From a bacterium (GTDB taxonomy: Bacteria > Zixibacteria > MSB-5A5 > WJJR01), in contig JAKAKI010000084.1 of NCBI GenBank assembly GCA_021813505.1, positions 1 through 50,123 of the forward strand: 50,123 nucleotides of DNA. The letters run 5' to 3'. Below the pieces are notes generated by a model, which saw only the letters and a program-made list of their open reading frames with translations, was not told the origin of the DNA and made no database searches. Positions 1 through 50,123 of the stretch are shown piece after piece. The position numbers and the translations under genes are program-made. Every line of letters starts with the position of its first letter. The first letter of the stretch is position 1.

Positions 1-1183
1 GAGTGGTCGACAAGGCGAGCACCTCGCCAAAGGACCGATTCATGATCAGTTCCAGCCGCTGGTTGACTTCCTCCTCCTCCCAGAAATATCCCATGCGATC
101 CTGCACCCATTCAAAGTACGATACGGTCACACCGCCGGCATTGCAGAGGATATCGGGGATCACGTAAACGCCCTTGTCAGCAAGGATGACATCGGCTTCG
201 GGGGTTGTCGGGCCGTTGGCGCCCTCGGCGACGACACGCGCTTTGATCGAAGCGGCGATTTCCTCGGTGATGACGTTCTCCAAGGCCGCCGGAATGAGAA
301 CATCGCAATCCACAGTGAGGATCGCCTTGGCATCGAGCGGCTCGGATCCAGGGAATCCTTTGACCGACCCGGTCGTGGCGGTGTGCTTGAGGAGTGCCAG
401 AATGTCCAAGCCCGCCTTGTTGGCGATTGCGCCGTAGACGTCACAGACGGCGATTATCTTACAGCCATCACGAGCCAAAAGTTCGGCGGCGACTGATCCC
501 ACGTTGCCGAAACCCTGCACGGCGATTCGGAGACCCTGAAGTGATTGTCCCAGATGGCGGGCCATGGCGCGTACGCAGAATTGGACACCACGCCCGGTGG
601 CTTCACGGCGTCCGAGCGAGCCACCCATGGCGACCGGCTTGCCGGTGACCACGGCGGTTTCGGTGCGGCGCTGGTGCATACTGTAGGTGTCCATCACCCA
701 GGCCATGATTTGGGAGTCGGTGTTCACGTCGGGCGCGGGCACATCCTGATCGGGACCGATCACGTCCATCAGCTCCGCGGTGTAACGGCGGGTCAGCCGT
801 TCGAGTTCGCCTTTCGACATCTTGCGGGGATCGCAGACAATGCCGCCCTTGGCGCCGCCGAAGGGGATGCCGACGACCGCGCACTTGAAGGTCATCCATG
901 CGGCCAGAGCCTGCACTTCATCCAGGTTGACATCGGGGTGATAACGAATGCCGCCTTTGCCGGGGCCACGGACGATGGAATGCTGCACGCGGTAGGCTTT
1001 GAAAAGGCGATAGGTGCCGTCGTCCATCATCATGGGAAGCTCGAGCATGATCGAGCGGCGGGGACGTTTGATAATATTCAGCAGACCCGGATTGAGTTTC
1101 AGAAGGCCAGCGGCCCGGTCAAACTGGCGCATGGCGTTTTCAAACGTCGAGACTTGAATGTCAGTGCTTTTCACGTCGGTCAT
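1..1183 (-). CDS. gdhA: Glutamate dehydrogenase (Glu/Leu/Phe/Val family), 3' end outside window
   Basis: This enzyme interconverts glutamate and 2-oxoglutarate plus ammonia with NAD(P)H in the cytoplasm. Translation from ATG at 1183 (preceded by GGAGAAA) gives 394 residues before the window edge, so about 20-30 C-terminal residues are missing. The family signature is clear: GPGKGGIRYHP (residues about 73-83) binds glutamate, and PFGGAKGG (107-114) carries the catalytic lysine at residue 112. A Rossmann segment with QGFGNVGS follows. The start codon overlaps the stop of the DNA glycosylase gene as ATGA, so the two are probably translationally coupled. The exact cofactor and the GDH versus leucine dehydrogenase assignment are inferred from overall length and motif spelling. 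Confidence 0.93.
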   Translation of the reverse strand, partial: MTDVKSTDIQVSTFENAMRQFDRAAGLLKLNPGLLNIIKRPRRSIMLELPMMMDDGTYRLFKAYRVQHSIVRGPGKGGIRYHPDVNLDEVQALAAWMTFKCAVVGIPFGGAKGGIVCDPRKMSKGELERLTRRYTAELMDVIGPDQDVPAPDVNTDSQIMAWVMDTYSMHQRRTETAVVTGKPVAMGGSLGRREATGRGVQFCVRAMARHLGQSLQGLRIAVQGFGNVGSVAAELLARDGCKIIAVCDVYGAIANKAGLDILALLKHTATTGSVKGFPGSEPLDAKAILTVDCDVLIPAALENVITEEIAASIKARVVAEGANGPTTPEADVILADKGVYVIPDILCNAGGVTVSYFEWVQDRMGYFWEEEEVNQRLELIMNRSFGEVLALSTT

Positions 1184-1878
1184 TTTCTCCCTCTACCTTC
1201 TTTACCCATCAGGGGAACCCCTGGCACGGGACTTCTCTGAGTTGTTCGCGGAGTGCGGCGCGATGCCCGCGTCCCGAGACGATATAACGATACGCAGGGG
1301 CTGGCGCTGTCAAAAAAGCGCCAGGGCAGATCGCTCCCGGCGGAGACCCCGACCCGGCCGCTTTTGCCGACTTCTTTGGGAGCTTCGACTTCGCGGGAAA
1401 TCAAAAGGCGCGATGTGCGCAAATCGGCGCCGTTGTCGTGTCCGTTGATGCCCAGGGCGGCAGTGAGTTTGCCGGGTCCGTTGGTCAAGTCGCGCTCCGA
1501 TTTGACGTTGCGGCGCGACCGTATGAGTTCCTGGTCGAAGGACGGTTCCAGCGCCCGGATCAGCACTGCCGCGGGGAATCCTTCGCGCTCGGTGACCACA
1601 TTGAGCATCCAGTGATTCCCGTAGGTGAAATAGACGTAGGCGCGCCCTGGCGGGCCGTACATGACCTCGTTGCGGCGGGTGCGTCCCAGATGGGCGTGGC
1701 AGGCGGGGTCATCCTCGCCAATGTACGCTTCGACCTCGACGATCCGGCCACCGACCAGCTTGCCACCCTCTTCGACGATGAGGTACCGTCCCAGGAGGTC
1801 TGGGGCGATTTCCAGCGTGGGGCGCTGATAAAAGTCGCGCGGAAGGGGATGGAACGATCGTGGGCTCGCCGGGGCCAT
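1180..1878 (-). CDS. DNA-3-methyladenine glycosylase (AAG/MPG family)
   Basis: This base-excision enzyme removes 3-methyladenine and other alkylated purines from DNA. The 232-aa product shows the AAG fold landmarks in order: LLGRYLIV near residue 28, GGRIVEVEAYIGEDDPACHA (the catalytic glutamate region, about 43-62), RNEVMYGPPGRAYVYFTYG (about 69-87), and NGPGKLTAALGI with a late WRFF. Normal family members end shortly after the WRF motif. Here about 40 more Arg/Ser/Pro-rich residues follow before the stop, which sits inside the gdh start (ATGA). The extension may be a non-functional read-through tail that serves the overlap. No good ribosome-binding site precedes ATG 1878, so the start is the weakest part of the call. 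Confidence 0.9.
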   Translation of the reverse strand: MAPASPRSFHPLPRDFYQRPTLEIAPDLLGRYLIVEEGGKLVGGRIVEVEAYIGEDDPACHAHLGRTRRNEVMYGPPGRAYVYFTYGNHWMLNVVTEREGFPAAVLIRALEPSFDQELIRSRRNVKSERDLTNGPGKLTAALGINGHDNGADLRTSRLLISREVEAPKEVGKSGRVGVSAGSDLPWRFFDSASPCVSLYRLGTRASRRTPRTTQRSPVPGVPLMGKEGRGRK

Positions 1879-1974
1879 GGTGGGGGGAGTGTAGCAGAAA
1901 GCAGAGGAAAAGCAATGGGTTTTGGGGGGGGGCGTGGTATAGGGAGGCGATGGGAGGAATCGGAAGGATCGGAG

Positions 1975-3837
1975 TTATGCGGGAAAGCGGAAGCGATTGT
2001 AGACGGCCTCGGCGTGACGCTGGGGGAGTTTGCCTTTGGTTTTGAGGTCTTCCATCGAGGCTTGGGCGATTTGGGACACGGAGCCAAAGGCAGTCAGCAG
2101 GGCCTGGCGACGGGCGGGGCCGATGCCGGGGATGGAATCGAGTTCGGACTGAATGACGCGTTTCTTGCGGCGTGATTTCTGGAACGTCAGGGCGAAACGG
2201 TGGGCCTCGTCGCGGACACGTTGGAGCAACCGCAGTGACGGCGATGACTTGGGAATGCTGAGTGTTGGACCGGACTCGCCGCCGTCACCGGGGAGAACGA
2301 CCTGTTCAAGGCGTTTGGCCAGACCGATGATGGGCACGTCGGTGATATTCAGGGCATCCAGGGCGCTGCAGGCAGCGCTCAATTGGCCGGCGCCGCCATC
2401 GATCAAGACCAGATCGGGAAACTCGGAGCCGTCCTCGACAAGGTTGGTGAAATAGCGGGAGACGAGTTCTCCGATCATCGCGAAATCGTTGCGCCCCACG
2501 ACAGTCTTGATTTTGAACTTTCGATACTCCCGCTTGAGCGGCTTGGCATCGCGGAAGTAAACCAGCGAGCCGACGGGATCGGTTTCGCCCAGGTTGGAGA
2601 CGTCGAAGGCGCTGATGTTGCGAGGGGGGGAATTGAGCCGCAAGTCGCGCTGCAATTGATAAACCGAATCGGGAATGCGGACGGCGGTCGCGGCCTTCTG
2701 TGTCAGCAACTCGTTCAGTTGGAGCTTGGCGTTGGTCTGCGCCATCTCGAGCAATTCGTACCTCTCCCCTCTTTGCGGGAAGAACAGTTTCACGGCGCGG
2801 CGCCGCTCGTTGCCCAGCCAGTCAGCGATGAGATCCTCCTCGTCGCAATGATCGGGCAGGTAGATTTCGTCGGGGATCGACGGCGAGTGCAGGTAGTACT
2901 GCTTGAGAAACGCGGTGAGCACTTCCTGATCGGTGTCGTTTTCGTCGGCGGCGAGCTGGAATGCCTGGCGACCGATGAGAAGGCCATCGCGGATTTGCAG
3001 GGCCACGGCGGAGACGAGCCGCCCCGCGCGCGCGAGCGCCAGGACGTCGCGATCAATTACGACACCGGCAGAGACTTTCTGGCGCGTGTAGCGGACTGAT
3101 TCGACGGCGCGCAGTTTGTCCCGCCAGGCGGCAGCGTCCTCGAATCGCTCGGCAGCGGCGGCCGTTTCCATCCGGGCCGTCAGATCGCCGATCAACGTCT
3201 CCTCTTTGCCTTCGAGAAACAGGCAGGCGGCATCGATCAACGAACGGTAACCGGCTTCGTTGATCTTGTCCTCGCAAGGTCCGGGGCAGCGTTTGATGTA
3301 ATAGTCCAGGCAGACGCGGTACTTGCGCTTGGTTGGCGATGGAATCACCAGATTGCAGGAGCGAATCTGGAAGACGCGGCCCAGCATTTTGAGCGTCTCC
3401 CTCATTCCTTTGACGTTTGTGTACGGGCCAAAGTAGCGGGCGCCGTCTTTGCGCATGCGCCGCACCACCAGCATGCGGGGAAACGGTTCGTTGGTCGTGA
3501 CTTTGATGTACGGATAGCGTTTGTCGTCCTTGAGAGAGACGTTGTAGCGCGGTTTGTACTCTTTGATCAGGTTGGCTTCGAGGATCAGTGCTTCGATTTC
3601 CGTGTCGGTCGAGAGAATTTCCAGGTCGGCGATCTTCTCTTGCAGGGCGGCGACACGGGGATGCTCGGAGCCCTCGCCGCGAAAGTACGAGCGCACGCGG
3701 TTGCGCAGGATTTTGGCCTTGCCGACGTAGATGATCGTGCCGCCGGCATCCTTGAACATGTAGACGCCGGGGCGGTCGGGCAGAGCGGCGAGCTTGTCCG
3801 CCAGGGGGGTGGTGTTGGTAGTGGCGTCATCCGGCAT
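1975..3837 (-). CDS. uvrC: Excinuclease ABC subunit C
   Basis: UvrC makes the two incisions in nucleotide excision repair with UvrA and UvrB. The 620-aa protein has the full family layout: an N-terminal GIY-YIG nuclease (GVYMFKD...IIYVGKAK, about residues 25-50), a cysteine-bearing central part (RSCNL...CPGPCE), and a UVR motif around residues 205-245 (RFEDAAAWRDKL). It also has the RNase-H-like C-terminal nuclease (FDVSNLGETDPVGS and VLIDGGAGQLSAA) and a terminal helix-hairpin-helix pair (SIPGIGPARRQALL). I chose ATG 3837. A TTG six codons upstream (3855) is also open, and neither has a strong ribosome-binding site. The gene lies about 85 nt downstream of the NlpC/P60 gene on the same strand. 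Confidence 0.95.
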   Translation of the reverse strand: MPDDATTNTTPLADKLAALPDRPGVYMFKDAGGTIIYVGKAKILRNRVRSYFRGEGSEHPRVAALQEKIADLEILSTDTEIEALILEANLIKEYKPRYNVSLKDDKRYPYIKVTTNEPFPRMLVVRRMRKDGARYFGPYTNVKGMRETLKMLGRVFQIRSCNLVIPSPTKRKYRVCLDYYIKRCPGPCEDKINEAGYRSLIDAACLFLEGKEETLIGDLTARMETAAAAERFEDAAAWRDKLRAVESVRYTRQKVSAGVVIDRDVLALARAGRLVSAVALQIRDGLLIGRQAFQLAADENDTDQEVLTAFLKQYYLHSPSIPDEIYLPDHCDEEDLIADWLGNERRRAVKLFFPQRGERYELLEMAQTNAKLQLNELLTQKAATAVRIPDSVYQLQRDLRLNSPPRNISAFDVSNLGETDPVGSLVYFRDAKPLKREYRKFKIKTVVGRNDFAMIGELVSRYFTNLVEDGSEFPDLVLIDGGAGQLSAACSALDALNITDVPIIGLAKRLEQVVLPGDGGESGPTLSIPKSSPSLRLLQRVRDEAHRFALTFQKSRRKKRVIQSELDSIPGIGPARRQALLTAFGSVSQIAQASMEDLKTKGKLPQRHAEAVYNRFRFPA

Positions 3838-3922
3838 GCGGATAGAATACGACAACAGCGGCCCGTTGAGAAGCGGGGATGGGAGTTATGGGAAGGATGG
3901 GAAGAATGAGGCAAAAGAGCGA

Positions 3923-4555
3923 CTAGAGCACTCGGCGGGCGCCTTTGTAGGCGTCGCGGTATTCGAGATCGTTGAGAGAGGATTTGATGATGCCGCGTGA
4001 TTCGGAGGCGTGAACGAACCGTCCGCCGCCCAGGTAAATGCCGACGTGGGAGATGGTGACATCATCGAAGCTGAAGAAAAGCAGGTCGCCTACCACCAAT
4101 TCCTCACGGGTGACTTCCTCGGGAAGCTGGTACAGCGCGCGTGTGGAGGCCGGCAGACGGGTGCCGGAATAGTCGCGATAGATGCTGCGGACGAGATGGG
4201 AGCAATCGTATCCCTTTTCGTCGTCGCCGCCCTTCTTGTACGGAAGACCGAGGTACTGTTCCACGACCCGAGTGAAGATGGCAGGGTCCACACCGGGCTG
4301 GTCGGGAAAACGGCTTTCATCCTGGGTGGAGACAGGGCGCGCCTTGGCCGGTTGGGTCTTGGGGGACTCGCCGTTGGGAGCCGATTCGCCCGAGCGGTGC
4401 GTGTACATCGGGTACGGGGCACAGCCGGACACTGTGAGCAGGACCGCGAGAGTAAAACCTGCGCACACGCATAGCCACGCATCACGGCGGTGGCTGAGGC
4501 CAGAATCGGACACGGCCCGGCCATCAGGGTACCGCATCACAGAAAGATTCTGCAT
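3923..4555 (-). CDS. NlpC/P60 cell-wall peptidase lipoprotein
   Basis: This is a predicted peptidoglycan endopeptidase anchored in the outer or inner membrane. The 210-aa protein starts at ATG 4555 behind AAGGGGAG. It has a hydrophobic stretch ending in the lipobox VSGC (about residues 40-50), a Pro/Ser-rich linker, and then the NlpC/P60 domain. The catalytic cysteine is C118 in YDCSHLV, and the histidine is H170 in ISHVGIYLGGG. A third polar residue is expected near RFVHASES. The open frame continues upstream to 5398 but overlaps the UbiA gene, so the lipoprotein start is preferred. It follows the UbiA gene by 14 nt, which suggests co-transcription. Confidence 0.92.
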   Translation of the reverse strand: MQNLSVMRYPDGRAVSDSGLSHRRDAWLCVCAGFTLAVLLTVSGCAPYPMYTHRSGESAPNGESPKTQPAKARPVSTQDESRFPDQPGVDPAIFTRVVEQYLGLPYKKGGDDEKGYDCSHLVRSIYRDYSGTRLPASTRALYQLPEEVTREELVVGDLLFFSFDDVTISHVGIYLGGGRFVHASESRGIIKSSLNDLEYRDAYKGARRVL

Positions 4556-4569
4556 CGTCTTCGCTCCCC

Positions 4570-5565
4570 TTATCTTCCCGGAGTCAAAGAAGGGTACGTC
4601 ATCCGGAAGCGCCAGTGAAAAAACGCCCTGGTCAGCAGGAAGCCAGGGACAAGACAGGCGAGGTAGAACGGGTAGGCCACCACGGCGGCGAGCGTGAGGG
4701 CGGCCACAGCAGCTTTCGCGGAGGTTTGCGGCGCGCCGAGCGCCTGAAACGCCGGTGATCCGCTCAACAATCCGACACTGACGGAAATCGCAAAGAACGG
4801 GAGACAGGCAACAGCGGCGGCCGCCAGATGCCAGTCGAAGCGCACGACCGAAAGAATCAACGCAAAGACGATGAACGTGAACGCGGCGATCATCGTCCGC
4901 ACAGTTCCCCAGGCGACAGCCACGGTGCGTTTGCCGGTGGCGCTGTCGCCGGTGGTGTCGGCGGCGGCGGTGGCGAGATAGACACCGCCGACCGCGAATA
5001 CATAGGGCAGGGCGAAGCCCCAGGTAATGCTCAACTGCCCACCCGCGAATACGGCTCCCATGCTGTAGACAATCAAACCATGGGCGACGACATTGGCGAG
5101 AAGCCCCAGCAAATGGTGATTCTTCCAGGCACGCGGGCCGGCGGAATAGAGGACGCCGAGGAGAACAATCGCCGCCGACAGCGAGAGATAGGCAATCCCA
5201 AAGAGCAGCGCCAATCCGAGACTGGCGAGATTGAGTGCGATTGTGAACAGCCAGGCGGCGCGCGTGCGAATCAGACTTTCTGGGAGAAAAAAGAGCTTGT
5301 TGTTCGCGCGGTCGGATTCGACGTCGAAGATTTGATTGAGCGTATAAACGGCGCCGAACAGGCACCAGAGCTGAACGAACATCACAATCCATTTCCAAAT
5401 GGGAATCGGCGATGGACTGGCTACGCCATGCGCACCGAGCAGAGCGATAGTCCAGACGGGAGGCATCAGGACGGGACGAGTGAAGAAGATGTAATCGAGA
5501 ATGGTGTGGCGGCCGTGGACGGTGACTGGGCCGGAGGAACGCATCGGATTCTGAAAGATTCGCAT
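4570..5565 (-). CDS. UbiA-family prenyltransferase
   Basis: This is an integral-membrane enzyme that transfers a prenyl chain onto an aromatic or polar acceptor; the substrate cannot be told from sequence. The 331-aa protein is made almost entirely of hydrophobic helices (about eight or nine). It carries both Asp-rich motifs of the superfamily: NQIFDVESD (NxxxDxxxD) near residue 90, and DTTGD near residue 210. Start ATG 5565 (MRIFQNP) is chosen because the open frame upstream runs through a perfect palindrome and other intergenic repeats. A second ATG at 5544 is possible. Chlorophyll, menaquinone, heme O and archaeal-type lipid branches of the family are all possible, and no pathway neighbour settles it. 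Confidence 0.85.
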   Translation of the reverse strand: MRIFQNPMRSSGPVTVHGRHTILDYIFFTRPVLMPPVWTIALLGAHGVASPSPIPIWKWIVMFVQLWCLFGAVYTLNQIFDVESDRANNKLFFLPESLIRTRAAWLFTIALNLASLGLALLFGIAYLSLSAAIVLLGVLYSAGPRAWKNHHLLGLLANVVAHGLIVYSMGAVFAGGQLSITWGFALPYVFAVGGVYLATAAADTTGDSATGKRTVAVAWGTVRTMIAAFTFIVFALILSVVRFDWHLAAAAVACLPFFAISVSVGLLSGSPAFQALGAPQTSAKAAVAALTLAAVVAYPFYLACLVPGFLLTRAFFHWRFRMTYPSLTPGR

Positions 5566-5580
5566 CTTGTCACGCCTTGC

Positions 5581-5602
5581 GCCACCGACCAAGGTCGGTG
5601 GC
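5581..5602. repeat. 22-bp perfect palindrome upstream of the UbiA gene
   Basis: GCCACCGACC and its exact complement are separated by AA, about 16 nt upstream of the UbiA start codon. It could form a very stable hairpin in the leader, or be one module of the interspersed repeats that fill 5566-6017. Confidence 0.7.
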
Positions 5603-5647
5603 ACGCAGGTCAATTTGTGGCCCGGATGTGCGATTGGCAATGAGATC

Positions 5648-5690
5648 ATGTCGCGCTTCGCGCGACCGCGGCCGAGGCGGCCGCGCCACA
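5648..5690. repeat. GC-rich palindromic repeat, GCGCCAC family
   Basis: The stretch contains TCGCGCTTCGCGCGA followed by GCGGCCGAGGCGGCCGC and ends in GCGCCAC. Near-identical wording recurs at 5943-5983, and the GTGGCGC/GCGCCAC ends recur at 9368-9487, 13851-13907, 45238-45351 and 46686-46730. It is non-coding; open frames through it are repeat artefacts. Confidence 0.7.
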
Positions 5691-5791
5691 TCGTATGGGA
5701 TAGAATCTTTCAGTCCGGCATCTTCGCCGGGTGGAATGGCCCAGTTCATTGGTCACATTTCGTGAACCCCTCATCAGGTCAAACGCTTGAC

Positions 5792-5897
5792 GGGAGGGCG
5801 AGGCTCCTGCCGAGCCATGTCTCAGCGCGGATACCCGTAATAACGTCAGTGACAACACCCGCGCGGCCAAGAGGCTCGGCAGGAGCCTCGCCCTCCC
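5792..5897. repeat. Inverted repeat element with 25-bp perfect arms, copy 1
   Basis: The arms are 5792-5816 and 5873-5897, perfectly complementary over 25 bp, with a 56-nt centre. The same 25-bp arms recur exactly at 13697-13721 and 13761-13785, with a different and shorter centre. The arm core reads GCGAGGCTCCTGCCGAGCC. It looks like a dispersed short palindromic element rather than a terminator, because no T-tract follows on either strand. Confidence 0.8.
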
Positions 5898-5942
5898 AGT
5901 CGCTGTTCCTCCCATGGAGTTCGGACTTCGATCGCCACATGG

Positions 5943-6010
5943 GGTCGCGCTTCGCACGACCGGGGCCGAGGCGGTCGCGCCACGGCATGGGCAGGATGCC
6001 CATGCTACCA
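5943..6010. repeat. GCGCCAC-family repeat joined to CATGGGCA hairpin
   Basis: A copy of the GC-rich GCGCCAC module (5943-5983) is followed by the hairpin CATGGGCAGGATGCCCATG, which has 8-bp perfect arms. The hairpin is repeated exactly at 14074-14092 and, shortened, at 9666-9680. It lies just beyond the cdsA stop codon (6018) and could double as a transcription end for the rplM-cdsA operon. Confidence 0.7.
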
Positions 6011-6017
6011 CGCCTGC

Positions 6018-6824
6018 TCAATACTGCCAGAGACGGATCAGAATCCAGAGTGTCGGGGCGGCGAAGAGAGTCGAATCGAAGCGATCGAGGACGCCGCCGT
6101 GGCCGGGGATCAGACTGGAGAAATCCTTCATGCCAAAAGCGCGTTTGAACACCGATTCGAAAAGATCTCCGATTTGGCCAACAACTCCGATCGCAAATGC
6201 TGCCGCCAGGAGGAGCGGCGCAGGGGCGGTGATCCATCCCGCGAGAATGTAGATGACGGCGATCAGGATCGATGCGACAAGCTGGGCGATGGCGCCGGCG
6301 ATTGTCTTGCGCGGCGAGATCTGCGGTGAAAGTTTCGGTCCGCCGATGCGGCTGCCGGCGAGATAAGCCACAGTGTCACCAATCCACAAGTTCGCAAATA
6401 GGAACATCAGCCAGCGAAAGCCGTCGCCCGCAGGAAGCGTACGCAGCGCGATGAGCGCGCCGAAACCGACGCCAATCCAGACGGCTCCGGCAATATGCGC
6501 CAGGGCGGCCAGCGCTCCGGTGACCGGATCACGTCGCCAAACCACCCATGCCGCCGAGCCGACGCAGGCGGCCGCGGCCCAGATGATCCACCAGTCTCCC
6601 CCACGCGGCCAGACAACCACCGGTAGGGATAGCGCCAGAAGGACGAGCAGCCAAAGTGCCACCGGAATACCGCGCAGTTGCGCGGCCTGCCAGATTTCGA
6701 AACAGGCGGCCAGCGTCAAAACGACAACCAGGATATTGAGCCACATGGCCCCCTGGTGGAAAATCCAAAGGAGCGCGGGGATCCCGACAACGGCGACAGA
6801 GAGGCGGGTCAGGAAATTGCGCAT
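6018..6824 (-). CDS. cdsA: Phosphatidate cytidylyltransferase
   Basis: CdsA makes CDP-diacylglycerol from phosphatidic acid and CTP, the entry to bacterial phospholipid head groups. The 268-aa protein has seven to eight hydrophobic segments. Its C-terminal CDP-DAG synthase signature reads GQIGDLFESVFKRAFGMKD, then IPGHGGVLDRFDS (about residues 210-250), with the expected acidic and Lys residues. SPRKTIAG near residue 170 is the other conserved segment. It is the last gene of the rplM-to-cdsA operon and sits 66 nt after uppS, the usual order in many bacteria. Confidence 0.95.
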   Translation of the reverse strand: MRNFLTRLSVAVVGIPALLWIFHQGAMWLNILVVVLTLAACFEIWQAAQLRGIPVALWLLVLLALSLPVVVWPRGGDWWIIWAAAACVGSAAWVVWRRDPVTGALAALAHIAGAVWIGVGFGALIALRTLPAGDGFRWLMFLFANLWIGDTVAYLAGSRIGGPKLSPQISPRKTIAGAIAQLVASILIAVIYILAGWITAPAPLLLAAAFAIGVVGQIGDLFESVFKRAFGMKDFSSLIPGHGGVLDRFDSTLFAAPTLWILIRLWQY

Positions 6825-6890
6825 CGATGGCAGGTGGAGGTCAACGGCGGACAGTGTGCGTGAGTCCGGCCAATTCGTTGCGTGCGAATT

Positions 6891-7703
6891 TCATTCGCGC
6901 GCGCTGCCGTTGGTGGGCCGGTGCGTGCCGACCCGTCCAAAGCGGCGTTCCCGTGACTGGTAGTCGAGGATGGCGCGGAAGAAGTCATCCTCGCCAAAGT
7001 CCGGCCAGAGAGTGTCGGTCACGTAGAGTTCCGTGTACGATGTCTGCCAGAGCAGAAAATTCGAAAGGCGGCGCTCGCCGGAGGTGCGAATCAAAAGATC
7101 GGGATCGGGAAGGCCGTTGGTCTGAAGATGTGCGGCGAACACCGATTCATCGATGTCCGCTACTTTGAGCTTGCGATCGAGCACTTCTTTGGCTACCCGG
7201 CGGACGGCGTCGAGAATTTCGGCACGGCCGCTGTAGTTGAGCGCGAGATTAAGAACCAACCCCGTGTTGTTGCGGGTTCGGTGAATCGCCTCTTTGAGCG
7301 CACGGCGCCGCGTTGGCGACAGGCCATCGATATCGCCAGTCGCGATGAGCCGGACATTCTTGGCCGCCATTTCTCTCAGTTCGTTGCGCGTGGTTTCGTA
7401 GAGCAGACGCATGATGGCGGAGATTTCCCGTTTGGGGCGGCCCCAATTGTCGACCGAGAAGGTGAACAATGTGAGCGCCTCGACTTTGGCTTCGGCGGCG
7501 GCGGTGACGACGCGTTTGACGGCCGCCACACCGGCGCGGTGCCCGGCGGTTCGCTGCAGGCCCTGGCGCTCGGCCCAGCGCCCGTTGCCGTCCATGATGA
7601 TGGCGACATGGCGCGGGAGCGGCGGGCCGGACAATATCCGGGCCAGCAGCCTGTCATGTTCGGTCGGACGTTCGGGTACAGCGATGGTCCGGGTCGGCGC
7701 CAA
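6891..7703 (-). CDS. uppS: Isoprenyl transferase (undecaprenyl diphosphate synthase), TTG start
   Basis: The enzyme condenses IPP onto FPP to make the C55 carrier lipid for peptidoglycan and other wall polymers. The 270-aa protein carries the cis-prenyltransferase motifs: HVAIIMDGNGRWA with catalytic D38, GHRAGVAAVKRVV, TLFTFSVDNWGRPKREI, LALNYSGRAEI, and DPDLLIRTSGERRLSNFLLWQ...ELYVTDTLWPDF. The only in-frame start before the motif is TTG at 7703, directly abutting the frr stop (TGA then TTG). GGAAGTC lies a few bases upstream inside frr. Tight coupling to frr is therefore likely. Confidence 0.94.
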   Translation of the reverse strand: MAPTRTIAVPERPTEHDRLLARILSGPPLPRHVAIIMDGNGRWAERQGLQRTAGHRAGVAAVKRVVTAAAEAKVEALTLFTFSVDNWGRPKREISAIMRLLYETTRNELREMAAKNVRLIATGDIDGLSPTRRRALKEAIHRTRNNTGLVLNLALNYSGRAEILDAVRRVAKEVLDRKLKVADIDESVFAAHLQTNGLPDPDLLIRTSGERRLSNFLLWQTSYTELYVTDTLWPDFGEDDFFRAILDYQSRERRFGRVGTHRPTNGSARE

Positions 7704-8261
7704 TCAGACTTCCATGACTTCCGCTTCTTTGGAAGCAAGCAGATCATCGATTTCCGTAATGAATACGTCGGTCATCTTCTGGATTTCATCGGAGATGCGG
7801 CGATGATCGTCCTCGGAGATTTCCTTGCTCTTTTCGTCCTTCTTCAGGTGCTCGTTGGCGTCGCGGCGAATGTTGCGAATCGCCACTTTGCCTTCCTCGG
7901 CGAGCTTCTTGCAGAGCTTGACGAGTTCCTTGCGCCGGTCTTCGGTCAACTGCGGAATCGGAACACGCACGAGCGTCCCATCGTTGATCGGGTTCAAGCC
8001 AAGGTCCGCTTTCAGGATGGCTTTGGATATTTCCGCTGCCATGGGTTTCTCCCACGGCTGCACGACGATGAGCCGGGGCTCAGGAACGGAAATGGTTCCC
8101 ACCTGATTGATGGTGACCATACTGCCGTAGTAGTTGACGCGAATGCCATCGAGCAGCGCTGTGGTGGCCTTGCCCGTGCGAATCTTGGCCAGTTCGTGTC
8201 CGGTGGCGGTGACGGCCTTGTGCATCTTGTCTTTGGCGTTGGCTTTGTGGTCCGTGCTCAT
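7704..8261 (-). CDS. frr: Ribosome recycling factor
   Basis: RRF splits post-termination ribosomes together with EF-G. The 185-aa length is standard, and the sequence matches the family throughout: HELAKIRTGKATTALLDGIRVNYYGS, PEPRLIVVQPWEK, ISKAILKADLGLNP, and the RKELVKLCKKLAEEGKVAIRNIRRDAN helix. ATG 8261 is preceded by GGGAGGATC. It lies between pyrH and uppS in a conserved gene order. A 276-nt gap separates it from pyrH; I saw nothing convincing there beyond a short, unsupported open frame. Confidence 0.96.
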   Translation of the reverse strand: MSTDHKANAKDKMHKAVTATGHELAKIRTGKATTALLDGIRVNYYGSMVTINQVGTISVPEPRLIVVQPWEKPMAAEISKAILKADLGLNPINDGTLVRVPIPQLTEDRRKELVKLCKKLAEEGKVAIRNIRRDANEHLKKDEKSKEISEDDHRRISDEIQKMTDVFITEIDDLLASKEAEVMEV

Positions 8262-8537
8262 CGCGAGATCCTCCCTCTATGGCCTACGGCAACGTGGAGT
8301 TGAACACCATCCGCAGAATGTTAGTATTGCCATGGTTGAATCGTCTGGTCAAGGAAAAGCGGTATGAATCCTGAGAGAAAGCCCTGTAACGATCTGGGGC
8401 CGTGTGGCTTGCGCTGCCCGCCATATGCCGCACCCGGTCCACCTGAGTATTACACGAATGAAGGCTGCCGACGGATGAACCTTTCTCATCCTCCGAGTGC
8501 GTACGGTTGGAGTCAGGCGAGGACGTGGCCAAGGATG

Positions 8538-9266
8538 TCATTTGACGCTGACGACCGTGCCGATCTTTTCGCCGGACACGACCCGTAACAGGTTGCCGGG
8601 GCAGGTCAGGTCGAAGACCACGATCGGAAGTTCGTTATCCATGCACAGCGATGTGGCGGTGGCATCCATGACCTTGAGGCCGCGGCGGAGGACCTCCATG
8701 TAGGTCAAATGTTCGAAACGCTCGGCGGTTGGATCGAGCTTGGGGTCCGCCGAATAGACACCGTCGACCTTGGTGGCCTTGAGGATGGCATCGGCGCCGA
8801 TCTCGACGGCGCGCAACGCAGCGGCGGTGTCTGTGGAGAAATACGGATGCCCGGTGCCAGCGGCAAGGACGATCGCTCGGCCCTTCTCGAGGTGGCGGAC
8901 CGCGCGGCGGCGAATGTAGGGCTCGGCGATTGAGGCCATCGCGATCGCGCTCATGACCCTGGTCTTGAGGCCGATTTTCTCCAGTGCATCCTGCATTGCG
9001 ACAGCGTTGATAATGGTGCCGAGCATGCCCATTTGGTCGGCGGTCACACGATCCATGCCCCGGGCCGCTTCGGCCAGGCCGCGGAAGATATTCCCGCCGC
9101 CAACCACGATAGCAGTTTGCACGCCGAGGTCATTGACGGTCTTGACCTGTTCGGCCACCGAGGATAGAACGCTGTAGTCGATTCCCCAGCCTCGTGGTCC
9201 GGCCAGAGCCTCACCAGAGATTTTGATCAGGACACGCTTGTACGGGGAGGATTTGGCAGTTGGCAT
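8538..9266 (-). CDS. pyrH: UMP kinase
   Basis: PyrH phosphorylates UMP to UDP in pyrimidine biosynthesis. The 242-aa product has the amino-acid-kinase fold: [15 protein letters not shown] at the start, [11 protein letters not shown] (about residues 52-62), [37 protein letters not shown], and [21 protein letters not shown] 9266 has a good ribosome-binding site (GAGGAG). The open frame extends to 9641 upstream, but that part is translated repeat DNA and has no family counterpart. The gene is in the tsf-pyrH-frr order, though an unusual 585-nt repeat-filled gap separates it from tsf. Confidence 0.95.
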
Positions 9267-9367
9267 TGGCTCCTCAAGGTTCCATTCGACGGAACGGATT
9301 GGGGGACAGTATCGGGTGATGGAGGTTGGTTGGCAAGAGAAGAGAATGGTGGCTTGTTCCGAATGGT

Positions 9368-9487
9368 GTGGCGCGGCCGCCCTCGGCCGCGTGCCCGGGC
9401 GAAGCCCGGGCAGCCTCTGCTCGGCACACTCCCCCGCGAAGAGATTCGCCGCTTCGCGGCGAACGCAGGCGAGGGCGCCTGCGCCAC
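9368..9487. repeat. GCGCCAC-family composite palindromic repeat in the tsf-pyrH gap
   Basis: The element is bounded by GTGGCGC (9368-9374) and GCGCCAC (9481-9487). It contains nested palindromes such as GGCCGCCCTCGGCC, GCCCGGGCGAAGCCCGGGC and CGCCGCTTCGCGGCG. The right half (about 9432-9487) is nearly identical to 13851-13907. It is non-coding and lies between two normally adjacent operon genes. Confidence 0.75.
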
Positions 9488-9631
9488 ATCTTTGCGCTTT
9501 GCGCCAAGAGCCTTGAGTTGTGGAGGTAGCATAGGCAGGGTGGGCGTGTTGAAAAACTCCAGCATCTGGAGACGAGAGCGCGGACAGGAGTGGGCGCCAC
9601 CGAGAGACAAGAACTTCCATGACCAAGAGTG

Positions 9632-9660
9632 GGGCAGACACTCTTGTCTGCCCGGTTTTT
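9632..9660 (+). terminator. Hairpin with T-tract (possible plus-strand terminator or repeat module)
   Basis: GGGCAGACA and its exact complement enclose CTCT, and GGTTTTT follows on the plus strand. No plus-strand gene lies upstream, so it may be an orphan repeat module rather than a working terminator. Confidence 0.4.
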
Positions 9661-9665
9661 CAGAA

Positions 9666-9771
9666 TGGGCAGGATGCCCATGCTACCATTCTTGGCGGAC
9701 TGACGCTGCCGCGAAGAACCCCGCCATCCGCCGGTTCGCCTGCGGTGAACCGGCTCCTGGTGGGCCACCAA
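9666..9771. repeat. Repeat modules: TGGGCA hairpin and CTCCTGGTGGGCCACCA module
   Basis: TGGGCAGGATGCCCA (9666-9680) is the short form of the hairpin seen at 5992 and 14074. The second module (about 9719-9771) starts with CGCCATCCG, contains the hairpin GCCGGTTC...GAACCGGC and ends with CTCCTGGTGGGCCACCA. It recurs at about 14003-14060 and 46624-46679 with a different inner hairpin each time. Confidence 0.7.
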
Positions 9772-9798
9772 GACTTGCTGAACATTTATGGGCAAATA

Positions 9799-9830
9799 GA
9801 AACGCCCCATCCTTTGCGACAGGACGTTTC
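9799..9830 (-). terminator. Terminator-like hairpin after tsf
   Basis: On the minus strand, GAAACGTCCT pairs with GGGGCGTTTC (10 bp with G-T pairs) across a 12-nt loop, starting about 20 nt after the tsf stop. Only a short TATTT follows, so termination may be partial, letting some transcription continue into pyrH. Confidence 0.5.
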
Positions 9831-9851
9831 GATAATTCGTGTCTTGCTTGG

Positions 9852-10445
9852 TTATTCGCCGAGGCGGAAGCGGACGAAACGCTTGATCAGGATGTTTTCG
9901 CCGAGCTTGGCGACCAGGCCGGTGAGGAGCTGGGTGATGGTCTGATCGGGATCCTTGACGAATCCCTGTTCCAGCAGGCAGGACTCGGCGTAGAACTTGT
10001 CGAGTTTGCCATCGACGATCTTATCGAGGATCTTCTCCGGCTTGCCTTCATTGATCGCCTGCGTGCGATAGATCTGGCGTTCGGACTCGACCAGCGCGGG
10101 ATCGATCTCTTCGCGGGAGAGGGCCACGGGGTTGGACGCGGCGATGTGCATGGCGACGTCCTTGACGAAATTGCGGAACTCGTCGGTGCGCGCAACGAAG
10201 TCGGTCTCGCAGTTGATCTCCAGCATCACGCCCAGTTTGTCACCGGGGTGAATGTACGCGTAGATGATGCCCTCTTTGGCGGCACGGCCGACTTTGGAGG
10301 CCGCCTTGGCGATGCCTTTTTCGCGCAGATAGGTAATGGCGCGTTCGGCGTCACCGCCGGATTCCTCGAGGGCTTTCTTGCAGTCCATCATTCCGGCTCC
10401 GGTCTTTTCCCGGAGGACTTTCACATCATTAGCAGAAATGGCCAT
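9852..10445 (-). CDS. tsf: Elongation factor Ts (short form)
   Basis: EF-Ts recharges EF-Tu with GTP. The 197-aa protein begins with the N-terminal UBA-like domain (VKVLREKTGAGMMDCKKALEESGGDAERAITYLREKG) and continues with the core motif NCETDFVARTDEFRNFV. It ends after one dimerisation module (ILIKRFVRFRLGE), as in the roughly 200-aa Thermus-type proteins; E. coli EF-Ts is about 280 aa. It follows rpsB by 36 nt on the same strand, the standard rpsB-tsf pairing. Confidence 0.96.
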   Translation of the reverse strand: MAISANDVKVLREKTGAGMMDCKKALEESGGDAERAITYLREKGIAKAASKVGRAAKEGIIYAYIHPGDKLGVMLEINCETDFVARTDEFRNFVKDVAMHIAASNPVALSREEIDPALVESERQIYRTQAINEGKPEKILDKIVDGKLDKFYAESCLLEQGFVKDPDQTITQLLTGLVAKLGENILIKRFVRFRLGE

Positions 10446-10481
10446 TCAAATCTCCACGTAAAGTTTCATTCCCGTTGGTGA

Positions 10482-11276
10482 TCAGACCTTCTCCGGTCCT
10501 TTGAATTCCGGAGCATCATCATCCGCCATGGAGGCAACCAGCTTGTCGTCTCCCTCATCCTCATCGCCCTTACTGGCTGCCATGCCTTCCTTCTGGAAAG
10601 CCGACATTCCTTCGATAATGGCGGAGGAAACTTCGTGGGTCAGCAGGCTGATCGACTTGATGGCGTCGTCGTTGCCGGCGACGGGGAAGTCGATCGGGTC
10701 GGGGTCGCAGTTGGTATCCACAACGCCGATGATGGGGATGCCAAGTTTGCGGGCTTCGGAAACGGCGATCCGTTCCTTGCGCGCATCGACGACATAGACC
10801 AATCCGGGGAGGCGACCCATGTCTTTAATGCCACCCAAGACGAGTTCGAGCTTTTCGATTTCCTTGTCGATTTTGAGGCGTTCCTTCTTGGTGATCTTCT
10901 CGAAGGTGCCATCCTCACGCATGCGTTCCATGTCGCGGAGGCGTTTGATCGACTGGCGGATGGTGGTGAAGTTGGTGAGCATGCCGCCCATCCAGCGCTC
11001 GGTAATGCAGAACTGATTGGCGCGCTGGGATTCCTCGGCGATCACGCCTTTGGCCTGCTTCTTGGTGCCGACAAACAGAATCGGCTTTCCTTCGGCGGCG
11101 ACTTCGCGCGCCTTGCGGCAGGCGGCGTTGAGCGACAAGAGCGTTTTGCGCAGATCGATGATGTAGATGCCATTGCGGGCTGTGAAGATGAACGGCTTCA
11201 TCTTCGGGTTCCAGCGCTTCGTCTGGTGCCCAAAATGCACGCCTGCTTCGAGCAGGTCTTTCAATTCGATTGCCAC
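10482..11276 (-). CDS. rpsB: 30S ribosomal protein S2
   Basis: S2 is a small-subunit protein placed late in assembly. The 264-aa sequence shows the family blocks [77 protein letters not shown], and [31 protein letters not shown]. An acidic Gly/Asp-rich tail of about 35 residues closes it. It lies between rpsI (133 nt upstream) and tsf in one leftward operon. Confidence 0.97.
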
Positions 11277-11409
11277 GGGGTTACCTCGACTTTCGGGTTA
11301 GCTTCCACCCGCTTCATCGCGTCCGCCCACCCCGTTCGGGGACCCGGCGGCGCTCCACGAGTGTGCGTGATGCGCTGGAGGGGCCACGTAGCCACTCCAG
11401 CGCTGTTGA

Positions 11410-11802
11410 TTACCGTTTCGAATACTGGAAGCGCTTCCGCGCCTTGACCAGTCCGTACTTCTTGCGTTCCACCTCGCGGGCGTCACGAGTGAGGAACCCG
11501 GCGCGCTTGAGTCTGAGGCGCCATTCCGGATTCATCTTCTCGAGGGCCCGGGCAAGCGCCAGCAGCAGCGCTCCGGCCTGGCCGGATTTTCCTCCACCGA
11601 CGGCCTTGCACGTGATATCGACCTTGCCGTCCATCTCGACCAGCTTGAGCGGCTGCGAGACGAGCGTGACCAAAGTCTCACGGTGGAGGTAATCGCCCAA
11701 CGGAAGGCCATTGACCACATAGCGGCCATTGCCGTCGCGCAGGATAAGACGCACGGTCGATTCCTTGCGGCGACCGGTCGCCGAGAATGTTGTTTCCTTC
11801 AA
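11410..11802 (-). CDS. rpsI: 30S ribosomal protein S9
   Basis: S9 reaches the P-site tRNA with its basic C-terminal tail. The 130-aa protein matches the family: SATGRRKESTVRLILRDGNGRYVVNG, CKAVGGGKSGQAGALLLALARALEKMNPEWRLRLKRAGFLTRDAREVERKKYGLVKARKRFQYSKR, with the invariant terminal KR. It follows rplM by 59 nt, the universal L13-S9 pair. Confidence 0.97.
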   Translation of the reverse strand: MKETTFSATGRRKESTVRLILRDGNGRYVVNGLPLGDYLHRETLVTLVSQPLKLVEMDGKVDITCKAVGGGKSGQAGALLLALARALEKMNPEWRLRLKRAGFLTRDAREVERKKYGLVKARKRFQYSKR

Positions 11803-11861
11803 ATCATCCTCCCTAACACTTCGAATCGTCAGTCAAGACTGCCGGAATTCCCCGGGCCGCA

Positions 11862-12293
11862 TTACGCGACCTTCATCACCTCGGGTTGCTGGGCTTGGTG
11901 GGGATGATCGGCGCCGGAGTAGACGTGCAATTTCTTGAGGAGATGGCGTCCGAGCCGGTTCTTGGGCAGCATACCCCAGACCGCGTCACGGATGATATCC
12001 TCGGGCTTGCGCTGGCGGCGGCGGCGGACGGTCTCCCACTTCGCACCGCCCGGATAGCCGGAGTAATGGAAATAGGTCTTGGAGGTCTCTTTGCGACCGG
12101 TGAAGACCACCTCACGCGCATTGACGACGATGACATAATCGCCGACGTCCATGTGCGGTGTGAAGGTGGGCTTGTTTTTCCCACGCAGAACGCGCGCAAT
12201 TTGGGTCGCGGCCCGGCCCAGGACTTCGCCACCGACATCCACGGTGTACCACTTTTGTTCGATCTCGTCGAGTTTGGGTATGTATGTTTTCAT
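11862..12293 (-). CDS. rplM: 50S ribosomal protein L13
   Basis: L13 is an early-assembly large-subunit protein. The 143-aa length is standard, with KWYTVDVGGEVLGRAATQIARVLRGKNKPTFTPHMDVGDYVIVVNA, YYFHYSGYPGG-type and MLPKNRLGRHLLKKLHVYSGADHPHQAQQP motifs visible. It is the first gene of the operon running through rpsI, rpsB, tsf, pyrH, frr, uppS and cdsA. Its start (ATG 12293) is preceded by a G-rich ribosome-binding region that can pair with upstream bases (see 12299-12315). Confidence 0.97.
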   Translation of the reverse strand: MKTYIPKLDEIEQKWYTVDVGGEVLGRAATQIARVLRGKNKPTFTPHMDVGDYVIVVNAREVVFTGRKETSKTYFHYSGYPGGAKWETVRRRRQRKPEDIIRDAVWGMLPKNRLGRHLLKKLHVYSGADHPHQAQQPEVMKVA

Positions 12294-12298
12294 AATCC

Positions 12299-12315
12299 TT
12301 TCCCCCTAAGGGAAA
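12299..12315 (-). promoter_or_regulatory. Leader hairpin overlapping the rplM ribosome-binding site
   Basis: On the minus strand TTTCCC and GGGAAA form a 6-bp stem around TTAGG. The 3' arm and loop contain the purine-rich sequence just upstream of ATG 12293. Folding would hide the ribosome-binding site. Ribosomal-protein leaders often work this way in autoregulation, but no link to a known L13 leader family is claimed. Confidence 0.4.
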
Positions 12316-12325
12316 CAAACTTAGC

Positions 12326-12353
12326 AATTTAGGCCGAATTCGCTTCCTGTCAA
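12326..12353 (-). promoter_or_regulatory. Sigma70-type promoter of the rplM operon
   Basis: On the minus strand a perfect TTGACA (12348-12353) is followed after 16 bases by TAAATT (12326-12331). Transcription would begin near 12320, giving a leader of about 27 nt. It is the only convincing promoter in the 93-nt gap upstream of rplM. Confidence 0.7.
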
Positions 12354-12386
12354 GAAGAGTTTGGCGCCAAACGAATTTTTGTGGGG

Positions 12387-13196
12387 TCAATGCCGGGTTA
12401 CGCGTCTGGCGAAGTCGGTGATGCGAATGTAGAAGGTGTGCCCGGCGGTCTCGGCGAGGTCATTGTGACCACCCTGGGGGATCAGCCAGAGCTCCTTGGG
12501 ATCGTGGGCCAAAGTGAACAGGAGTTCACTGTCGCCTGAAGGGATGATCGTGTCGGAGAGGCCGTGGATGAGCAAGACGGGCACCCGCAGGTCTGCCATA
12601 TGTTGTTCATTGTCAAAGCGATACGTTAAGAAGGGCGATATGGGAAGAATGGGAAGTATGCGGCCCGCCATGACCTTGGCCGAACGAAAAGTGGACTCGA
12701 GGATCAGGCCGGCGCAGGGCTTTTGGGTGGCAAGCCAACTGGCGACTGCCCCGCCGATCGAATGCCCCCACAGGACGACACGCCGGGGATCGATGCCTTG
12801 GCTCTCGGTAACATGGCGGTAGACCGCCTCAGCGTCGCTGTAGACCCCATCTTCAGACGGCGACCCAGACGACTCCCCCATTCCCCGGTAATTGAGGGCC
12901 ACGACGCCGATGCCCTTTCCGGCGAAGCCGGACAGGAGGAATGACCGATCTTCGAGATTCCCAGCATTGCCGCAGAAATAGATCACGACGGGAGCGTTGG
13001 TATCGGCAGGGAGTTGCCAGCCGTGAAGCGTCTCGCCGTCGGCGGTGGTGACCTCAAAAGCGGCGAAGGTACCGGGGGCAGGCGTCGGTCCGCGGCGCGG
13101 GTAGAACGCCAGCCGGGGCTGGAGCCACCAAACGAGCGCCTTGAGCAGCACCAGGGCCAGGAGGATGCCGAGAGTCCATTTGATTACGATTGACAT
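12387..13196 (-). CDS. Membrane-anchored alpha/beta-hydrolase
   Basis: This is a serine hydrolase of unknown substrate. The 269-aa protein has one N-terminal membrane segment (about residues 5-24) and then an alpha/beta-hydrolase domain. An oxyanion-type region reads YFCGNAGN, the nucleophile elbow is GHSIGG, the acid is in HGLSDTIIP, and the histidine is in GGHNDL near the C-terminus. The domain resembles the ABHD13/YqkD-type (DUF-like) hydrolases. It is transcribed toward rplM but ends before that operon's promoter, and its 5' side is divergent from the ABM-like gene. The start has no clear ribosome-binding site. Confidence 0.85.
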   Translation of the reverse strand: MSIVIKWTLGILLALVLLKALVWWLQPRLAFYPRRGPTPAPGTFAAFEVTTADGETLHGWQLPADTNAPVVIYFCGNAGNLEDRSFLLSGFAGKGIGVVALNYRGMGESSGSPSEDGVYSDAEAVYRHVTESQGIDPRRVVLWGHSIGGAVASWLATQKPCAGLILESTFRSAKVMAGRILPILPISPFLTYRFDNEQHMADLRVPVLLIHGLSDTIIPSGDSELLFTLAHDPKELWLIPQGGHNDLAETAGHTFYIRITDFARRVTRH

Positions 13197-13343
13197 GATT
13201 TTGGCAGTGTGGAGCCCTGAAGATTGGAAATCCGATACCCCGGAACGGTCGCGCGGCGCATAAATTGAAGATATGGATTATCACGGCCCATGGCCACCTC
13301 GGAGGGGCGCGCAACTACGGAATCGACGGCAAAGGAGTCATGA

Positions 13344-13658
13344 GTGACAAAGCTCGAACCGTTTGTGACAATTGCACACTACACGACCACGAAGGAACGG
13401 CGGCAGGACTTCATCAATCTGCTCAATTCCCGGGGAGAAATACTGGCGCAGCTTGGGTATATGCCCGCGGAGCCGGTGCAGGTTTTCGCCGACGAGAAGG
13501 ACCCCAACACGCTGCTGGAGATCATCACGTGGACATCGGAAGAAGTCGCCGCCGAGGCATCGGCGCGGCCGGAGATTACGCGGATTGACAATGCCCTGAA
13601 GGCGATGCTCGTATCACCGGGGGCGATGTCGGTGCAGCATTTGAAGCGGCGGGGGTGA
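13344..13658 (+). CDS. Small ABM-like (antibiotic biosynthesis monooxygenase fold) protein, GTG start
   Basis: The 104-aa cytoplasmic protein begins at GTG 13344 behind GGAG. It has the pattern of a ferredoxin-like ABM domain: an initial strand FVTIAHYTTTKERRQDFINLLNSRGEILAQLGY, then QVFADEKDPNTLLEIITWTS, and a closing helix EITRIDNALKAML. Proteins of this fold act as heme-degrading or quinol monooxygenases or simply as ligand-binding dimers; nothing here fixes the function. An overlapping ATG four bases upstream is in another frame and lacks a coherent product. Followed by a 450-nt repeat region. Confidence 0.65.
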   Translation: MTKLEPFVTIAHYTTTKERRQDFINLLNSRGEILAQLGYMPAEPVQVFADEKDPNTLLEIITWTSEEVAAEASARPEITRIDNALKAMLVSPGAMSVQHLKRRG

Positions 13659-13696
13659 GAGGGCCAGGGACAACGAGTTCACTATTCCATTCGAAT

Positions 13697-13785
13697 GGGA
13701 GGGCGAGGCTCCTGCCGAGCCATGTTTGCGCGCGGACAACTGATTCGCGCGCGGGATCAAGGCTCGGCAGGAGCCTCGCCCTCCC
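13697..13785. repeat. Inverted repeat element with 25-bp perfect arms, copy 2
   Basis: Arms 13697-13721 and 13761-13785 are perfectly complementary and identical in sequence to the arms at 5792-5816 and 5873-5897. The 39-nt centre differs. Pairing stops abruptly outside and inside the arms in both copies, which marks the element boundaries. Confidence 0.8.
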
Positions 13786-13850
13786 TCGCTCTGTATACTT
13801 TGAATGTGGCAGATTTCTCCGGGCTGGCACAGACACTTTGTAACAGGGGA

Positions 13851-13907
13851 TCTCCCGCGAAGAGATTCGCCGCTTCGCGGCGACGCAGGCGAGGGCGCCT
13901 GCGCCAC
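13851..13907. repeat. GCGCCAC-family repeat, half copy
   Basis: This matches the right half of the 9368-9487 element (CGCGAAGAGATTCGCCGCTT onward, ending GCGCCAC) almost base for base. The left half, GTGGCGC, is absent. Confidence 0.7.
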
Positions 13908-14002
13908 ATTCCTTCGCCAACACTTGTGAGTTGCGTAGGGGCCATGGGCAGCACGCCCGGTAGAGCATGATCGTGGTGGGGCTGAGCCACCCTGCCGCAT
14001 AG

Positions 14003-14092
14003 AACCCCACCATCCGTGGGTTCACCTTCGGTGAATCCACTCCTGGTGGGCCACCAGTACTTTGCGAAAGCGGCATGGGCAGGATGCCCATG
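14003..14092. repeat. Repeat modules: CTCCTGGTGGGCCACCA module and CATGGGCA hairpin
   Basis: CCCCACCATCCG (14005) and TCCTGGTGGGCCACCA (14041-14056) flank the hairpin TGGGTTCACCTTCGGTGAATCCA. They are followed by CATGGGCAGGATGCCCATG (14074-14092), identical to that near 5985-6003. The cluster ends only 19 nt from the M6 protease stop codon. Confidence 0.7.
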
Positions 14093-14110
14093 CTGCCACT
14101 GAGGGAATTG

Positions 14111-16936
14111 CTATTTCAGGACGACCATGCGCTTGGCGGTGGCGCCTTCGCCCGCTACGCTCAGGCGATAGAAGTAGACGCCGGAGGCGACTTGGACGCC
14201 GTGCTTATCGGTGCCGTCCCACTTGATCTCGCCGTGTCCGGCGACCATCGGTTCATCGAGTAAAACGCGAACCTGGCGTCCGAGGATATCGAAGATTTCC
14301 AGGCGAACCTGGCGCAGGCGATTGCCGGAGACGGTGTACGGGATGACCGTACCGGCGTTGAAGGGATTGGGGTAGTTCTGCGCTAGTTCAAAACTGTTGG
14401 GTACGCCGGCGCCGACGATCCCATCGCCCGGCTGGTCGTTGACATCGGTGGCGATATCGCCGTCGAGCCAGGTGATGATCGGGGTCATGGCCTGTACGCG
14501 TGTGGCGAACGGGAACTGGGCTTGCGATTGCTGACTGGTGATCGCCTCGAATCCGAAACTGAAGAGGACCGCGCGGTAACCATTGCGCTCGATGTGGACG
14601 CCGGCCATTGCGCCTCCGTCAAACATGTATCCGTAGGATTTCACCGCGAGCGAACCGGAGATGAAACCGATGATGTCAGGTGATTTCTGATTGACGGCAC
14701 CGTCGGCCGCCTGGGCATTGAGATTGATCCCGTTGCTGATGGGATCGCCGCTGACACCGGCGAGCACGGCCCCATGAGTCTCGTTGGCCAGATAACGGAC
14801 CCCGAAGTAATCGAAGAAGAATGATGAGTCAGGCCCGGTGGTGAGGTTTTCAGCGATGTCCTGTCCGGTCAAGAACAGGTGGCCGTTGTTATCGAGGAAC
14901 GACTTCATCGTGAGGACCGCGGCATGTGTGGGACTTATGCTGTTGCTGTCGCCGGTCATCCAGATCACAACCGGGTAGGCGAGCATGGTGTCCAGGGGTG
15001 GATTGCCTCGTGCCGACACGTTCCAGGTCCGGTAGACTTCGCCCATGCCGTTGAGTGCGTCCTGAAATTTGCCCTCCCGCGCTCCGCCGCGATCGTCGTC
15101 GACGATCAACTCGTGGGGGGGGCCGATTTCGAAGGTTGTGTCGTTGACCCAACGCGAAGCGCCGCCATTCGCAGTGCTCGTAAACGTGAACTTCACCTTG
15201 CGAGACCGGAACGATGGCGGGACGCTGATCAGAATGGGATCGCCGGCATTATTCATGGTTGTGTTCGAGCCGATATCGGCGACGTGGAAGACACTGTCGA
15301 CGAACGTCAGTCCGGAGCCGGGAGCGCTGACTGTGACATTGATATCACTCGTGGCCTGCCAGACACTGTTCAAGTCGAAGACAAGCTGGACTGTTTCGTT
15401 CGGGTCGGCGATGCCATTGTTATTGCCCGCCGGATCGCTCAACACCCAATGACGGGTCATCAGGAAGGGGCGCGAATAGACGACGTCGAAGTTCGCCGTC
15501 ATGACCGAGTCGGGCGCGGAGATATTCCAGACGGCGACCTGCGAGGGATTGCCGGTGCCATAGGCGCGGCTGGATGGATAACTCAGGCCATCGAATCCGG
15601 CCGAATCGGAGTAATAGACGTCGCCGCCGTCACCGTAGTTGGCGGTGTTGTATTCGAGATTGAAAAATCCATCGGCTTGTTCGAGAGCGACAAGGTAGCG
15701 ATTGCCCGACCACGGACTTTGGTTCTCGATCCACTGATAACGATTCGTGCCCATGGTCGGATCGACGTGGTAGACCAGGAGGCCCTGGCCGGGGAGGTAT
15801 TCGTCGAAACCGGTCTTCTGGCGGTTCTCGACCAGGAAGTACTGATTTGTCGCCGGGATGAATCCGCCTGTCCAGAGTTTGAAGACGGTCGGCGAAGTCT
15901 CCGCCTGGGGGATTGAGACGTTGGTCAGATTCGTGTTGGGGATGGTCGCGGGCGCGGAGGGCGTGGCGAATCCCAGCTTAATCCTGCTCCAGGCATCGGG
16001 ATGCGCGGGTGTGCGGGCACGGAGCCCCGGGGGACCGTTGTAATTGCCGGTGGCCATCAGCGACCAGGCGCCGAGTCCCCAGGAAGTCGAGTCGGGATCC
16101 GTATCGATGTCGTAGAGGTCAACGAGTCCGAGGATGTGGCCCCATTCGTGGCAGAACACGCCGATGGAATTGAGGTCGCCACCCGGCCGCGCAGTTTCTT
16201 CCGGTTGGATTGTATAGTCACTGACATAGACACCATTGTAAAATTTGATTAAGGTCGTGTGAAACCGGTGCGATTGGATTTGATTGGTATCGCCGGTCTC
16301 TTCAAAGCCGGGGCCGGGGAAGACGATCTGCACGCCATCGACGAAGCCATCATGATTGTTGTCGAATTGCGAGAAATCGAGGTAATGGGAGGCCGAATCG
16401 ATGGCTGATTCGACCAATCGGGCGGCGTTGTGCGGAGACGATCCCATCCCTCTTTTGCCGTCGACATAGTAGGCATAGGTTTCGGGCATGCGAAACCAGC
16501 CGACAACGGTGCCGATGACGTTCATCTGCCCGTAAGAGATTTCCTTGTAGTAATCCTTGAAGGAGCCAGTGGGATTCTTGGGACTGGTCGAGAAGAGGAG
16601 ACTGTCGAACATGGCCGGGGTCGACGCGATCTTGCCGCTGTCGGCGCGATTGTCGCTGAAGTCCACGAGGATGCAGGGCACGCGATAATCGAAGACGGCC
16701 ACGCCTGCGGCCAATTGGGGCAGCGATTTCACTTTGCGTTCGACGGGCTCATCGAAGCCACGGGCACGGGCATCATTCATCATGTTCACGTATCCGGCCC
16801 ACCGCCCCTGGGCGATCAAACTATCGACAACCTCGGGAACGGGCGCCGCCGCGTGAGCAGCCGAGCCGGCAAGGAACGCGGCCGCGCTGATGGCGAGGAG
16901 GATTGATATCGTGCGATGAGTGCGTCTTGGCATCAT
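14111..16936 (-). CDS. Secreted M6-family zinc metalloprotease with C-terminal sorting domain
   Basis: This is a predicted exported protease related to immune inhibitor A. The 941-aa protein has a signal peptide (about residues 1-30, ending AAHAA). The M6 catalytic domain shows DYRVPCILVDFSDNR, the Ca-loop-like DNNHDGFVDG near 190, and the zinc site HEWGH (H263, E264, H267) followed by GLVDLYD. A Ca/FlgD-like middle follows, then a glutamine-amidotransferase-like region (LIVDDDRGGA...FLTGQDIAENL). The C-terminal type A sorting domain (YPNPFNAGTVIPY...GVYFYRL...KRMVVLK) suggests type IX-like secretion. It is 8 nt downstream of the S8 protease gene, so the two form an operon. A second M6 paralogue lies at 39964-41661. 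Confidence 0.92.
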   Translation of the reverse strand: MMPRRTHRTISILLAISAAAFLAGSAAHAAAPVPEVVDSLIAQGRWAGYVNMMNDARARGFDEPVERKVKSLPQLAAGVAVFDYRVPCILVDFSDNRADSGKIASTPAMFDSLLFSTSPKNPTGSFKDYYKEISYGQMNVIGTVVGWFRMPETYAYYVDGKRGMGSSPHNAARLVESAIDSASHYLDFSQFDNNHDGFVDGVQIVFPGPGFEETGDTNQIQSHRFHTTLIKFYNGVYVSDYTIQPEETARPGGDLNSIGVFCHEWGHILGLVDLYDIDTDPDSTSWGLGAWSLMATGNYNGPPGLRARTPAHPDAWSRIKLGFATPSAPATIPNTNLTNVSIPQAETSPTVFKLWTGGFIPATNQYFLVENRQKTGFDEYLPGQGLLVYHVDPTMGTNRYQWIENQSPWSGNRYLVALEQADGFFNLEYNTANYGDGGDVYYSDSAGFDGLSYPSSRAYGTGNPSQVAVWNISAPDSVMTANFDVVYSRPFLMTRHWVLSDPAGNNNGIADPNETVQLVFDLNSVWQATSDINVTVSAPGSGLTFVDSVFHVADIGSNTTMNNAGDPILISVPPSFRSRKVKFTFTSTANGGASRWVNDTTFEIGPPHELIVDDDRGGAREGKFQDALNGMGEVYRTWNVSARGNPPLDTMLAYPVVIWMTGDSNSISPTHAAVLTMKSFLDNNGHLFLTGQDIAENLTTGPDSSFFFDYFGVRYLANETHGAVLAGVSGDPISNGINLNAQAADGAVNQKSPDIIGFISGSLAVKSYGYMFDGGAMAGVHIERNGYRAVLFSFGFEAITSQQSQAQFPFATRVQAMTPIITWLDGDIATDVNDQPGDGIVGAGVPNSFELAQNYPNPFNAGTVIPYTVSGNRLRQVRLEIFDILGRQVRVLLDEPMVAGHGEIKWDGTDKHGVQVASGVYFYRLSVAGEGATAKRMVVLK

Positions 16937-16944
16937 GTGTCAGC

Positions 16945-19887
16945 CTATCGAATGAGGGTCATTTTCTTTGTGATCGACTCGTTGATTGTCTGCAGGCGGT
17001 ACATGTAGACGCCGGAGGCGACAGTACGGCCACGGGAATCGGCTCCATCCCAGGTAACCGAATTGGCACCGGCGTAGTTCCAGCCATCCACCAGCGTGCG
17101 AACATGCTGGCCGAGCAAATTGAAAATGTCCAGCCGAACCAGGCCGTCGTGCTTCAGGCTGTACGAAATCACAGTTGACGGGTTGAAGGGATTGGGGAAG
17201 TTCTGATTGAGCAGGGCACTGGGGAGCATCGATCCGCCGCCCTCTCCCCCATCGACACTGGTGATCTCCAGCCAGCGTTTACGGGCATCGCCAGCCAGAT
17301 CCGCGAACTGTTGCGGGGAATCGGCCAGTACCAGCGCCACGGCAAACGTGACCTCGCCGGAGGGAGTCAGCGTAACGGGCAGTCCGCCGACGATTTCGAG
17401 CAGATCACCCTGGAGGCCGTTGGGAGACATGGTGCCGGGCTTCAGTGCTGTCAGCTTATCGGCTGCCGACAGCATCAGCTTGCCACCGTTGTTCAGATAG
17501 AAGCGTGTGGAGCCGAACGGCGTGCCCAACGGGATGATGCCGGCCACGGACGATGCATTCAGCGCCTGATGGTAGTAGCCGCCGGACTTGAAATCGAAGG
17601 CCGCGTGCTCGCTGCCACCGCCGGCGGCCGGCAGATCGACATCGAGCAGGAGTCCACAGGTGAGACTGTCAATGTTCAGTGCGGTCCGATTGTGAATCGT
17701 CCATTCGAGAATCGCCACGCGCCCGTCGTCCGTGCCCGAGAGCAGGCTGATCTGCTGCGAGACTTCGACACCAACCGGATAAATCGCGTGACGGTCATCG
17801 AAGGAAGCCGACGCGTTCGCGGAGCCACTCGCGCCCGCGGAGTACGTTATCGAATCCAGTGGCTCGAAATCGAACGGGCTGGAGCTTGCGCGGCGGGAGG
17901 CATCCGAAAGCCGGCCACCGGAGGCCGCGATCATCAAGGCGCCTTCATACAACACGTTGACGCCGCCGTTACTCAACCGCCAGCCGTAACCGGCATCGAT
18001 GAACGATCCGTTTCCCAAGCCGATCTGTCCCAGATTGGAAACGCCCAGCGCCATTTGCGCACCGGTGAGTTCTCCGACCTGGCCGTGTATGGGGAGACTG
18101 CAAATCATTGCAACTGTGTCGACCCAGTTCCAAGGCAGCGATCCACCGCTGACGGTTAGTTCGAAGTACACCGAGTCACCGATCCGTTCGGACGGAGCCG
18201 CGGCGATGGTAAACGGAGAACTGGAAATATCAGTGTTCTTCCCGGCCGGAAGAGCCGCGAACCGGGCGGTGTCAACCGGACAGGAGAAACCACTGGTCAG
18301 CGGACGCAACTTCCCAAGCAACCCCTGCACATCGGATAATTGTGCCTGAAGGGAAACCGTCAGGCTTGCGGTCTCGCCCGGGCTGAGCAGGCCATCGCCC
18401 GTCGGGTCGACATCGGCGCCGGCGACGGTGATGGTGGGCAACGATGGACCAGGAAGCGCGGCGAGAGCCGCGGCGATATTGATCAGGCCATGGCCGGATT
18501 CATTGTCGGGACCGGCGTTGCTGACGTCGGTGGCGGTGCTCATCAGGGCGAGCTTGATTTGCGCCGGAGTCAGATCGGGATTGTACTGGCGGAGGAGCGC
18601 GACCGCGGCGGCGACATGCGGCGCGGCCATGGAGGTGCCATTCATAAAGCGGTATGTCTGGCCTTTGTATGACGAGCGGATGGCGACGCCGGGAGCGACG
18701 ATATCCGGCTTGATCGAAATGCCATCGCATGCCGAGGGACCGCGGCTGGAGAACGACGGCACCGGGTAATCGGAGAGTGTGGCGTCAACGGCGCCGATTG
18801 CGAATGCGTTCGTGGGCGATCCGGCGTGGTCGGCCGGATTTCGCAGGGTCATCGAATTCGGCCCCTCGTTACCGGCGGCGAACACGCAGACAATGCCCAT
18901 CGCTTCGACATTGGCAATCGCCTGGAAGAAGACCGAGTCACAGGCGCTGATGATCGATTGGGAGATTCCCCAGGAATTGCAGACAACATCGGGAACGTCG
19001 CTGGACGTCTCCGGATTACCGTCGGGATCAGCGATCCACTGGAACGCACGCAGGATGTCGGCAATCGTGGCGCCGAGCGCAGATCCGCGATCGATGACGG
19101 CAGCGGTGATCCACTCGGCACCGGGGGCAATGCCGATCGTGTCAGCGCCGTCGTGCCCGACCATCGTGCCCATGACATGCGTACCGTGGCCGTTGTTGTC
19201 CATCGGCGCGGCCGCATTCAACGGATCGAACCAGGCAGCAGCGGTATCACCATGGATTCCCCGCCAGTTACCGGCGAGTGCGGGATGCACTCCCTCGACG
19301 CCGGTGTCGATTGACGCGACGAGCCGGCCATGGCCGTTCAAACCACGCGCCCACAATGTCCGCACGCCCACGGCCTCGAGATTGGTGCCCGCGGCCGCGG
19401 GAGACTGAGTGGGACCGGAGGAGGCGACCGGTTCGACGAGCGACACAGAAACGTTGGGGTAAATTCTCGCCACATCGCCGCTGGCCGCCAGACTCAAGAG
19501 GCCTTCGCGGTCGCAGCGAATGTGCATCATGTTTGCGATCCAAAACTTGTCGAGCACCTGGGTGCGCGAACGCGCAGGGACTGCGAGAGCATCGAGGACG
19601 GACGCTTCGTTCTTCGCCGTCAGAGAGCGCAGCGTGGCTTCGATCTGCTGGTGGCGCAGAGCCAGAGAAGTGGTCCCCTTGGACACCAGATCGATGGATT
19701 GGGCAAGTTGCCTGCTGTCGGTTGCCGCGACGAGAACGTCGAAGATCGTGTCCGCGGGAGCTGTGCCCAGGGCGGCCGAAAGACTGGATTCCAATGTCGC
19801 GGTGACTTTGGGGCCGAGCTCGGATGCGTAGCCAATGGCCGGCACCAGGAGGCAGGAGAGTATCGATATCGCGAGAAACTTCTTCAT
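16945..19887 (-). CDS. Secreted S8 (subtilisin-like) serine protease with C-terminal sorting domain
   Basis: The 980-aa protein starts with MKKFLAISILSCLLVPAIGYAS, a clean signal peptide. A propeptide-like stretch of about 150 residues follows, then the S8 domain with catalytic D194 (SIDTGVEG), H234 (NNGHGTHVMGT) and S419 (NGTSMAAPHVAAA). After the protease come beta-rich repeats (residues about 470-880) and a final sorting domain (NFPNPFNPSTVISYSL...GVYMYRLQT...KKMTLIR). The open frame extends to 20199, but the signal peptide fixes the start at 19887. No strong ribosome-binding site precedes it, and a sigma54-like element lies unusually close. It is co-transcribed with the M6 protease. Confidence 0.93.
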   Translation of the reverse strand: MKKFLAISILSCLLVPAIGYASELGPKVTATLESSLSAALGTAPADTIFDVLVAATDSRQLAQSIDLVSKGTTSLALRHQQIEATLRSLTAKNEASVLDALAVPARSRTQVLDKFWIANMMHIRCDREGLLSLAASGDVARIYPNVSVSLVEPVASSGPTQSPAAAGTNLEAVGVRTLWARGLNGHGRLVASIDTGVEGVHPALAGNWRGIHGDTAAAWFDPLNAAAPMDNNGHGTHVMGTMVGHDGADTIGIAPGAEWITAAVIDRGSALGATIADILRAFQWIADPDGNPETSSDVPDVVCNSWGISQSIISACDSVFFQAIANVEAMGIVCVFAAGNEGPNSMTLRNPADHAGSPTNAFAIGAVDATLSDYPVPSFSSRGPSACDGISIKPDIVAPGVAIRSSYKGQTYRFMNGTSMAAPHVAAAVALLRQYNPDLTPAQIKLALMSTATDVSNAGPDNESGHGLINIAAALAALPGPSLPTITVAGADVDPTGDGLLSPGETASLTVSLQAQLSDVQGLLGKLRPLTSGFSCPVDTARFAALPAGKNTDISSSPFTIAAAPSERIGDSVYFELTVSGGSLPWNWVDTVAMICSLPIHGQVGELTGAQMALGVSNLGQIGLGNGSFIDAGYGWRLSNGGVNVLYEGALMIAASGGRLSDASRRASSSPFDFEPLDSITYSAGASGSANASASFDDRHAIYPVGVEVSQQISLLSGTDDGRVAILEWTIHNRTALNIDSLTCGLLLDVDLPAAGGGSEHAAFDFKSGGYYHQALNASSVAGIIPLGTPFGSTRFYLNNGGKLMLSAADKLTALKPGTMSPNGLQGDLLEIVGGLPVTLTPSGEVTFAVALVLADSPQQFADLAGDARKRWLEITSVDGGEGGGSMLPSALLNQNFPNPFNPSTVISYSLKHDGLVRLDIFNLLGQHVRTLVDGWNYAGANSVTWDGADSRGRTVASGVYMYRLQTINESITKKMTLIR

Positions 19888-19902
19888 CTGCTCATGGTTT
19901 GA

Positions 19903-19917
19903 GCAAAGCCGGTGCCG
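19903..19917 (-). promoter_or_regulatory. Sigma54-like promoter close to the S8 protease start
   Basis: The minus strand reads CGGCAC-N5-TTGC, one base off TGGCAC-N5-TTGC. The predicted start of transcription would fall only about 4 nt before the ATG, implying an almost leaderless mRNA. The spacing is therefore a warning against this being a working site. Confidence 0.3.
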
Positions 19918-20160
19918 CTGTTCAAAAGCTAACCAAAATGGATCGTCAATTCCAGCCGCACGGGAGTACCCGTAACCAGTTGCAACTCGGGGACTTCCAA
20001 AAGCGGAGCGAATCGGGCGGGGCGGCTCCGAGGAATTCCTACACTTATACGTCGCAGAAGGGTGCACAGGACGCAAAGAAAAGCATAGGGGCGCAGGAGT
20101 TTGCGTTGTGGCATTGATTCGGGGTGCAGACGGATAATCGTGAGCGGCTCGAAACGAGGA

Positions 20161-20188
20161 ACCCGGTCCACCGCAAGGCGGACCGGGT
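20161..20188. repeat. 9-bp inverted repeat after the 571-aa protein gene
   Basis: ACCCGGTCC and GGACCGGGT enclose a 10-nt loop about 40 nt beyond the stop codon at 20229. It may end transcription, but the T-run lies on the wrong side of the stem for the minus-strand gene. Confidence 0.4.
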
Positions 20189-20228
20189 GAAAAACCCAAC
20201 AGGTTCAGGGTCGGGTCAAATGATCAGG

Positions 20229-21944
20229 TCATTTCAACAGCAGCATCTTGCGCGTCTCTTCTGAGGAGTTGGTGCGCAAGGTGTAGAAGTACACACCGGA
20301 GGTCACGGCGTTGCCGTCGTTGTCGCGCCCATCCCATTCGATCCTGTGGCGCCCGGAATCGAGATCGCCGGAGAACAGATCACGAACGATCTGGCCGAGA
20401 ATGTTGTGGATGCGCAGTTCGATGCGCGATGCCGAGCGCAGCGAGAAATTGATGGTGGTGCTGGGATTGAAGGGATTGGGGTAGTTCGCTTCGAGTGTGT
20501 ATTGGGCCGGTGTTGCACTTCCGGCCAGTTCCTCGACACCGGTGGGGCTCTGCACGGCCGCACGAATCATGAAGTTGCCGAGGTCGAAGTAGTACCATCC
20601 GTACGCATTGTCGTACCAGACCGATCGGTTGGGACTGACCACCGTCGTGTCGGTCGCCACTCCGGGCAGAGACGGGGAACTCGGCTGCCAGTAGAGGACG
20701 ACGAAGAAGCTCCCTGAGGTAATGACCGGCTGGGCGCCTTCGGGGATGATCACATCAGCCCATCCGGTGTTCGTGTCGGCAGAGACCACAAACGGTCCGG
20801 CGATCACATCTCCGGGAGGCCCGCCGGGATCGGCCTGGATCGCAAGGACCAAGGAGGTTGTGTCGTTCAGGAGAACGCGCAAGTGCGAGATGACCGCGGG
20901 ATAGCTTGACGGAGTGAAGTTTACGCCGAAGGCGTTGCCATCGTAAACGTCGGATTCAATCCAGAATTGCTCGGGAACGCCGTCATCGTATTTGATTTCG
21001 TGTCCGGGTTGAACAGTGTAGCGGAATGGAGATGCCAGGCCTTCGGGCGGGTCGGTCGCCGCGTTTTGCGCCGGTGAGTTGTCTTTTACCTGAACGTAGT
21101 ACTTCACATTGGTGCCGGCAGAGAAGGCGGGGATGAAACCGATGCATGAGCCGCTGCCAAGCGTCATGGTGGCGCTCTGGTAGCTGGCGCCGCCGTTGGT
21201 CGAGTAGCGAATCACGGCACTGTTGATGCCGTTGAGATCAGAGATGCTGGCCGTCACCTTCACCGGTCCATCGGCAGAGAAGGCTGTGCCCACCGGCATA
21301 TGCCAGACGGTCGGGGCCGTCATATCGGCGCCGTACAGCCGCACGTACGCCCTCAACACCATGTCCATGTTTGACGCCGCGACCCATTCGGCGCCGGGGG
21401 CGTGATAGGTCGTCCGCAGCGATCCGCCATCGTCATCGAACGTCGGATGCGGGGTGTTCGCCTGCATGATCTTGAGAACGACATGGAAGTCGGAGTTGCC
21501 GACGTCGACTGGTGCCGGGAAATCGACACGTTGAACACTCAGGTCGCCGGAGGCATAGATCATGAACGGCCCGGCCGTGAGCGTCCCAGGAGCTCCGGTG
21601 CCGTCGTCGCCGTAGATCGATACCGAAAGCGGTCCGGCGGGCTGGAAAGTCACCAGCGTGATGTACACGAGCGAGCAGGCCTGTGTGGGTGTGAAACGCA
21701 CTCCCCACTCAGCGTTGGCGATATCATCGACCGGATCGTAAACCATGGGGCCGGTGTCGTAAGCCAGCAGATACTCGCCGTCGTTGGCACCGGCAGAAAG
21801 CTGGACGGGCGCGATGGGCTGGGGTGCGTCCAGGTGTTTGACGGGAAGAGATTTGCTGCTAAACGTGCGTCCATCAGCGGCTCCGACAAAGAGCATCAGG
21901 CCCAGAAGGACAAGACAACTTAGGATGACCGCTGCTTTTCTCAT
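20229..21944 (-). CDS. Secreted two-domain protein with C-terminal sorting domain
   Basis: The 571-aa product starts at ATG 21944 behind GAGGAA and has a signal peptide (RKAAVILSCLVLLGLMLFVGAADG). Two related beta-rich domains follow. Domain one is about residues 45-205 (YDTGPMVYDPVDDIANAEWGVRFTP...). Domain two is about 310-470 (IKYDDGVPEQFWIESDVYDGNAFGVNFTP...). Both share the order G-V-F-TP, a short strand with PGGPPG/GTGAPG, and a GPF.V...W.D..P unit. An Ig-like linker (residues about 215-310) separates them. The C-terminus is a type A sorting domain (NYPNPFNPSTTINFSL...GVYFYTLRT...KMLLLK). I do not recognise an enzymatic motif; adhesion or glycan binding is possible. It has its own near-perfect sigma54 promoter. 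Confidence 0.85.
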   Translation of the reverse strand: MRKAAVILSCLVLLGLMLFVGAADGRTFSSKSLPVKHLDAPQPIAPVQLSAGANDGEYLLAYDTGPMVYDPVDDIANAEWGVRFTPTQACSLVYITLVTFQPAGPLSVSIYGDDGTGAPGTLTAGPFMIYASGDLSVQRVDFPAPVDVGNSDFHVVLKIMQANTPHPTFDDDGGSLRTTYHAPGAEWVAASNMDMVLRAYVRLYGADMTAPTVWHMPVGTAFSADGPVKVTASISDLNGINSAVIRYSTNGGASYQSATMTLGSGSCIGFIPAFSAGTNVKYYVQVKDNSPAQNAATDPPEGLASPFRYTVQPGHEIKYDDGVPEQFWIESDVYDGNAFGVNFTPSSYPAVISHLRVLLNDTTSLVLAIQADPGGPPGDVIAGPFVVSADTNTGWADVIIPEGAQPVITSGSFFVVLYWQPSSPSLPGVATDTTVVSPNRSVWYDNAYGWYYFDLGNFMIRAAVQSPTGVEELAGSATPAQYTLEANYPNPFNPSTTINFSLRSASRIELRIHNILGQIVRDLFSGDLDSGRHRIEWDGRDNDGNAVTSGVYFYTLRTNSSEETRKMLLLK

Positions 21945-22012
21945 CGCAAATTCCTCGGCAACAGGTGAGAACCACAACCCGGATCGCGCCGGGATCGCTG
22001 AGAGACAACGAT

Positions 22013-22027
22013 GCAAAGAAAGTGCCA
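22013..22027 (-). promoter_or_regulatory. Sigma54 (-24/-12) promoter upstream of the 571-aa secreted protein
   Basis: The minus strand reads TGGCAC-TTTCT-TTGC, an exact match to the sigma54 core with the required GG-N10-GC spacing. Transcription would start near 22001, leaving a 57-nt leader before ATG 21944. The activator at 32857-35787 is the only sigma54 regulator gene in the window. Confidence 0.7.
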
Positions 22028-22267
22028 CAGGCCGGGATTTTCCGGACTGCCACTGTGACACCGGAATCCGGCAGTCGAACTCCGTGAAGCATCAATGGTT
22101 GGACGGCGGGGATTTCACCGGAGTCCGTGACCGTTGCCTCGCGGGAAGTGCAAGTTCATTCACATCCTCTGTAAACCGGGGTACACAAGCAGAATTGGCC
22201 GGCGGGCGTTGTCAGCGCTGCGACGTGGGACCTGCGGATTCACATGGAAGGCTTTAGTGCCACCATA

Positions 22268-22300
22268 AAAAAACCCCCGGACCATGAGGACCGGGGGTTG
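22268..22300 (-). terminator. Rho-independent terminator of the TonB-receptor operon
   Basis: On the minus strand, AACCCCCGG pairs with CCGGGGGTT around a 10-nt loop and is followed by seven T. It begins about 20 nt after the stop codon of the 695-aa lipoprotein and closes the four-gene operon starting at 31619. Confidence 0.9.
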
Positions 22301-22319
22301 AATAGCACGGCAGGCAGGG

Positions 22320-24407
22320 CTATGGACCTTCGTCAAGTGTGTGATTATAGAACCAATCGGTCATGCCCTTGACGTACTCAGCAGCTTCAGCCTCTTTGAA
22401 GAACCACAACGGGCATCCCATGAACGCCGTCTTGTACTTCGGTGTCTTCATAGAGGGGCCAATCGTCCGAATTGCTACGAGCCTATCGCTGGCCGAGCTG
22501 TTTCCCGGTCGCCAGCTCTTGAACACGTACAATGGCCGGGTGCCAGGGGCACCGACCTCGGTCCAGCGCTCGACATAGCCGACAGCCGGAACGCCGCGGA
22601 TTACGTCTGTCTTGAGTGTGGCACGGAGCGACAGCCAGTGGCGGTCAACGCGCAAGCTGTCGATGCTCATATTCCGGGGCAAATTCGCCGGCGTCTGCAG
22701 CGAGGGGTCGTTGCTTTCGATGGCCGCTGACCGAATGAATTCGTCGTTGGAAGCCGGCGGGTTGCCATTGATGCCCTTGGCCACCCCGAAGAAACCCGCA
22801 TAGTACATGCCGGAGACCCCAAGGTACCTCGGCGCGAACAACTCTTTCTGATCCAGGAAGCGGTAGAGCACCGGGCCGGAACTGGGACCGATATTCGTAC
22901 CATTCAGAATTCCAACCCTCGTAACGAGCCAGAGTTTGCCACCGACGTCCAGGTACTGTGCGAGAGATGGCCGTGCATCGGGATTGGTGGTGATGGGCTC
23001 CTGGATATCATCATCAATGTACAGGACCATTTCGTGCTTTGAAAGCACGGTCAGCGGCACGGAGTTTGTGCATTGTTCTTTGGGGGCATAGCATTGATTG
23101 GCCTGACCCGCCCGTTGCCAGAAGTCCAGTACCGGATCGAAACGCGCGTGAGGTCCTTGAATGTACGCGTCGATCGTATCCACCATGCGCCGGAGGAATA
23201 CGCGGTTGCTGTCGTAGCCATTGTTAATCCAACTGGGATAGCCGCCAAGCGACATTTTATAGGCGGTTTCATCCACGAGAAGCAGTTTGCGCTCGAATTT
23301 CGCGTAAACCGCCTGGAAGGCTGAGGCCGCGGGAGTCGGGTCGGCTACAGAAGCATCGTCACGCGATTGAATAACGAACAGGAAGTACGCGGTTCTGGTA
23401 GTGTCAGGCGGCGGGGTCAGCGAATCCGCCTGACGCCAGAGATTGTATATGATGGTGGCGGTATCAGCGACCCACACGCCCTTTCGGGGATCGCCGCTGT
23501 TGGATTCGAGGATCGGGGCCGAGTACATCGCGGTATCAGCCAACTTGGGCCGATCCGCGGGCGCGCCACTGCCGATCGGATAAGGGCCGTAAACCCGCCA
23601 GTGGTAGTCGAGTTTCGCGCGCCCCGGCAGGAAGTCGAGGTTGTCACTGCCTGCCCATGAAATGGTGATGCCACGGTAGGTTTCGGTCAGTGCCGGGAGC
23701 GAGAAATAGGTCCGGTAGGGATCAAACGCGGAAATCCTCGTCTCCGGCCAGTGGTTGTCGCGCAGGAAGCTGCGGTACTTGATGTCCGACTCGGCGCCCT
23801 GATCGTCGACGGCGCGGATGAACATGTACTGCCCAACAGAGAGAGACACACAGTTGATTGGCTGGCGGACATCCTTGATGCCGATCACGTTTCCCGTGCT
23901 GTCGTAAATGTTCACCGTCACGGTTTGCGAGTCGCAGTCGAGCGTATCGAAGGACGCATAGAGCGGAACGCGTGACTGCGTCGGCAGGGACGCTGTGCTG
24001 GAGTCAACAAAGATCGATACCCACGGCAGCGAGTCTTTGGCGCAGCGCAGGAAGCGTTCGAGGTCGTTCGTGCCGGGGCACGCGTTGTTATGCCGGGCGA
24101 GGTATTCTTTCACGCTGAACCCGTCCGCGGCGGAATCTTCGCGTACGACGGCGTAGTCGTAGCGAATCACACGCCCGTCGGCGTCCGATCCATACCAGAA
24201 GACGGTCGGATTGGCCCCCAGCAATTCACCGCCCGGAGGCACGTTGACCAGGATCAGTTCGGGGCCCTGGTTGCCCGGTGATTTGCCCGTGATCTTCAGG
24301 CGTCCGCAACTGCCCGCAATCAGCATGACCATCAGAATGGTGGCGCCGATACGGCAGCCATTCCACAAGGCCGGCGGGAGGGAGCGATTGTGATTGTGTA
24401 TCGTCAT
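22320..24407 (-). CDS. Large surface lipoprotein of unknown function
   Basis: The 695-aa protein begins at ATG 24407 behind GGAGG. It has a hydrophobic leader (IGATILMVMLIAGSC) with lipobox IAGSC near residue 34. An Ig-like N-terminal part follows (PPGGELLGANPTVFWYGSDADGRVIRYDYAV, about residues 55-85). The rest is unrecognised but resembles the FCB proteins that end TonB-receptor/PorV operons, with a late segment DETAYKMSLGGYPSWINNGYDSN and an alpha/beta-like region (LVDETA..., LYIDDDIQEP). No catalytic motif is visible. It is the last gene of the operon, 28 nt after the PorV-like gene, directly before a strong terminator. Confidence 0.8.
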   Translation of the reverse strand: MTIHNHNRSLPPALWNGCRIGATILMVMLIAGSCGRLKITGKSPGNQGPELILVNVPPGGELLGANPTVFWYGSDADGRVIRYDYAVVREDSAADGFSVKEYLARHNNACPGTNDLERFLRCAKDSLPWVSIFVDSSTASLPTQSRVPLYASFDTLDCDSQTVTVNIYDSTGNVIGIKDVRQPINCVSLSVGQYMFIRAVDDQGAESDIKYRSFLRDNHWPETRISAFDPYRTYFSLPALTETYRGITISWAGSDNLDFLPGRAKLDYHWRVYGPYPIGSGAPADRPKLADTAMYSAPILESNSGDPRKGVWVADTATIIYNLWRQADSLTPPPDTTRTAYFLFVIQSRDDASVADPTPAASAFQAVYAKFERKLLLVDETAYKMSLGGYPSWINNGYDSNRVFLRRMVDTIDAYIQGPHARFDPVLDFWQRAGQANQCYAPKEQCTNSVPLTVLSKHEMVLYIDDDIQEPITTNPDARPSLAQYLDVGGKLWLVTRVGILNGTNIGPSSGPVLYRFLDQKELFAPRYLGVSGMYYAGFFGVAKGINGNPPASNDEFIRSAAIESNDPSLQTPANLPRNMSIDSLRVDRHWLSLRATLKTDVIRGVPAVGYVERWTEVGAPGTRPLYVFKSWRPGNSSASDRLVAIRTIGPSMKTPKYKTAFMGCPLWFFKEAEAAEYVKGMTDWFYNHTLDEGP

Positions 24408-24435
24408 GAGTTAATCCTCCGTGGGACAATCCGGC

Positions 24436-25380
24436 TTAAAAGTCCACTGTCAGTGAAAACCGCTGCACCTTGTCGAGCGCCTTGAAGTCCTGGAAGGCGT
24501 AGTCGACACGCGCTTTGTAGCGCTCGGCGAACTTGAAGGTCAGTCCGCCGCCAACAGAGAGGCCGCCGAGATCATACTCGAAACGGTCCCCCAGGCGGAA
24601 TGAGGCGAAGTTGTTGAAGATGTATTCCACGCCCGCGCTGTAGCTCTCGCGGTTGTCAGCGGGGTGCGATCCCTCGATAGCCAACACCGCATGATGTTTG
24701 GGGGAATCGAGAATGTCGACGGCACCGCCGAACCGGAAATTGATCGGCAGCGGAAATTCCTCGGCGATGTGCCGCATGTCCGGTCCGAAGTTGGAGATCA
24801 GCATGGTGATTTTGAAGTTGCGGAACCCGGTGTTGTAGATCGTGCCGACGTCCGCGGCCCAGCCGGTGGCGCGTTCGATTTCGAGCAGTTCATCCACGAG
24901 CTTGAACGTGGCGCCCACGGAGAAGCGGTCTGTCAGGAAACGGCCATAAGACACGGAGACGGCGTAGCCTTTGGCGCCAAACGTTGTCCCATCACCATAA
25001 GGGTACTTGTAGTCGGTCCGTGACATGTCGCCCGCGTCGAGACCGTAGTAGCCGAAGCCCACGACACCGCCGAACTTGAGCGGCATCGTGAACGCGGCAA
25101 ACGAGTGCGTGATATCCGCCGGGTACTGAATGTAGGAGAGCATCAGTTCCCGGTTTTCAATCTGCACCAAGCCTGCGGGATTGTAGTAGACCGCAGAGGC
25201 ATCATCGGCGATCGCCGTGAAAGCGCCACCGATCGCGTCGGCGCGCGGGGAGACACCGATCTTGAGGAATTGTACGCCGGTTGTCCCGACCTTGTCCTGT
25301 GCGGATGCGTCGGGGCCGACCACAAGAAGACTGGCCACGCAAGCGATACCGATCACCCATCCGATCCGTCGAATCATCAT
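24436..25380 (-). CDS. PorV/PorQ-family outer-membrane beta-barrel protein
   Basis: PorV is the outer-membrane shuttle of type IX secretion, moving sorting-domain proteins to the attachment complex. The 314-aa protein has a signal peptide (ending DASAQ) and the diagnostic N-terminal motif VQFLKIGVSPRADAIGGAFTAIADDASAVYYNPAGLVQIENRELM. It continues with alternating beta-strands up to a terminal aromatic F (FSLTVDF). Start ATG 25380 (MMIRRIG) follows GAGG. It stands between a secreted 907-aa sorting-domain protein and a lipoprotein, in an operon led by a TonB-dependent receptor. Other T9SS components were not seen in this window. Confidence 0.88.
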   Translation of the reverse strand: MMIRRIGWVIGIACVASLLVVGPDASAQDKVGTTGVQFLKIGVSPRADAIGGAFTAIADDASAVYYNPAGLVQIENRELMLSYIQYPADITHSFAAFTMPLKFGGVVGFGYYGLDAGDMSRTDYKYPYGDGTTFGAKGYAVSVSYGRFLTDRFSVGATFKLVDELLEIERATGWAADVGTIYNTGFRNFKITMLISNFGPDMRHIAEEFPLPINFRFGGAVDILDSPKHHAVLAIEGSHPADNRESYSAGVEYIFNNFASFRLGDRFEYDLGGLSVGGGLTFKFAERYKARVDYAFQDFKALDKVQRFSLTVDF

Positions 25381-25423
25381 TGTAATATCCTCGTGATTGC
25401 GTCCCATGAGGTGACAAACCCAC

Positions 25424-28147
25424 CTATTTGATAATGACGATCTTGCCCACCTGCGATCCGAGTTTCGAGTCCACCCGGTAGATATAGATTCCCGACACGA
25501 CGGCCTGCGCGTTGCGCGTCACCAGATCCCACGAGCACTTCGACGAGTACGTGGAAAGGTTCTTGTCGGGATGGTCGATTACGCGCACCAGATCACCGGC
25601 CAGCGTGTAGATGGAAATGGTCGCCGAATCCGGGAGATTGATGAAATTGATCCGCCGGTCCGATTCTGCGAAGACGGTCCCGGCGCCTCTCCCCTCCCAG
25701 CCCTGTTCAAAGTAGCTGGTCTTCTGGCCATCAGGGCCGGTAAAGGAGATCTTGTAGGGATTCGGGTAGACGGCGACGCCGAGCTTTTTGCGCTCAACCA
25801 CCTCGGCCGAATAAATCGGGACGGCCGAGACATAGCACTCGCCCAGCGGCGACTCCAACACGTCGAGATCGATTTCGGGGTCCCCCTGATCAAAAGACGT
25901 GACCGAGAAGAACTGGCCGATCGACGGATTCAGATTCTTCAAATCGAAATGATAATAGCCATAAGTGACCGTGTCCCCCCGCTCGTTCACAAAGGTGTGG
26001 GTCGAATCGCGCCAGATCAGATTGCTGTCGATCTGATCACTCTCGTGGTAGGTGTTGGCGCGGTTCTTATCCCAGGGCACGAAGTAGGAATAGCGAGTGA
26101 TGGTATCGCCTGCCGGTCCCTGCACTCTCTCCCGGTATGCGGAGATGGTATCACCGAACGGGTATTGGGACGGATCCAGGTTCGGATTGTGGAGCAAGCT
26201 CCTCAGCCGTTCCACTGGGACAACCGTTCCATCGGAAGCCCAGCTCCCGGACTGTTCCTGGAACACGTAGTGCCGGTAATCCTCCCGGTCCCATGAGGCC
26301 AGCAGGGAATACTTGTCGGCACTATTGAGGCGGGCAACGTAGACCCGGTACCCTTCGAAATCGTATTTTTTGGATAGCCGGTCGGGAGTGGTTTCCGACA
26401 CACGGCCATTCCACATTAGGCGCACGATGCCGGGTTCAGTTTCGAAAGAGAGGATGGTGTCTCTCGGGTTCGGGCAGGGAGGCGGTTCCGGCCCAGCGAG
26501 ATTCGGGATGCCTGGGAGCGCTGTCGGCGGGATCGTCGGGCTTCCTTCCGGACCGGGCGCCGGACCTAAATCACCCGTATAATAGACCGTGTCCCGAAAG
26601 ACCACGACCTTGACCTCCTGGCCGGTGGTATCTATGACCTTAGTCGTCTCAGGACCGCAAAGATGCCGTTCGCCTCGGTAGGAGCCTGGAGTCGGGTTGT
26701 CGGCGACGCCGGGCGCATCATAGATCCAACCGGCCCATTCGGCCGCCTGCGCAAGTTCGGAGAAGTTCTTCTTGGCGAAGAACTGATCGGGGTTGTTGCA
26801 ATCGAACTGGCCGGGATTCGGATCGGTGTCGAAGTTATTCCCGTTGAGATAGGCCAGGGCGAAGCGCACCGTGTGCCCCGGCATGATCGGGTTCTTGAGC
26901 GGACCACATGAGATGGCCTGCCGCGAATCGGCGCCGGCGGCGAAACCGCATTGCGCCGCTGTGGGAGGACGCCAGCCGTCGGAGCTATAATCGATCGCCG
27001 AGTATACCTGCCCATAATCGATGGTCTGATTGGCCATCAGATAGAAGGTACGGCGGTCGCCACTGGGTATACCGACCGGATCTCCAGAGCCGATCTTTGC
27101 CGGTCCCCAATTGGGGTTGCCAAATGCCCACCAGTTGAAGCTCACACCTCTGTTGGGCGGCGCGTTCAAGAAACGCACGCCAACAACTCCATGTGCGGCA
27201 TCGGTTGGGAATGCACCACCCCTCGGGTCGCCGTCGTTGTCGGCCGCCCATGCCACATTGAGTGAATCGCGATGTTCCGGGCAGATAAGGTTTGGAGCGG
27301 ACCGCAAGAAACCGGAGATGTCATCTTCGGCGGTTGAGGTGGCCGCGTCGAGATTGAAGATGTCGTAATCGCAGAAGTACCCAAGCGTGAAGTCTGAAAT
27401 GGGGTTCACACCGACGTTCTTGATAAAGAGCTCAATAATGATGAAATTCTGGGCGAACTTGCTATTCCAAGCGTAAGTGTACTGCGTGACTTCGATACCG
27501 AGCGGTTTGTGCGGACGGAGTTCGAACTCGTCGTTATCGAACAATACAAGGGTGTCGGTCATGACAGCCTTGAACTGCTCGTCCGCATTCGCCTTGGGAC
27601 GTGCGTACGCGCCATCCTGAGAGTCCACCGTATCGAGTTCGCTTGGGGGATGGTAGTAATCCGAGCCGAGCACGGTGGAAGCTTCCATGACGGTGTCGAA
27701 CGAACTGATCTCATCGCCGCTGTTATCGCTGTCGCCTTTGACCGTCCGGCTGACCAGCGTGTCGGTGCCGATGATTCCCCCGAACCAGAATCCGCCGATA
27801 TAGACGTACTTGTTGCGTGTACCCTTGGGGAATTCACCGGACGGGTTATACGTCAAACCGAGGCGAATCAGATCCTTGACGTTGATGGGACTGCCGTTGT
27901 CTGTGCCCCACTGCGCCCAGTTGCCGATGCAAAAATAGATGTTGCCTGCGGAATGGAGCCGCGTGTCGAATCGGCGGATGGCGCGGGCGGCTGATTTCGC
28001 CAGCGCGTCTTGCCCCTGCGGCGCGGGAGGAGACGCGGTTTCGAGCGCTCTCCCGAAGACCGCACTGGCGGCGACCAGGGCGAGAATCAGACCGGCCGAT
28101 ATGGAAGCAGCCGTTGGACGATTTTGCCGTTTAGACCTGACTTTCAT
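25424..28147 (-). CDS. Large secreted protein with C-terminal sorting domain
   Basis: The 907-aa protein starts at ATG 28147 (ribosome-binding site GGGAGAG) with a long signal peptide (AASISAGLILALVAASAVFGRA). An N-terminal region contains IYFCIGNWAQWGTDNGSPINVKDL; after it come many beta-strands and Gly/Asn-rich loops, with no enzyme motif. The C-terminus carries a type A-like sorting domain variant: VAVYPNPYKISF, SIYTLAGDLVRVI, SWDLVTRN, and SGIYIYRVDSK...GKIVIIK. Proteins of this layout commonly sit next to TonB-dependent receptors and PorV-like genes in FCB genomes. It lies 19 nt after the receptor and 43 nt before the PorV-like gene. Function unknown; a surface-bound partner of the receptor is an inference. 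Confidence 0.8.
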   Translation of the reverse strand: MKVRSKRQNRPTAASISAGLILALVAASAVFGRALETASPPAPQGQDALAKSAARAIRRFDTRLHSAGNIYFCIGNWAQWGTDNGSPINVKDLIRLGLTYNPSGEFPKGTRNKYVYIGGFWFGGIIGTDTLVSRTVKGDSDNSGDEISSFDTVMEASTVLGSDYYHPPSELDTVDSQDGAYARPKANADEQFKAVMTDTLVLFDNDEFELRPHKPLGIEVTQYTYAWNSKFAQNFIIIELFIKNVGVNPISDFTLGYFCDYDIFNLDAATSTAEDDISGFLRSAPNLICPEHRDSLNVAWAADNDGDPRGGAFPTDAAHGVVGVRFLNAPPNRGVSFNWWAFGNPNWGPAKIGSGDPVGIPSGDRRTFYLMANQTIDYGQVYSAIDYSSDGWRPPTAAQCGFAAGADSRQAISCGPLKNPIMPGHTVRFALAYLNGNNFDTDPNPGQFDCNNPDQFFAKKNFSELAQAAEWAGWIYDAPGVADNPTPGSYRGERHLCGPETTKVIDTTGQEVKVVVFRDTVYYTGDLGPAPGPEGSPTIPPTALPGIPNLAGPEPPPCPNPRDTILSFETEPGIVRLMWNGRVSETTPDRLSKKYDFEGYRVYVARLNSADKYSLLASWDREDYRHYVFQEQSGSWASDGTVVPVERLRSLLHNPNLDPSQYPFGDTISAYRERVQGPAGDTITRYSYFVPWDKNRANTYHESDQIDSNLIWRDSTHTFVNERGDTVTYGYYHFDLKNLNPSIGQFFSVTSFDQGDPEIDLDVLESPLGECYVSAVPIYSAEVVERKKLGVAVYPNPYKISFTGPDGQKTSYFEQGWEGRGAGTVFAESDRRINFINLPDSATISIYTLAGDLVRVIDHPDKNLSTYSSKCSWDLVTRNAQAVVSGIYIYRVDSKLGSQVGKIVIIK

Positions 28148-28166
28148 AGCACTCTCCCTGGCGCGA

Positions 28167-31100
28167 TCAGAAGTTGACGCCCAATCCGAGCCGAATCTGG
28201 CGGCCGGACTCCCAATTTCGCGGGCTGGCCTGTCCGACATCCATGTACGGAATGCCATGGAAGTTCAGGCCCGTGGTTGGAACTCCAGTTTCGGCGTAAA
28301 CCGAGGCGATGTTGCGCGTATCGAAGACATTATTAACCCAGACTTCAAACGTGAAGTTCAGCGACGAAGCCCGGAAGTCTTTGTTGAACCGAAGATCGAC
28401 ATTGCTCGTGGCCGGCAGGCGCATCGAGTTGGTCAAAGGATCGTTCCCTGGGACGACGAGGACGCCGGGATGCAACTTGCCCGGTGTGTACGGATATCCC
28501 GAGCCGAACTGCCAGAAGATATTGAGGCCGAAGTTATCCGGCAGTGTCATCCCGAACAGCTTCGGATGATCCTTGGGGGGAACGCGCAGGTCGACGACCA
28601 TCGTGATGGCGTGGCGCTGATCCCAGTCGAGCGGGAATTCCTGAATCGTCACCTTCTTGGCGTAGAAGTTGTCGAAGAAGTCCAGCGAGTTAGCAGATGC
28701 CTTGCCGTACGCGTAAGCAAAGTTGTAAGTCAGAGTTCCCGACACGTAATTGCCGTACTTCTTTTCCAATTCGACTTCCAGACCGCGGGCACGGGCGTAG
28801 TCGCGATTCTCGTAGAAGTTGCGGATGGTCTGCACCGACCCGGTGGCCTGGTTCGACGCGTTGACGCGACCGAAGTCATCCTTGTAGAAGCCCTGGACCG
28901 AGAGCACGTATGTCGGCGACAGCATGTACTGAATACCGAACTCGTACTGAATCGTCTTCGCGTAGTCGAGATTGACATTGCCGATGACGCCGGTGGAGCT
29001 GGAGGATTGTGTGGCGCGGCGGTACATGTATGTCATTTCCGGCAATTGGTAGAAGTGGCCGTAGTTGAAGAACACTTTGGCTTTGTCGGAGATCGGATAA
29101 GAGAACGCAATGCGCGGCGCGAACTTGTCGCGATACTGTTCGGTCACGATGCGATTGCCGAATTCATCCGTGGTGCCGGCACTCGTGATGTCCGCGTTGT
29201 TCGACTGAATGAAGTAGTCGTACCGGAATCCCAGATTGGCGATCATCTGGCCGTATTCCATCTTGTCACGGACATAGAAGGCGCCGGACTTGGGCGTCTG
29301 GGTGTAGAAGTCACGGACGTTGCCACGTCCCTGATAGGGGCCATCGTCTACGAAGTTGAGATTGTCATACGGCAAGTATGCCTGGCTGATTTCGGACTGT
29401 CTCAGGCGATACGATGAGTATTTGAACCCAAGCTTAACCTCGTGCTCGCGCCGCACCTGGCTGGTCAGATCGATGTCCACCGCGTTGGTGACCACGTCGC
29501 GCTTGTTCCAGAGGATGTCCTTATCCCACCCGGTGTCGAAGAAGCCGTCTTCAGCGTCCCACTGCCCGTTGCCGTTGCGATCATAGAAGGGCTCGCCCAG
29601 CCTGAAGTAATTGGGATTGGTCGACCATTTCCCCGAAACGTCGCCGCCCTTGTCAAAGACACCATTGCCGTTGAAATCGCGGAACGGAACACCCGGAACC
29701 CAGGAATCACTCGGGCCGTCGTATTTGGAATTGTACGACAGGTCGGTGAAGGGCTCGCCAAAGGGATAACCCAGAAGGCTGGCATCGCGCACGCCGTTGC
29801 GGTTGATGTCGACAAACGGCTCGCCCAGCGAAATGTCACCGTCGAGATAAGACTCGGCCTTGTCATTGCTGGTTGAGCCGTAACTCATATCGCGCTCGGG
29901 ATCGTAACGGCCATTGGCATTCCCATCAAGCGTGATGACATCGGCGTCGCCGATTAGGACCGGATCTTGGGAGGCGAACTGCAATGTCGAGTCGCCGGCG
30001 AACACCGTGAAACCATCATAGGTTCCATTCCCGTTGCGATCGACGAAGGGTTCACCCGAGTCCATGTCAAAGCGGCCATTGCCGTTGAAATCGTAGATCA
30101 GCTCATCGCCAACAACCCGATAATCCTGATTTCTATCATTGGCAATGTCGCCCATGTCGAAGAAGTTGTCCGGGTAGAGGTCCACCCACTCTTCGGGGGC
30201 ATCATACCAGCCGTTCTTGTTCACGTCCAGGTAGTGGTCCGCGACCTTGGTGATATCCACGCCCACGCCAGGGGTCGGGAACAGGAACTGGTTGGGATTC
30301 ATCGTGCCGCCCGGTGTTGTGGGATCACCAGGTTTTTGCTGGTATTGGCGATGGAATTTTGAAATCAGAATCTGATAGAACGTGGTCGGGCTGAGATTGT
30401 GGGTCCAGGTCAGACTAAAACGATCGTTGATATCCTCCACCCACGGAAGGCTGCCGGTATTGTAGCGGTATTGCCAGGCGTTGTAATCGCCCCAGCTCCA
30501 GGGAATCGAGCGCTCGTACCCGCGGCTCGCGATGGCATTTAATCGGATGTCGGGGCTGACGCGGCAGGTGAGCTTGAGCAGCATGTTGCCGTTGTTCGAC
30601 TGGCGGTCCGTCACCTTGATGCCGAGGAACTTTGTCTGCCGGGTTCTCATCGGCAGAAGATTGGTGGCGTACTTGTCCAGAGAAGCGTACGTGTTGGTGC
30701 GGTCAAAGTCGAGGTTGACAAAGTAGCTGACCTTGTCGGCAAAGCTTTCCAAACCGATCAAAGGCAGGAGTTTCCGAGTGATCAAAGGTTCGGGGCCTCC
30801 GACGTTGAATTCGAGGCGGTTGAACTTAAAGGAATACCGGTCCAGATTGTGCGTGCCGAAGCCATCGGTGAAATACTCGATGTGACCGCGGGTGACGTTG
30901 CGATCACCTTCCTTGGTGGCAACGTTAATGATACCTGAAGTCGCTTCGCCGTATTCGGCCGACCAGCCGCCCTTGATGATTGAAATGTTCTCGATTTCCG
31001 TGCCGGAGAGGTTGAGGGATTCGGTCGCGCCGCGTCCGCCCAACGGGTCCTTCATCGAAACACCGTCCACGGTGTAGAGCACTTCCTCAGAGCGGCCGCC

Positions 31101-31619
31101 ACGGATGTGGAAGCGGTCATTACGGACGGTGACACCGACTTGAGACTTGAGAATGTCGGCGACGTTGGTCACCGGCATGCTCTTGATCTTCTCAGCAGTG
31201 ACGTCGCGCTTGGTGGTCGCCTCGTCCATCTGAATCATCTGCCGTTCGCGGGTGACGATGATCGGCTGGAGTTCGATAAGGCTCGGCTCAAGGTCGACTT
31301 TCAGGGTCGTGGTCTGGTCCGGCCGGACGAGCACGGCTTGAGTGATGACCGCAGTGTAACCGACCATGCGCACTTCGACGGTGTGGTCACCGGCGGGAAC
31401 GGGGGCAATCTGGAATTTGCCGTCCACGTCAGTGAGAACACCCATCTTGAGGTCGGAGATCTGGACCGCCGCCCCGATGAGTGCTTCTTTGGTCTTCTTG
31501 TCGATAACCTGGCCCGCAATCTTGCCGGTCACACCGGCAAGAGCCGGAGCGGCCATGAGCAGGCTGAGCGACGCGGCCAGCCAGATCCTTCTGCAGAAAC
31601 CTCTTGCGCTTGGTGACAT
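28167..31619 (-). CDS. TonB-dependent receptor with inserted Ca-binding-like repeats
   Basis: This outer-membrane receptor likely imports a large or scarce substrate with energy from TonB-ExbBD. The 1150-aa protein has a signal peptide ending ALA-G near residue 28, then a carboxypeptidase-regulatory-like domain (KIAGQVIDKKTKEALIGAAVQI...). The plug (MPVTNVADILKSQVGVTVRNDRFHIRGGRSEEVLYTVDGV) and a beta-barrel ending in GLGVNF follow. Between residues about 464 and 690 lie at least six D-x-N-x-N-G-x-x-D type loops (for example DFNGNGRFD, DRNGNGTYD, DFNGNGVFD). Start ATG 31619 has GGAGG eight bases upstream; the upstream ATG at 31634 is less likely. It heads a four-gene operon. Confidence 0.92.
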   Translation of the reverse strand: MSPSARGFCRRIWLAASLSLLMAAPALAGVTGKIAGQVIDKKTKEALIGAAVQISDLKMGVLTDVDGKFQIAPVPAGDHTVEVRMVGYTAVITQAVLVRPDQTTTLKVDLEPSLIELQPIIVTRERQMIQMDEATTKRDVTAEKIKSMPVTNVADILKSQVGVTVRNDRFHIRGGRSEEVLYTVDGVSMKDPLGGRGATESLNLSGTEIENISIIKGGWSAEYGEATSGIINVATKEGDRNVTRGHIEYFTDGFGTHNLDRYSFKFNRLEFNVGGPEPLITRKLLPLIGLESFADKVSYFVNLDFDRTNTYASLDKYATNLLPMRTRQTKFLGIKVTDRQSNNGNMLLKLTCRVSPDIRLNAIASRGYERSIPWSWGDYNAWQYRYNTGSLPWVEDINDRFSLTWTHNLSPTTFYQILISKFHRQYQQKPGDPTTPGGTMNPNQFLFPTPGVGVDITKVADHYLDVNKNGWYDAPEEWVDLYPDNFFDMGDIANDRNQDYRVVGDELIYDFNGNGRFDMDSGEPFVDRNGNGTYDGFTVFAGDSTLQFASQDPVLIGDADVITLDGNANGRYDPERDMSYGSTSNDKAESYLDGDISLGEPFVDINRNGVRDASLLGYPFGEPFTDLSYNSKYDGPSDSWVPGVPFRDFNGNGVFDKGGDVSGKWSTNPNYFRLGEPFYDRNGNGQWDAEDGFFDTGWDKDILWNKRDVVTNAVDIDLTSQVRREHEVKLGFKYSSYRLRQSEISQAYLPYDNLNFVDDGPYQGRGNVRDFYTQTPKSGAFYVRDKMEYGQMIANLGFRYDYFIQSNNADITSAGTTDEFGNRIVTEQYRDKFAPRIAFSYPISDKAKVFFNYGHFYQLPEMTYMYRRATQSSSSTGVIGNVNLDYAKTIQYEFGIQYMLSPTYVLSVQGFYKDDFGRVNASNQATGSVQTIRNFYENRDYARARGLEVELEKKYGNYVSGTLTYNFAYAYGKASANSLDFFDNFYAKKVTIQEFPLDWDQRHAITMVVDLRVPPKDHPKLFGMTLPDNFGLNIFWQFGSGYPYTPGKLHPGVLVVPGNDPLTNSMRLPATSNVDLRFNKDFRASSLNFTFEVWVNNVFDTRNIASVYAETGVPTTGLNFHGIPYMDVGQASPRNWESGRQIRLGLGVNF

Positions 31620-31931
31620 TGCCAAAGCCTCCATTATGCCTGGCCCGGTAAAGTTCCGGCGGATTCCAAGAACTGAGCGATCATGTCGGTGGAAAGGACT
31701 TCCAATCGCATTAAAACCATGTTCTCCCTCTGCAGGCGAAACCAAAACGCCCACATTAAGTCAATGATCCACAGACCGATGCCGCTAAGTCAAGCAAAAA
31801 GCCCCCATAAGTGTCTTAACGCGCTGCCGCACCTCCCGCCTTTCACGGGCATGGAGTCGGCGGTTGCGACCGCCGCATCCAATCGCTACTACTCGCCAGC
31901 CTGAAGTCTATTCCCGCCTGCGATGGAAAAA
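31620..31931. other. Gap between the TonB receptor and lipoate-transferase genes
   Basis: No convincing promoter or repeat-family member is visible in these 312 nt. TTGACT occurs near 31780 on the minus strand without a matching -10. A hairpin lies at 31858-31875. Confidence 0.4.
31858..31875 (-). terminator. Hairpin after the lipoate-transferase-like gene
   Basis: CGGCGGT pairs with ACCGCCG around a 4-nt loop, 57 nt beyond the stop at 31932. No T-tract follows, so it is a weak terminator candidate. Confidence 0.3.
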
Positions 31932-32768
31932 TTATCGGTGATGATGCCATTGTTCCGCCTCCCAACGAGCGATTCGGGAGACTACGGCGGGCGATTTGGG
32001 CCAATCGAACATGTTTGGACGCCATTCGATACCAAGATTTTGTGACAGCCCGGTCTTCAGCATCTCGGCTGCTGCGAGCCATTGGCCTTCCGAAGAAGAC
32101 CCTGGCATACTCCACGCCCACCAGTGCTGGCCGATTGCGGACGGATCGGCAGCCTCAGGCCAAAAGCAGTCGCCGGCGCCGGGCGGCGACAAATAGATGG
32201 TTCCGTGCTGCAGAGATGCGTTCGCCAGGTTGCACTGGGCGGCGGCCACGGCCTTGAGTCCGTTCACGGTGATTTCGAATCGCGTGAGCGACGCGCCGCA
32301 TAAGCCATGCGCCGTTAAGATGTCATCGGTACCGCGGGACTTGCGAGACGGATTGAGCCGGGCTTCAAAGCCGGCCAGCGACAGGCCGGCCATCAGGCCG
32401 GCGGCGATTCGCGCGAAGATCTCAAGTTTCGGCCCGGCAGGATGGCGTCCCATCATGTCGTGTGAAAGTGCGGCGGCGTAATTGAGTTCGTGCTGATGCA
32501 GCAGAGCGCCGCCTCCCGTGGGCCGGCGCACCCAGTCCCATCCTTGCTGCCGGCATCGTTCGGGATCAACAACAGACCTCCAGGACTGGTGGCGGCCAAT
32601 GGTAACTGCCGGTGGCGACATGCGGTAAAACCGGAGGTAGGCCGAGTTGGGATTCCGATTGCACAGGTCGGCGAGCTCGGTGTCGATGGCCATTTGGGTG
32701 GCGGCATCGGCGACGATGAGTGGAATATAGTCCCAAGTCTTCGGCACCACTGATACGACCGCTTCCAT
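31932..32768 (-). CDS. Lipoate-protein ligase / octanoyltransferase-like protein
   Basis: The 278-aa cytoplasmic protein belongs to the biotin/lipoate ligase catalytic superfamily, which attaches lipoate or moves octanoate onto 2-oxoacid dehydrogenase and glycine-cleavage proteins. It shows VTIGRHQS, RRPTGGGALLHQHELNYAAAL (the lipoyl-binding loop) and NGLKAVAAAQCN...QHGTIYL, where the conserved Lys is kept but the usual G-S before A-Q is changed to A-A. Start ATG 32768 lacks a clear ribosome-binding site. LplA, LipM and LipL types cannot be separated from sequence alone. It is tucked between the secretome block and the sigma54 regulator on the same strand as both. Confidence 0.85.
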   Translation of the reverse strand: MEAVVSVVPKTWDYIPLIVADAATQMAIDTELADLCNRNPNSAYLRFYRMSPPAVTIGRHQSWRSVVDPERCRQQGWDWVRRPTGGGALLHQHELNYAAALSHDMMGRHPAGPKLEIFARIAAGLMAGLSLAGFEARLNPSRKSRGTDDILTAHGLCGASLTRFEITVNGLKAVAAAQCNLANASLQHGTIYLSPPGAGDCFWPEAADPSAIGQHWWAWSMPGSSSEGQWLAAAEMLKTGLSQNLGIEWRPNMFDWPKSPAVVSRIARWEAEQWHHHR

Positions 32769-32856
32769 CGCGGCGCAAGATAGGAAATGGCCACCGCGAA
32801 TAGCAAATCGCGCACCGAAACCGGCGCGCGCATGGGATAGAGGATGGATGGTGGTG

Positions 32857-35787
32857 TTAGCTGTTGTCGAGGTTGTACTGACGGATTTTCAGGCGGAGCG
32901 TCGACTCGGGAATGCCGAGTTTATCGGCGGCGTGCTTCTTAATGCCGGCGGTCTCGGCCAGCGCGCGAAGAATATACCGCTGTTCGATTTGGGCGATTTG
33001 ATCGTAGAGCCGGAAGTGATCGGGCAACGACTCGCCCGGAGAAACTTCGGCCACCGCTTCGAGATCGAAGAATTTGCGCGAGAGGCGTTCCGGAGTGAGA
33101 ATATCCTCGCCGGGCGAGAGGAGCAACATCTTGCGCAGTTCGTTCTCCAGCTCACGAATATTGCCCGGCCAGCGATAGGCGGTCATGACACGGATGGTCT
33201 CTGGCGCGAGTTGGGCATGATGGCCGCTCTCCTCACCGATGCGGGCGAGGAAATGCGCGGCAAGCAACGGGATATCCTCGGCGCGTTCGCGCAGCGGCGG
33301 AAGATTGAATGTCAGGGCGGAGAGACGGTAGAACAAATCACGGCGGAAGTTGCCGCGCTCGATTTCTTCTGTCAAATCACGATTGGTCGCGGAGAGGACC
33401 CGGACATTGACCCGGCGCGGTTTGGTATCGCCGAGCCGCATCAGTTCTTTGCTTTCGAGCAGGCGGAGCAGTTTGGCCTGAATCGATAACGGCATTTCCC
33501 CGATTTCATCGAGGAAGAAAGTGCCGCCATCGGCTTCTTCGAACAACCCCGGCTTATCGCGATCGGCTCCGGTGTACGCGCCACGTTTGGCGCCGAATAA
33601 TTCGCTTTCGAGCAGCGATTCCGGAAGGGCGGCACAGTTGACCGAAACGAACCGCCCCTCGCGCCGCACACTGGAATAGTGCACGGCTTTCGCGAGCAGA
33701 TCTTTGCCGGTGCCGGTCTCCCCTTGCAGCAGCACCGCGACATCGGCGTCGACGATGAGCCGGACGCGGGAGAGGACCTGCCGAAAGGCGTCGTTTTGCG
33801 TCAGAATGCTGGGGAACTCGCAAATTCGGCCCACCTGATCGCGAAGGCGCTTCACATCCTGAAAGAGCCGTTCGGAACGCAGACGGGTGGACTGCCAGGC
33901 AACGATTTCGGCAAATGCGACTGCGAAGTCCAGATGCCTCGGGGCGAATCCGCGTGTCACGGAATCGGCAGCGCGCAGCATATCGGCGTAGAGAATGCCG
34001 ACCGCACCCGGCCCAAGTTCCACGGGAACAGAGAGAACCGAATGGGGCACACGCCCGGCTTCATCGCGAAGATAGGCGGCCAGTTCGGGAGTCTGCTCCA
34101 CCGACCAGTAGATGCGCGGCGCATCGGACGGCAGGAATTGGTGATAAGTTCCAGCCGCGAATGCCGCGAGCCGAGATGCGAATGGATCATCGGCGCCAGA
34201 GCTGGCCAGGGCCCGGCCGGTGCGCTTGCCTTCCGCCGTCACTTCCAACAGCACAACACGGGAGGCACCGATGCGGGCACGGCAGAAGTCGATGGCGCTC
34301 TGGAGGTCGTCCACCGGCACACGGTCAACCGATGTGGGTGTCCAAGGGGTTCCACCCAGCCGGAATTCATTACGATCCGATAGCGCGTGGCTGACACATT
34401 GGCCGGCAAGAGTGTCGAGAATTTCGCGCGGCTCACGCGGCGTTCCGGACTTCGCGGGAGAATCGGAGAGTTCAGCCGCCAGATCGGACGCGTGATCCAG
34501 CTCACCGAGTTGCACATGCGCCGAGACCAGGTTCCACTGCACATCGCGCAGCTGCTCGAGGGCACCCAGCTTCCGGTATCGTTCGGCGGCCCGCTGCCAC
34601 AGGGCGACCGACGCGGCGACGCGCGCCGGATCGCGCTGGCAGATTTCGGCTTCGACGACGTCGCACCGTGCCAGTTCGTAGATATCTCCCACGGCGTTGA
34701 GGCACTCGAGCGCCTTCTGAAGGCACGCATCGGCTTCCGCGGGTTCGTTCAAATGGGCTTGCGCCAGAGCCAGAACGCGATACAGACTGCCGACTTCGGA
34801 TCGCTCGCCGATCGAGATGGCGATTTCGATTCCCTCCCGGGCGAGAGCGCGCGATTGCGTCCAGTCACCGAGTTGCGCCTCGCATTCAGCCAGGCCACGC
34901 AGCGATTGCGACACGAGATCATTCTGGTCGCTCAGACGGCGGCCGATATTGAGGGCGCGGCGGAAGGATTCCTTGGCTTGTATCCAGTGGCGCTGTTCGT
35001 AGTGCCACGTGCCGGAGTATTCGTGGTAGATCGCCTTTTCCCGAATGAGCGAGGCCGCTTCGATGCAGGCGAGTGCGCCTTCGAGACGTTCTGACGCGAG
35101 ATCGAAGTGGTGGCGCAACGTCGAGACCATGGCCAGGGAGAGAAGATTCCGAGCGGAGGACGCCTGGTTTCCGACCGATTCGGCGCATTCGAGTGCGGAA
35201 GTCAGGGACGATTCGGCAAGGTCCCACTGGCCGACCAACAAGTGTATCCGTCCGAGGTTGCCCAGCAGGCGGGACTCGAACGCACGATCACCGAGATGGC
35301 GCGCCAGTTCAAGCGCGTCCTCGAGCTGGTCGATCGCCAGCTCGTATTCGCCGCGGACAAAATGAATGTGCGCAAGTTCGTTGTGAGCTTTGACCAGACC
35401 CTGGTCGTCGGCGAGCCGCCGGCAGGTCGCCAGAGCATCGCGCGCGTGGATCCGTGCGTTTTTCGTGTCCCCCAGCCCGAGGTACGCCCGCCCGAGGATG
35501 TTTTGCACGAGGCCGATGCGCTCGTTGTCGGATGTCAATTGAAGGATGGCGAAGGCCGTGCGGCCGCGGTCAACCGCCTCACGATAGCGGCCGGTTTCCA
35601 GGGCGCTCTGAGCCCGCAAGAGACACCATTCGCCGTATTCGGGAGACTCACGCCAGTCGTCGGAATCGCGATCGAGAACCGCCAGGGACTCGTAGGCAGC
35701 AGACCAGTTGCGCTGCTCCAGCAGCGAACGGATCTGCTGGAACGAATGACGGACGCTTTCAGCGTCTTGGCGGGGAAGAGGCTTCAT
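32857..35787 (-). CDS. Sigma54-dependent activator with TPR and GAF sensory modules
   Basis: This bacterial enhancer-binding protein activates RNA polymerase holding sigma54. The 976-aa protein has about ten TPR-like helical repeats (residues about 1-440), a GAF domain (about 480-650), and an AAA+ domain with Walker A GETGTGKD (K695). The sigma54-contact loop is spelled GAYTGA (Y738 in place of the usual F), and Walker B reads [10 protein letters not shown] Fis-type helix-turn-helix ([24 protein letters not shown]) lies at the extreme C-terminus. There is no receiver domain, so it is not a classic two-component regulator. The TPR array may sense a protein partner or effector as in MalT-type regulators, while the GAF domain could bind a small molecule. 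It is 31 nt downstream of the small exported-protein gene and divergent from the operon at 36687. Confidence 0.94.
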
Positions 35788-35818
35788 ACGCGTTCTAGGT
35801 ACCGTTGCTGTCGGTCAG

Positions 35819-36163
35819 CTACTTGCGAATCAATCTTCCTGCCTTGACCTTGTTGAGAGTGAGTCGCGCTTTTTCCAACAGGAAGAAGAGCCCGCCGGTC
35901 ACCCATTTTGATCCACCAATCGCGGCACTGGGGCCCAGAATTGGCGGGAGTGCCACCGAGGTCAATCTCCCTCGGACCGAATCAGGTGGAGGCACAGTCG
36001 TCCCATCATCCCATGGATGTCCGCTGTCGCCAGCGCCATCGGTTCGAAGCCCTCCACGCGATAAGTCCTTGGAGTTGGGGTCAACGGACCAACCTGTGGC
36101 GGCGGGCAACATCACCAGCATCACGGCCATCAGGATGGCCAACATCAGTCGCCCTTTTGCCAT
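35819..36163 (-). CDS. Small exported protein of unknown function
   Basis: The 114-aa product starts at ATG 36163 after the strong ribosome-binding site GAGGAGG. A signal peptide (MAKGRLMLAILMAVMLVMLPAATG) leads into a Gly/Asp/Pro-rich mature part (DLSRGGLRTDGAGDSGHPWDDGTTVPPPDS) and a second hydrophobic or basic tail (LPPILGP...GGLFFLLEKARLTLNKVKAGRLIRK). I do not recognise the family. Its position as the first gene of an operon with the sigma54 activator suggests it may feed the activator a signal, or simply report the state of the envelope. That is inference from position only. Confidence 0.7.
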   Translation of the reverse strand: MAKGRLMLAILMAVMLVMLPAATGWSVDPNSKDLSRGGLRTDGAGDSGHPWDDGTTVPPPDSVRGRLTSVALPPILGPSAAIGGSKWVTGGLFFLLEKARLTLNKVKAGRLIRK

Positions 36164-36300
36164 AGAATTCGCCTCCTCACAAATGGCGCGCCGGGACATT
36201 GCGCCGACCGGCCGCCGGTCTTTCTACATTGGAGATACGTCTTGTTCAACTCTGATAGTCCTCGAAAGTGCGTTTACGCCTCTCGGTGTCTTGCCTGACC

Positions 36301-36330
36301 ATAAGTTCAGCGTAACTACTGATTTGTCAA
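36301..36330 (-). promoter_or_regulatory. Possible sigma70 promoter for the small-exported-protein/activator operon
   Basis: A perfect TTGACA (36325-36330) faces leftward, but the best -10 (ACTTAT, 18-nt spacer) is poor. The leader to ATG 36163 would be about 130 nt. Confidence 0.35.
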
Positions 36331-36339
36331 GAGATTTCG

Positions 36340-36351
36340 TGAGTTAACTCA
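36340..36351. promoter_or_regulatory. 12-bp perfect palindrome in the divergent control region
   Basis: TGAGTTAACTCA lies 10 nt upstream of the leftward TTGACA and between the leftward and rightward sigma54-type sites. It is a candidate operator or enhancer site for the activator's Fis-type helix-turn-helix. Confidence 0.4.
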
Positions 36352-36379
36352 GGATTCTGCGCCGCAAAGTTTGCGAAAA

Positions 36380-36394
36380 GCAAATTCTTGGCCA
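36380..36394 (-). promoter_or_regulatory. Sigma54-like site facing the activator operon
   Basis: The minus strand reads TGGCCA-N5-TTGC, keeping the essential GG-N10-GC spacing but with CA in place of AC. It would give a leader of about 205 nt to ATG 36163 and could allow the activator to raise its own level. Confidence 0.4.
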
Positions 36395-36555
36395 GTTTCG
36401 ACCTTGAAGGGTGTATGCCAGTTTCTGGCTGGAATCGTCATTTGGGCCAGATGGATTCGAAGCGATGGACAATGGGGCTCCTCCATCATCCAATGAACAG
36501 TCGGCGGTTGCAGGGAATGCTCCACTCTGCTCCGGCGCCCTGGGCCAAAGCACCA

Positions 36556-36565
36556 TAACGCGTTA
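36556..36565. promoter_or_regulatory. 10-bp palindrome upstream of the rightward sigma54 promoter
   Basis: TAACGCGTTA is centred about 60 nt before the -24 element at 36621, a plausible distance for an enhancer-binding site. It could also be chance; only one copy was noticed here. Confidence 0.3.
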
Positions 36566-36620
36566 AATGAGAATGATTTAGCGAAACGCGAGCTGACCAA
36601 GATCGCCCGACCGTCGCTTG

Positions 36621-36635
36621 TGGCACGATCCTTGC
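36621..36635 (+). promoter_or_regulatory. Sigma54 (-24/-12) promoter of the M6-protease operon
   Basis: The sequence TGGCAC-GATCC-TTGC is an exact match to the sigma54 core. Transcription would begin near 36647, leaving about 40 nt before ATG 36687. The gene of a sigma54 activator lies on the opposite side of the same control region. Confidence 0.75.
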
Positions 36636-36686
36636 GATCCCCCCCTTCGGTCCGAAGACAGTCTAGCAACGAACCACGGGGGAGTG

Positions 36687-38702
36687 ATGGGGTCCAGGGG
36701 GAGAATACATCAAGGAATCAGGCGGAATACCCGCACCGGCCAGCGGGTCGTTTTTCTCGCTCTGATAATTATCGCGGGATGCGGTCTGAAATCACCGCAA
36801 GCGCCGCGCTGGACGGTCGCTCTCAAGGTTCCGATCGCATCACGTTCATTCGACCTTCCTTACATAGTAGATCACGCCGGTGTCGATGGGTTGCAGTGGC
36901 TGGGCGACTCGGGCGCTGCGTTTCGCATTGAGCGCAATCTCGACACCGTGCTGGTCGGCGACAATCTCACGGTTGCGCCGGTATCAACATCACGGCAATT
37001 CACGGTCGGGCAGTTCGATATCGCGACCGACACGCGCACGAGCACAACCCTCGCGCTGGCTGATCTGTATCCCGGTCCGGTCGGGTTGATCGCGGCGTTT
37101 TCGGCAGAGACCCGCCGCACACTGCCATCCAATCCGGGATGGAGCGCGGTCGAGATTGTGAACGGCCAGGCGCGTTCTTCGGTATCCAATCAATTGGGAA
37201 TCACGCTCGACTCGGTGCAGATCACGCTTTACAACCACGGGGAGAATTCCCCGCTGGTGACGATTGCCATTGGCGGTCCAATCGCGACGGGCGATTCGGC
37301 AGTGGGCAGCGGTCCGATCCGGCCAGGCGCTGTGGCGCCATCCTGGGATTTCGCGCTGCGGTTTTACACCCCGGGCGGGACGATCCTGAGCGCGGACAAT
37401 AAGTATGTGAGTGTGTCGGCGGAGCTGCCGACGGGCCTTCGCGTCGCGAGTGCAACCGGTGTCATTCCGGCCTTCACACGGGATTTCGCGGATTCGATTT
37501 CGATTTCCTCAGAACATGCGGTGTATGCTGCGGCGTTTCGTTCGGGAATCTTGAGGATGACGTGGGGTAACACTACTCCCCTGCCATTCGATGTTCAATG
37601 GACATGTGGCAATCTGACACGGGCGGGAGTTCCGTTAGGCGGGCACACGACGGTTGGCGCTCTGGGTTCAACGGACGCCACGATTGACCTCGCCGGGTGT
37701 GAATTCGCCGGCGGAGGCTCAGCGTCACAGGCGCGCATTGCCGCCACCGTTCAGACCGTCGGTTCATCCGGCACCACCGTCACATTGCACAGCACCGACG
37801 GCGTGACCGTCACGACCGCTGCGCGAGATCTGGTTTTGGAATCCGCCACGGTCGCACTGGCGAGAACGGTTCAGTCGGTGGAGTGGAAGTCCTTCGCACT
37901 GAATCTTCCCTCCGGCCTGGGTGACATCGGATTGGACGGCGGGACGTGTGTACTTTCGATCACCTCTTCCCTGCCCTGGAGCGGACATCTTTCGGGACAG
38001 GTGTCCAACGAGCGGTCCACCTCGATTCCGATCAACGGGACGATCTTGCCGGCCACGGACGGACATCCGGTCCAGACCAACATTCCGGTGCCGGGGATCG
38101 CTGCACTGCTGAATCCACTGTCACGCAACATATCGTTTACGGCGACGGTCGAATACGGCGACGGCGCCACGGTCGGGACGGTCCACGCAACCGACTATCT
38201 GCTGCCGAAGGTCATTCTCACATCGCCCGCAGACATCTTCGCCGACTCGGTGGCGCTTCAGGGCGACGTTTCGCACGCCGACCTGAGCGGGAGCAGCAGT
38301 TCCGACCGGCGTGGCCGTCTGGTGCGCGGCGACGTCGAGATCACGATCACCAATCATCTGCCTTTGGGCGCCAAGCTGACACTGAAACTGGCTGGTGACT
38401 CCACGAGCTTGAGCACGTCGCCGCGCATGACGATTGGTCCAGCGACGATTGCCCCGGCGCCCATGAACGCCCAGGGCCAGGCGACTGGCGATTCGACTAC
38501 GACTTTGCGTTTTTCGATCCACCCTGAAGACGTCAGTCTGTTCGAACAGGATTCGATTTGGGCGGTTGGCGATGTGATGCTGATCGGTCCGGGCGGCGGG
38601 GTACCGTCGCGGATCAGCGCGTCCGACCGCATCACCTGGAATGCCTCGGCTCGCCTGGAAGTGCGCACCGAAGCAGCGATGTCACCGGAGGAATCGCGAT
38701 GA
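36687..38702 (+). CDS. Large beta-rich lipoprotein, first gene of the sigma54 operon
   Basis: The 671-aa protein starts at ATG 36687 after a G-rich stretch and ends where the next gene begins (ATGA). Its leader (RVVFLALIIIAGC) ends in a lipobox with Cys at about residue 32. The mature part is rich in Thr, Ser, Val and Gly with many short strands (for example VALKVPIASRSFDLPYIVDHAGVDG), typical of surface or periplasmic beta-sandwich proteins in FCB bacteria. No enzyme motif is seen. The open frame upstream of 36687 crosses the promoter and is not used. Co-translation with the beta-barrel gene is likely. Confidence 0.8.
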   Translation: MGSRGRIHQGIRRNTRTGQRVVFLALIIIAGCGLKSPQAPRWTVALKVPIASRSFDLPYIVDHAGVDGLQWLGDSGAAFRIERNLDTVLVGDNLTVAPVSTSRQFTVGQFDIATDTRTSTTLALADLYPGPVGLIAAFSAETRRTLPSNPGWSAVEIVNGQARSSVSNQLGITLDSVQITLYNHGENSPLVTIAIGGPIATGDSAVGSGPIRPGAVAPSWDFALRFYTPGGTILSADNKYVSVSAELPTGLRVASATGVIPAFTRDFADSISISSEHAVYAAAFRSGILRMTWGNTTPLPFDVQWTCGNLTRAGVPLGGHTTVGALGSTDATIDLAGCEFAGGGSASQARIAATVQTVGSSGTTVTLHSTDGVTVTTAARDLVLESATVALARTVQSVEWKSFALNLPSGLGDIGLDGGTCVLSITSSLPWSGHLSGQVSNERSTSIPINGTILPATDGHPVQTNIPVPGIAALLNPLSRNISFTATVEYGDGATVGTVHATDYLLPKVILTSPADIFADSVALQGDVSHADLSGSSSSDRRGRLVRGDVEITITNHLPLGAKLTLKLAGDSTSLSTSPRMTIGPATIAPAPMNAQGQATGDSTTTLRFSIHPEDVSLFEQDSIWAVGDVMLIGPGGGVPSRISASDRITWNASARLEVRTEAAMSPEESR

Positions 38703-39952
38703 AGATGAAGCGTATGTTGGTGACGAGCGCGGTGCTGGCGGTCCTGCTGGTGTCGGCGACCGGTTCGGCCAACGCTGATCCGATGACACCCCTATTCCTG
38801 GGGACAGCGGGGGTAGGCACGATTTTGGGCACCGGGCTCGACGCGGCCTTTGGCAATCCGGCCCAATTGGGAATGACACAATCCGACGGATTCCACCTGC
38901 GACTGGTCGGGATCGGTGCCGGCATCGGGAATAACAGTGTTGGATTCGCCGAGTATCGCAAATACAACGGCGCTGATTTGAACGATATGGACAAGGCCGC
39001 GATCCTATCGAAAGTTCCGAGCGACGGGCTGCGTTTGCGCACGGATGGCGGCGCGTCGGCAATGGCGGTTTTGATCGACGGCTGGAGCGTGCACGCGGAT
39101 GCATTCGCGGTGGGACGCGGCCAGTTTGACCGTCAGATATTCGAATTGCTCTTCTACGGCAACGCCGATCAGTCCAACTGGAATTTCACGAATACGAGCG
39201 GCGAAGGAATGGCCGGTGGGCAGATTGTGCTGTCGCACGGCGGCCGTTTGATGCAGGCGTTCGGACATGATCTGTTCGGCGGATTCTCGGCCTCCTACAT
39301 CCGCGGACTGTATTACGCCAAGTCGGGTGAAACACAGGCGACGCTGGCCACCCAGGAAGGCGGGCTTTCGGGCGCCGGACTCGCGAATTGGACAACCGCA
39401 GAGGGCGGAAACGGATTCGGACTGGACCTGGGGCTGGCGATGCCGATCGGGCCGCGTTGGACCGCAGGGTTGAAGTTCGAGCATGTCGTGAATCTGGTCA
39501 AATGGACGCGCAATGTGCGCGACCGGCAGTACGAGGCGCACTTCGACGATCTGACTGTCGACAACTACGACGATTCGCTGGTGGTGACCACCGAAACGAG
39601 CCGTCCGGGCGAGTCGTTCACCCGCGGACTGCCACCGGCAATACGCGCGGGGGTCGGTCGGATCGGGACGTCGTTCAGCGTTGCGGCGGAAGTTGCCGTC
39701 GCGTTGCGCGATGGGCTGGGTGTTTCGACCAAGCCATCAGTGGCAACCGGCTTGGAGTACAGCCCAATTCATCTGCTGCCGTTGCGACTGGGTGCTTCGG
39801 TGGGCGGCGAGAGCGGATGGTCGATCGGTTGGGGCGCCGGACTGCGCCTTGGGCCGGTGCGTTTGGATACGGGCATGAAGATCGATCAAGGCGTCTGGGT
39901 GGGCAGTGGCCGCGGGATGAGCGGATCGCTGAGCCTGGATCTGTCACTTTAG
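38699..39952 (+). CDS. Outer-membrane beta-barrel protein (DUF5723-like)
   Basis: The 417-aa protein overlaps the preceding stop as ATGA and has ribosome-binding site GGAGGAA. A signal peptide (MKMKRMLVTSAVLAVLLVSATGSANA) precedes DPMTPLFLGTAGVGTILGTGLDAAFGNPAQLGMTQSDGFHLRL. This N-terminal GNPAxLG pattern occurs in FadL/PorV-like and DUF5723 barrels of FCB genomes. The remainder alternates Gly/aromatic strands and ends SGSLSLDLSL. It may be a passage or anchor for the adjacent protease and lipoproteins; the family name is a best guess. Confidence 0.75.
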   Translation: MKMKRMLVTSAVLAVLLVSATGSANADPMTPLFLGTAGVGTILGTGLDAAFGNPAQLGMTQSDGFHLRLVGIGAGIGNNSVGFAEYRKYNGADLNDMDKAAILSKVPSDGLRLRTDGGASAMAVLIDGWSVHADAFAVGRGQFDRQIFELLFYGNADQSNWNFTNTSGEGMAGGQIVLSHGGRLMQAFGHDLFGGFSASYIRGLYYAKSGETQATLATQEGGLSGAGLANWTTAEGGNGFGLDLGLAMPIGPRWTAGLKFEHVVNLVKWTRNVRDRQYEAHFDDLTVDNYDDSLVVTTETSRPGESFTRGLPPAIRAGVGRIGTSFSVAAEVAVALRDGLGVSTKPSVATGLEYSPIHLLPLRLGASVGGESGWSIGWGAGLRLGPVRLDTGMKIDQGVWVGSGRGMSGSLSLDLSL

Positions 39953-39963
39953 GGGGAATGGAC

Positions 39964-41661
39964 ATGTTACACCGCGTGAAGACACTGATCGCAGGACTGG
40001 GACTGGGGATTCTGGCTTTGAGCGCCAGCGGGCGGCTGTTCGACGCCGACGCGATGCCGCCGCATCCGGACCTGGCGTTGCGCTCGCCGCAAATGGCCGA
40101 GGCCGTCGACTACTACAATGATCTGCGTGCGTCTTTCCCGCAGCGTGGCATCGACCAGCCGGGGGGCGGACGGGCCGCCGGTGCGAATCTGGCCGGAATA
40201 TTCAACATGCTCGCGGTGTGCATCGATTTCTCGGATGATACATCGTCGACGGCGGCGGCGGACTTTGACACGCTGATCTTTTTCCAGCAGCCGGGATCGG
40301 TCTGGGATTACTACCATCAGATTTCCTACGGAACGTTGTCGATGGAAACCCTGGTTCTCCCTTCCGCGATCGGCTGGAAACGGGCGCCCGGGACATACGC
40401 CAGTTATGTCGGCGCGAATTACGGCATGGGTTCCTACCCGAACAATTCCCAGAAGATGGTGGAAGACATTGTTGATTCGCTCGACCCCTACGTCAACTTC
40501 GCGGACTATGACAACGACGGCGATGGATTTGTCGACGGGCTGGTGATCGTCCATGCCGGCACGGGCGCGGAGTGGAGCGGCTCGACGTCCGATATGTGGT
40601 CGCACAAATGGGGAATCATGCCGAGGCTGCGCGACGGCGTGTATATCAGCAGCTATTCAGTTCAGCCGGAATTCTGGTTTGCCCCCGGGGACATAACGAT
40701 CGGCGTGTATGTTCATGAAATCGGCCATGTCCTTGGCCTGCCGGATCTTTACGACACCGACAACAGTTCGCGCGGTGTGGCGCGCTGGTCGGTGATGGGC
40801 AGCGGCTCGTGGAACGGTTCGATGGGAAATACACCGGCCGGACCGGATGCCTGGAGCCGGGTGCAGTTGGGATTTGTGGTGCCGACGGTGATCACCAGTT
40901 CGGTTGTGGGTGCCACCGTGCCTCGGGTTGAGGACTCGGCAAAGATCTATCGCGTGTGGCCAACAGCGCCTCCGGGAAGCGAGTACTTCCTGGTCGAGAA
41001 CCGCCAGTTGACCGGATACGATGCGTATCTGCCTGCCGCCGGAATCCTCATCTGGCACATTGACGAAGCCCAGGCAAATGAGACACACGAGTGGTATCCC
41101 GGCCACACAGCCAGCGGGCACTATCTGGTCGCCCTGGAGCAGGCCGACGGGCTTTGGGAGTTGGAGCAGAATATTAATAACGGAAACGCGGGAGATCCTT
41201 TCCCCGGCACAAACGACAGACGGACGTTCTCGGATGCCTCTACCCCATCATCGAAAGCATACGCCGGGACGGCAACCTACGTCACGGTGACGAACATCTC
41301 GAATTCAGCGGCGGTGATGACCTGCGATTTCCAGACATCACTGGGCACGGATGTTCTTGAGGGTGAAGACGGCGGCGCAGCGGTACCGTCACTGTACCTG
41401 GTCAATAGTCCCAACCCATTCAATCCCGCCACCGAGATCAACTACGGTTTGGAGCGTGGCGGCCGGGTGGACATCGATTTGTTCGATATTCTGGGACGGC
41501 ACGTGCGGACGCTGGTTGGCGAAACGCAGTTGGCGGGATCGCATGAGATTATCTGGGATGGAACCGACCAAGCCGGAGATCCGGTGAGTACCGGCGTCTA
41601 TTTCGCGCGGTTGAGTTCCAGTGGGCAGTCAAATGTGCGCAAGATGGTCCTGGTCCGTTAG
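39964..41661 (+). CDS. Secreted M6-family zinc metalloprotease, second copy
   Basis: The 565-aa protein (start ATG 39964, seven bases after AGGGGGA) has a signal peptide (MLHRVKTLIAGLGLGILALSASG). Its M6 catalytic domain includes FNMLAVCIDFSDDT, the Ca-loop DYDNDGDGFVDG near residue 180, and the zinc site HEIGH (first His at residue 251), then GLPDLYDTDN and SVMGSGSWNGS. The C-terminus is a type A sorting domain (NSPNPFNPATEINYGL...GVYFARLSS...RKMVLVR). It lacks the amidotransferase-like insertion of the 941-aa paralogue at 14111-16936. Regulation by sigma54 is inferred from the operon promoter at 36621. Confidence 0.92.
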   Translation: MLHRVKTLIAGLGLGILALSASGRLFDADAMPPHPDLALRSPQMAEAVDYYNDLRASFPQRGIDQPGGGRAAGANLAGIFNMLAVCIDFSDDTSSTAAADFDTLIFFQQPGSVWDYYHQISYGTLSMETLVLPSAIGWKRAPGTYASYVGANYGMGSYPNNSQKMVEDIVDSLDPYVNFADYDNDGDGFVDGLVIVHAGTGAEWSGSTSDMWSHKWGIMPRLRDGVYISSYSVQPEFWFAPGDITIGVYVHEIGHVLGLPDLYDTDNSSRGVARWSVMGSGSWNGSMGNTPAGPDAWSRVQLGFVVPTVITSSVVGATVPRVEDSAKIYRVWPTAPPGSEYFLVENRQLTGYDAYLPAAGILIWHIDEAQANETHEWYPGHTASGHYLVALEQADGLWELEQNINNGNAGDPFPGTNDRRTFSDASTPSSKAYAGTATYVTVTNISNSAAVMTCDFQTSLGTDVLEGEDGGAAVPSLYLVNSPNPFNPATEINYGLERGGRVDIDLFDILGRHVRTLVGETQLAGSHEIIWDGTDQAGDPVSTGVYFARLSSSGQSNVRKMVLVR

Positions 41662-41711
41662 GGGTGAGTATGCGGGCGAGGAATTGGCGAGCAGGGAACA
41701 GGAGAGAGAAC

Positions 41712-42467
41712 ATGAAGAAAGCAACGGTGGTGGCGGCGGTGATTGCAATCACAGGTCTGGTGGCCGGCGGATGCAGCAAGAGTACCCCTTTACAACCTGT
41801 CGGAGGCGCAACGCTCGGATTGCGGATTGTCGTCAGCACAACCCAGGACGACGGCTCGATCACCAATACGAACGACATCAAAAACCACACTCAAGGGATG
41901 TCCATCCTGCCAGATAACGGGATTGACTCTGTGACCCTGAATTCGGGACTGGTGATGGTCCGGTCGTTCAAATTTGTCACCACGGGCGGAACGCCGGTCG
42001 ATACGAACATCACGGCGGCGGATGAGACACGCGATATCCAGGATCCGGCGGTCCGGTTCCAGGGTCCGTATGTGCTCCCAACCACCGGTGCGGCGCTGGA
42101 CGTGGCGCCGACCTCGATTGAGGTTGGATTCTATCCGGAGTTGCGTTTTGTGATTCAAAAAGCGAGCGCCCAGGACAATCTTGGCGGACACCAGGAACTG
42201 ATCGGGTCGTCACTGATGATCAGCGGTGTCATCTGGCGCGGCGGGCAGGGAGCGAGTTTCAGCTACGTAACCGATTATACATCTGAAATCGCGGTCGGCG
42301 GCGTATTCAATGTGGGAAGCAACGTGAACGGAACTTTGACGCTGACCTTCAACGCCGGACGGTGGTTCCGTGCGGGTCGTAGCTGGGTCGATCCAACCAA
42401 TCCGGCCAACAACCTGCAGATCACGCAGAACATCCGCAATAACGTGTCGGCGAAGTTGGTGAGCTGA
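41712..42467 (+). CDS. Small lipoprotein ending the sigma54 operon
   Basis: The 251-aa protein starts at ATG 41712 after GGAGAGAG. It has the leader MKKATVVAAVIAITGLVAGGC with lipobox AGGC. The mature part looks like a beta-sandwich (LGLRIVVSTTQDD...RSFKFVTTGGTPVDT...SYVTDYTSEIAVGGVFNVGSNVNGTLTLTFNAGRWF) and has no recognised motif. It follows the M6 gene by 50 nt and precedes a strong terminator, so it is the last gene of the four-gene operon. Confidence 0.8.
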   Translation: MKKATVVAAVIAITGLVAGGCSKSTPLQPVGGATLGLRIVVSTTQDDGSITNTNDIKNHTQGMSILPDNGIDSVTLNSGLVMVRSFKFVTTGGTPVDTNITAADETRDIQDPAVRFQGPYVLPTTGAALDVAPTSIEVGFYPELRFVIQKASAQDNLGGHQELIGSSLMISGVIWRGGQGASFSYVTDYTSEIAVGGVFNVGSNVNGTLTLTFNAGRWFRAGRSWVDPTNPANNLQITQNIRNNVSAKLVS

Positions 42468-42573
42468 GCGGAACTTTGAAGATATGACCTTGTTGAGTTG
42501 ACGGGGGCGGGAGGTCGGGGGAACGTTTTGCCCCCCCCAAAGCAAGTACCCGGGCCGACCCCCCCAACCCTAA

Positions 42574-42612
42574 ACGGGGCATCCTGCAGACGCAGGATGC
42601 CCCGCGTTTTTT
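42574..42612 (+). terminator. Rho-independent terminator of the sigma54-controlled operon
   Basis: CGGGGCATCCTGC pairs with its exact complement around AGAC, followed after GCG by six T. It lies about 110 nt beyond the stop at 42467 and fits the end of the operon starting at 36687. Confidence 0.9.
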
Positions 42613-42758
42613 GGGGGCGAAAGGGAATAGAGCAAGGATTAGAAGGTATTCGCATTGGGCCCGTGATTGGATAGGGCGGTGGAGCACGGACGGCAGCCAC
42701 CAGTCGGATGGGGCGACAAAAGAGTAAGTGGTCAGGCAACCACTTAGGGACTTGGAAG

Positions 42759-43676
42759 ATGGCAGTTGGCATGCGCGCGCTGAGCATCCGGAGTCTGGCA
42801 GGAACCGTCGCAATCTCGATCCCGCTCCTTGCATTCTGCACACCGACCGGATGGTCTGGCGTTTCTGTGCTGCAGGTGACGATGGACCGAAGTGAGTTTG
42901 TTGAGGGCCAGCCGATTTCGGTCAATTTGGAGATTCGAAACGAGACAGATGATACTCTCGAATTACCGTTCCCGTCCTTGAATTCCATCTTCGCCAGGCT
43001 GGGGGTTGATCTCACCGACGCTAGCGGACAACGGATAAAGACGATATTTGTGGAGTACGGGGCCGCTGGCAGAATCCCTCACGTGTTCCTTCCCCCGGGG
43101 AAGTCGGCGACAGGATTCTTCAATCTCAATGACTACGTGTGGCCGACGACGAAGATGGCCTTCCCGCGCCTGGGGCCGGGCACTTATGCCTTAGTCGCTA
43201 CTTTGGGAGGCACGTTTCACGGCGGTCAATTCCTCCGATTCGAGGGGAGTGCCCGGTTCTCAATCACACGGGCAAGCGGTGAAGACTCGGTAGCACTGTA
43301 CTATCTACGACGAGCCCAAATCGGCCTAATTCATCCTGATTCGGCTGGAATGTTCCGGGAATCGCTTCTGGCTGCCTGCCCCAAGTCGGCGCTACGGGAG
43401 GAAGCTTATTTGGAGTCAGTACAGAGGTTCACGGCGATGGGGAATCGCAAGAGCGACCAGTCTTCGCATCTGAATATGCTTCAGCGCTACGCAATCGAAT
43501 TTCCGGACTCGCCGTTTCTATGGGATGCAATTCGCCGTGTACCGGATTTGTTGGCTGCTGGAGGGGGATCGACGGTGAGAGATTCTATACTGTCGACTGC
43601 TCCCCTGTCGCGTGCAGCCGCGGCATGCCGGGGCGAGCAGTACCCGGTAAAGATCCCGGTTCGGGCTACCCGATGA
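42759..43676 (+). CDS. Exported protein with Ig-like N-terminal domain, family not recognised
   Basis: The 305-aa protein probably starts at ATG 42759 (AGGGA eight bases upstream) and has a signal-peptide-like leader (LAGTVAISIPLLAFC). The first domain (about residues 35-175) reads as an Ig-like fold: LQVTMDRSEFVEGQPISVNLEIRNETDDTLEL...GPGTYALVATLGG. A helical tail (about 185-300) contains ESLLAACPKSALREEAYLESVQRF. I do not recognise the family and see no catalytic motif. It is separated from the sigma54 operon by a terminator, so it is probably not part of it. Confidence 0.6.
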   Translation: MAVGMRALSIRSLAGTVAISIPLLAFCTPTGWSGVSVLQVTMDRSEFVEGQPISVNLEIRNETDDTLELPFPSLNSIFARLGVDLTDASGQRIKTIFVEYGAAGRIPHVFLPPGKSATGFFNLNDYVWPTTKMAFPRLGPGTYALVATLGGTFHGGQFLRFEGSARFSITRASGEDSVALYYLRRAQIGLIHPDSAGMFRESLLAACPKSALREEAYLESVQRFTAMGNRKSDQSSHLNMLQRYAIEFPDSPFLWDAIRRVPDLLAAGGGSTVRDSILSTAPLSRAAAACRGEQYPVKIPVRATR

Positions 43677-44045
43677 CGTGGAGGCATCAAGGGCAGGAAT
43701 TGTATCGCCCGAAGGTGCGGGTGTCCCAATAGGGTCGGGGGGATTGCTGCGCTCCGCTCGCGATGACCCGCAGTACGGCTCGTCGCCAAGGGGCTGAAAG
43801 CCCCTTGTCCGCTTGGCTCGCACGTCTTTCCAGAGTCCGGGCTGACATAATTCCGACATGGACGAAAACGTGGACAAAGGCACGGACGGATTCAGAATGG
43901 AGATTGACAATCTCGGAGTCGGAGGAGGGCGTATGATGAGATTGGAGTTGCCCGGCGGGGCACGGCGCGTTAGTGTTGGCGCGGCGGTAGCCGGGTACAA
44001 GTGCTGCTTTCACGTCCTTGGCACGATTGAGAAATAGCTGACGAT
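43677..44045. other. Gap before the proline dehydrogenase gene
   Basis: It contains the word ATTGCTGCGCTCCGCTCGCG and a perfect hairpin AAGGGGCT-GAA-AGCCCCTT at 43788-43806, both repeat-like. The short open frames across it look like artefacts. No clear gene was seen. Confidence 0.4.
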
Positions 44046-45086
44046 ATGGATCTGCGCGAGACAACAGTGACGATGCTTCCGAAGCCGGCGATCCGGTTGT
44101 TTTCGGGGCCGTATGTTGCCGGCGACTCAATGCAGGCGGCGATTGACAAAGCCGGCGAGCTGGCCGGGCAACGGATCGCGTCGACAATCGACGTGTTGGG
44201 CGAGGATGCGGCGTCACTCGAGGACATCTCTCAGTACGTCCGTGTTTACGAGAGTCTGATAGACCGGCTTAGCTCTGATGCCGGGTTCGCGGGACTACCG
44301 GATCGGCTGCGGCCATCGGTGAGCTTGAAACCGTCGTCGTTTATGATCGCGCCGAAGGATGGATCGGGTCTGGTGCTCGATCCGGGGGAAATGGACTGGC
44401 AGAACTGTGGCGCGACAATTGACCGAATTGCACAACTCGCTGCCTCCAAAAAGGTCCGTCTCACGGTTGACATGGAGAACCATCAGTGGACCGATGGGAC
44501 ACTGGCACTTTATGCCGAGTTGTTCGCGAAGTACGGATCATGGATCGGAACGGTTCTGCAATCGCGGCTGTTCCGAACACCGAACGATATCGAGATACTT
44601 CCCGACGGCTGCCGGGTGCGGCTGTGCATCGGGATTTATGACGAGCCGGCGGAATTCGCGATGCGCTCCTATCCGGAAATGAAAGCGGCGATGATTCCGA
44701 TGGCGAAACGGCTTCTGGAAAAGAATATCTACCTCGAATTTGCCACGCACGACATTCCGCTGATCAACCGTTTCTTGAGTGAAATTGTGGTGCAGGGGCA
44801 CATCGATGCGGAGCGATTCGAGACGCAGACATTGCTCGGTGTGCCGCGTCAGCGTCTGATCGAACAGCTCGTGTCGGGCACATACTTCACCAATGTGCCC
44901 GGGGGAAACGGCACGACAGCATCGTTGCGCCGGGGAATCATCCATCGCATGTATGTCCCGTTCGCCGAAGACTGGGACAAAGCCATTGCCTATTGCCGCC
45001 GGCGGCTCAAGCACAGCCCGAATCTGTTCTGGACGGGATTCGTGAACGCGCCGCGGGTGTTGTACCATTCGCTGTTTCACAAGTGA
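44046..45086 (+). CDS. Proline dehydrogenase
   Basis: This is the first enzyme of proline breakdown, oxidising proline to pyrroline-5-carboxylate with FAD at the inner membrane. The 346-aa product is the size of the small monofunctional type. Family landmarks occur in order: SVSLKPSSF near residue 92, LTVDMEN, RLCIGIYDEP (the R-L-x-G-x-Y site), LEFATHD, FETQTLLGVPR, and MYVPFAEDWDKAIAYCRRRL. The matching 1-pyrroline-5-carboxylate dehydrogenase is not in the window. Start ATG 44046 has only a weak ribosome-binding site, and an ATG ten codons further in is possible. Confidence 0.88.
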   Translation: MDLRETTVTMLPKPAIRLFSGPYVAGDSMQAAIDKAGELAGQRIASTIDVLGEDAASLEDISQYVRVYESLIDRLSSDAGFAGLPDRLRPSVSLKPSSFMIAPKDGSGLVLDPGEMDWQNCGATIDRIAQLAASKKVRLTVDMENHQWTDGTLALYAELFAKYGSWIGTVLQSRLFRTPNDIEILPDGCRVRLCIGIYDEPAEFAMRSYPEMKAAMIPMAKRLLEKNIYLEFATHDIPLINRFLSEIVVQGHIDAERFETQTLLGVPRQRLIEQLVSGTYFTNVPGGNGTTASLRRGIIHRMYVPFAEDWDKAIAYCRRRLKHSPNLFWTGFVNAPRVLYHSLFHK

Positions 45087-45094
45087 GCGGAACC

Positions 45095-45131
45095 GCCCTC
45101 ACCCCCGGCCCCTCTCCCGGAGGGAGAGGGG
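45095..45131. repeat. CCCTCTCCC hairpin repeat, copy 1
   Basis: CCCCTCTCCC and GGGAGAGGGG flank GGA (45109-45131), preceded by CCCTCACCCCCGG. The same module recurs at 45383-45415, with a shortened reversed form near 45183-45215 and another at 49689-49709. It starts nine nt past the proline dehydrogenase stop and may act as its terminator. Confidence 0.7.
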
Positions 45132-45237
45132 AGAAGAACTCTCCCCAATCACAGTTCGTTCGCGTCACGGCACGCTGCCCACACTCCCTCTGGGAGAGGG
45201 TTGGGGTGAGGGCGTTTGGGGCGCAGCAGGGCCTGAT

Positions 45238-45351
45238 GTGGCGCGACCGCCCTCGGTCGCGTGCGCGTGGAGCGCGCAACTCTTTCGACTCAGCGCTTGC
45301 CAGGGAAGTTCACCTCTGCGCGGTGAACGCGGGCGCGGGCGCCCGCGCCAC
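45238..45351. repeat. GCGCCAC-family composite repeat, copy in the PRODH-TerC gap
   Basis: It opens with GTGGCGC and closes with GCGCCAC, with inner palindromes GCGACCGCCCTCGGTCGC and GCGGGCGCGGGCGCCCGC. The plan is the same as the 9368-9487 element but the inner stems differ, as if stems co-vary while the ends stay fixed. Confidence 0.7.
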
Positions 45352-45382
45352 ATTGGCGGCGACTCGCGCGGTCGAAGCGCCC

Positions 45383-45415
45383 TCACCCCCGGCCCCTCTC
45401 CCGGAGGGAGAGGGG
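45383..45415. repeat. CCCTCTCCC hairpin repeat, copy 2
   Basis: This is an exact repeat of the 45109-45131 hairpin, at 45393-45415, again preceded by CCCTCACCCCCGG. Together with copy 1 it frames the GCGCCAC element. Confidence 0.7.
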
Positions 45416-45506
45416 TGCAAAGCACTCGTCGCACATCACACGGTGCCGATCCAACCGTTCAGATAATTCTGCCTAGGCCGCACGGCTGTACGCCCGTGCC
45501 ACAACT

Positions 45507-46430
45507 CTACTTCTTTTCGGGCAGCAGAAACGACAGGCCGATGGCGCCGCCCAGGAGCAGGACCACGATGCCGAGCGAGAGGGCGACGGGGATTTCCAGG
45601 TACCAGGAGACGAGCATCTTGGCGCCGATGAAGAGGAGGACTGCGCCAAGGCCGTACTTGAGGAAGCGGAACTTGACCATGATCCCGGCCAACAGGAAGA
45701 AGAGAGCGCGCAGTCCGAGAATGGCGAAGATATTCGAACTGGCCACGATGAAGGGATCACGCGTGACACCGAAAATCGCGGGGATCGAGTCGAGTGCAAA
45801 AACCAGATCGGTGGTTTCGATCATGACCAGCACCGCCAAAAGCGGCGTGGCCGAGAGTCCCTCGGGGCGGCGGACAAAGAATTTCGAACCGTGGTATTCC
45901 TTCGTGATCGGTATCGCGCGCCGCAGCCAGCGCAGCACGGGGTTCTGTTCGGGATGGACGCCGATTTCGGACTGCAGGGCGACTTTGATGCCCGTGAACA
46001 CCAGGAATGCGCCGAAAACGTAGATGATCCAGTGGAAGCGGGTGATCAACGCGGTGCCGGTGACAATGAAGATCCCGCGCAGGATGATGGCGCCAAGGAT
46101 ACCGTAAAAGAGAACACGGTGCTGATACCGCGGCTCCACCTGGAAATAGCGCAGCACCACAAGGAAGATGAAAACGTTGTCGAACGAGAGGGCGTACTCG
46201 ACCAGATACCCGGTGGCGAATTCGAGAGCGCTCTTGGTCCCGAGTTGGAAGAAGACATAGACATTGAAGGCCGCCGCCAGCGCCACCCAAAAGCCGACCG
46301 ACCAGAGGGCCTCGCGCACGCCGATCGCATGTGGGCGGCGATGGAACCAATAGAGATCCACGGTCAAAAGCAACAGTACGAGAGCCAGAAACCCGATCCA
46401 GAATCCTGCTCCCTCTGCGCTGCCAAACAT
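45507..46430 (-). CDS. TerC-family membrane protein
   Basis: TerC proteins are integral-membrane proteins linked to tellurite resistance, metal export and metalation of secreted proteins. The 307-aa product has about eight hydrophobic helices and the family motifs: TVDLYWFHRR early, ALSFDNVFIFLVVLRYF, PYQHRVLFYGILGAIILR-type, ETTDLVFALDSIPAIFGVTRDPFIV, and SSNIFAILGLRALFFLL. Acidic residues in membrane helices (the DN and ETTD sites) are typical metal ligands. Start ATG 46430 has GGGAGC; the longer open frame upstream crosses repeats. I looked for a yybP-ykoY manganese riboswitch upstream and did not see its core. Confidence 0.92.
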   Translation of the reverse strand: MFGSAEGAGFWIGFLALVLLLLTVDLYWFHRRPHAIGVREALWSVGFWVALAAAFNVYVFFQLGTKSALEFATGYLVEYALSFDNVFIFLVVLRYFQVEPRYQHRVLFYGILGAIILRGIFIVTGTALITRFHWIIYVFGAFLVFTGIKVALQSEIGVHPEQNPVLRWLRRAIPITKEYHGSKFFVRRPEGLSATPLLAVLVMIETTDLVFALDSIPAIFGVTRDPFIVASSNIFAILGLRALFFLLAGIMVKFRFLKYGLGAVLLFIGAKMLVSWYLEIPVALSLGIVVLLLGGAIGLSFLLPEKK

Positions 46431-46530
46431 GATTGCTCCCGTGGCTCTCCCCTGTCGCTCACATGGGAGGCCGAATGGCTGAGAATAACCTTCGAACGGG
46501 CTTGAGACAATGAAAAGCGGATGGGTGGCG

Positions 46531-46730
46531 GGTGGCGCACCAGGAGCGATTTCACCGCAGGTGAAAGCGCGGATGGTGGGGTGGCGGCAGGGTGACCGTG
46601 GCCAGCGCTGCTCCCCTGTGAAGAACCCCACCATCCGTCCTGGCCGCTGCGCAGCCTGAACTCCTGGTGGGCCACCAATCTACAGTTTCGACGCTTCGCG
46701 TCGAACGCGGGCGAGGGCGCCTGCGCCACA
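46531..46730. repeat. Mosaic of the CTCCTGGTGGGCCACCA and GCGCCAC modules
   Basis: One module copy in reverse (about 46531-46582, CACCAGGAGCGATTT...CGGATGGTGGGG) faces another (about 46624-46679, CCCCACCATCCG...CTCCTGGTGGGCCACCA), giving a large inverted repeat. A half GCGCCAC element follows (46686-46730: CGACGCTTCGCGTCG...GCGCCAC). All lie between the GAF and TerC genes. Confidence 0.7.
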
Positions 46731-46751
46731 CTTTGGTGTGCCACCATCTGG

Positions 46752-46768
46752 GTGGGCTGAGCCCACCT
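46752..46768 (-). terminator. Hairpin at the 3' end of the GAF-protein gene
   Basis: GGTGGGC and GCCCACC enclose a 3-nt loop, overlapping the stop codon at 46767-46769. No T-tract is present, so its role is uncertain. Confidence 0.3.
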
Positions 46769-47240
46769 ACTTCAGGAGTTTTGCCAGGCGGGTGGCGACG
46801 GATTCGAGAAAGCGGCGGTCGGCGTCGTGGAAGGCATCGGCGGCGTCAGAGTCGATGTCGATTTCGCCGAGGCATTCGGAACCGTTCATGATGGGGACGA
46901 CGATTTCGGAACGGGTTTCGAGCGAGCAGGCAAGGAATCGCGGATCGGCATTGACATCCGGTACGATGATGGTCTGTTTCTGCGACGCGGCGGCGCCGCA
47001 GATGCCGCGATTCAGCGGGATCCGGGTGTGTGGCGAAGGTTTGCCACGGAATGGACCGAGCACGAGTTCGTCGCCCTCCAATAGGTAGACGCCCACCCAT
47101 GTGTAGTATTTCACGCGGTCGAACAGTAGCGCAACGATCTGGTCCATGCGCGCGGTCGGCGCAGCCTTGCTGGAAATGATGTTGTCGACCTCGTGGAGGA
47201 GGTTGGGGGCGACGGTTGGAGTGTTGTCATGAGCGAGCAT
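46767..47240 (-). CDS. GAF protein, free methionine-R-sulfoxide reductase-like
   Basis: The 157-aa GAF-domain protein resembles fRMsr enzymes, which reduce free methionine-(R)-sulfoxide. Visible landmarks are YYTWVGVYLLEGDELVLGPFRGKP, NRGICGAAA, IIVPDVNADPRFLACSLETRSEIVVPI, and LGEIDIDSD. The Cys of GICG and the likely nucleophile Cys of FLAC match the family. The third Cys, normally in the IAC-x-R-I segment after GPFQG, is replaced by SPHTRI. The enzyme may work with two cysteines, or the protein may be a ligand-binding relative. It stands alone on the minus strand between repeat regions. Confidence 0.75.
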   Translation of the reverse strand: MLAHDNTPTVAPNLLHEVDNIISSKAAPTARMDQIVALLFDRVKYYTWVGVYLLEGDELVLGPFRGKPSPHTRIPLNRGICGAAASQKQTIIVPDVNADPRFLACSLETRSEIVVPIMNGSECLGEIDIDSDAADAFHDADRRFLESVATRLAKLLK

Positions 47241-47387
47241 GGGGACTCCGGGTCAATGTAGAGTTGTGAGGATTCGCATCATAGCAGAGTAATACGTTGA
47301 TTCCCACCCTTCGGGTGGGGCACCATGGAAGCAAGAATCGACCCATCCCTCGGGGGACTTTTGAAATACTTTTCCTCGAAATCGCAG

Positions 47388-47544
47388 CAGTTGTGTAAGG
47401 GGGAGGTTGCTTCGTCGCTCCCTCCGCCTGCGGCGGAGACGCTCCTCGCAACGACAACTGTGTCTTTGCACTGCCAACGACAAGTTTGATGTCGTTGCGA
47501 GGCGCGGCTCTTTGCGCCGAAGCAACCTCCCCCTTACACAACTG
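47388..47544. mobile_element. 157-bp element with perfect 27-bp terminal inverted repeats (MITE-like)
   Basis: The arms 47388-47414 and 47518-47544 are perfectly complementary over 27 bp; they begin with CAGTTGTGTAAGGGGGAGG. Inside is a second nested pair (CGCAACGAC near 47447 and GTCGTTGCG near 47501). No coding capacity or clear target duplication is visible. The size and arms fit a non-autonomous element or a dispersed palindromic repeat. It lies in the gap between the URO-D-family and GAF genes. Confidence 0.55.
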
Positions 47545-47646
47545 TCGCCACCTTTCGGAGGGCTTCTTCTACACGCCGTCGGCGAACGGGGCGTATGCAA
47601 TACGCCCCTACGGACGGGTCTTGGCTCAGTGAAATCAGAAGTGAGA

Positions 47647-48645
47647 TCATCTCATCACCGCATCGCGAATGGCCTGGACGTTTTCGTGCGGGACGGTTAC
47701 CGGAATGGCACAGCCGGGGCCGATGACCAGCGGGATGCCGCGGTGGGTGTCGATCAGTCGGCGCACCTTGTCGCGCAGAATGTCCGGGGTGTCCTTGAGC
47801 AGATCAGTTTCGTGCGCGATGCCGCCCATCACGGGACGGCGCAGGAATTCGAAGGCGTCACCCAGAGTGGGGTTGCTTGGGTCGGATGTGTCCCAATTGG
47901 TGATCGCGCCCTTGAAATCGCCGTACTCCTTCAAATAGTTGTTACGCTCGCAAATGTGCAGAACATTGAATGCGTCCGAGCCGGCCGCATCCCAAATCGG
48001 GCGGTCGATCGCGATTCCGAAACGCTGCAGTTCGTCGCGCTTCACACGGTCGGCGGAGGCCCATTGGGTGGTGGCGAAGAAGATGCCATCGGCGCCGGCG
48101 TTGCGGAATTCGTGGACGAGGCCGACGAAGGTTGATTGAATGGCCAGGAGCGCAGACATGAGAGCTTCCGGCGATTCGCGCAGATGCGAAAGTAGCACCG
48201 AGTCGGACGCCACCATGTCACCGGCGATGGAGATCGGATTGAAGACAGTCATGACGATCCGGAATGGTCGCGGAAGGGCCCTACGGATCAGGGCGATTGA
48301 TCGCAACTGCGCGTCGAATTCGGGATGGCTGACCGGTAGTGGCAGGACATTCGCCCAATCGGCAACGTTCGTGATCGCGGGTTTGATGCGGACCGGTTTG
48401 GTGAGCGGATCGGCCGACAGGCGCATTTTGACGCCCCAGGGCTCGTAGTGGTACGACGCCTTGGGATTGATCTTGAGGAAATCCCAGTCGTAGCGCTTCT
48501 GCCAGTCAATCATCGCCTCGGCGAATTGTACCGGGTTATTCTCATCCGGGTAAATGTGCCGCCACATGGCGACCGGTGTGCGATCGGGTTTGGCGCCCTC
48601 GATCAGGGCCTGCAGGCGTTCGGTGTGGTTGAGGCGTTCGGGCAT
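47647..48645 (-). CDS. URO-D superfamily protein, MtaA-like methyltransferase type
   Basis: The 332-aa protein has the uroporphyrinogen-decarboxylase fold but lacks HemE landmarks. It keeps the zinc ligands of the methylcobamide:CoM methyltransferase branch: HIC (H230, C232) and a late Cys in GPGCAIP (C312), followed by the family-typical P-x-EN (VPHENVQAI). That pattern is used to activate a thiol for methyl transfer. The methyl acceptor and the partner corrinoid protein are not known here. Start ATG 48645 lacks a clear ribosome-binding site, and upstream sequence (about 48660-48730) is low-complexity and probably untranslated. The gene is 86 nt downstream of the MCE gene. Confidence 0.8.
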   Translation of the reverse strand: MPERLNHTERLQALIEGAKPDRTPVAMWRHIYPDENNPVQFAEAMIDWQKRYDWDFLKINPKASYHYEPWGVKMRLSADPLTKPVRIKPAITNVADWANVLPLPVSHPEFDAQLRSIALIRRALPRPFRIVMTVFNPISIAGDMVASDSVLLSHLRESPEALMSALLAIQSTFVGLVHEFRNAGADGIFFATTQWASADRVKRDELQRFGIAIDRPIWDAAGSDAFNVLHICERNNYLKEYGDFKGAITNWDTSDPSNPTLGDAFEFLRRPVMGGIAHETDLLKDTPDILRDKVRRLIDTHRGIPLVIGPGCAIPVTVPHENVQAIRDAVMR

Positions 48646-48731
48646 GGCGTGTCGCTGGCCATCGATAGACGATGGGAAGAATGGGAGGAATGGGAAGAAT
48701 GTCAAGGTGGTGAAGCGGGACGGAGAGCAAC

Positions 48732-49667
48732 CTAGAAGACGCTGAATTTGAAGTACTTCTTCGGGTTTTCGCGAACGTCGTCCAGGAGGAGCCGGGTGTC
48801 GATGACCAGGCGGCGCATCTCCGCGTACATGGTGGAGTCGGTGGTGAGTTTGCCCAAGGTCCCCTGGTCGGAGTCGAGACGCGCCGCGAGGGAATTTACA
48901 CGGCGGGTCATCGCGGTCAGCTCGGTGTAGAGCGTCGAGTCCCACACCAGGTGCGAGAGGGTGCCGCCACCATGGAGCACGCCATTGGTGAGCGAATCGA
49001 ATGATGCCTGGGCGGCATCGATGGAACGAATGAGGCGCTTCTGGGCATCGTTGAGACCGGACATCAACTGGCGCGAGGAGGCGACGAGGGAATCGAGTTC
49101 GTCGGAGGATTTGCCGGGTGTGGTGAGACGTCCGAGAAATCCTTCTCCCCGATCCACGCGGGCGAGGATGCTGTTGAGGCGAGCCGTGGTTTCGGTGAGG
49201 TTTTTCATCAGGTCGGGGGCGCTGGCAAAAGTCGAAGTCATGTCGGCGGCGGCGCCGGATTGCAGGACATCGTCCGGCTCCGCCTGCACATCCCCGGGCT
49301 GCCGCGTGGTGACTGTGATGTACTTATCGCCCATCAGCCCCATCGTGGCCACGGAGGCGCGGCACTGCTTGCCGACCATCGACCAGACGTGTTTTTTGAT
49401 CGCGAGCGTGACTTGAATCCTGCTTTTCCCCTCCTGCTCGACGAACGCGATGTGGGCAACGTGGCCGACCTCGATGCCACCCAGCCACACGGGGGAACCG
49501 TTGGCAAGTCCGCCGACATCATCGAAGAAAGCGACGACTTCAAAGTTCTTCCGGAAGAAAGTCATCCCGGACCCAGTGAAGGCGGCCCACATCATGACGG
49601 AGAAACCAAAGATGATCACGAGTCCGACACGGACTTCGCCCCAAGCGACGCGGCCGCTACGCTTCAT
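48732..49667 (-). CDS. MCE-domain (MlaD-like) lipid-transport protein
   Basis: MlaD-like proteins are the periplasmic substrate-binding part of ABC lipid transporters of the envelope. The 311-aa product has one membrane anchor near the N-terminus (VGLVIIFGFSVMMWAAFTGSG, about residues 14-34), then the MCE domain: FFDDVGGLANGSPVWLGGIEVGHV and ASVATMGLMGDKYITVT (about residues 40-130). A long helical or coiled tail (residues about 145-300) carries repeats such as STLYTELTAM and STMYAEMRRL. The permease (MlaE) and ATPase (MlaF) genes are not in the window and may lie upstream beyond the right edge. Confidence 0.88.
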   Translation of the reverse strand: MKRSGRVAWGEVRVGLVIIFGFSVMMWAAFTGSGMTFFRKNFEVVAFFDDVGGLANGSPVWLGGIEVGHVAHIAFVEQEGKSRIQVTLAIKKHVWSMVGKQCRASVATMGLMGDKYITVTTRQPGDVQAEPDDVLQSGAAADMTSTFASAPDLMKNLTETTARLNSILARVDRGEGFLGRLTTPGKSSDELDSLVASSRQLMSGLNDAQKRLIRSIDAAQASFDSLTNGVLHGGGTLSHLVWDSTLYTELTAMTRRVNSLAARLDSDQGTLGKLTTDSTMYAEMRRLVIDTRLLLDDVRENPKKYFKFSVF

Positions 49668-49688
49668 TGGGGCAGGCCCTCACCCCAG

Positions 49689-49709
49689 CCCTCTCCCAGA
49701 GGGAGAGGG
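49689..49709. repeat. CCCTCTCCC hairpin repeat, copy 3
   Basis: CCCTCTCCC and GGGAGAGGG flank AGA; preceded by CCCTCACCCCAGC, the same module as at 45109 and 45393. It lies directly upstream of the MCE gene. Confidence 0.7.
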
Positions 49710-49753
49710 GGCCGAGTGTCGTGAATCGGGTGCGCGCCCGGCGTACCGGCGGA

Positions 49754-49987
49754 CAGCAGATCCTTCGTCGCTTCGCTCCTCAGGATGACAATTCGTCGAT
49801 CCTGCTTCGCTTCGCCCCTCGGGAGGACAATTCGTCGATCCTGCTTCGCTTCGCCCCTCAGGATGACAATTCGTCGATCCTGCTTCGCTTCGCCCCTCGG
49901 GAGGACAATCTGTCGGTCTTGCGTCGCTTCGCTCCTCGGGAGGACAATCTGTCGGTCCTTCGTCGCTTCGCTCCTAAGTATGACAGC
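49754..49987. repeat. Six tandem 39-bp repeats
   Basis: Units begin at 49754, 49793, 49832, 49871, 49910 and 49949. Units 2 to 4 are nearly identical, alternating CTCGGGAGGACAAT and CTCAGGATGACAAT ends. Because 39 is a multiple of three, the minus strand shows a false open frame with a 13-residue repeat (RGEAKQDRR-type). There are no unique spacers, so it is not a CRISPR array. The shared core is CTTCGCTTCGCCCCT. Confidence 0.85.
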
Positions 49988-50029
49988 TTGCGGTGCTTGA
50001 ATCATGATATTGGACATCATGGTGCCTTG

Positions 50030-50123
50030 TCAGCCGACGGCTTTGCGGCCGCAGGAGCCGGGATTGCAGCCGTGGCTGCAGTTGTTGCCGCGCACGTCCC
50101 AGGCTTCCCCATGGGCACGCAAC
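50030..50123 (-). CDS. 3' end of an unidentified Cys-rich gene
   Basis: The last 30 codons of a minus-strand frame read LRAHGEAWDVRGNNCSHGC, then NPGSCGRKAVG and a stop at 50030. The three closely spaced Cys (NCSHGCNPGSC) hint at a metal or Fe-S site at the extreme C-terminus. Too little remains to name the family, and a chance frame is possible. Confidence 0.4.
   Translation of the reverse strand, partial: LRAHGEAWDVRGNNCSHGCNPGSCGRKAVG

Follow-up and report, generated by a model that had tools for sequence, protein, structure and literature searches.

The locus lies in a 50,123-nucleotide stretch of DNA (the window) from a genome of Candidatus Zixiibacteriota. This genome carries one rpoN gene (profile match to PF04552, 7.4e-59), and rpoN was also found in 37 of 38 relatives; the sigma54 control proposed in the first-pass annotation had been made to hang on the presence of this gene. 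Two groups of genes are arranged back to back (Table 1). One is a four-gene operon coding for a lipoprotein (lipA), a beta-barrel, an M6 protease and a second lipoprotein (lipB); transcribed in the opposite direction is a small ORF followed by a gene for a sigma54 activator, so that the divergent layout described earlier holds. The activator gene itself falls just outside the range (35819-42467) to which that description referred. The two genes located further downstream of the activator, coding for an LplA/LipB-like ligase and a TonB-dependent receptor, both keep their positions in most loci of the class.

Table 1. Features of the divergent locus (positions in the window)
Feature	Position	Strand	Evidence
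TonB-dependent receptor with CarboxypepD_reg domain, next neighbour after the ligase gene	28167..31754	-	Pfam
LplA/LipB-like ligase gene, downstream neighbour of the activator	31932..32768	-	Pfam LplA-B_cat 9.8e-22
TPR-GAF-AAA+-Fis sigma54 activator, 976 aa	32857..35787	-	Gap of 31 bp to the preceding small ORF
Small, predicted exported protein, 114 aa	35819..36163	-	ORF with Shine-Dalgarno
-35-like TTGACA box before the small ORF and activator	36325..36330	-	TTGAC in nearly all loci
CGCA-N5-TGCG palindrome CGCAAAGTTTGCG, candidate operator site at the promoter for the small ORF and activator	36363..36375		Class-wide recurrence
Degenerate TATGGGA-N4-TCCCATA copy AATGGGGCTCCTCCATCA	36471..36488		Centre -141 from the -24 start
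-24/-12 sigma54 promoter of lipA-barrel-M6-lipB	36621..36635	+	Exact consensus TGGCACGATCCTTGC; conserved in related loci
lipA, 671-aa all-beta lipoprotein, gene 1 of the sigma54 operon	36687..38702	+	Lipobox IIIAGC
Outer-membrane beta-barrel-type protein (DUF5723)	38699..39952	+	Pfam PF18990 3.6e-12
M6 metalloprotease, T9SS-type/FlgD-Ig C-terminal tail	39958..41661	+	TIGR03296 1.5e-59; TIGR04183 above cut-off
lipB, 251-aa lipoprotein, last operon gene	41712..42467	+	Lipobox LVAGGC
Rho-independent terminator of the M6 operon	42575..42604	+	13-bp stem then T run; strong

Domain matches, lipoboxes and the strong terminator all agree with the previously proposed composition of the four-gene operon. 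The protease retains an intact HExxH zinc site (HEIGH), it matches the structure of immune inhibitor A (4yu5, 7.8e-15), and its tail is T9SS-type by the tail profile alone (TIGR04183, 28.2 bits against a cut-off of 23). It thus shares the TIGR03296 domain, the HEIGH site and the TIGR04183 tail with other M6 (immune inhibitor A) proteases bearing T9SS-type tails, but differs from them in its setting within a class-wide sigma54 operon, alongside genes for a lipoprotein and a barrel of the DUF5723 type. lipA is present in 33 of the 38 class genomes. Its AlphaFold2 model is all-beta and has no convincing PDB match; the Foldseek hits were low-TM all-beta matches, which are not interpretable as a fold assignment. 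lipB is kept in several members of the order.

The -24/-12 element in front of lipA is an exact match to the consensus, as reported earlier. Taken alone it constitutes weak evidence, since a second perfect site is located in the window (22013-22027, minus strand) and the whole genome contains 21 matches to TGGCAYN5TTGC versus 15 for the reversed control; enrichment of such sites in this genome was therefore rejected. Six of the genomic matches sit inside a repeated MITE-like element. The significance of the element comes from its conservation across related loci: with a cut-off of at least 17 out of 19, it was found upstream of the M6 operon in 29 of 32 loci, while 0.3 would be expected from shuffled sequences.

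The M6 operon also has an upstream palindrome of its own, TATGGGA-N4-TCCCATA, located about 100-140 bp above the -24 element. The copy in the window has five mismatches and is not significant by itself; the genus to which the window belongs shows degenerate copies with 5-6 mismatches. In five other members of the order, copies with 1-3 mismatches occupy the equivalent place (-121 to -140). Across the M6 operons the mean is 3.0 mismatches versus 5.5 in shuffles, and the centres lie mostly between -90 and -145, whether or not a family has the TPR activator. Up to nine copies per genome were found, and control matches are almost nil. Sites resembling -24/-12 elements follow 80-140 bp beyond the palindrome, in front of pilin operons and exported-protein genes; in one genome (G030) such a site lies 175 bp beyond it, before an M6 gene.

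Since the palindrome is also found in front of genes for pilins and exported proteins and persists where the TPR activator is missing, the M6 operon probably answers to an activator other than the one encoded next to it. The operon would then belong to a sigma54 regulon that serves surface and exported proteins throughout the class, and an enhancer-binding protein encoded elsewhere would bind TATGGGA-N4-TCCCATA, some 100-140 bp ahead of the promoter. As the site is shared with minor-pilin operons, this protein is probably of the PilR/NtrC type. A comparable arrangement is the PEP-CTERM/PrsR system, in which one enhancer-binding protein serves many exported-protein genes via a sigma54 promoter and a common upstream site (PMC1569441); the TATGGGA set differs from it in site, organisms and cargo.

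The first-pass annotation had proposed a self-contained circuit that senses a protein or small molecule and switches on surface proteolysis. In such a circuit the TPR-GAF activator would bind between the two operons and directly activate the sigma54 promoter of the M6 operon upon a signal from or through the small protein. The sigma54 promoter, the rpoN gene, the intact activator machinery and the co-occurrence of the components all stand. The small-ORF/activator pair is located divergently beside the M6 operon in all nine genomes of its order, and two of these have lost lipA and the barrel gene with M6-lipB still adjoining the pair. However, the role of the pair as a dedicated switch for the operon is not borne out. 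The M6 promoter and the TATGGGA palindrome are kept in three families that have no TPR-GAF activator (f4, f11 and f15), while beyond the order the pair occurs with no M6 operon close by, and in f10 and f13 lipA is lacking altogether.

The other palindrome of the intergenic region, CGCA-N5-TGCG, argues in the same direction. In 42 of 47 loci it precedes the small ORF, against an expectation of 0.25, and in the eight loci of the order that were scored its distance to the 5' T of TTGAC is always 44-45 nt. It thus tracks the promoter of the small ORF with a fixed spacing to the -35 box. M6-operon promoters outside the order do not have it, and we rejected it as a class-wide upstream site of this operon. 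As a mark of a genome-wide regulon it was rejected as well, since those of its other copies that were inspected lie mostly inside genes. We suggest that the small protein and the activator are co-transcribed from a sigma70-type promoter with CGCA-N5-TGCG as the operator. Within the window's order, cross-control through the shared intergenic region is possible: the palindrome lies 230-300 bp upstream of the -24 element, in enhancer range, the GAFTGA loop is intact, and in the window's own genus CGCA-N5-TGCG is perfect while TATGGGA is degenerate, so that the M6 operon may have come under the TPR activator locally. Overall, we consider direct control of the M6 operon by its neighbour rather unlikely. 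We favour two separately controlled units placed back to back, the M6 operon and the small-protein/activator module, and give this explanation as a whole, both proposed mechanisms included, an even chance of being right.

The small protein consists of a predicted signal peptide, a GHPWDDG motif (residues 48-54, HPWD codons at 36019-36008), an acidic linker, an amphipathic stretch and a basic tail. It has no match in Pfam or NCBIfam. Comparison with the G001 orthologue supports a genuine coding sequence, with a codon-like distribution of substitutions (10, 5 and 20 at codon positions 1, 2 and 3) and 17 synonymous versus 12 nonsynonymous codons. An ORF in the same position is present in all members of the order and class-wide, coding for proteins of about 90-130 aa (87-128 aa across the loci). 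Their sequences vary apart from [HND]PWD, which comes directly behind the signal peptide and in most loci occupies the N-terminus of the mature protein. The longer string DGHPWDD is confined to the order and was rejected as a class-wide one; PWD is the class-wide core.

The activator is encoded immediately downstream. Pfam recognises Sigma54_activat (1.2e-66), TPR_12 and the Fis-type HTH_8 (4.9e-11) in it, while no receiver domain was matched, in agreement with the layout reported earlier. The GAF domain included in that layout scores under the threshold in the window protein, whereas some orthologues do match it (PF01590 in 9 of 21, GAF_3 in 4 of 21); together with an alpha/beta domain in the AlphaFold2 model (TPR superhelix plus alpha/beta domain, pLDDT 88.8), this places a GAF domain between TPR and AAA+. 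Nearly all orthologues are 936-984 aa long, and TPR_12 and TPR_MalT were found in 21 out of 21. The activating loop is intact, reading GAYTGA in the window protein and GAFTGA or GAYTGA in all 25 activators examined. With its GAFTGA loop and Walker motifs in AAA+, Fis HTH and rpoN in the genome, the protein belongs with sigma54 enhancer-binding proteins such as NtrC, NorR and PilR. Unlike these, it has a long TPR array and GAF as the input part, lacks a receiver and is encoded together with a dedicated, putatively exported partner; NCBIfam equivalogs match it only over the AAA+/HTH part.

In the model, the fold of the TPR domain resembles that of TPR domains which bind peptides or ligands, with MalT domain III (TMt 0.76, the best by TMt among the hits listed), NprR (0.69), Rap-CSF (0.67) and LGN-peptide complexes as structural matches. 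MalT itself belongs to the STAND ATPases, carries a LuxR-type HTH, works with sigma70 and is not known to have an exported partner.

The activator gene is directly preceded by a small ORF of the exported type in 43 of 43 testable loci, all with the motif [HNDQYG]PWD apart from one HAWD and one HPWE. This motif and its class-wide pairing escaped the first-pass annotation and are the most unusual feature of the locus. Shorter paralogues of the activator (about 745 aa) are accompanied by a small exported-type ORF in 18 of 20 loci, 11 of them with PWQ, PWG or PWD; several of these paralogues have an altered GAFTGA (GAFTNA, GSFTGA). Mapped on the receptor tree, the motif variant changes 6 times versus 17.9 in shuffles, thus following the receptor subfamily. 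Such clustering could result from common descent alone.

We read the small protein and the TPR activator as an undescribed two-gene signalling module with putative ligand binding and putative targets. A small protein that shares the operon but has an exported or structural role of its own, unrelated to the activator, is improbable. As interacting partners the two proteins are putative, which leaves room for this reading, but the two genes stay adjacent in all 43 loci from many families while other neighbours change, the association recurs with paralogous activators, and the motif variants follow the receptor subfamily. In the module, the small protein would be exported via Sec and the activator would be cytoplasmic. 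As the most likely mechanism, the PWD segment may be the signal, or the small protein a periplasmic partner reporting one; the conserved TPR array would recognise this segment directly or indirectly, and recognition would relieve or impose control on the AAA+ domain so that sigma54 promoters are opened elsewhere. No target sigma54 promoter was found beside the module outside the order, and the TonB receptor and lplA genes were rejected as targets, having no supporting -24/-12 element or palindrome; CGCA-N5-TGCG is a candidate for the upstream site at which the activator would bind. Tentatively, the exported PWD proteins and the TPR-controlled sigma54 activators could be matched ligands and receptors, forming a family of peptide-signalling systems of a diderm phylum in which a genome has several independent pairs told apart by the variants PWD, PWG and PWQ.

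How the signal might be passed can be envisaged in two ways. The small protein could stay in the periplasm or membrane, sense the envelope or a ligand via PWD and signal without peptide import. The strong N-terminal hydrophobic segment (maximum KD at least 1.77 in every protein scored), the conserved amphipathic stretch with a mostly basic tail after the acidic linker, and the conserved envelope neighbours fit such a co-sensor. Against it stands the low hydrophobicity of the C-terminal stretch, insufficient for spanning the membrane (only one of 73 entries reaches 1.6), which also led us to reject a two-span hairpin; we regard the co-sensor as a possible but doubtful variant. Slightly less likely still is an RRNPP-like pathway in a diderm, where the protein would be secreted, cut to a PWD peptide, re-imported and bound in the TPR groove, switching the activator. 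Such a pathway is consistent with the constant adjacency of a small Sec-type ORF and a TPR receptor, the mature N-terminal position of the motif, the similarity of the TPR structure to NprR and Rap and the conserved TonB-dependent receptor gene. On the other hand, no importer or processing site was identified, and PWD is nearly invariant across the class; most quorum pheromones diversify.

RRNPP systems (Rap-Phr, NprR-NprX, PlcR-PapR) are known from Firmicutes (PMC10075063). The window pair shares with them a gene for a small, putatively Sec-exported protein directly beside a gene for a protein with peptide-binding-type TPRs, predicted to fold like NprR and Rap. Their receptors are HTH or Rap proteins of 250-500 aa, while the receptor here is a sigma54 AAA+ activator of about 980 aa, and its 976 aa place it outside the size signature; RRNPP propeptides have 10-100 aa, a range that the small proteins straddle (87-128 aa across loci, 114 aa in the window). 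Moreover, the pair belongs to a diderm phylum and has a nearly invariant motif, and processing, import and binding are putative here. The PWD/TPR module thus resembles RRNPP in logic but falls outside its definition. Our literature search found no paper joining sigma54 activators, TPR and exported peptides.

The TATGGGA/sigma54 regulon provides a handle on the coordination of pilins and secreted proteases in Zixibacteria and is in line with the proposed control of the bacterial exterior by sigma54 (PMC3162934). If our reading of the second unit is true, these almost uncultured bacteria carry a recurrent exported-PWD/TPR-sigma54 module described in none of the literature or family libraries searched. 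If, in addition, the PWD proteins are the ligands of these activators, RRNPP-like logic would extend outside Firmicutes and sigma54 transcription would gain a dedicated peptide input; the module allows a direct test of peptide sensing via TPR receptors feeding sigma54 transcription in diderms.

The first-pass annotation had proposed a self-contained circuit, in which a TPR-GAF activator switches on the divergent M6 protease operon through a sigma54 promoter. The parts it named are in place: an exact -24/-12 element precedes the lipoprotein, barrel, M6 protease and lipoprotein genes, the small predicted-exported ORF and the TPR-GAF-AAA+-Fis activator lie opposite them, and rpoN is found in the window genome (3.9 Mb, 95 contigs) and in 37 of its 38 relatives. 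lipA is present in 33 of 38 class genomes. Among 32 operon loci (two with M6-lipB alone; element sought within 330 bp), 29 carry a -24/-12 element scoring at least 17 of 19, against 0.3 expected from shuffles.

Features of the divergent locus (window positions)
Feature	Position	Remarks
LplA-like gene, then TonB-dependent receptor		opposite strand to M6 operon; follow activator
TPR-GAF-AAA+-Fis activator, 976 aa	32857-35787	opposite strand to M6 operon; 31 bp past small ORF
Small predicted-exported ORF, 114 aa	35819-36163	opposite strand to M6 operon; ahead of activator
Sigma54 -24/-12 element TGGCACGATCCTTGC	36621-36635	upstream of lipA; exact match
lipA	36687-38702	lipobox
DUF5723 barrel	38699-39952	
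M6 protease	39958-41661	HEIGH site intact; T9SS-type tail
lipB	41712-42467	lipobox
Strong terminator	42575-42604	after lipB

A second perfect element in the window, at 22013-22027 (-), lies about 60 bp ahead of a gene in the 20229-22061 region, whose exported product has a T9SS-type tail. Other contigs of the window genome carry a repeat, some 130 nt long, whose ends are inverted (CTAGARGCYATCCCAAAATTCA ... AATTCGATTTTTGGGATGAGTTCTAG), MITE-like in appearance, at loci L187, L188, L198, L205, L206 and L207; its TGGCAYN5TTGC string makes up 6 of the 21 sigma54-like matches in that genome.

Upstream of the M6-operon promoter lies a conserved palindrome, TATGGGA-N4-TCCCATA, centred mostly 90-145 bp above -24 (mean 3.0 mismatches versus 5.5 in shuffles). 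Although the divergent pair does adjoin the M6 operon in the window's order (9 genomes), the palindrome also occurs in the class families f4, f11 and f15, all without the TPR-GAF activator, which argues against a self-contained circuit. Genomes contain as many as nine copies of it, against almost no matches to the reversed control. A -24/-12-like site 80-140 bp away is found ahead of minor-pilin operons, exported proteins and one lipoprotein, and one copy sits 175 bp ahead of an M6 gene. M6-operon control appears to predate its activator neighbour, and the most economical explanation is that genes for surface and secreted proteins form a class-wide sigma54 regulon with a different activator, which we infer to be of PilR/NtrC type since pilin genes are among the targets. 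In the window, the copy found at the expected position is degenerate, with 5 mismatches, so the neighbouring TPR activator may have taken over the operon locally. The regulon resembles the PEP-CTERM/PrsR arrangement (PMC1569441) and fits the general theme of PMC3162934.

Most of the palindrome loci L356, L358, L365, L361, L369, L359 and L366 have -24/-12-like sites beyond; one exported protein behind the palindrome resembles, by eye, a C25-type protease. In loci outside the order, lipA often has a divergent neighbour whose start resembles that of an HTH_11/WYL-type regulator (upstream DNA read by eye; loci L089-L092, L094, L097-L100, L102, L104).

The small ORF evolves as coding sequence: it differs from its closest relative at 10, 5 and 20 sites in codon positions 1, 2 and 3. 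Within the order GHPWDD is kept and the rest is variable; across the class, where the pair occurs without a nearby M6 operon, the motif core is PWD. A predicted-exported small ORF with [HNDQYG]PWD (one HAWD, one HPWE) lies directly upstream of the activator in 43/43 testable loci, which, like the other loci counted here, are not independent events. In most families PWD falls within a few residues of the predicted signal-peptide end; an acidic linker follows, then an amphipathic segment whose hydrophobicity falls short of a membrane span (73 entries, repeated loci included) and usually a basic tail.

Of 47 loci, 42 have CGCA-N5-TGCG in the promoter region of the pair, where 0.25 would be expected, and TTGAC stands at a near-fixed distance from it upstream of the small ORF; beyond the order, M6-operon promoters lack this palindrome. 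The TonB-dependent receptor, 28167-31754 (-), is kept beside the activator across the class, and its extracellular part contains several acidic repeats resembling DxNGNGxxD. Scanning public genomes with a single peptide pattern gave 45 loci matched by the TPR-GAF part, labelled mostly Candidatus Zixiibacteriota (or Zixibacteria/GN15), others generically or differently, e.g., two 'Calditrichaeota/Calditrichota'; given the single pattern, the activator may also occur beyond Zixibacteria.

A second subfamily, represented in the window genome too, comprises shorter TPR-AAA+ proteins (~745 aa); in 18 of 20 loci their gene is immediately preceded by a predicted-exported small ORF (PWQ, PWG or PWD in 11). 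The pairs of the two receptor types carry different motif variants within one genome, and the variant changes 6 times on the receptor tree versus 17.9 in shuffles, as expected of a matched pair, though common descent alone could suffice. Several ~745-aa paralogues (among loci L302-L321) have altered GAFTGA loops (GAFTNA, GSFTGA, GTFTGA); in these, contact with sigma54 may be weakened or lost.

The modelled TPR array (pLDDT 88.8) resembles MalT domain III, NprR, peptide-bound Rap and peptide-bound LGN. The RRNPP signature has five points, and its known members are in Firmicutes (PMC10075063). The pair shares TPR content and gene adjacency and is borderline on peptide length and predicted export, but it fails on receptor length; for these reasons we do not file it as RRNPP. 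By all sequence features tested, the activator belongs to the sigma54 activator superfamily. In the open literature, which takes in few subscription papers, no account turned up of a TPR sigma54 activator with a small exported protein as its partner.

We think that the signal would be supplied by the PWD protein, predicted to be exported, either as a peptide coming back to the TPR groove or with the protein acting as a periplasmic partner. Once signalled, the activator would open sigma54 promoters elsewhere; beside the module, none was found outside the order. Pairing, conservation, co-divergence and domain content are shown at the level of sequence, from mostly metagenome-assembled genomes. 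The activator with its small partner, rather than the protease operon, is the more unusual part of the locus.
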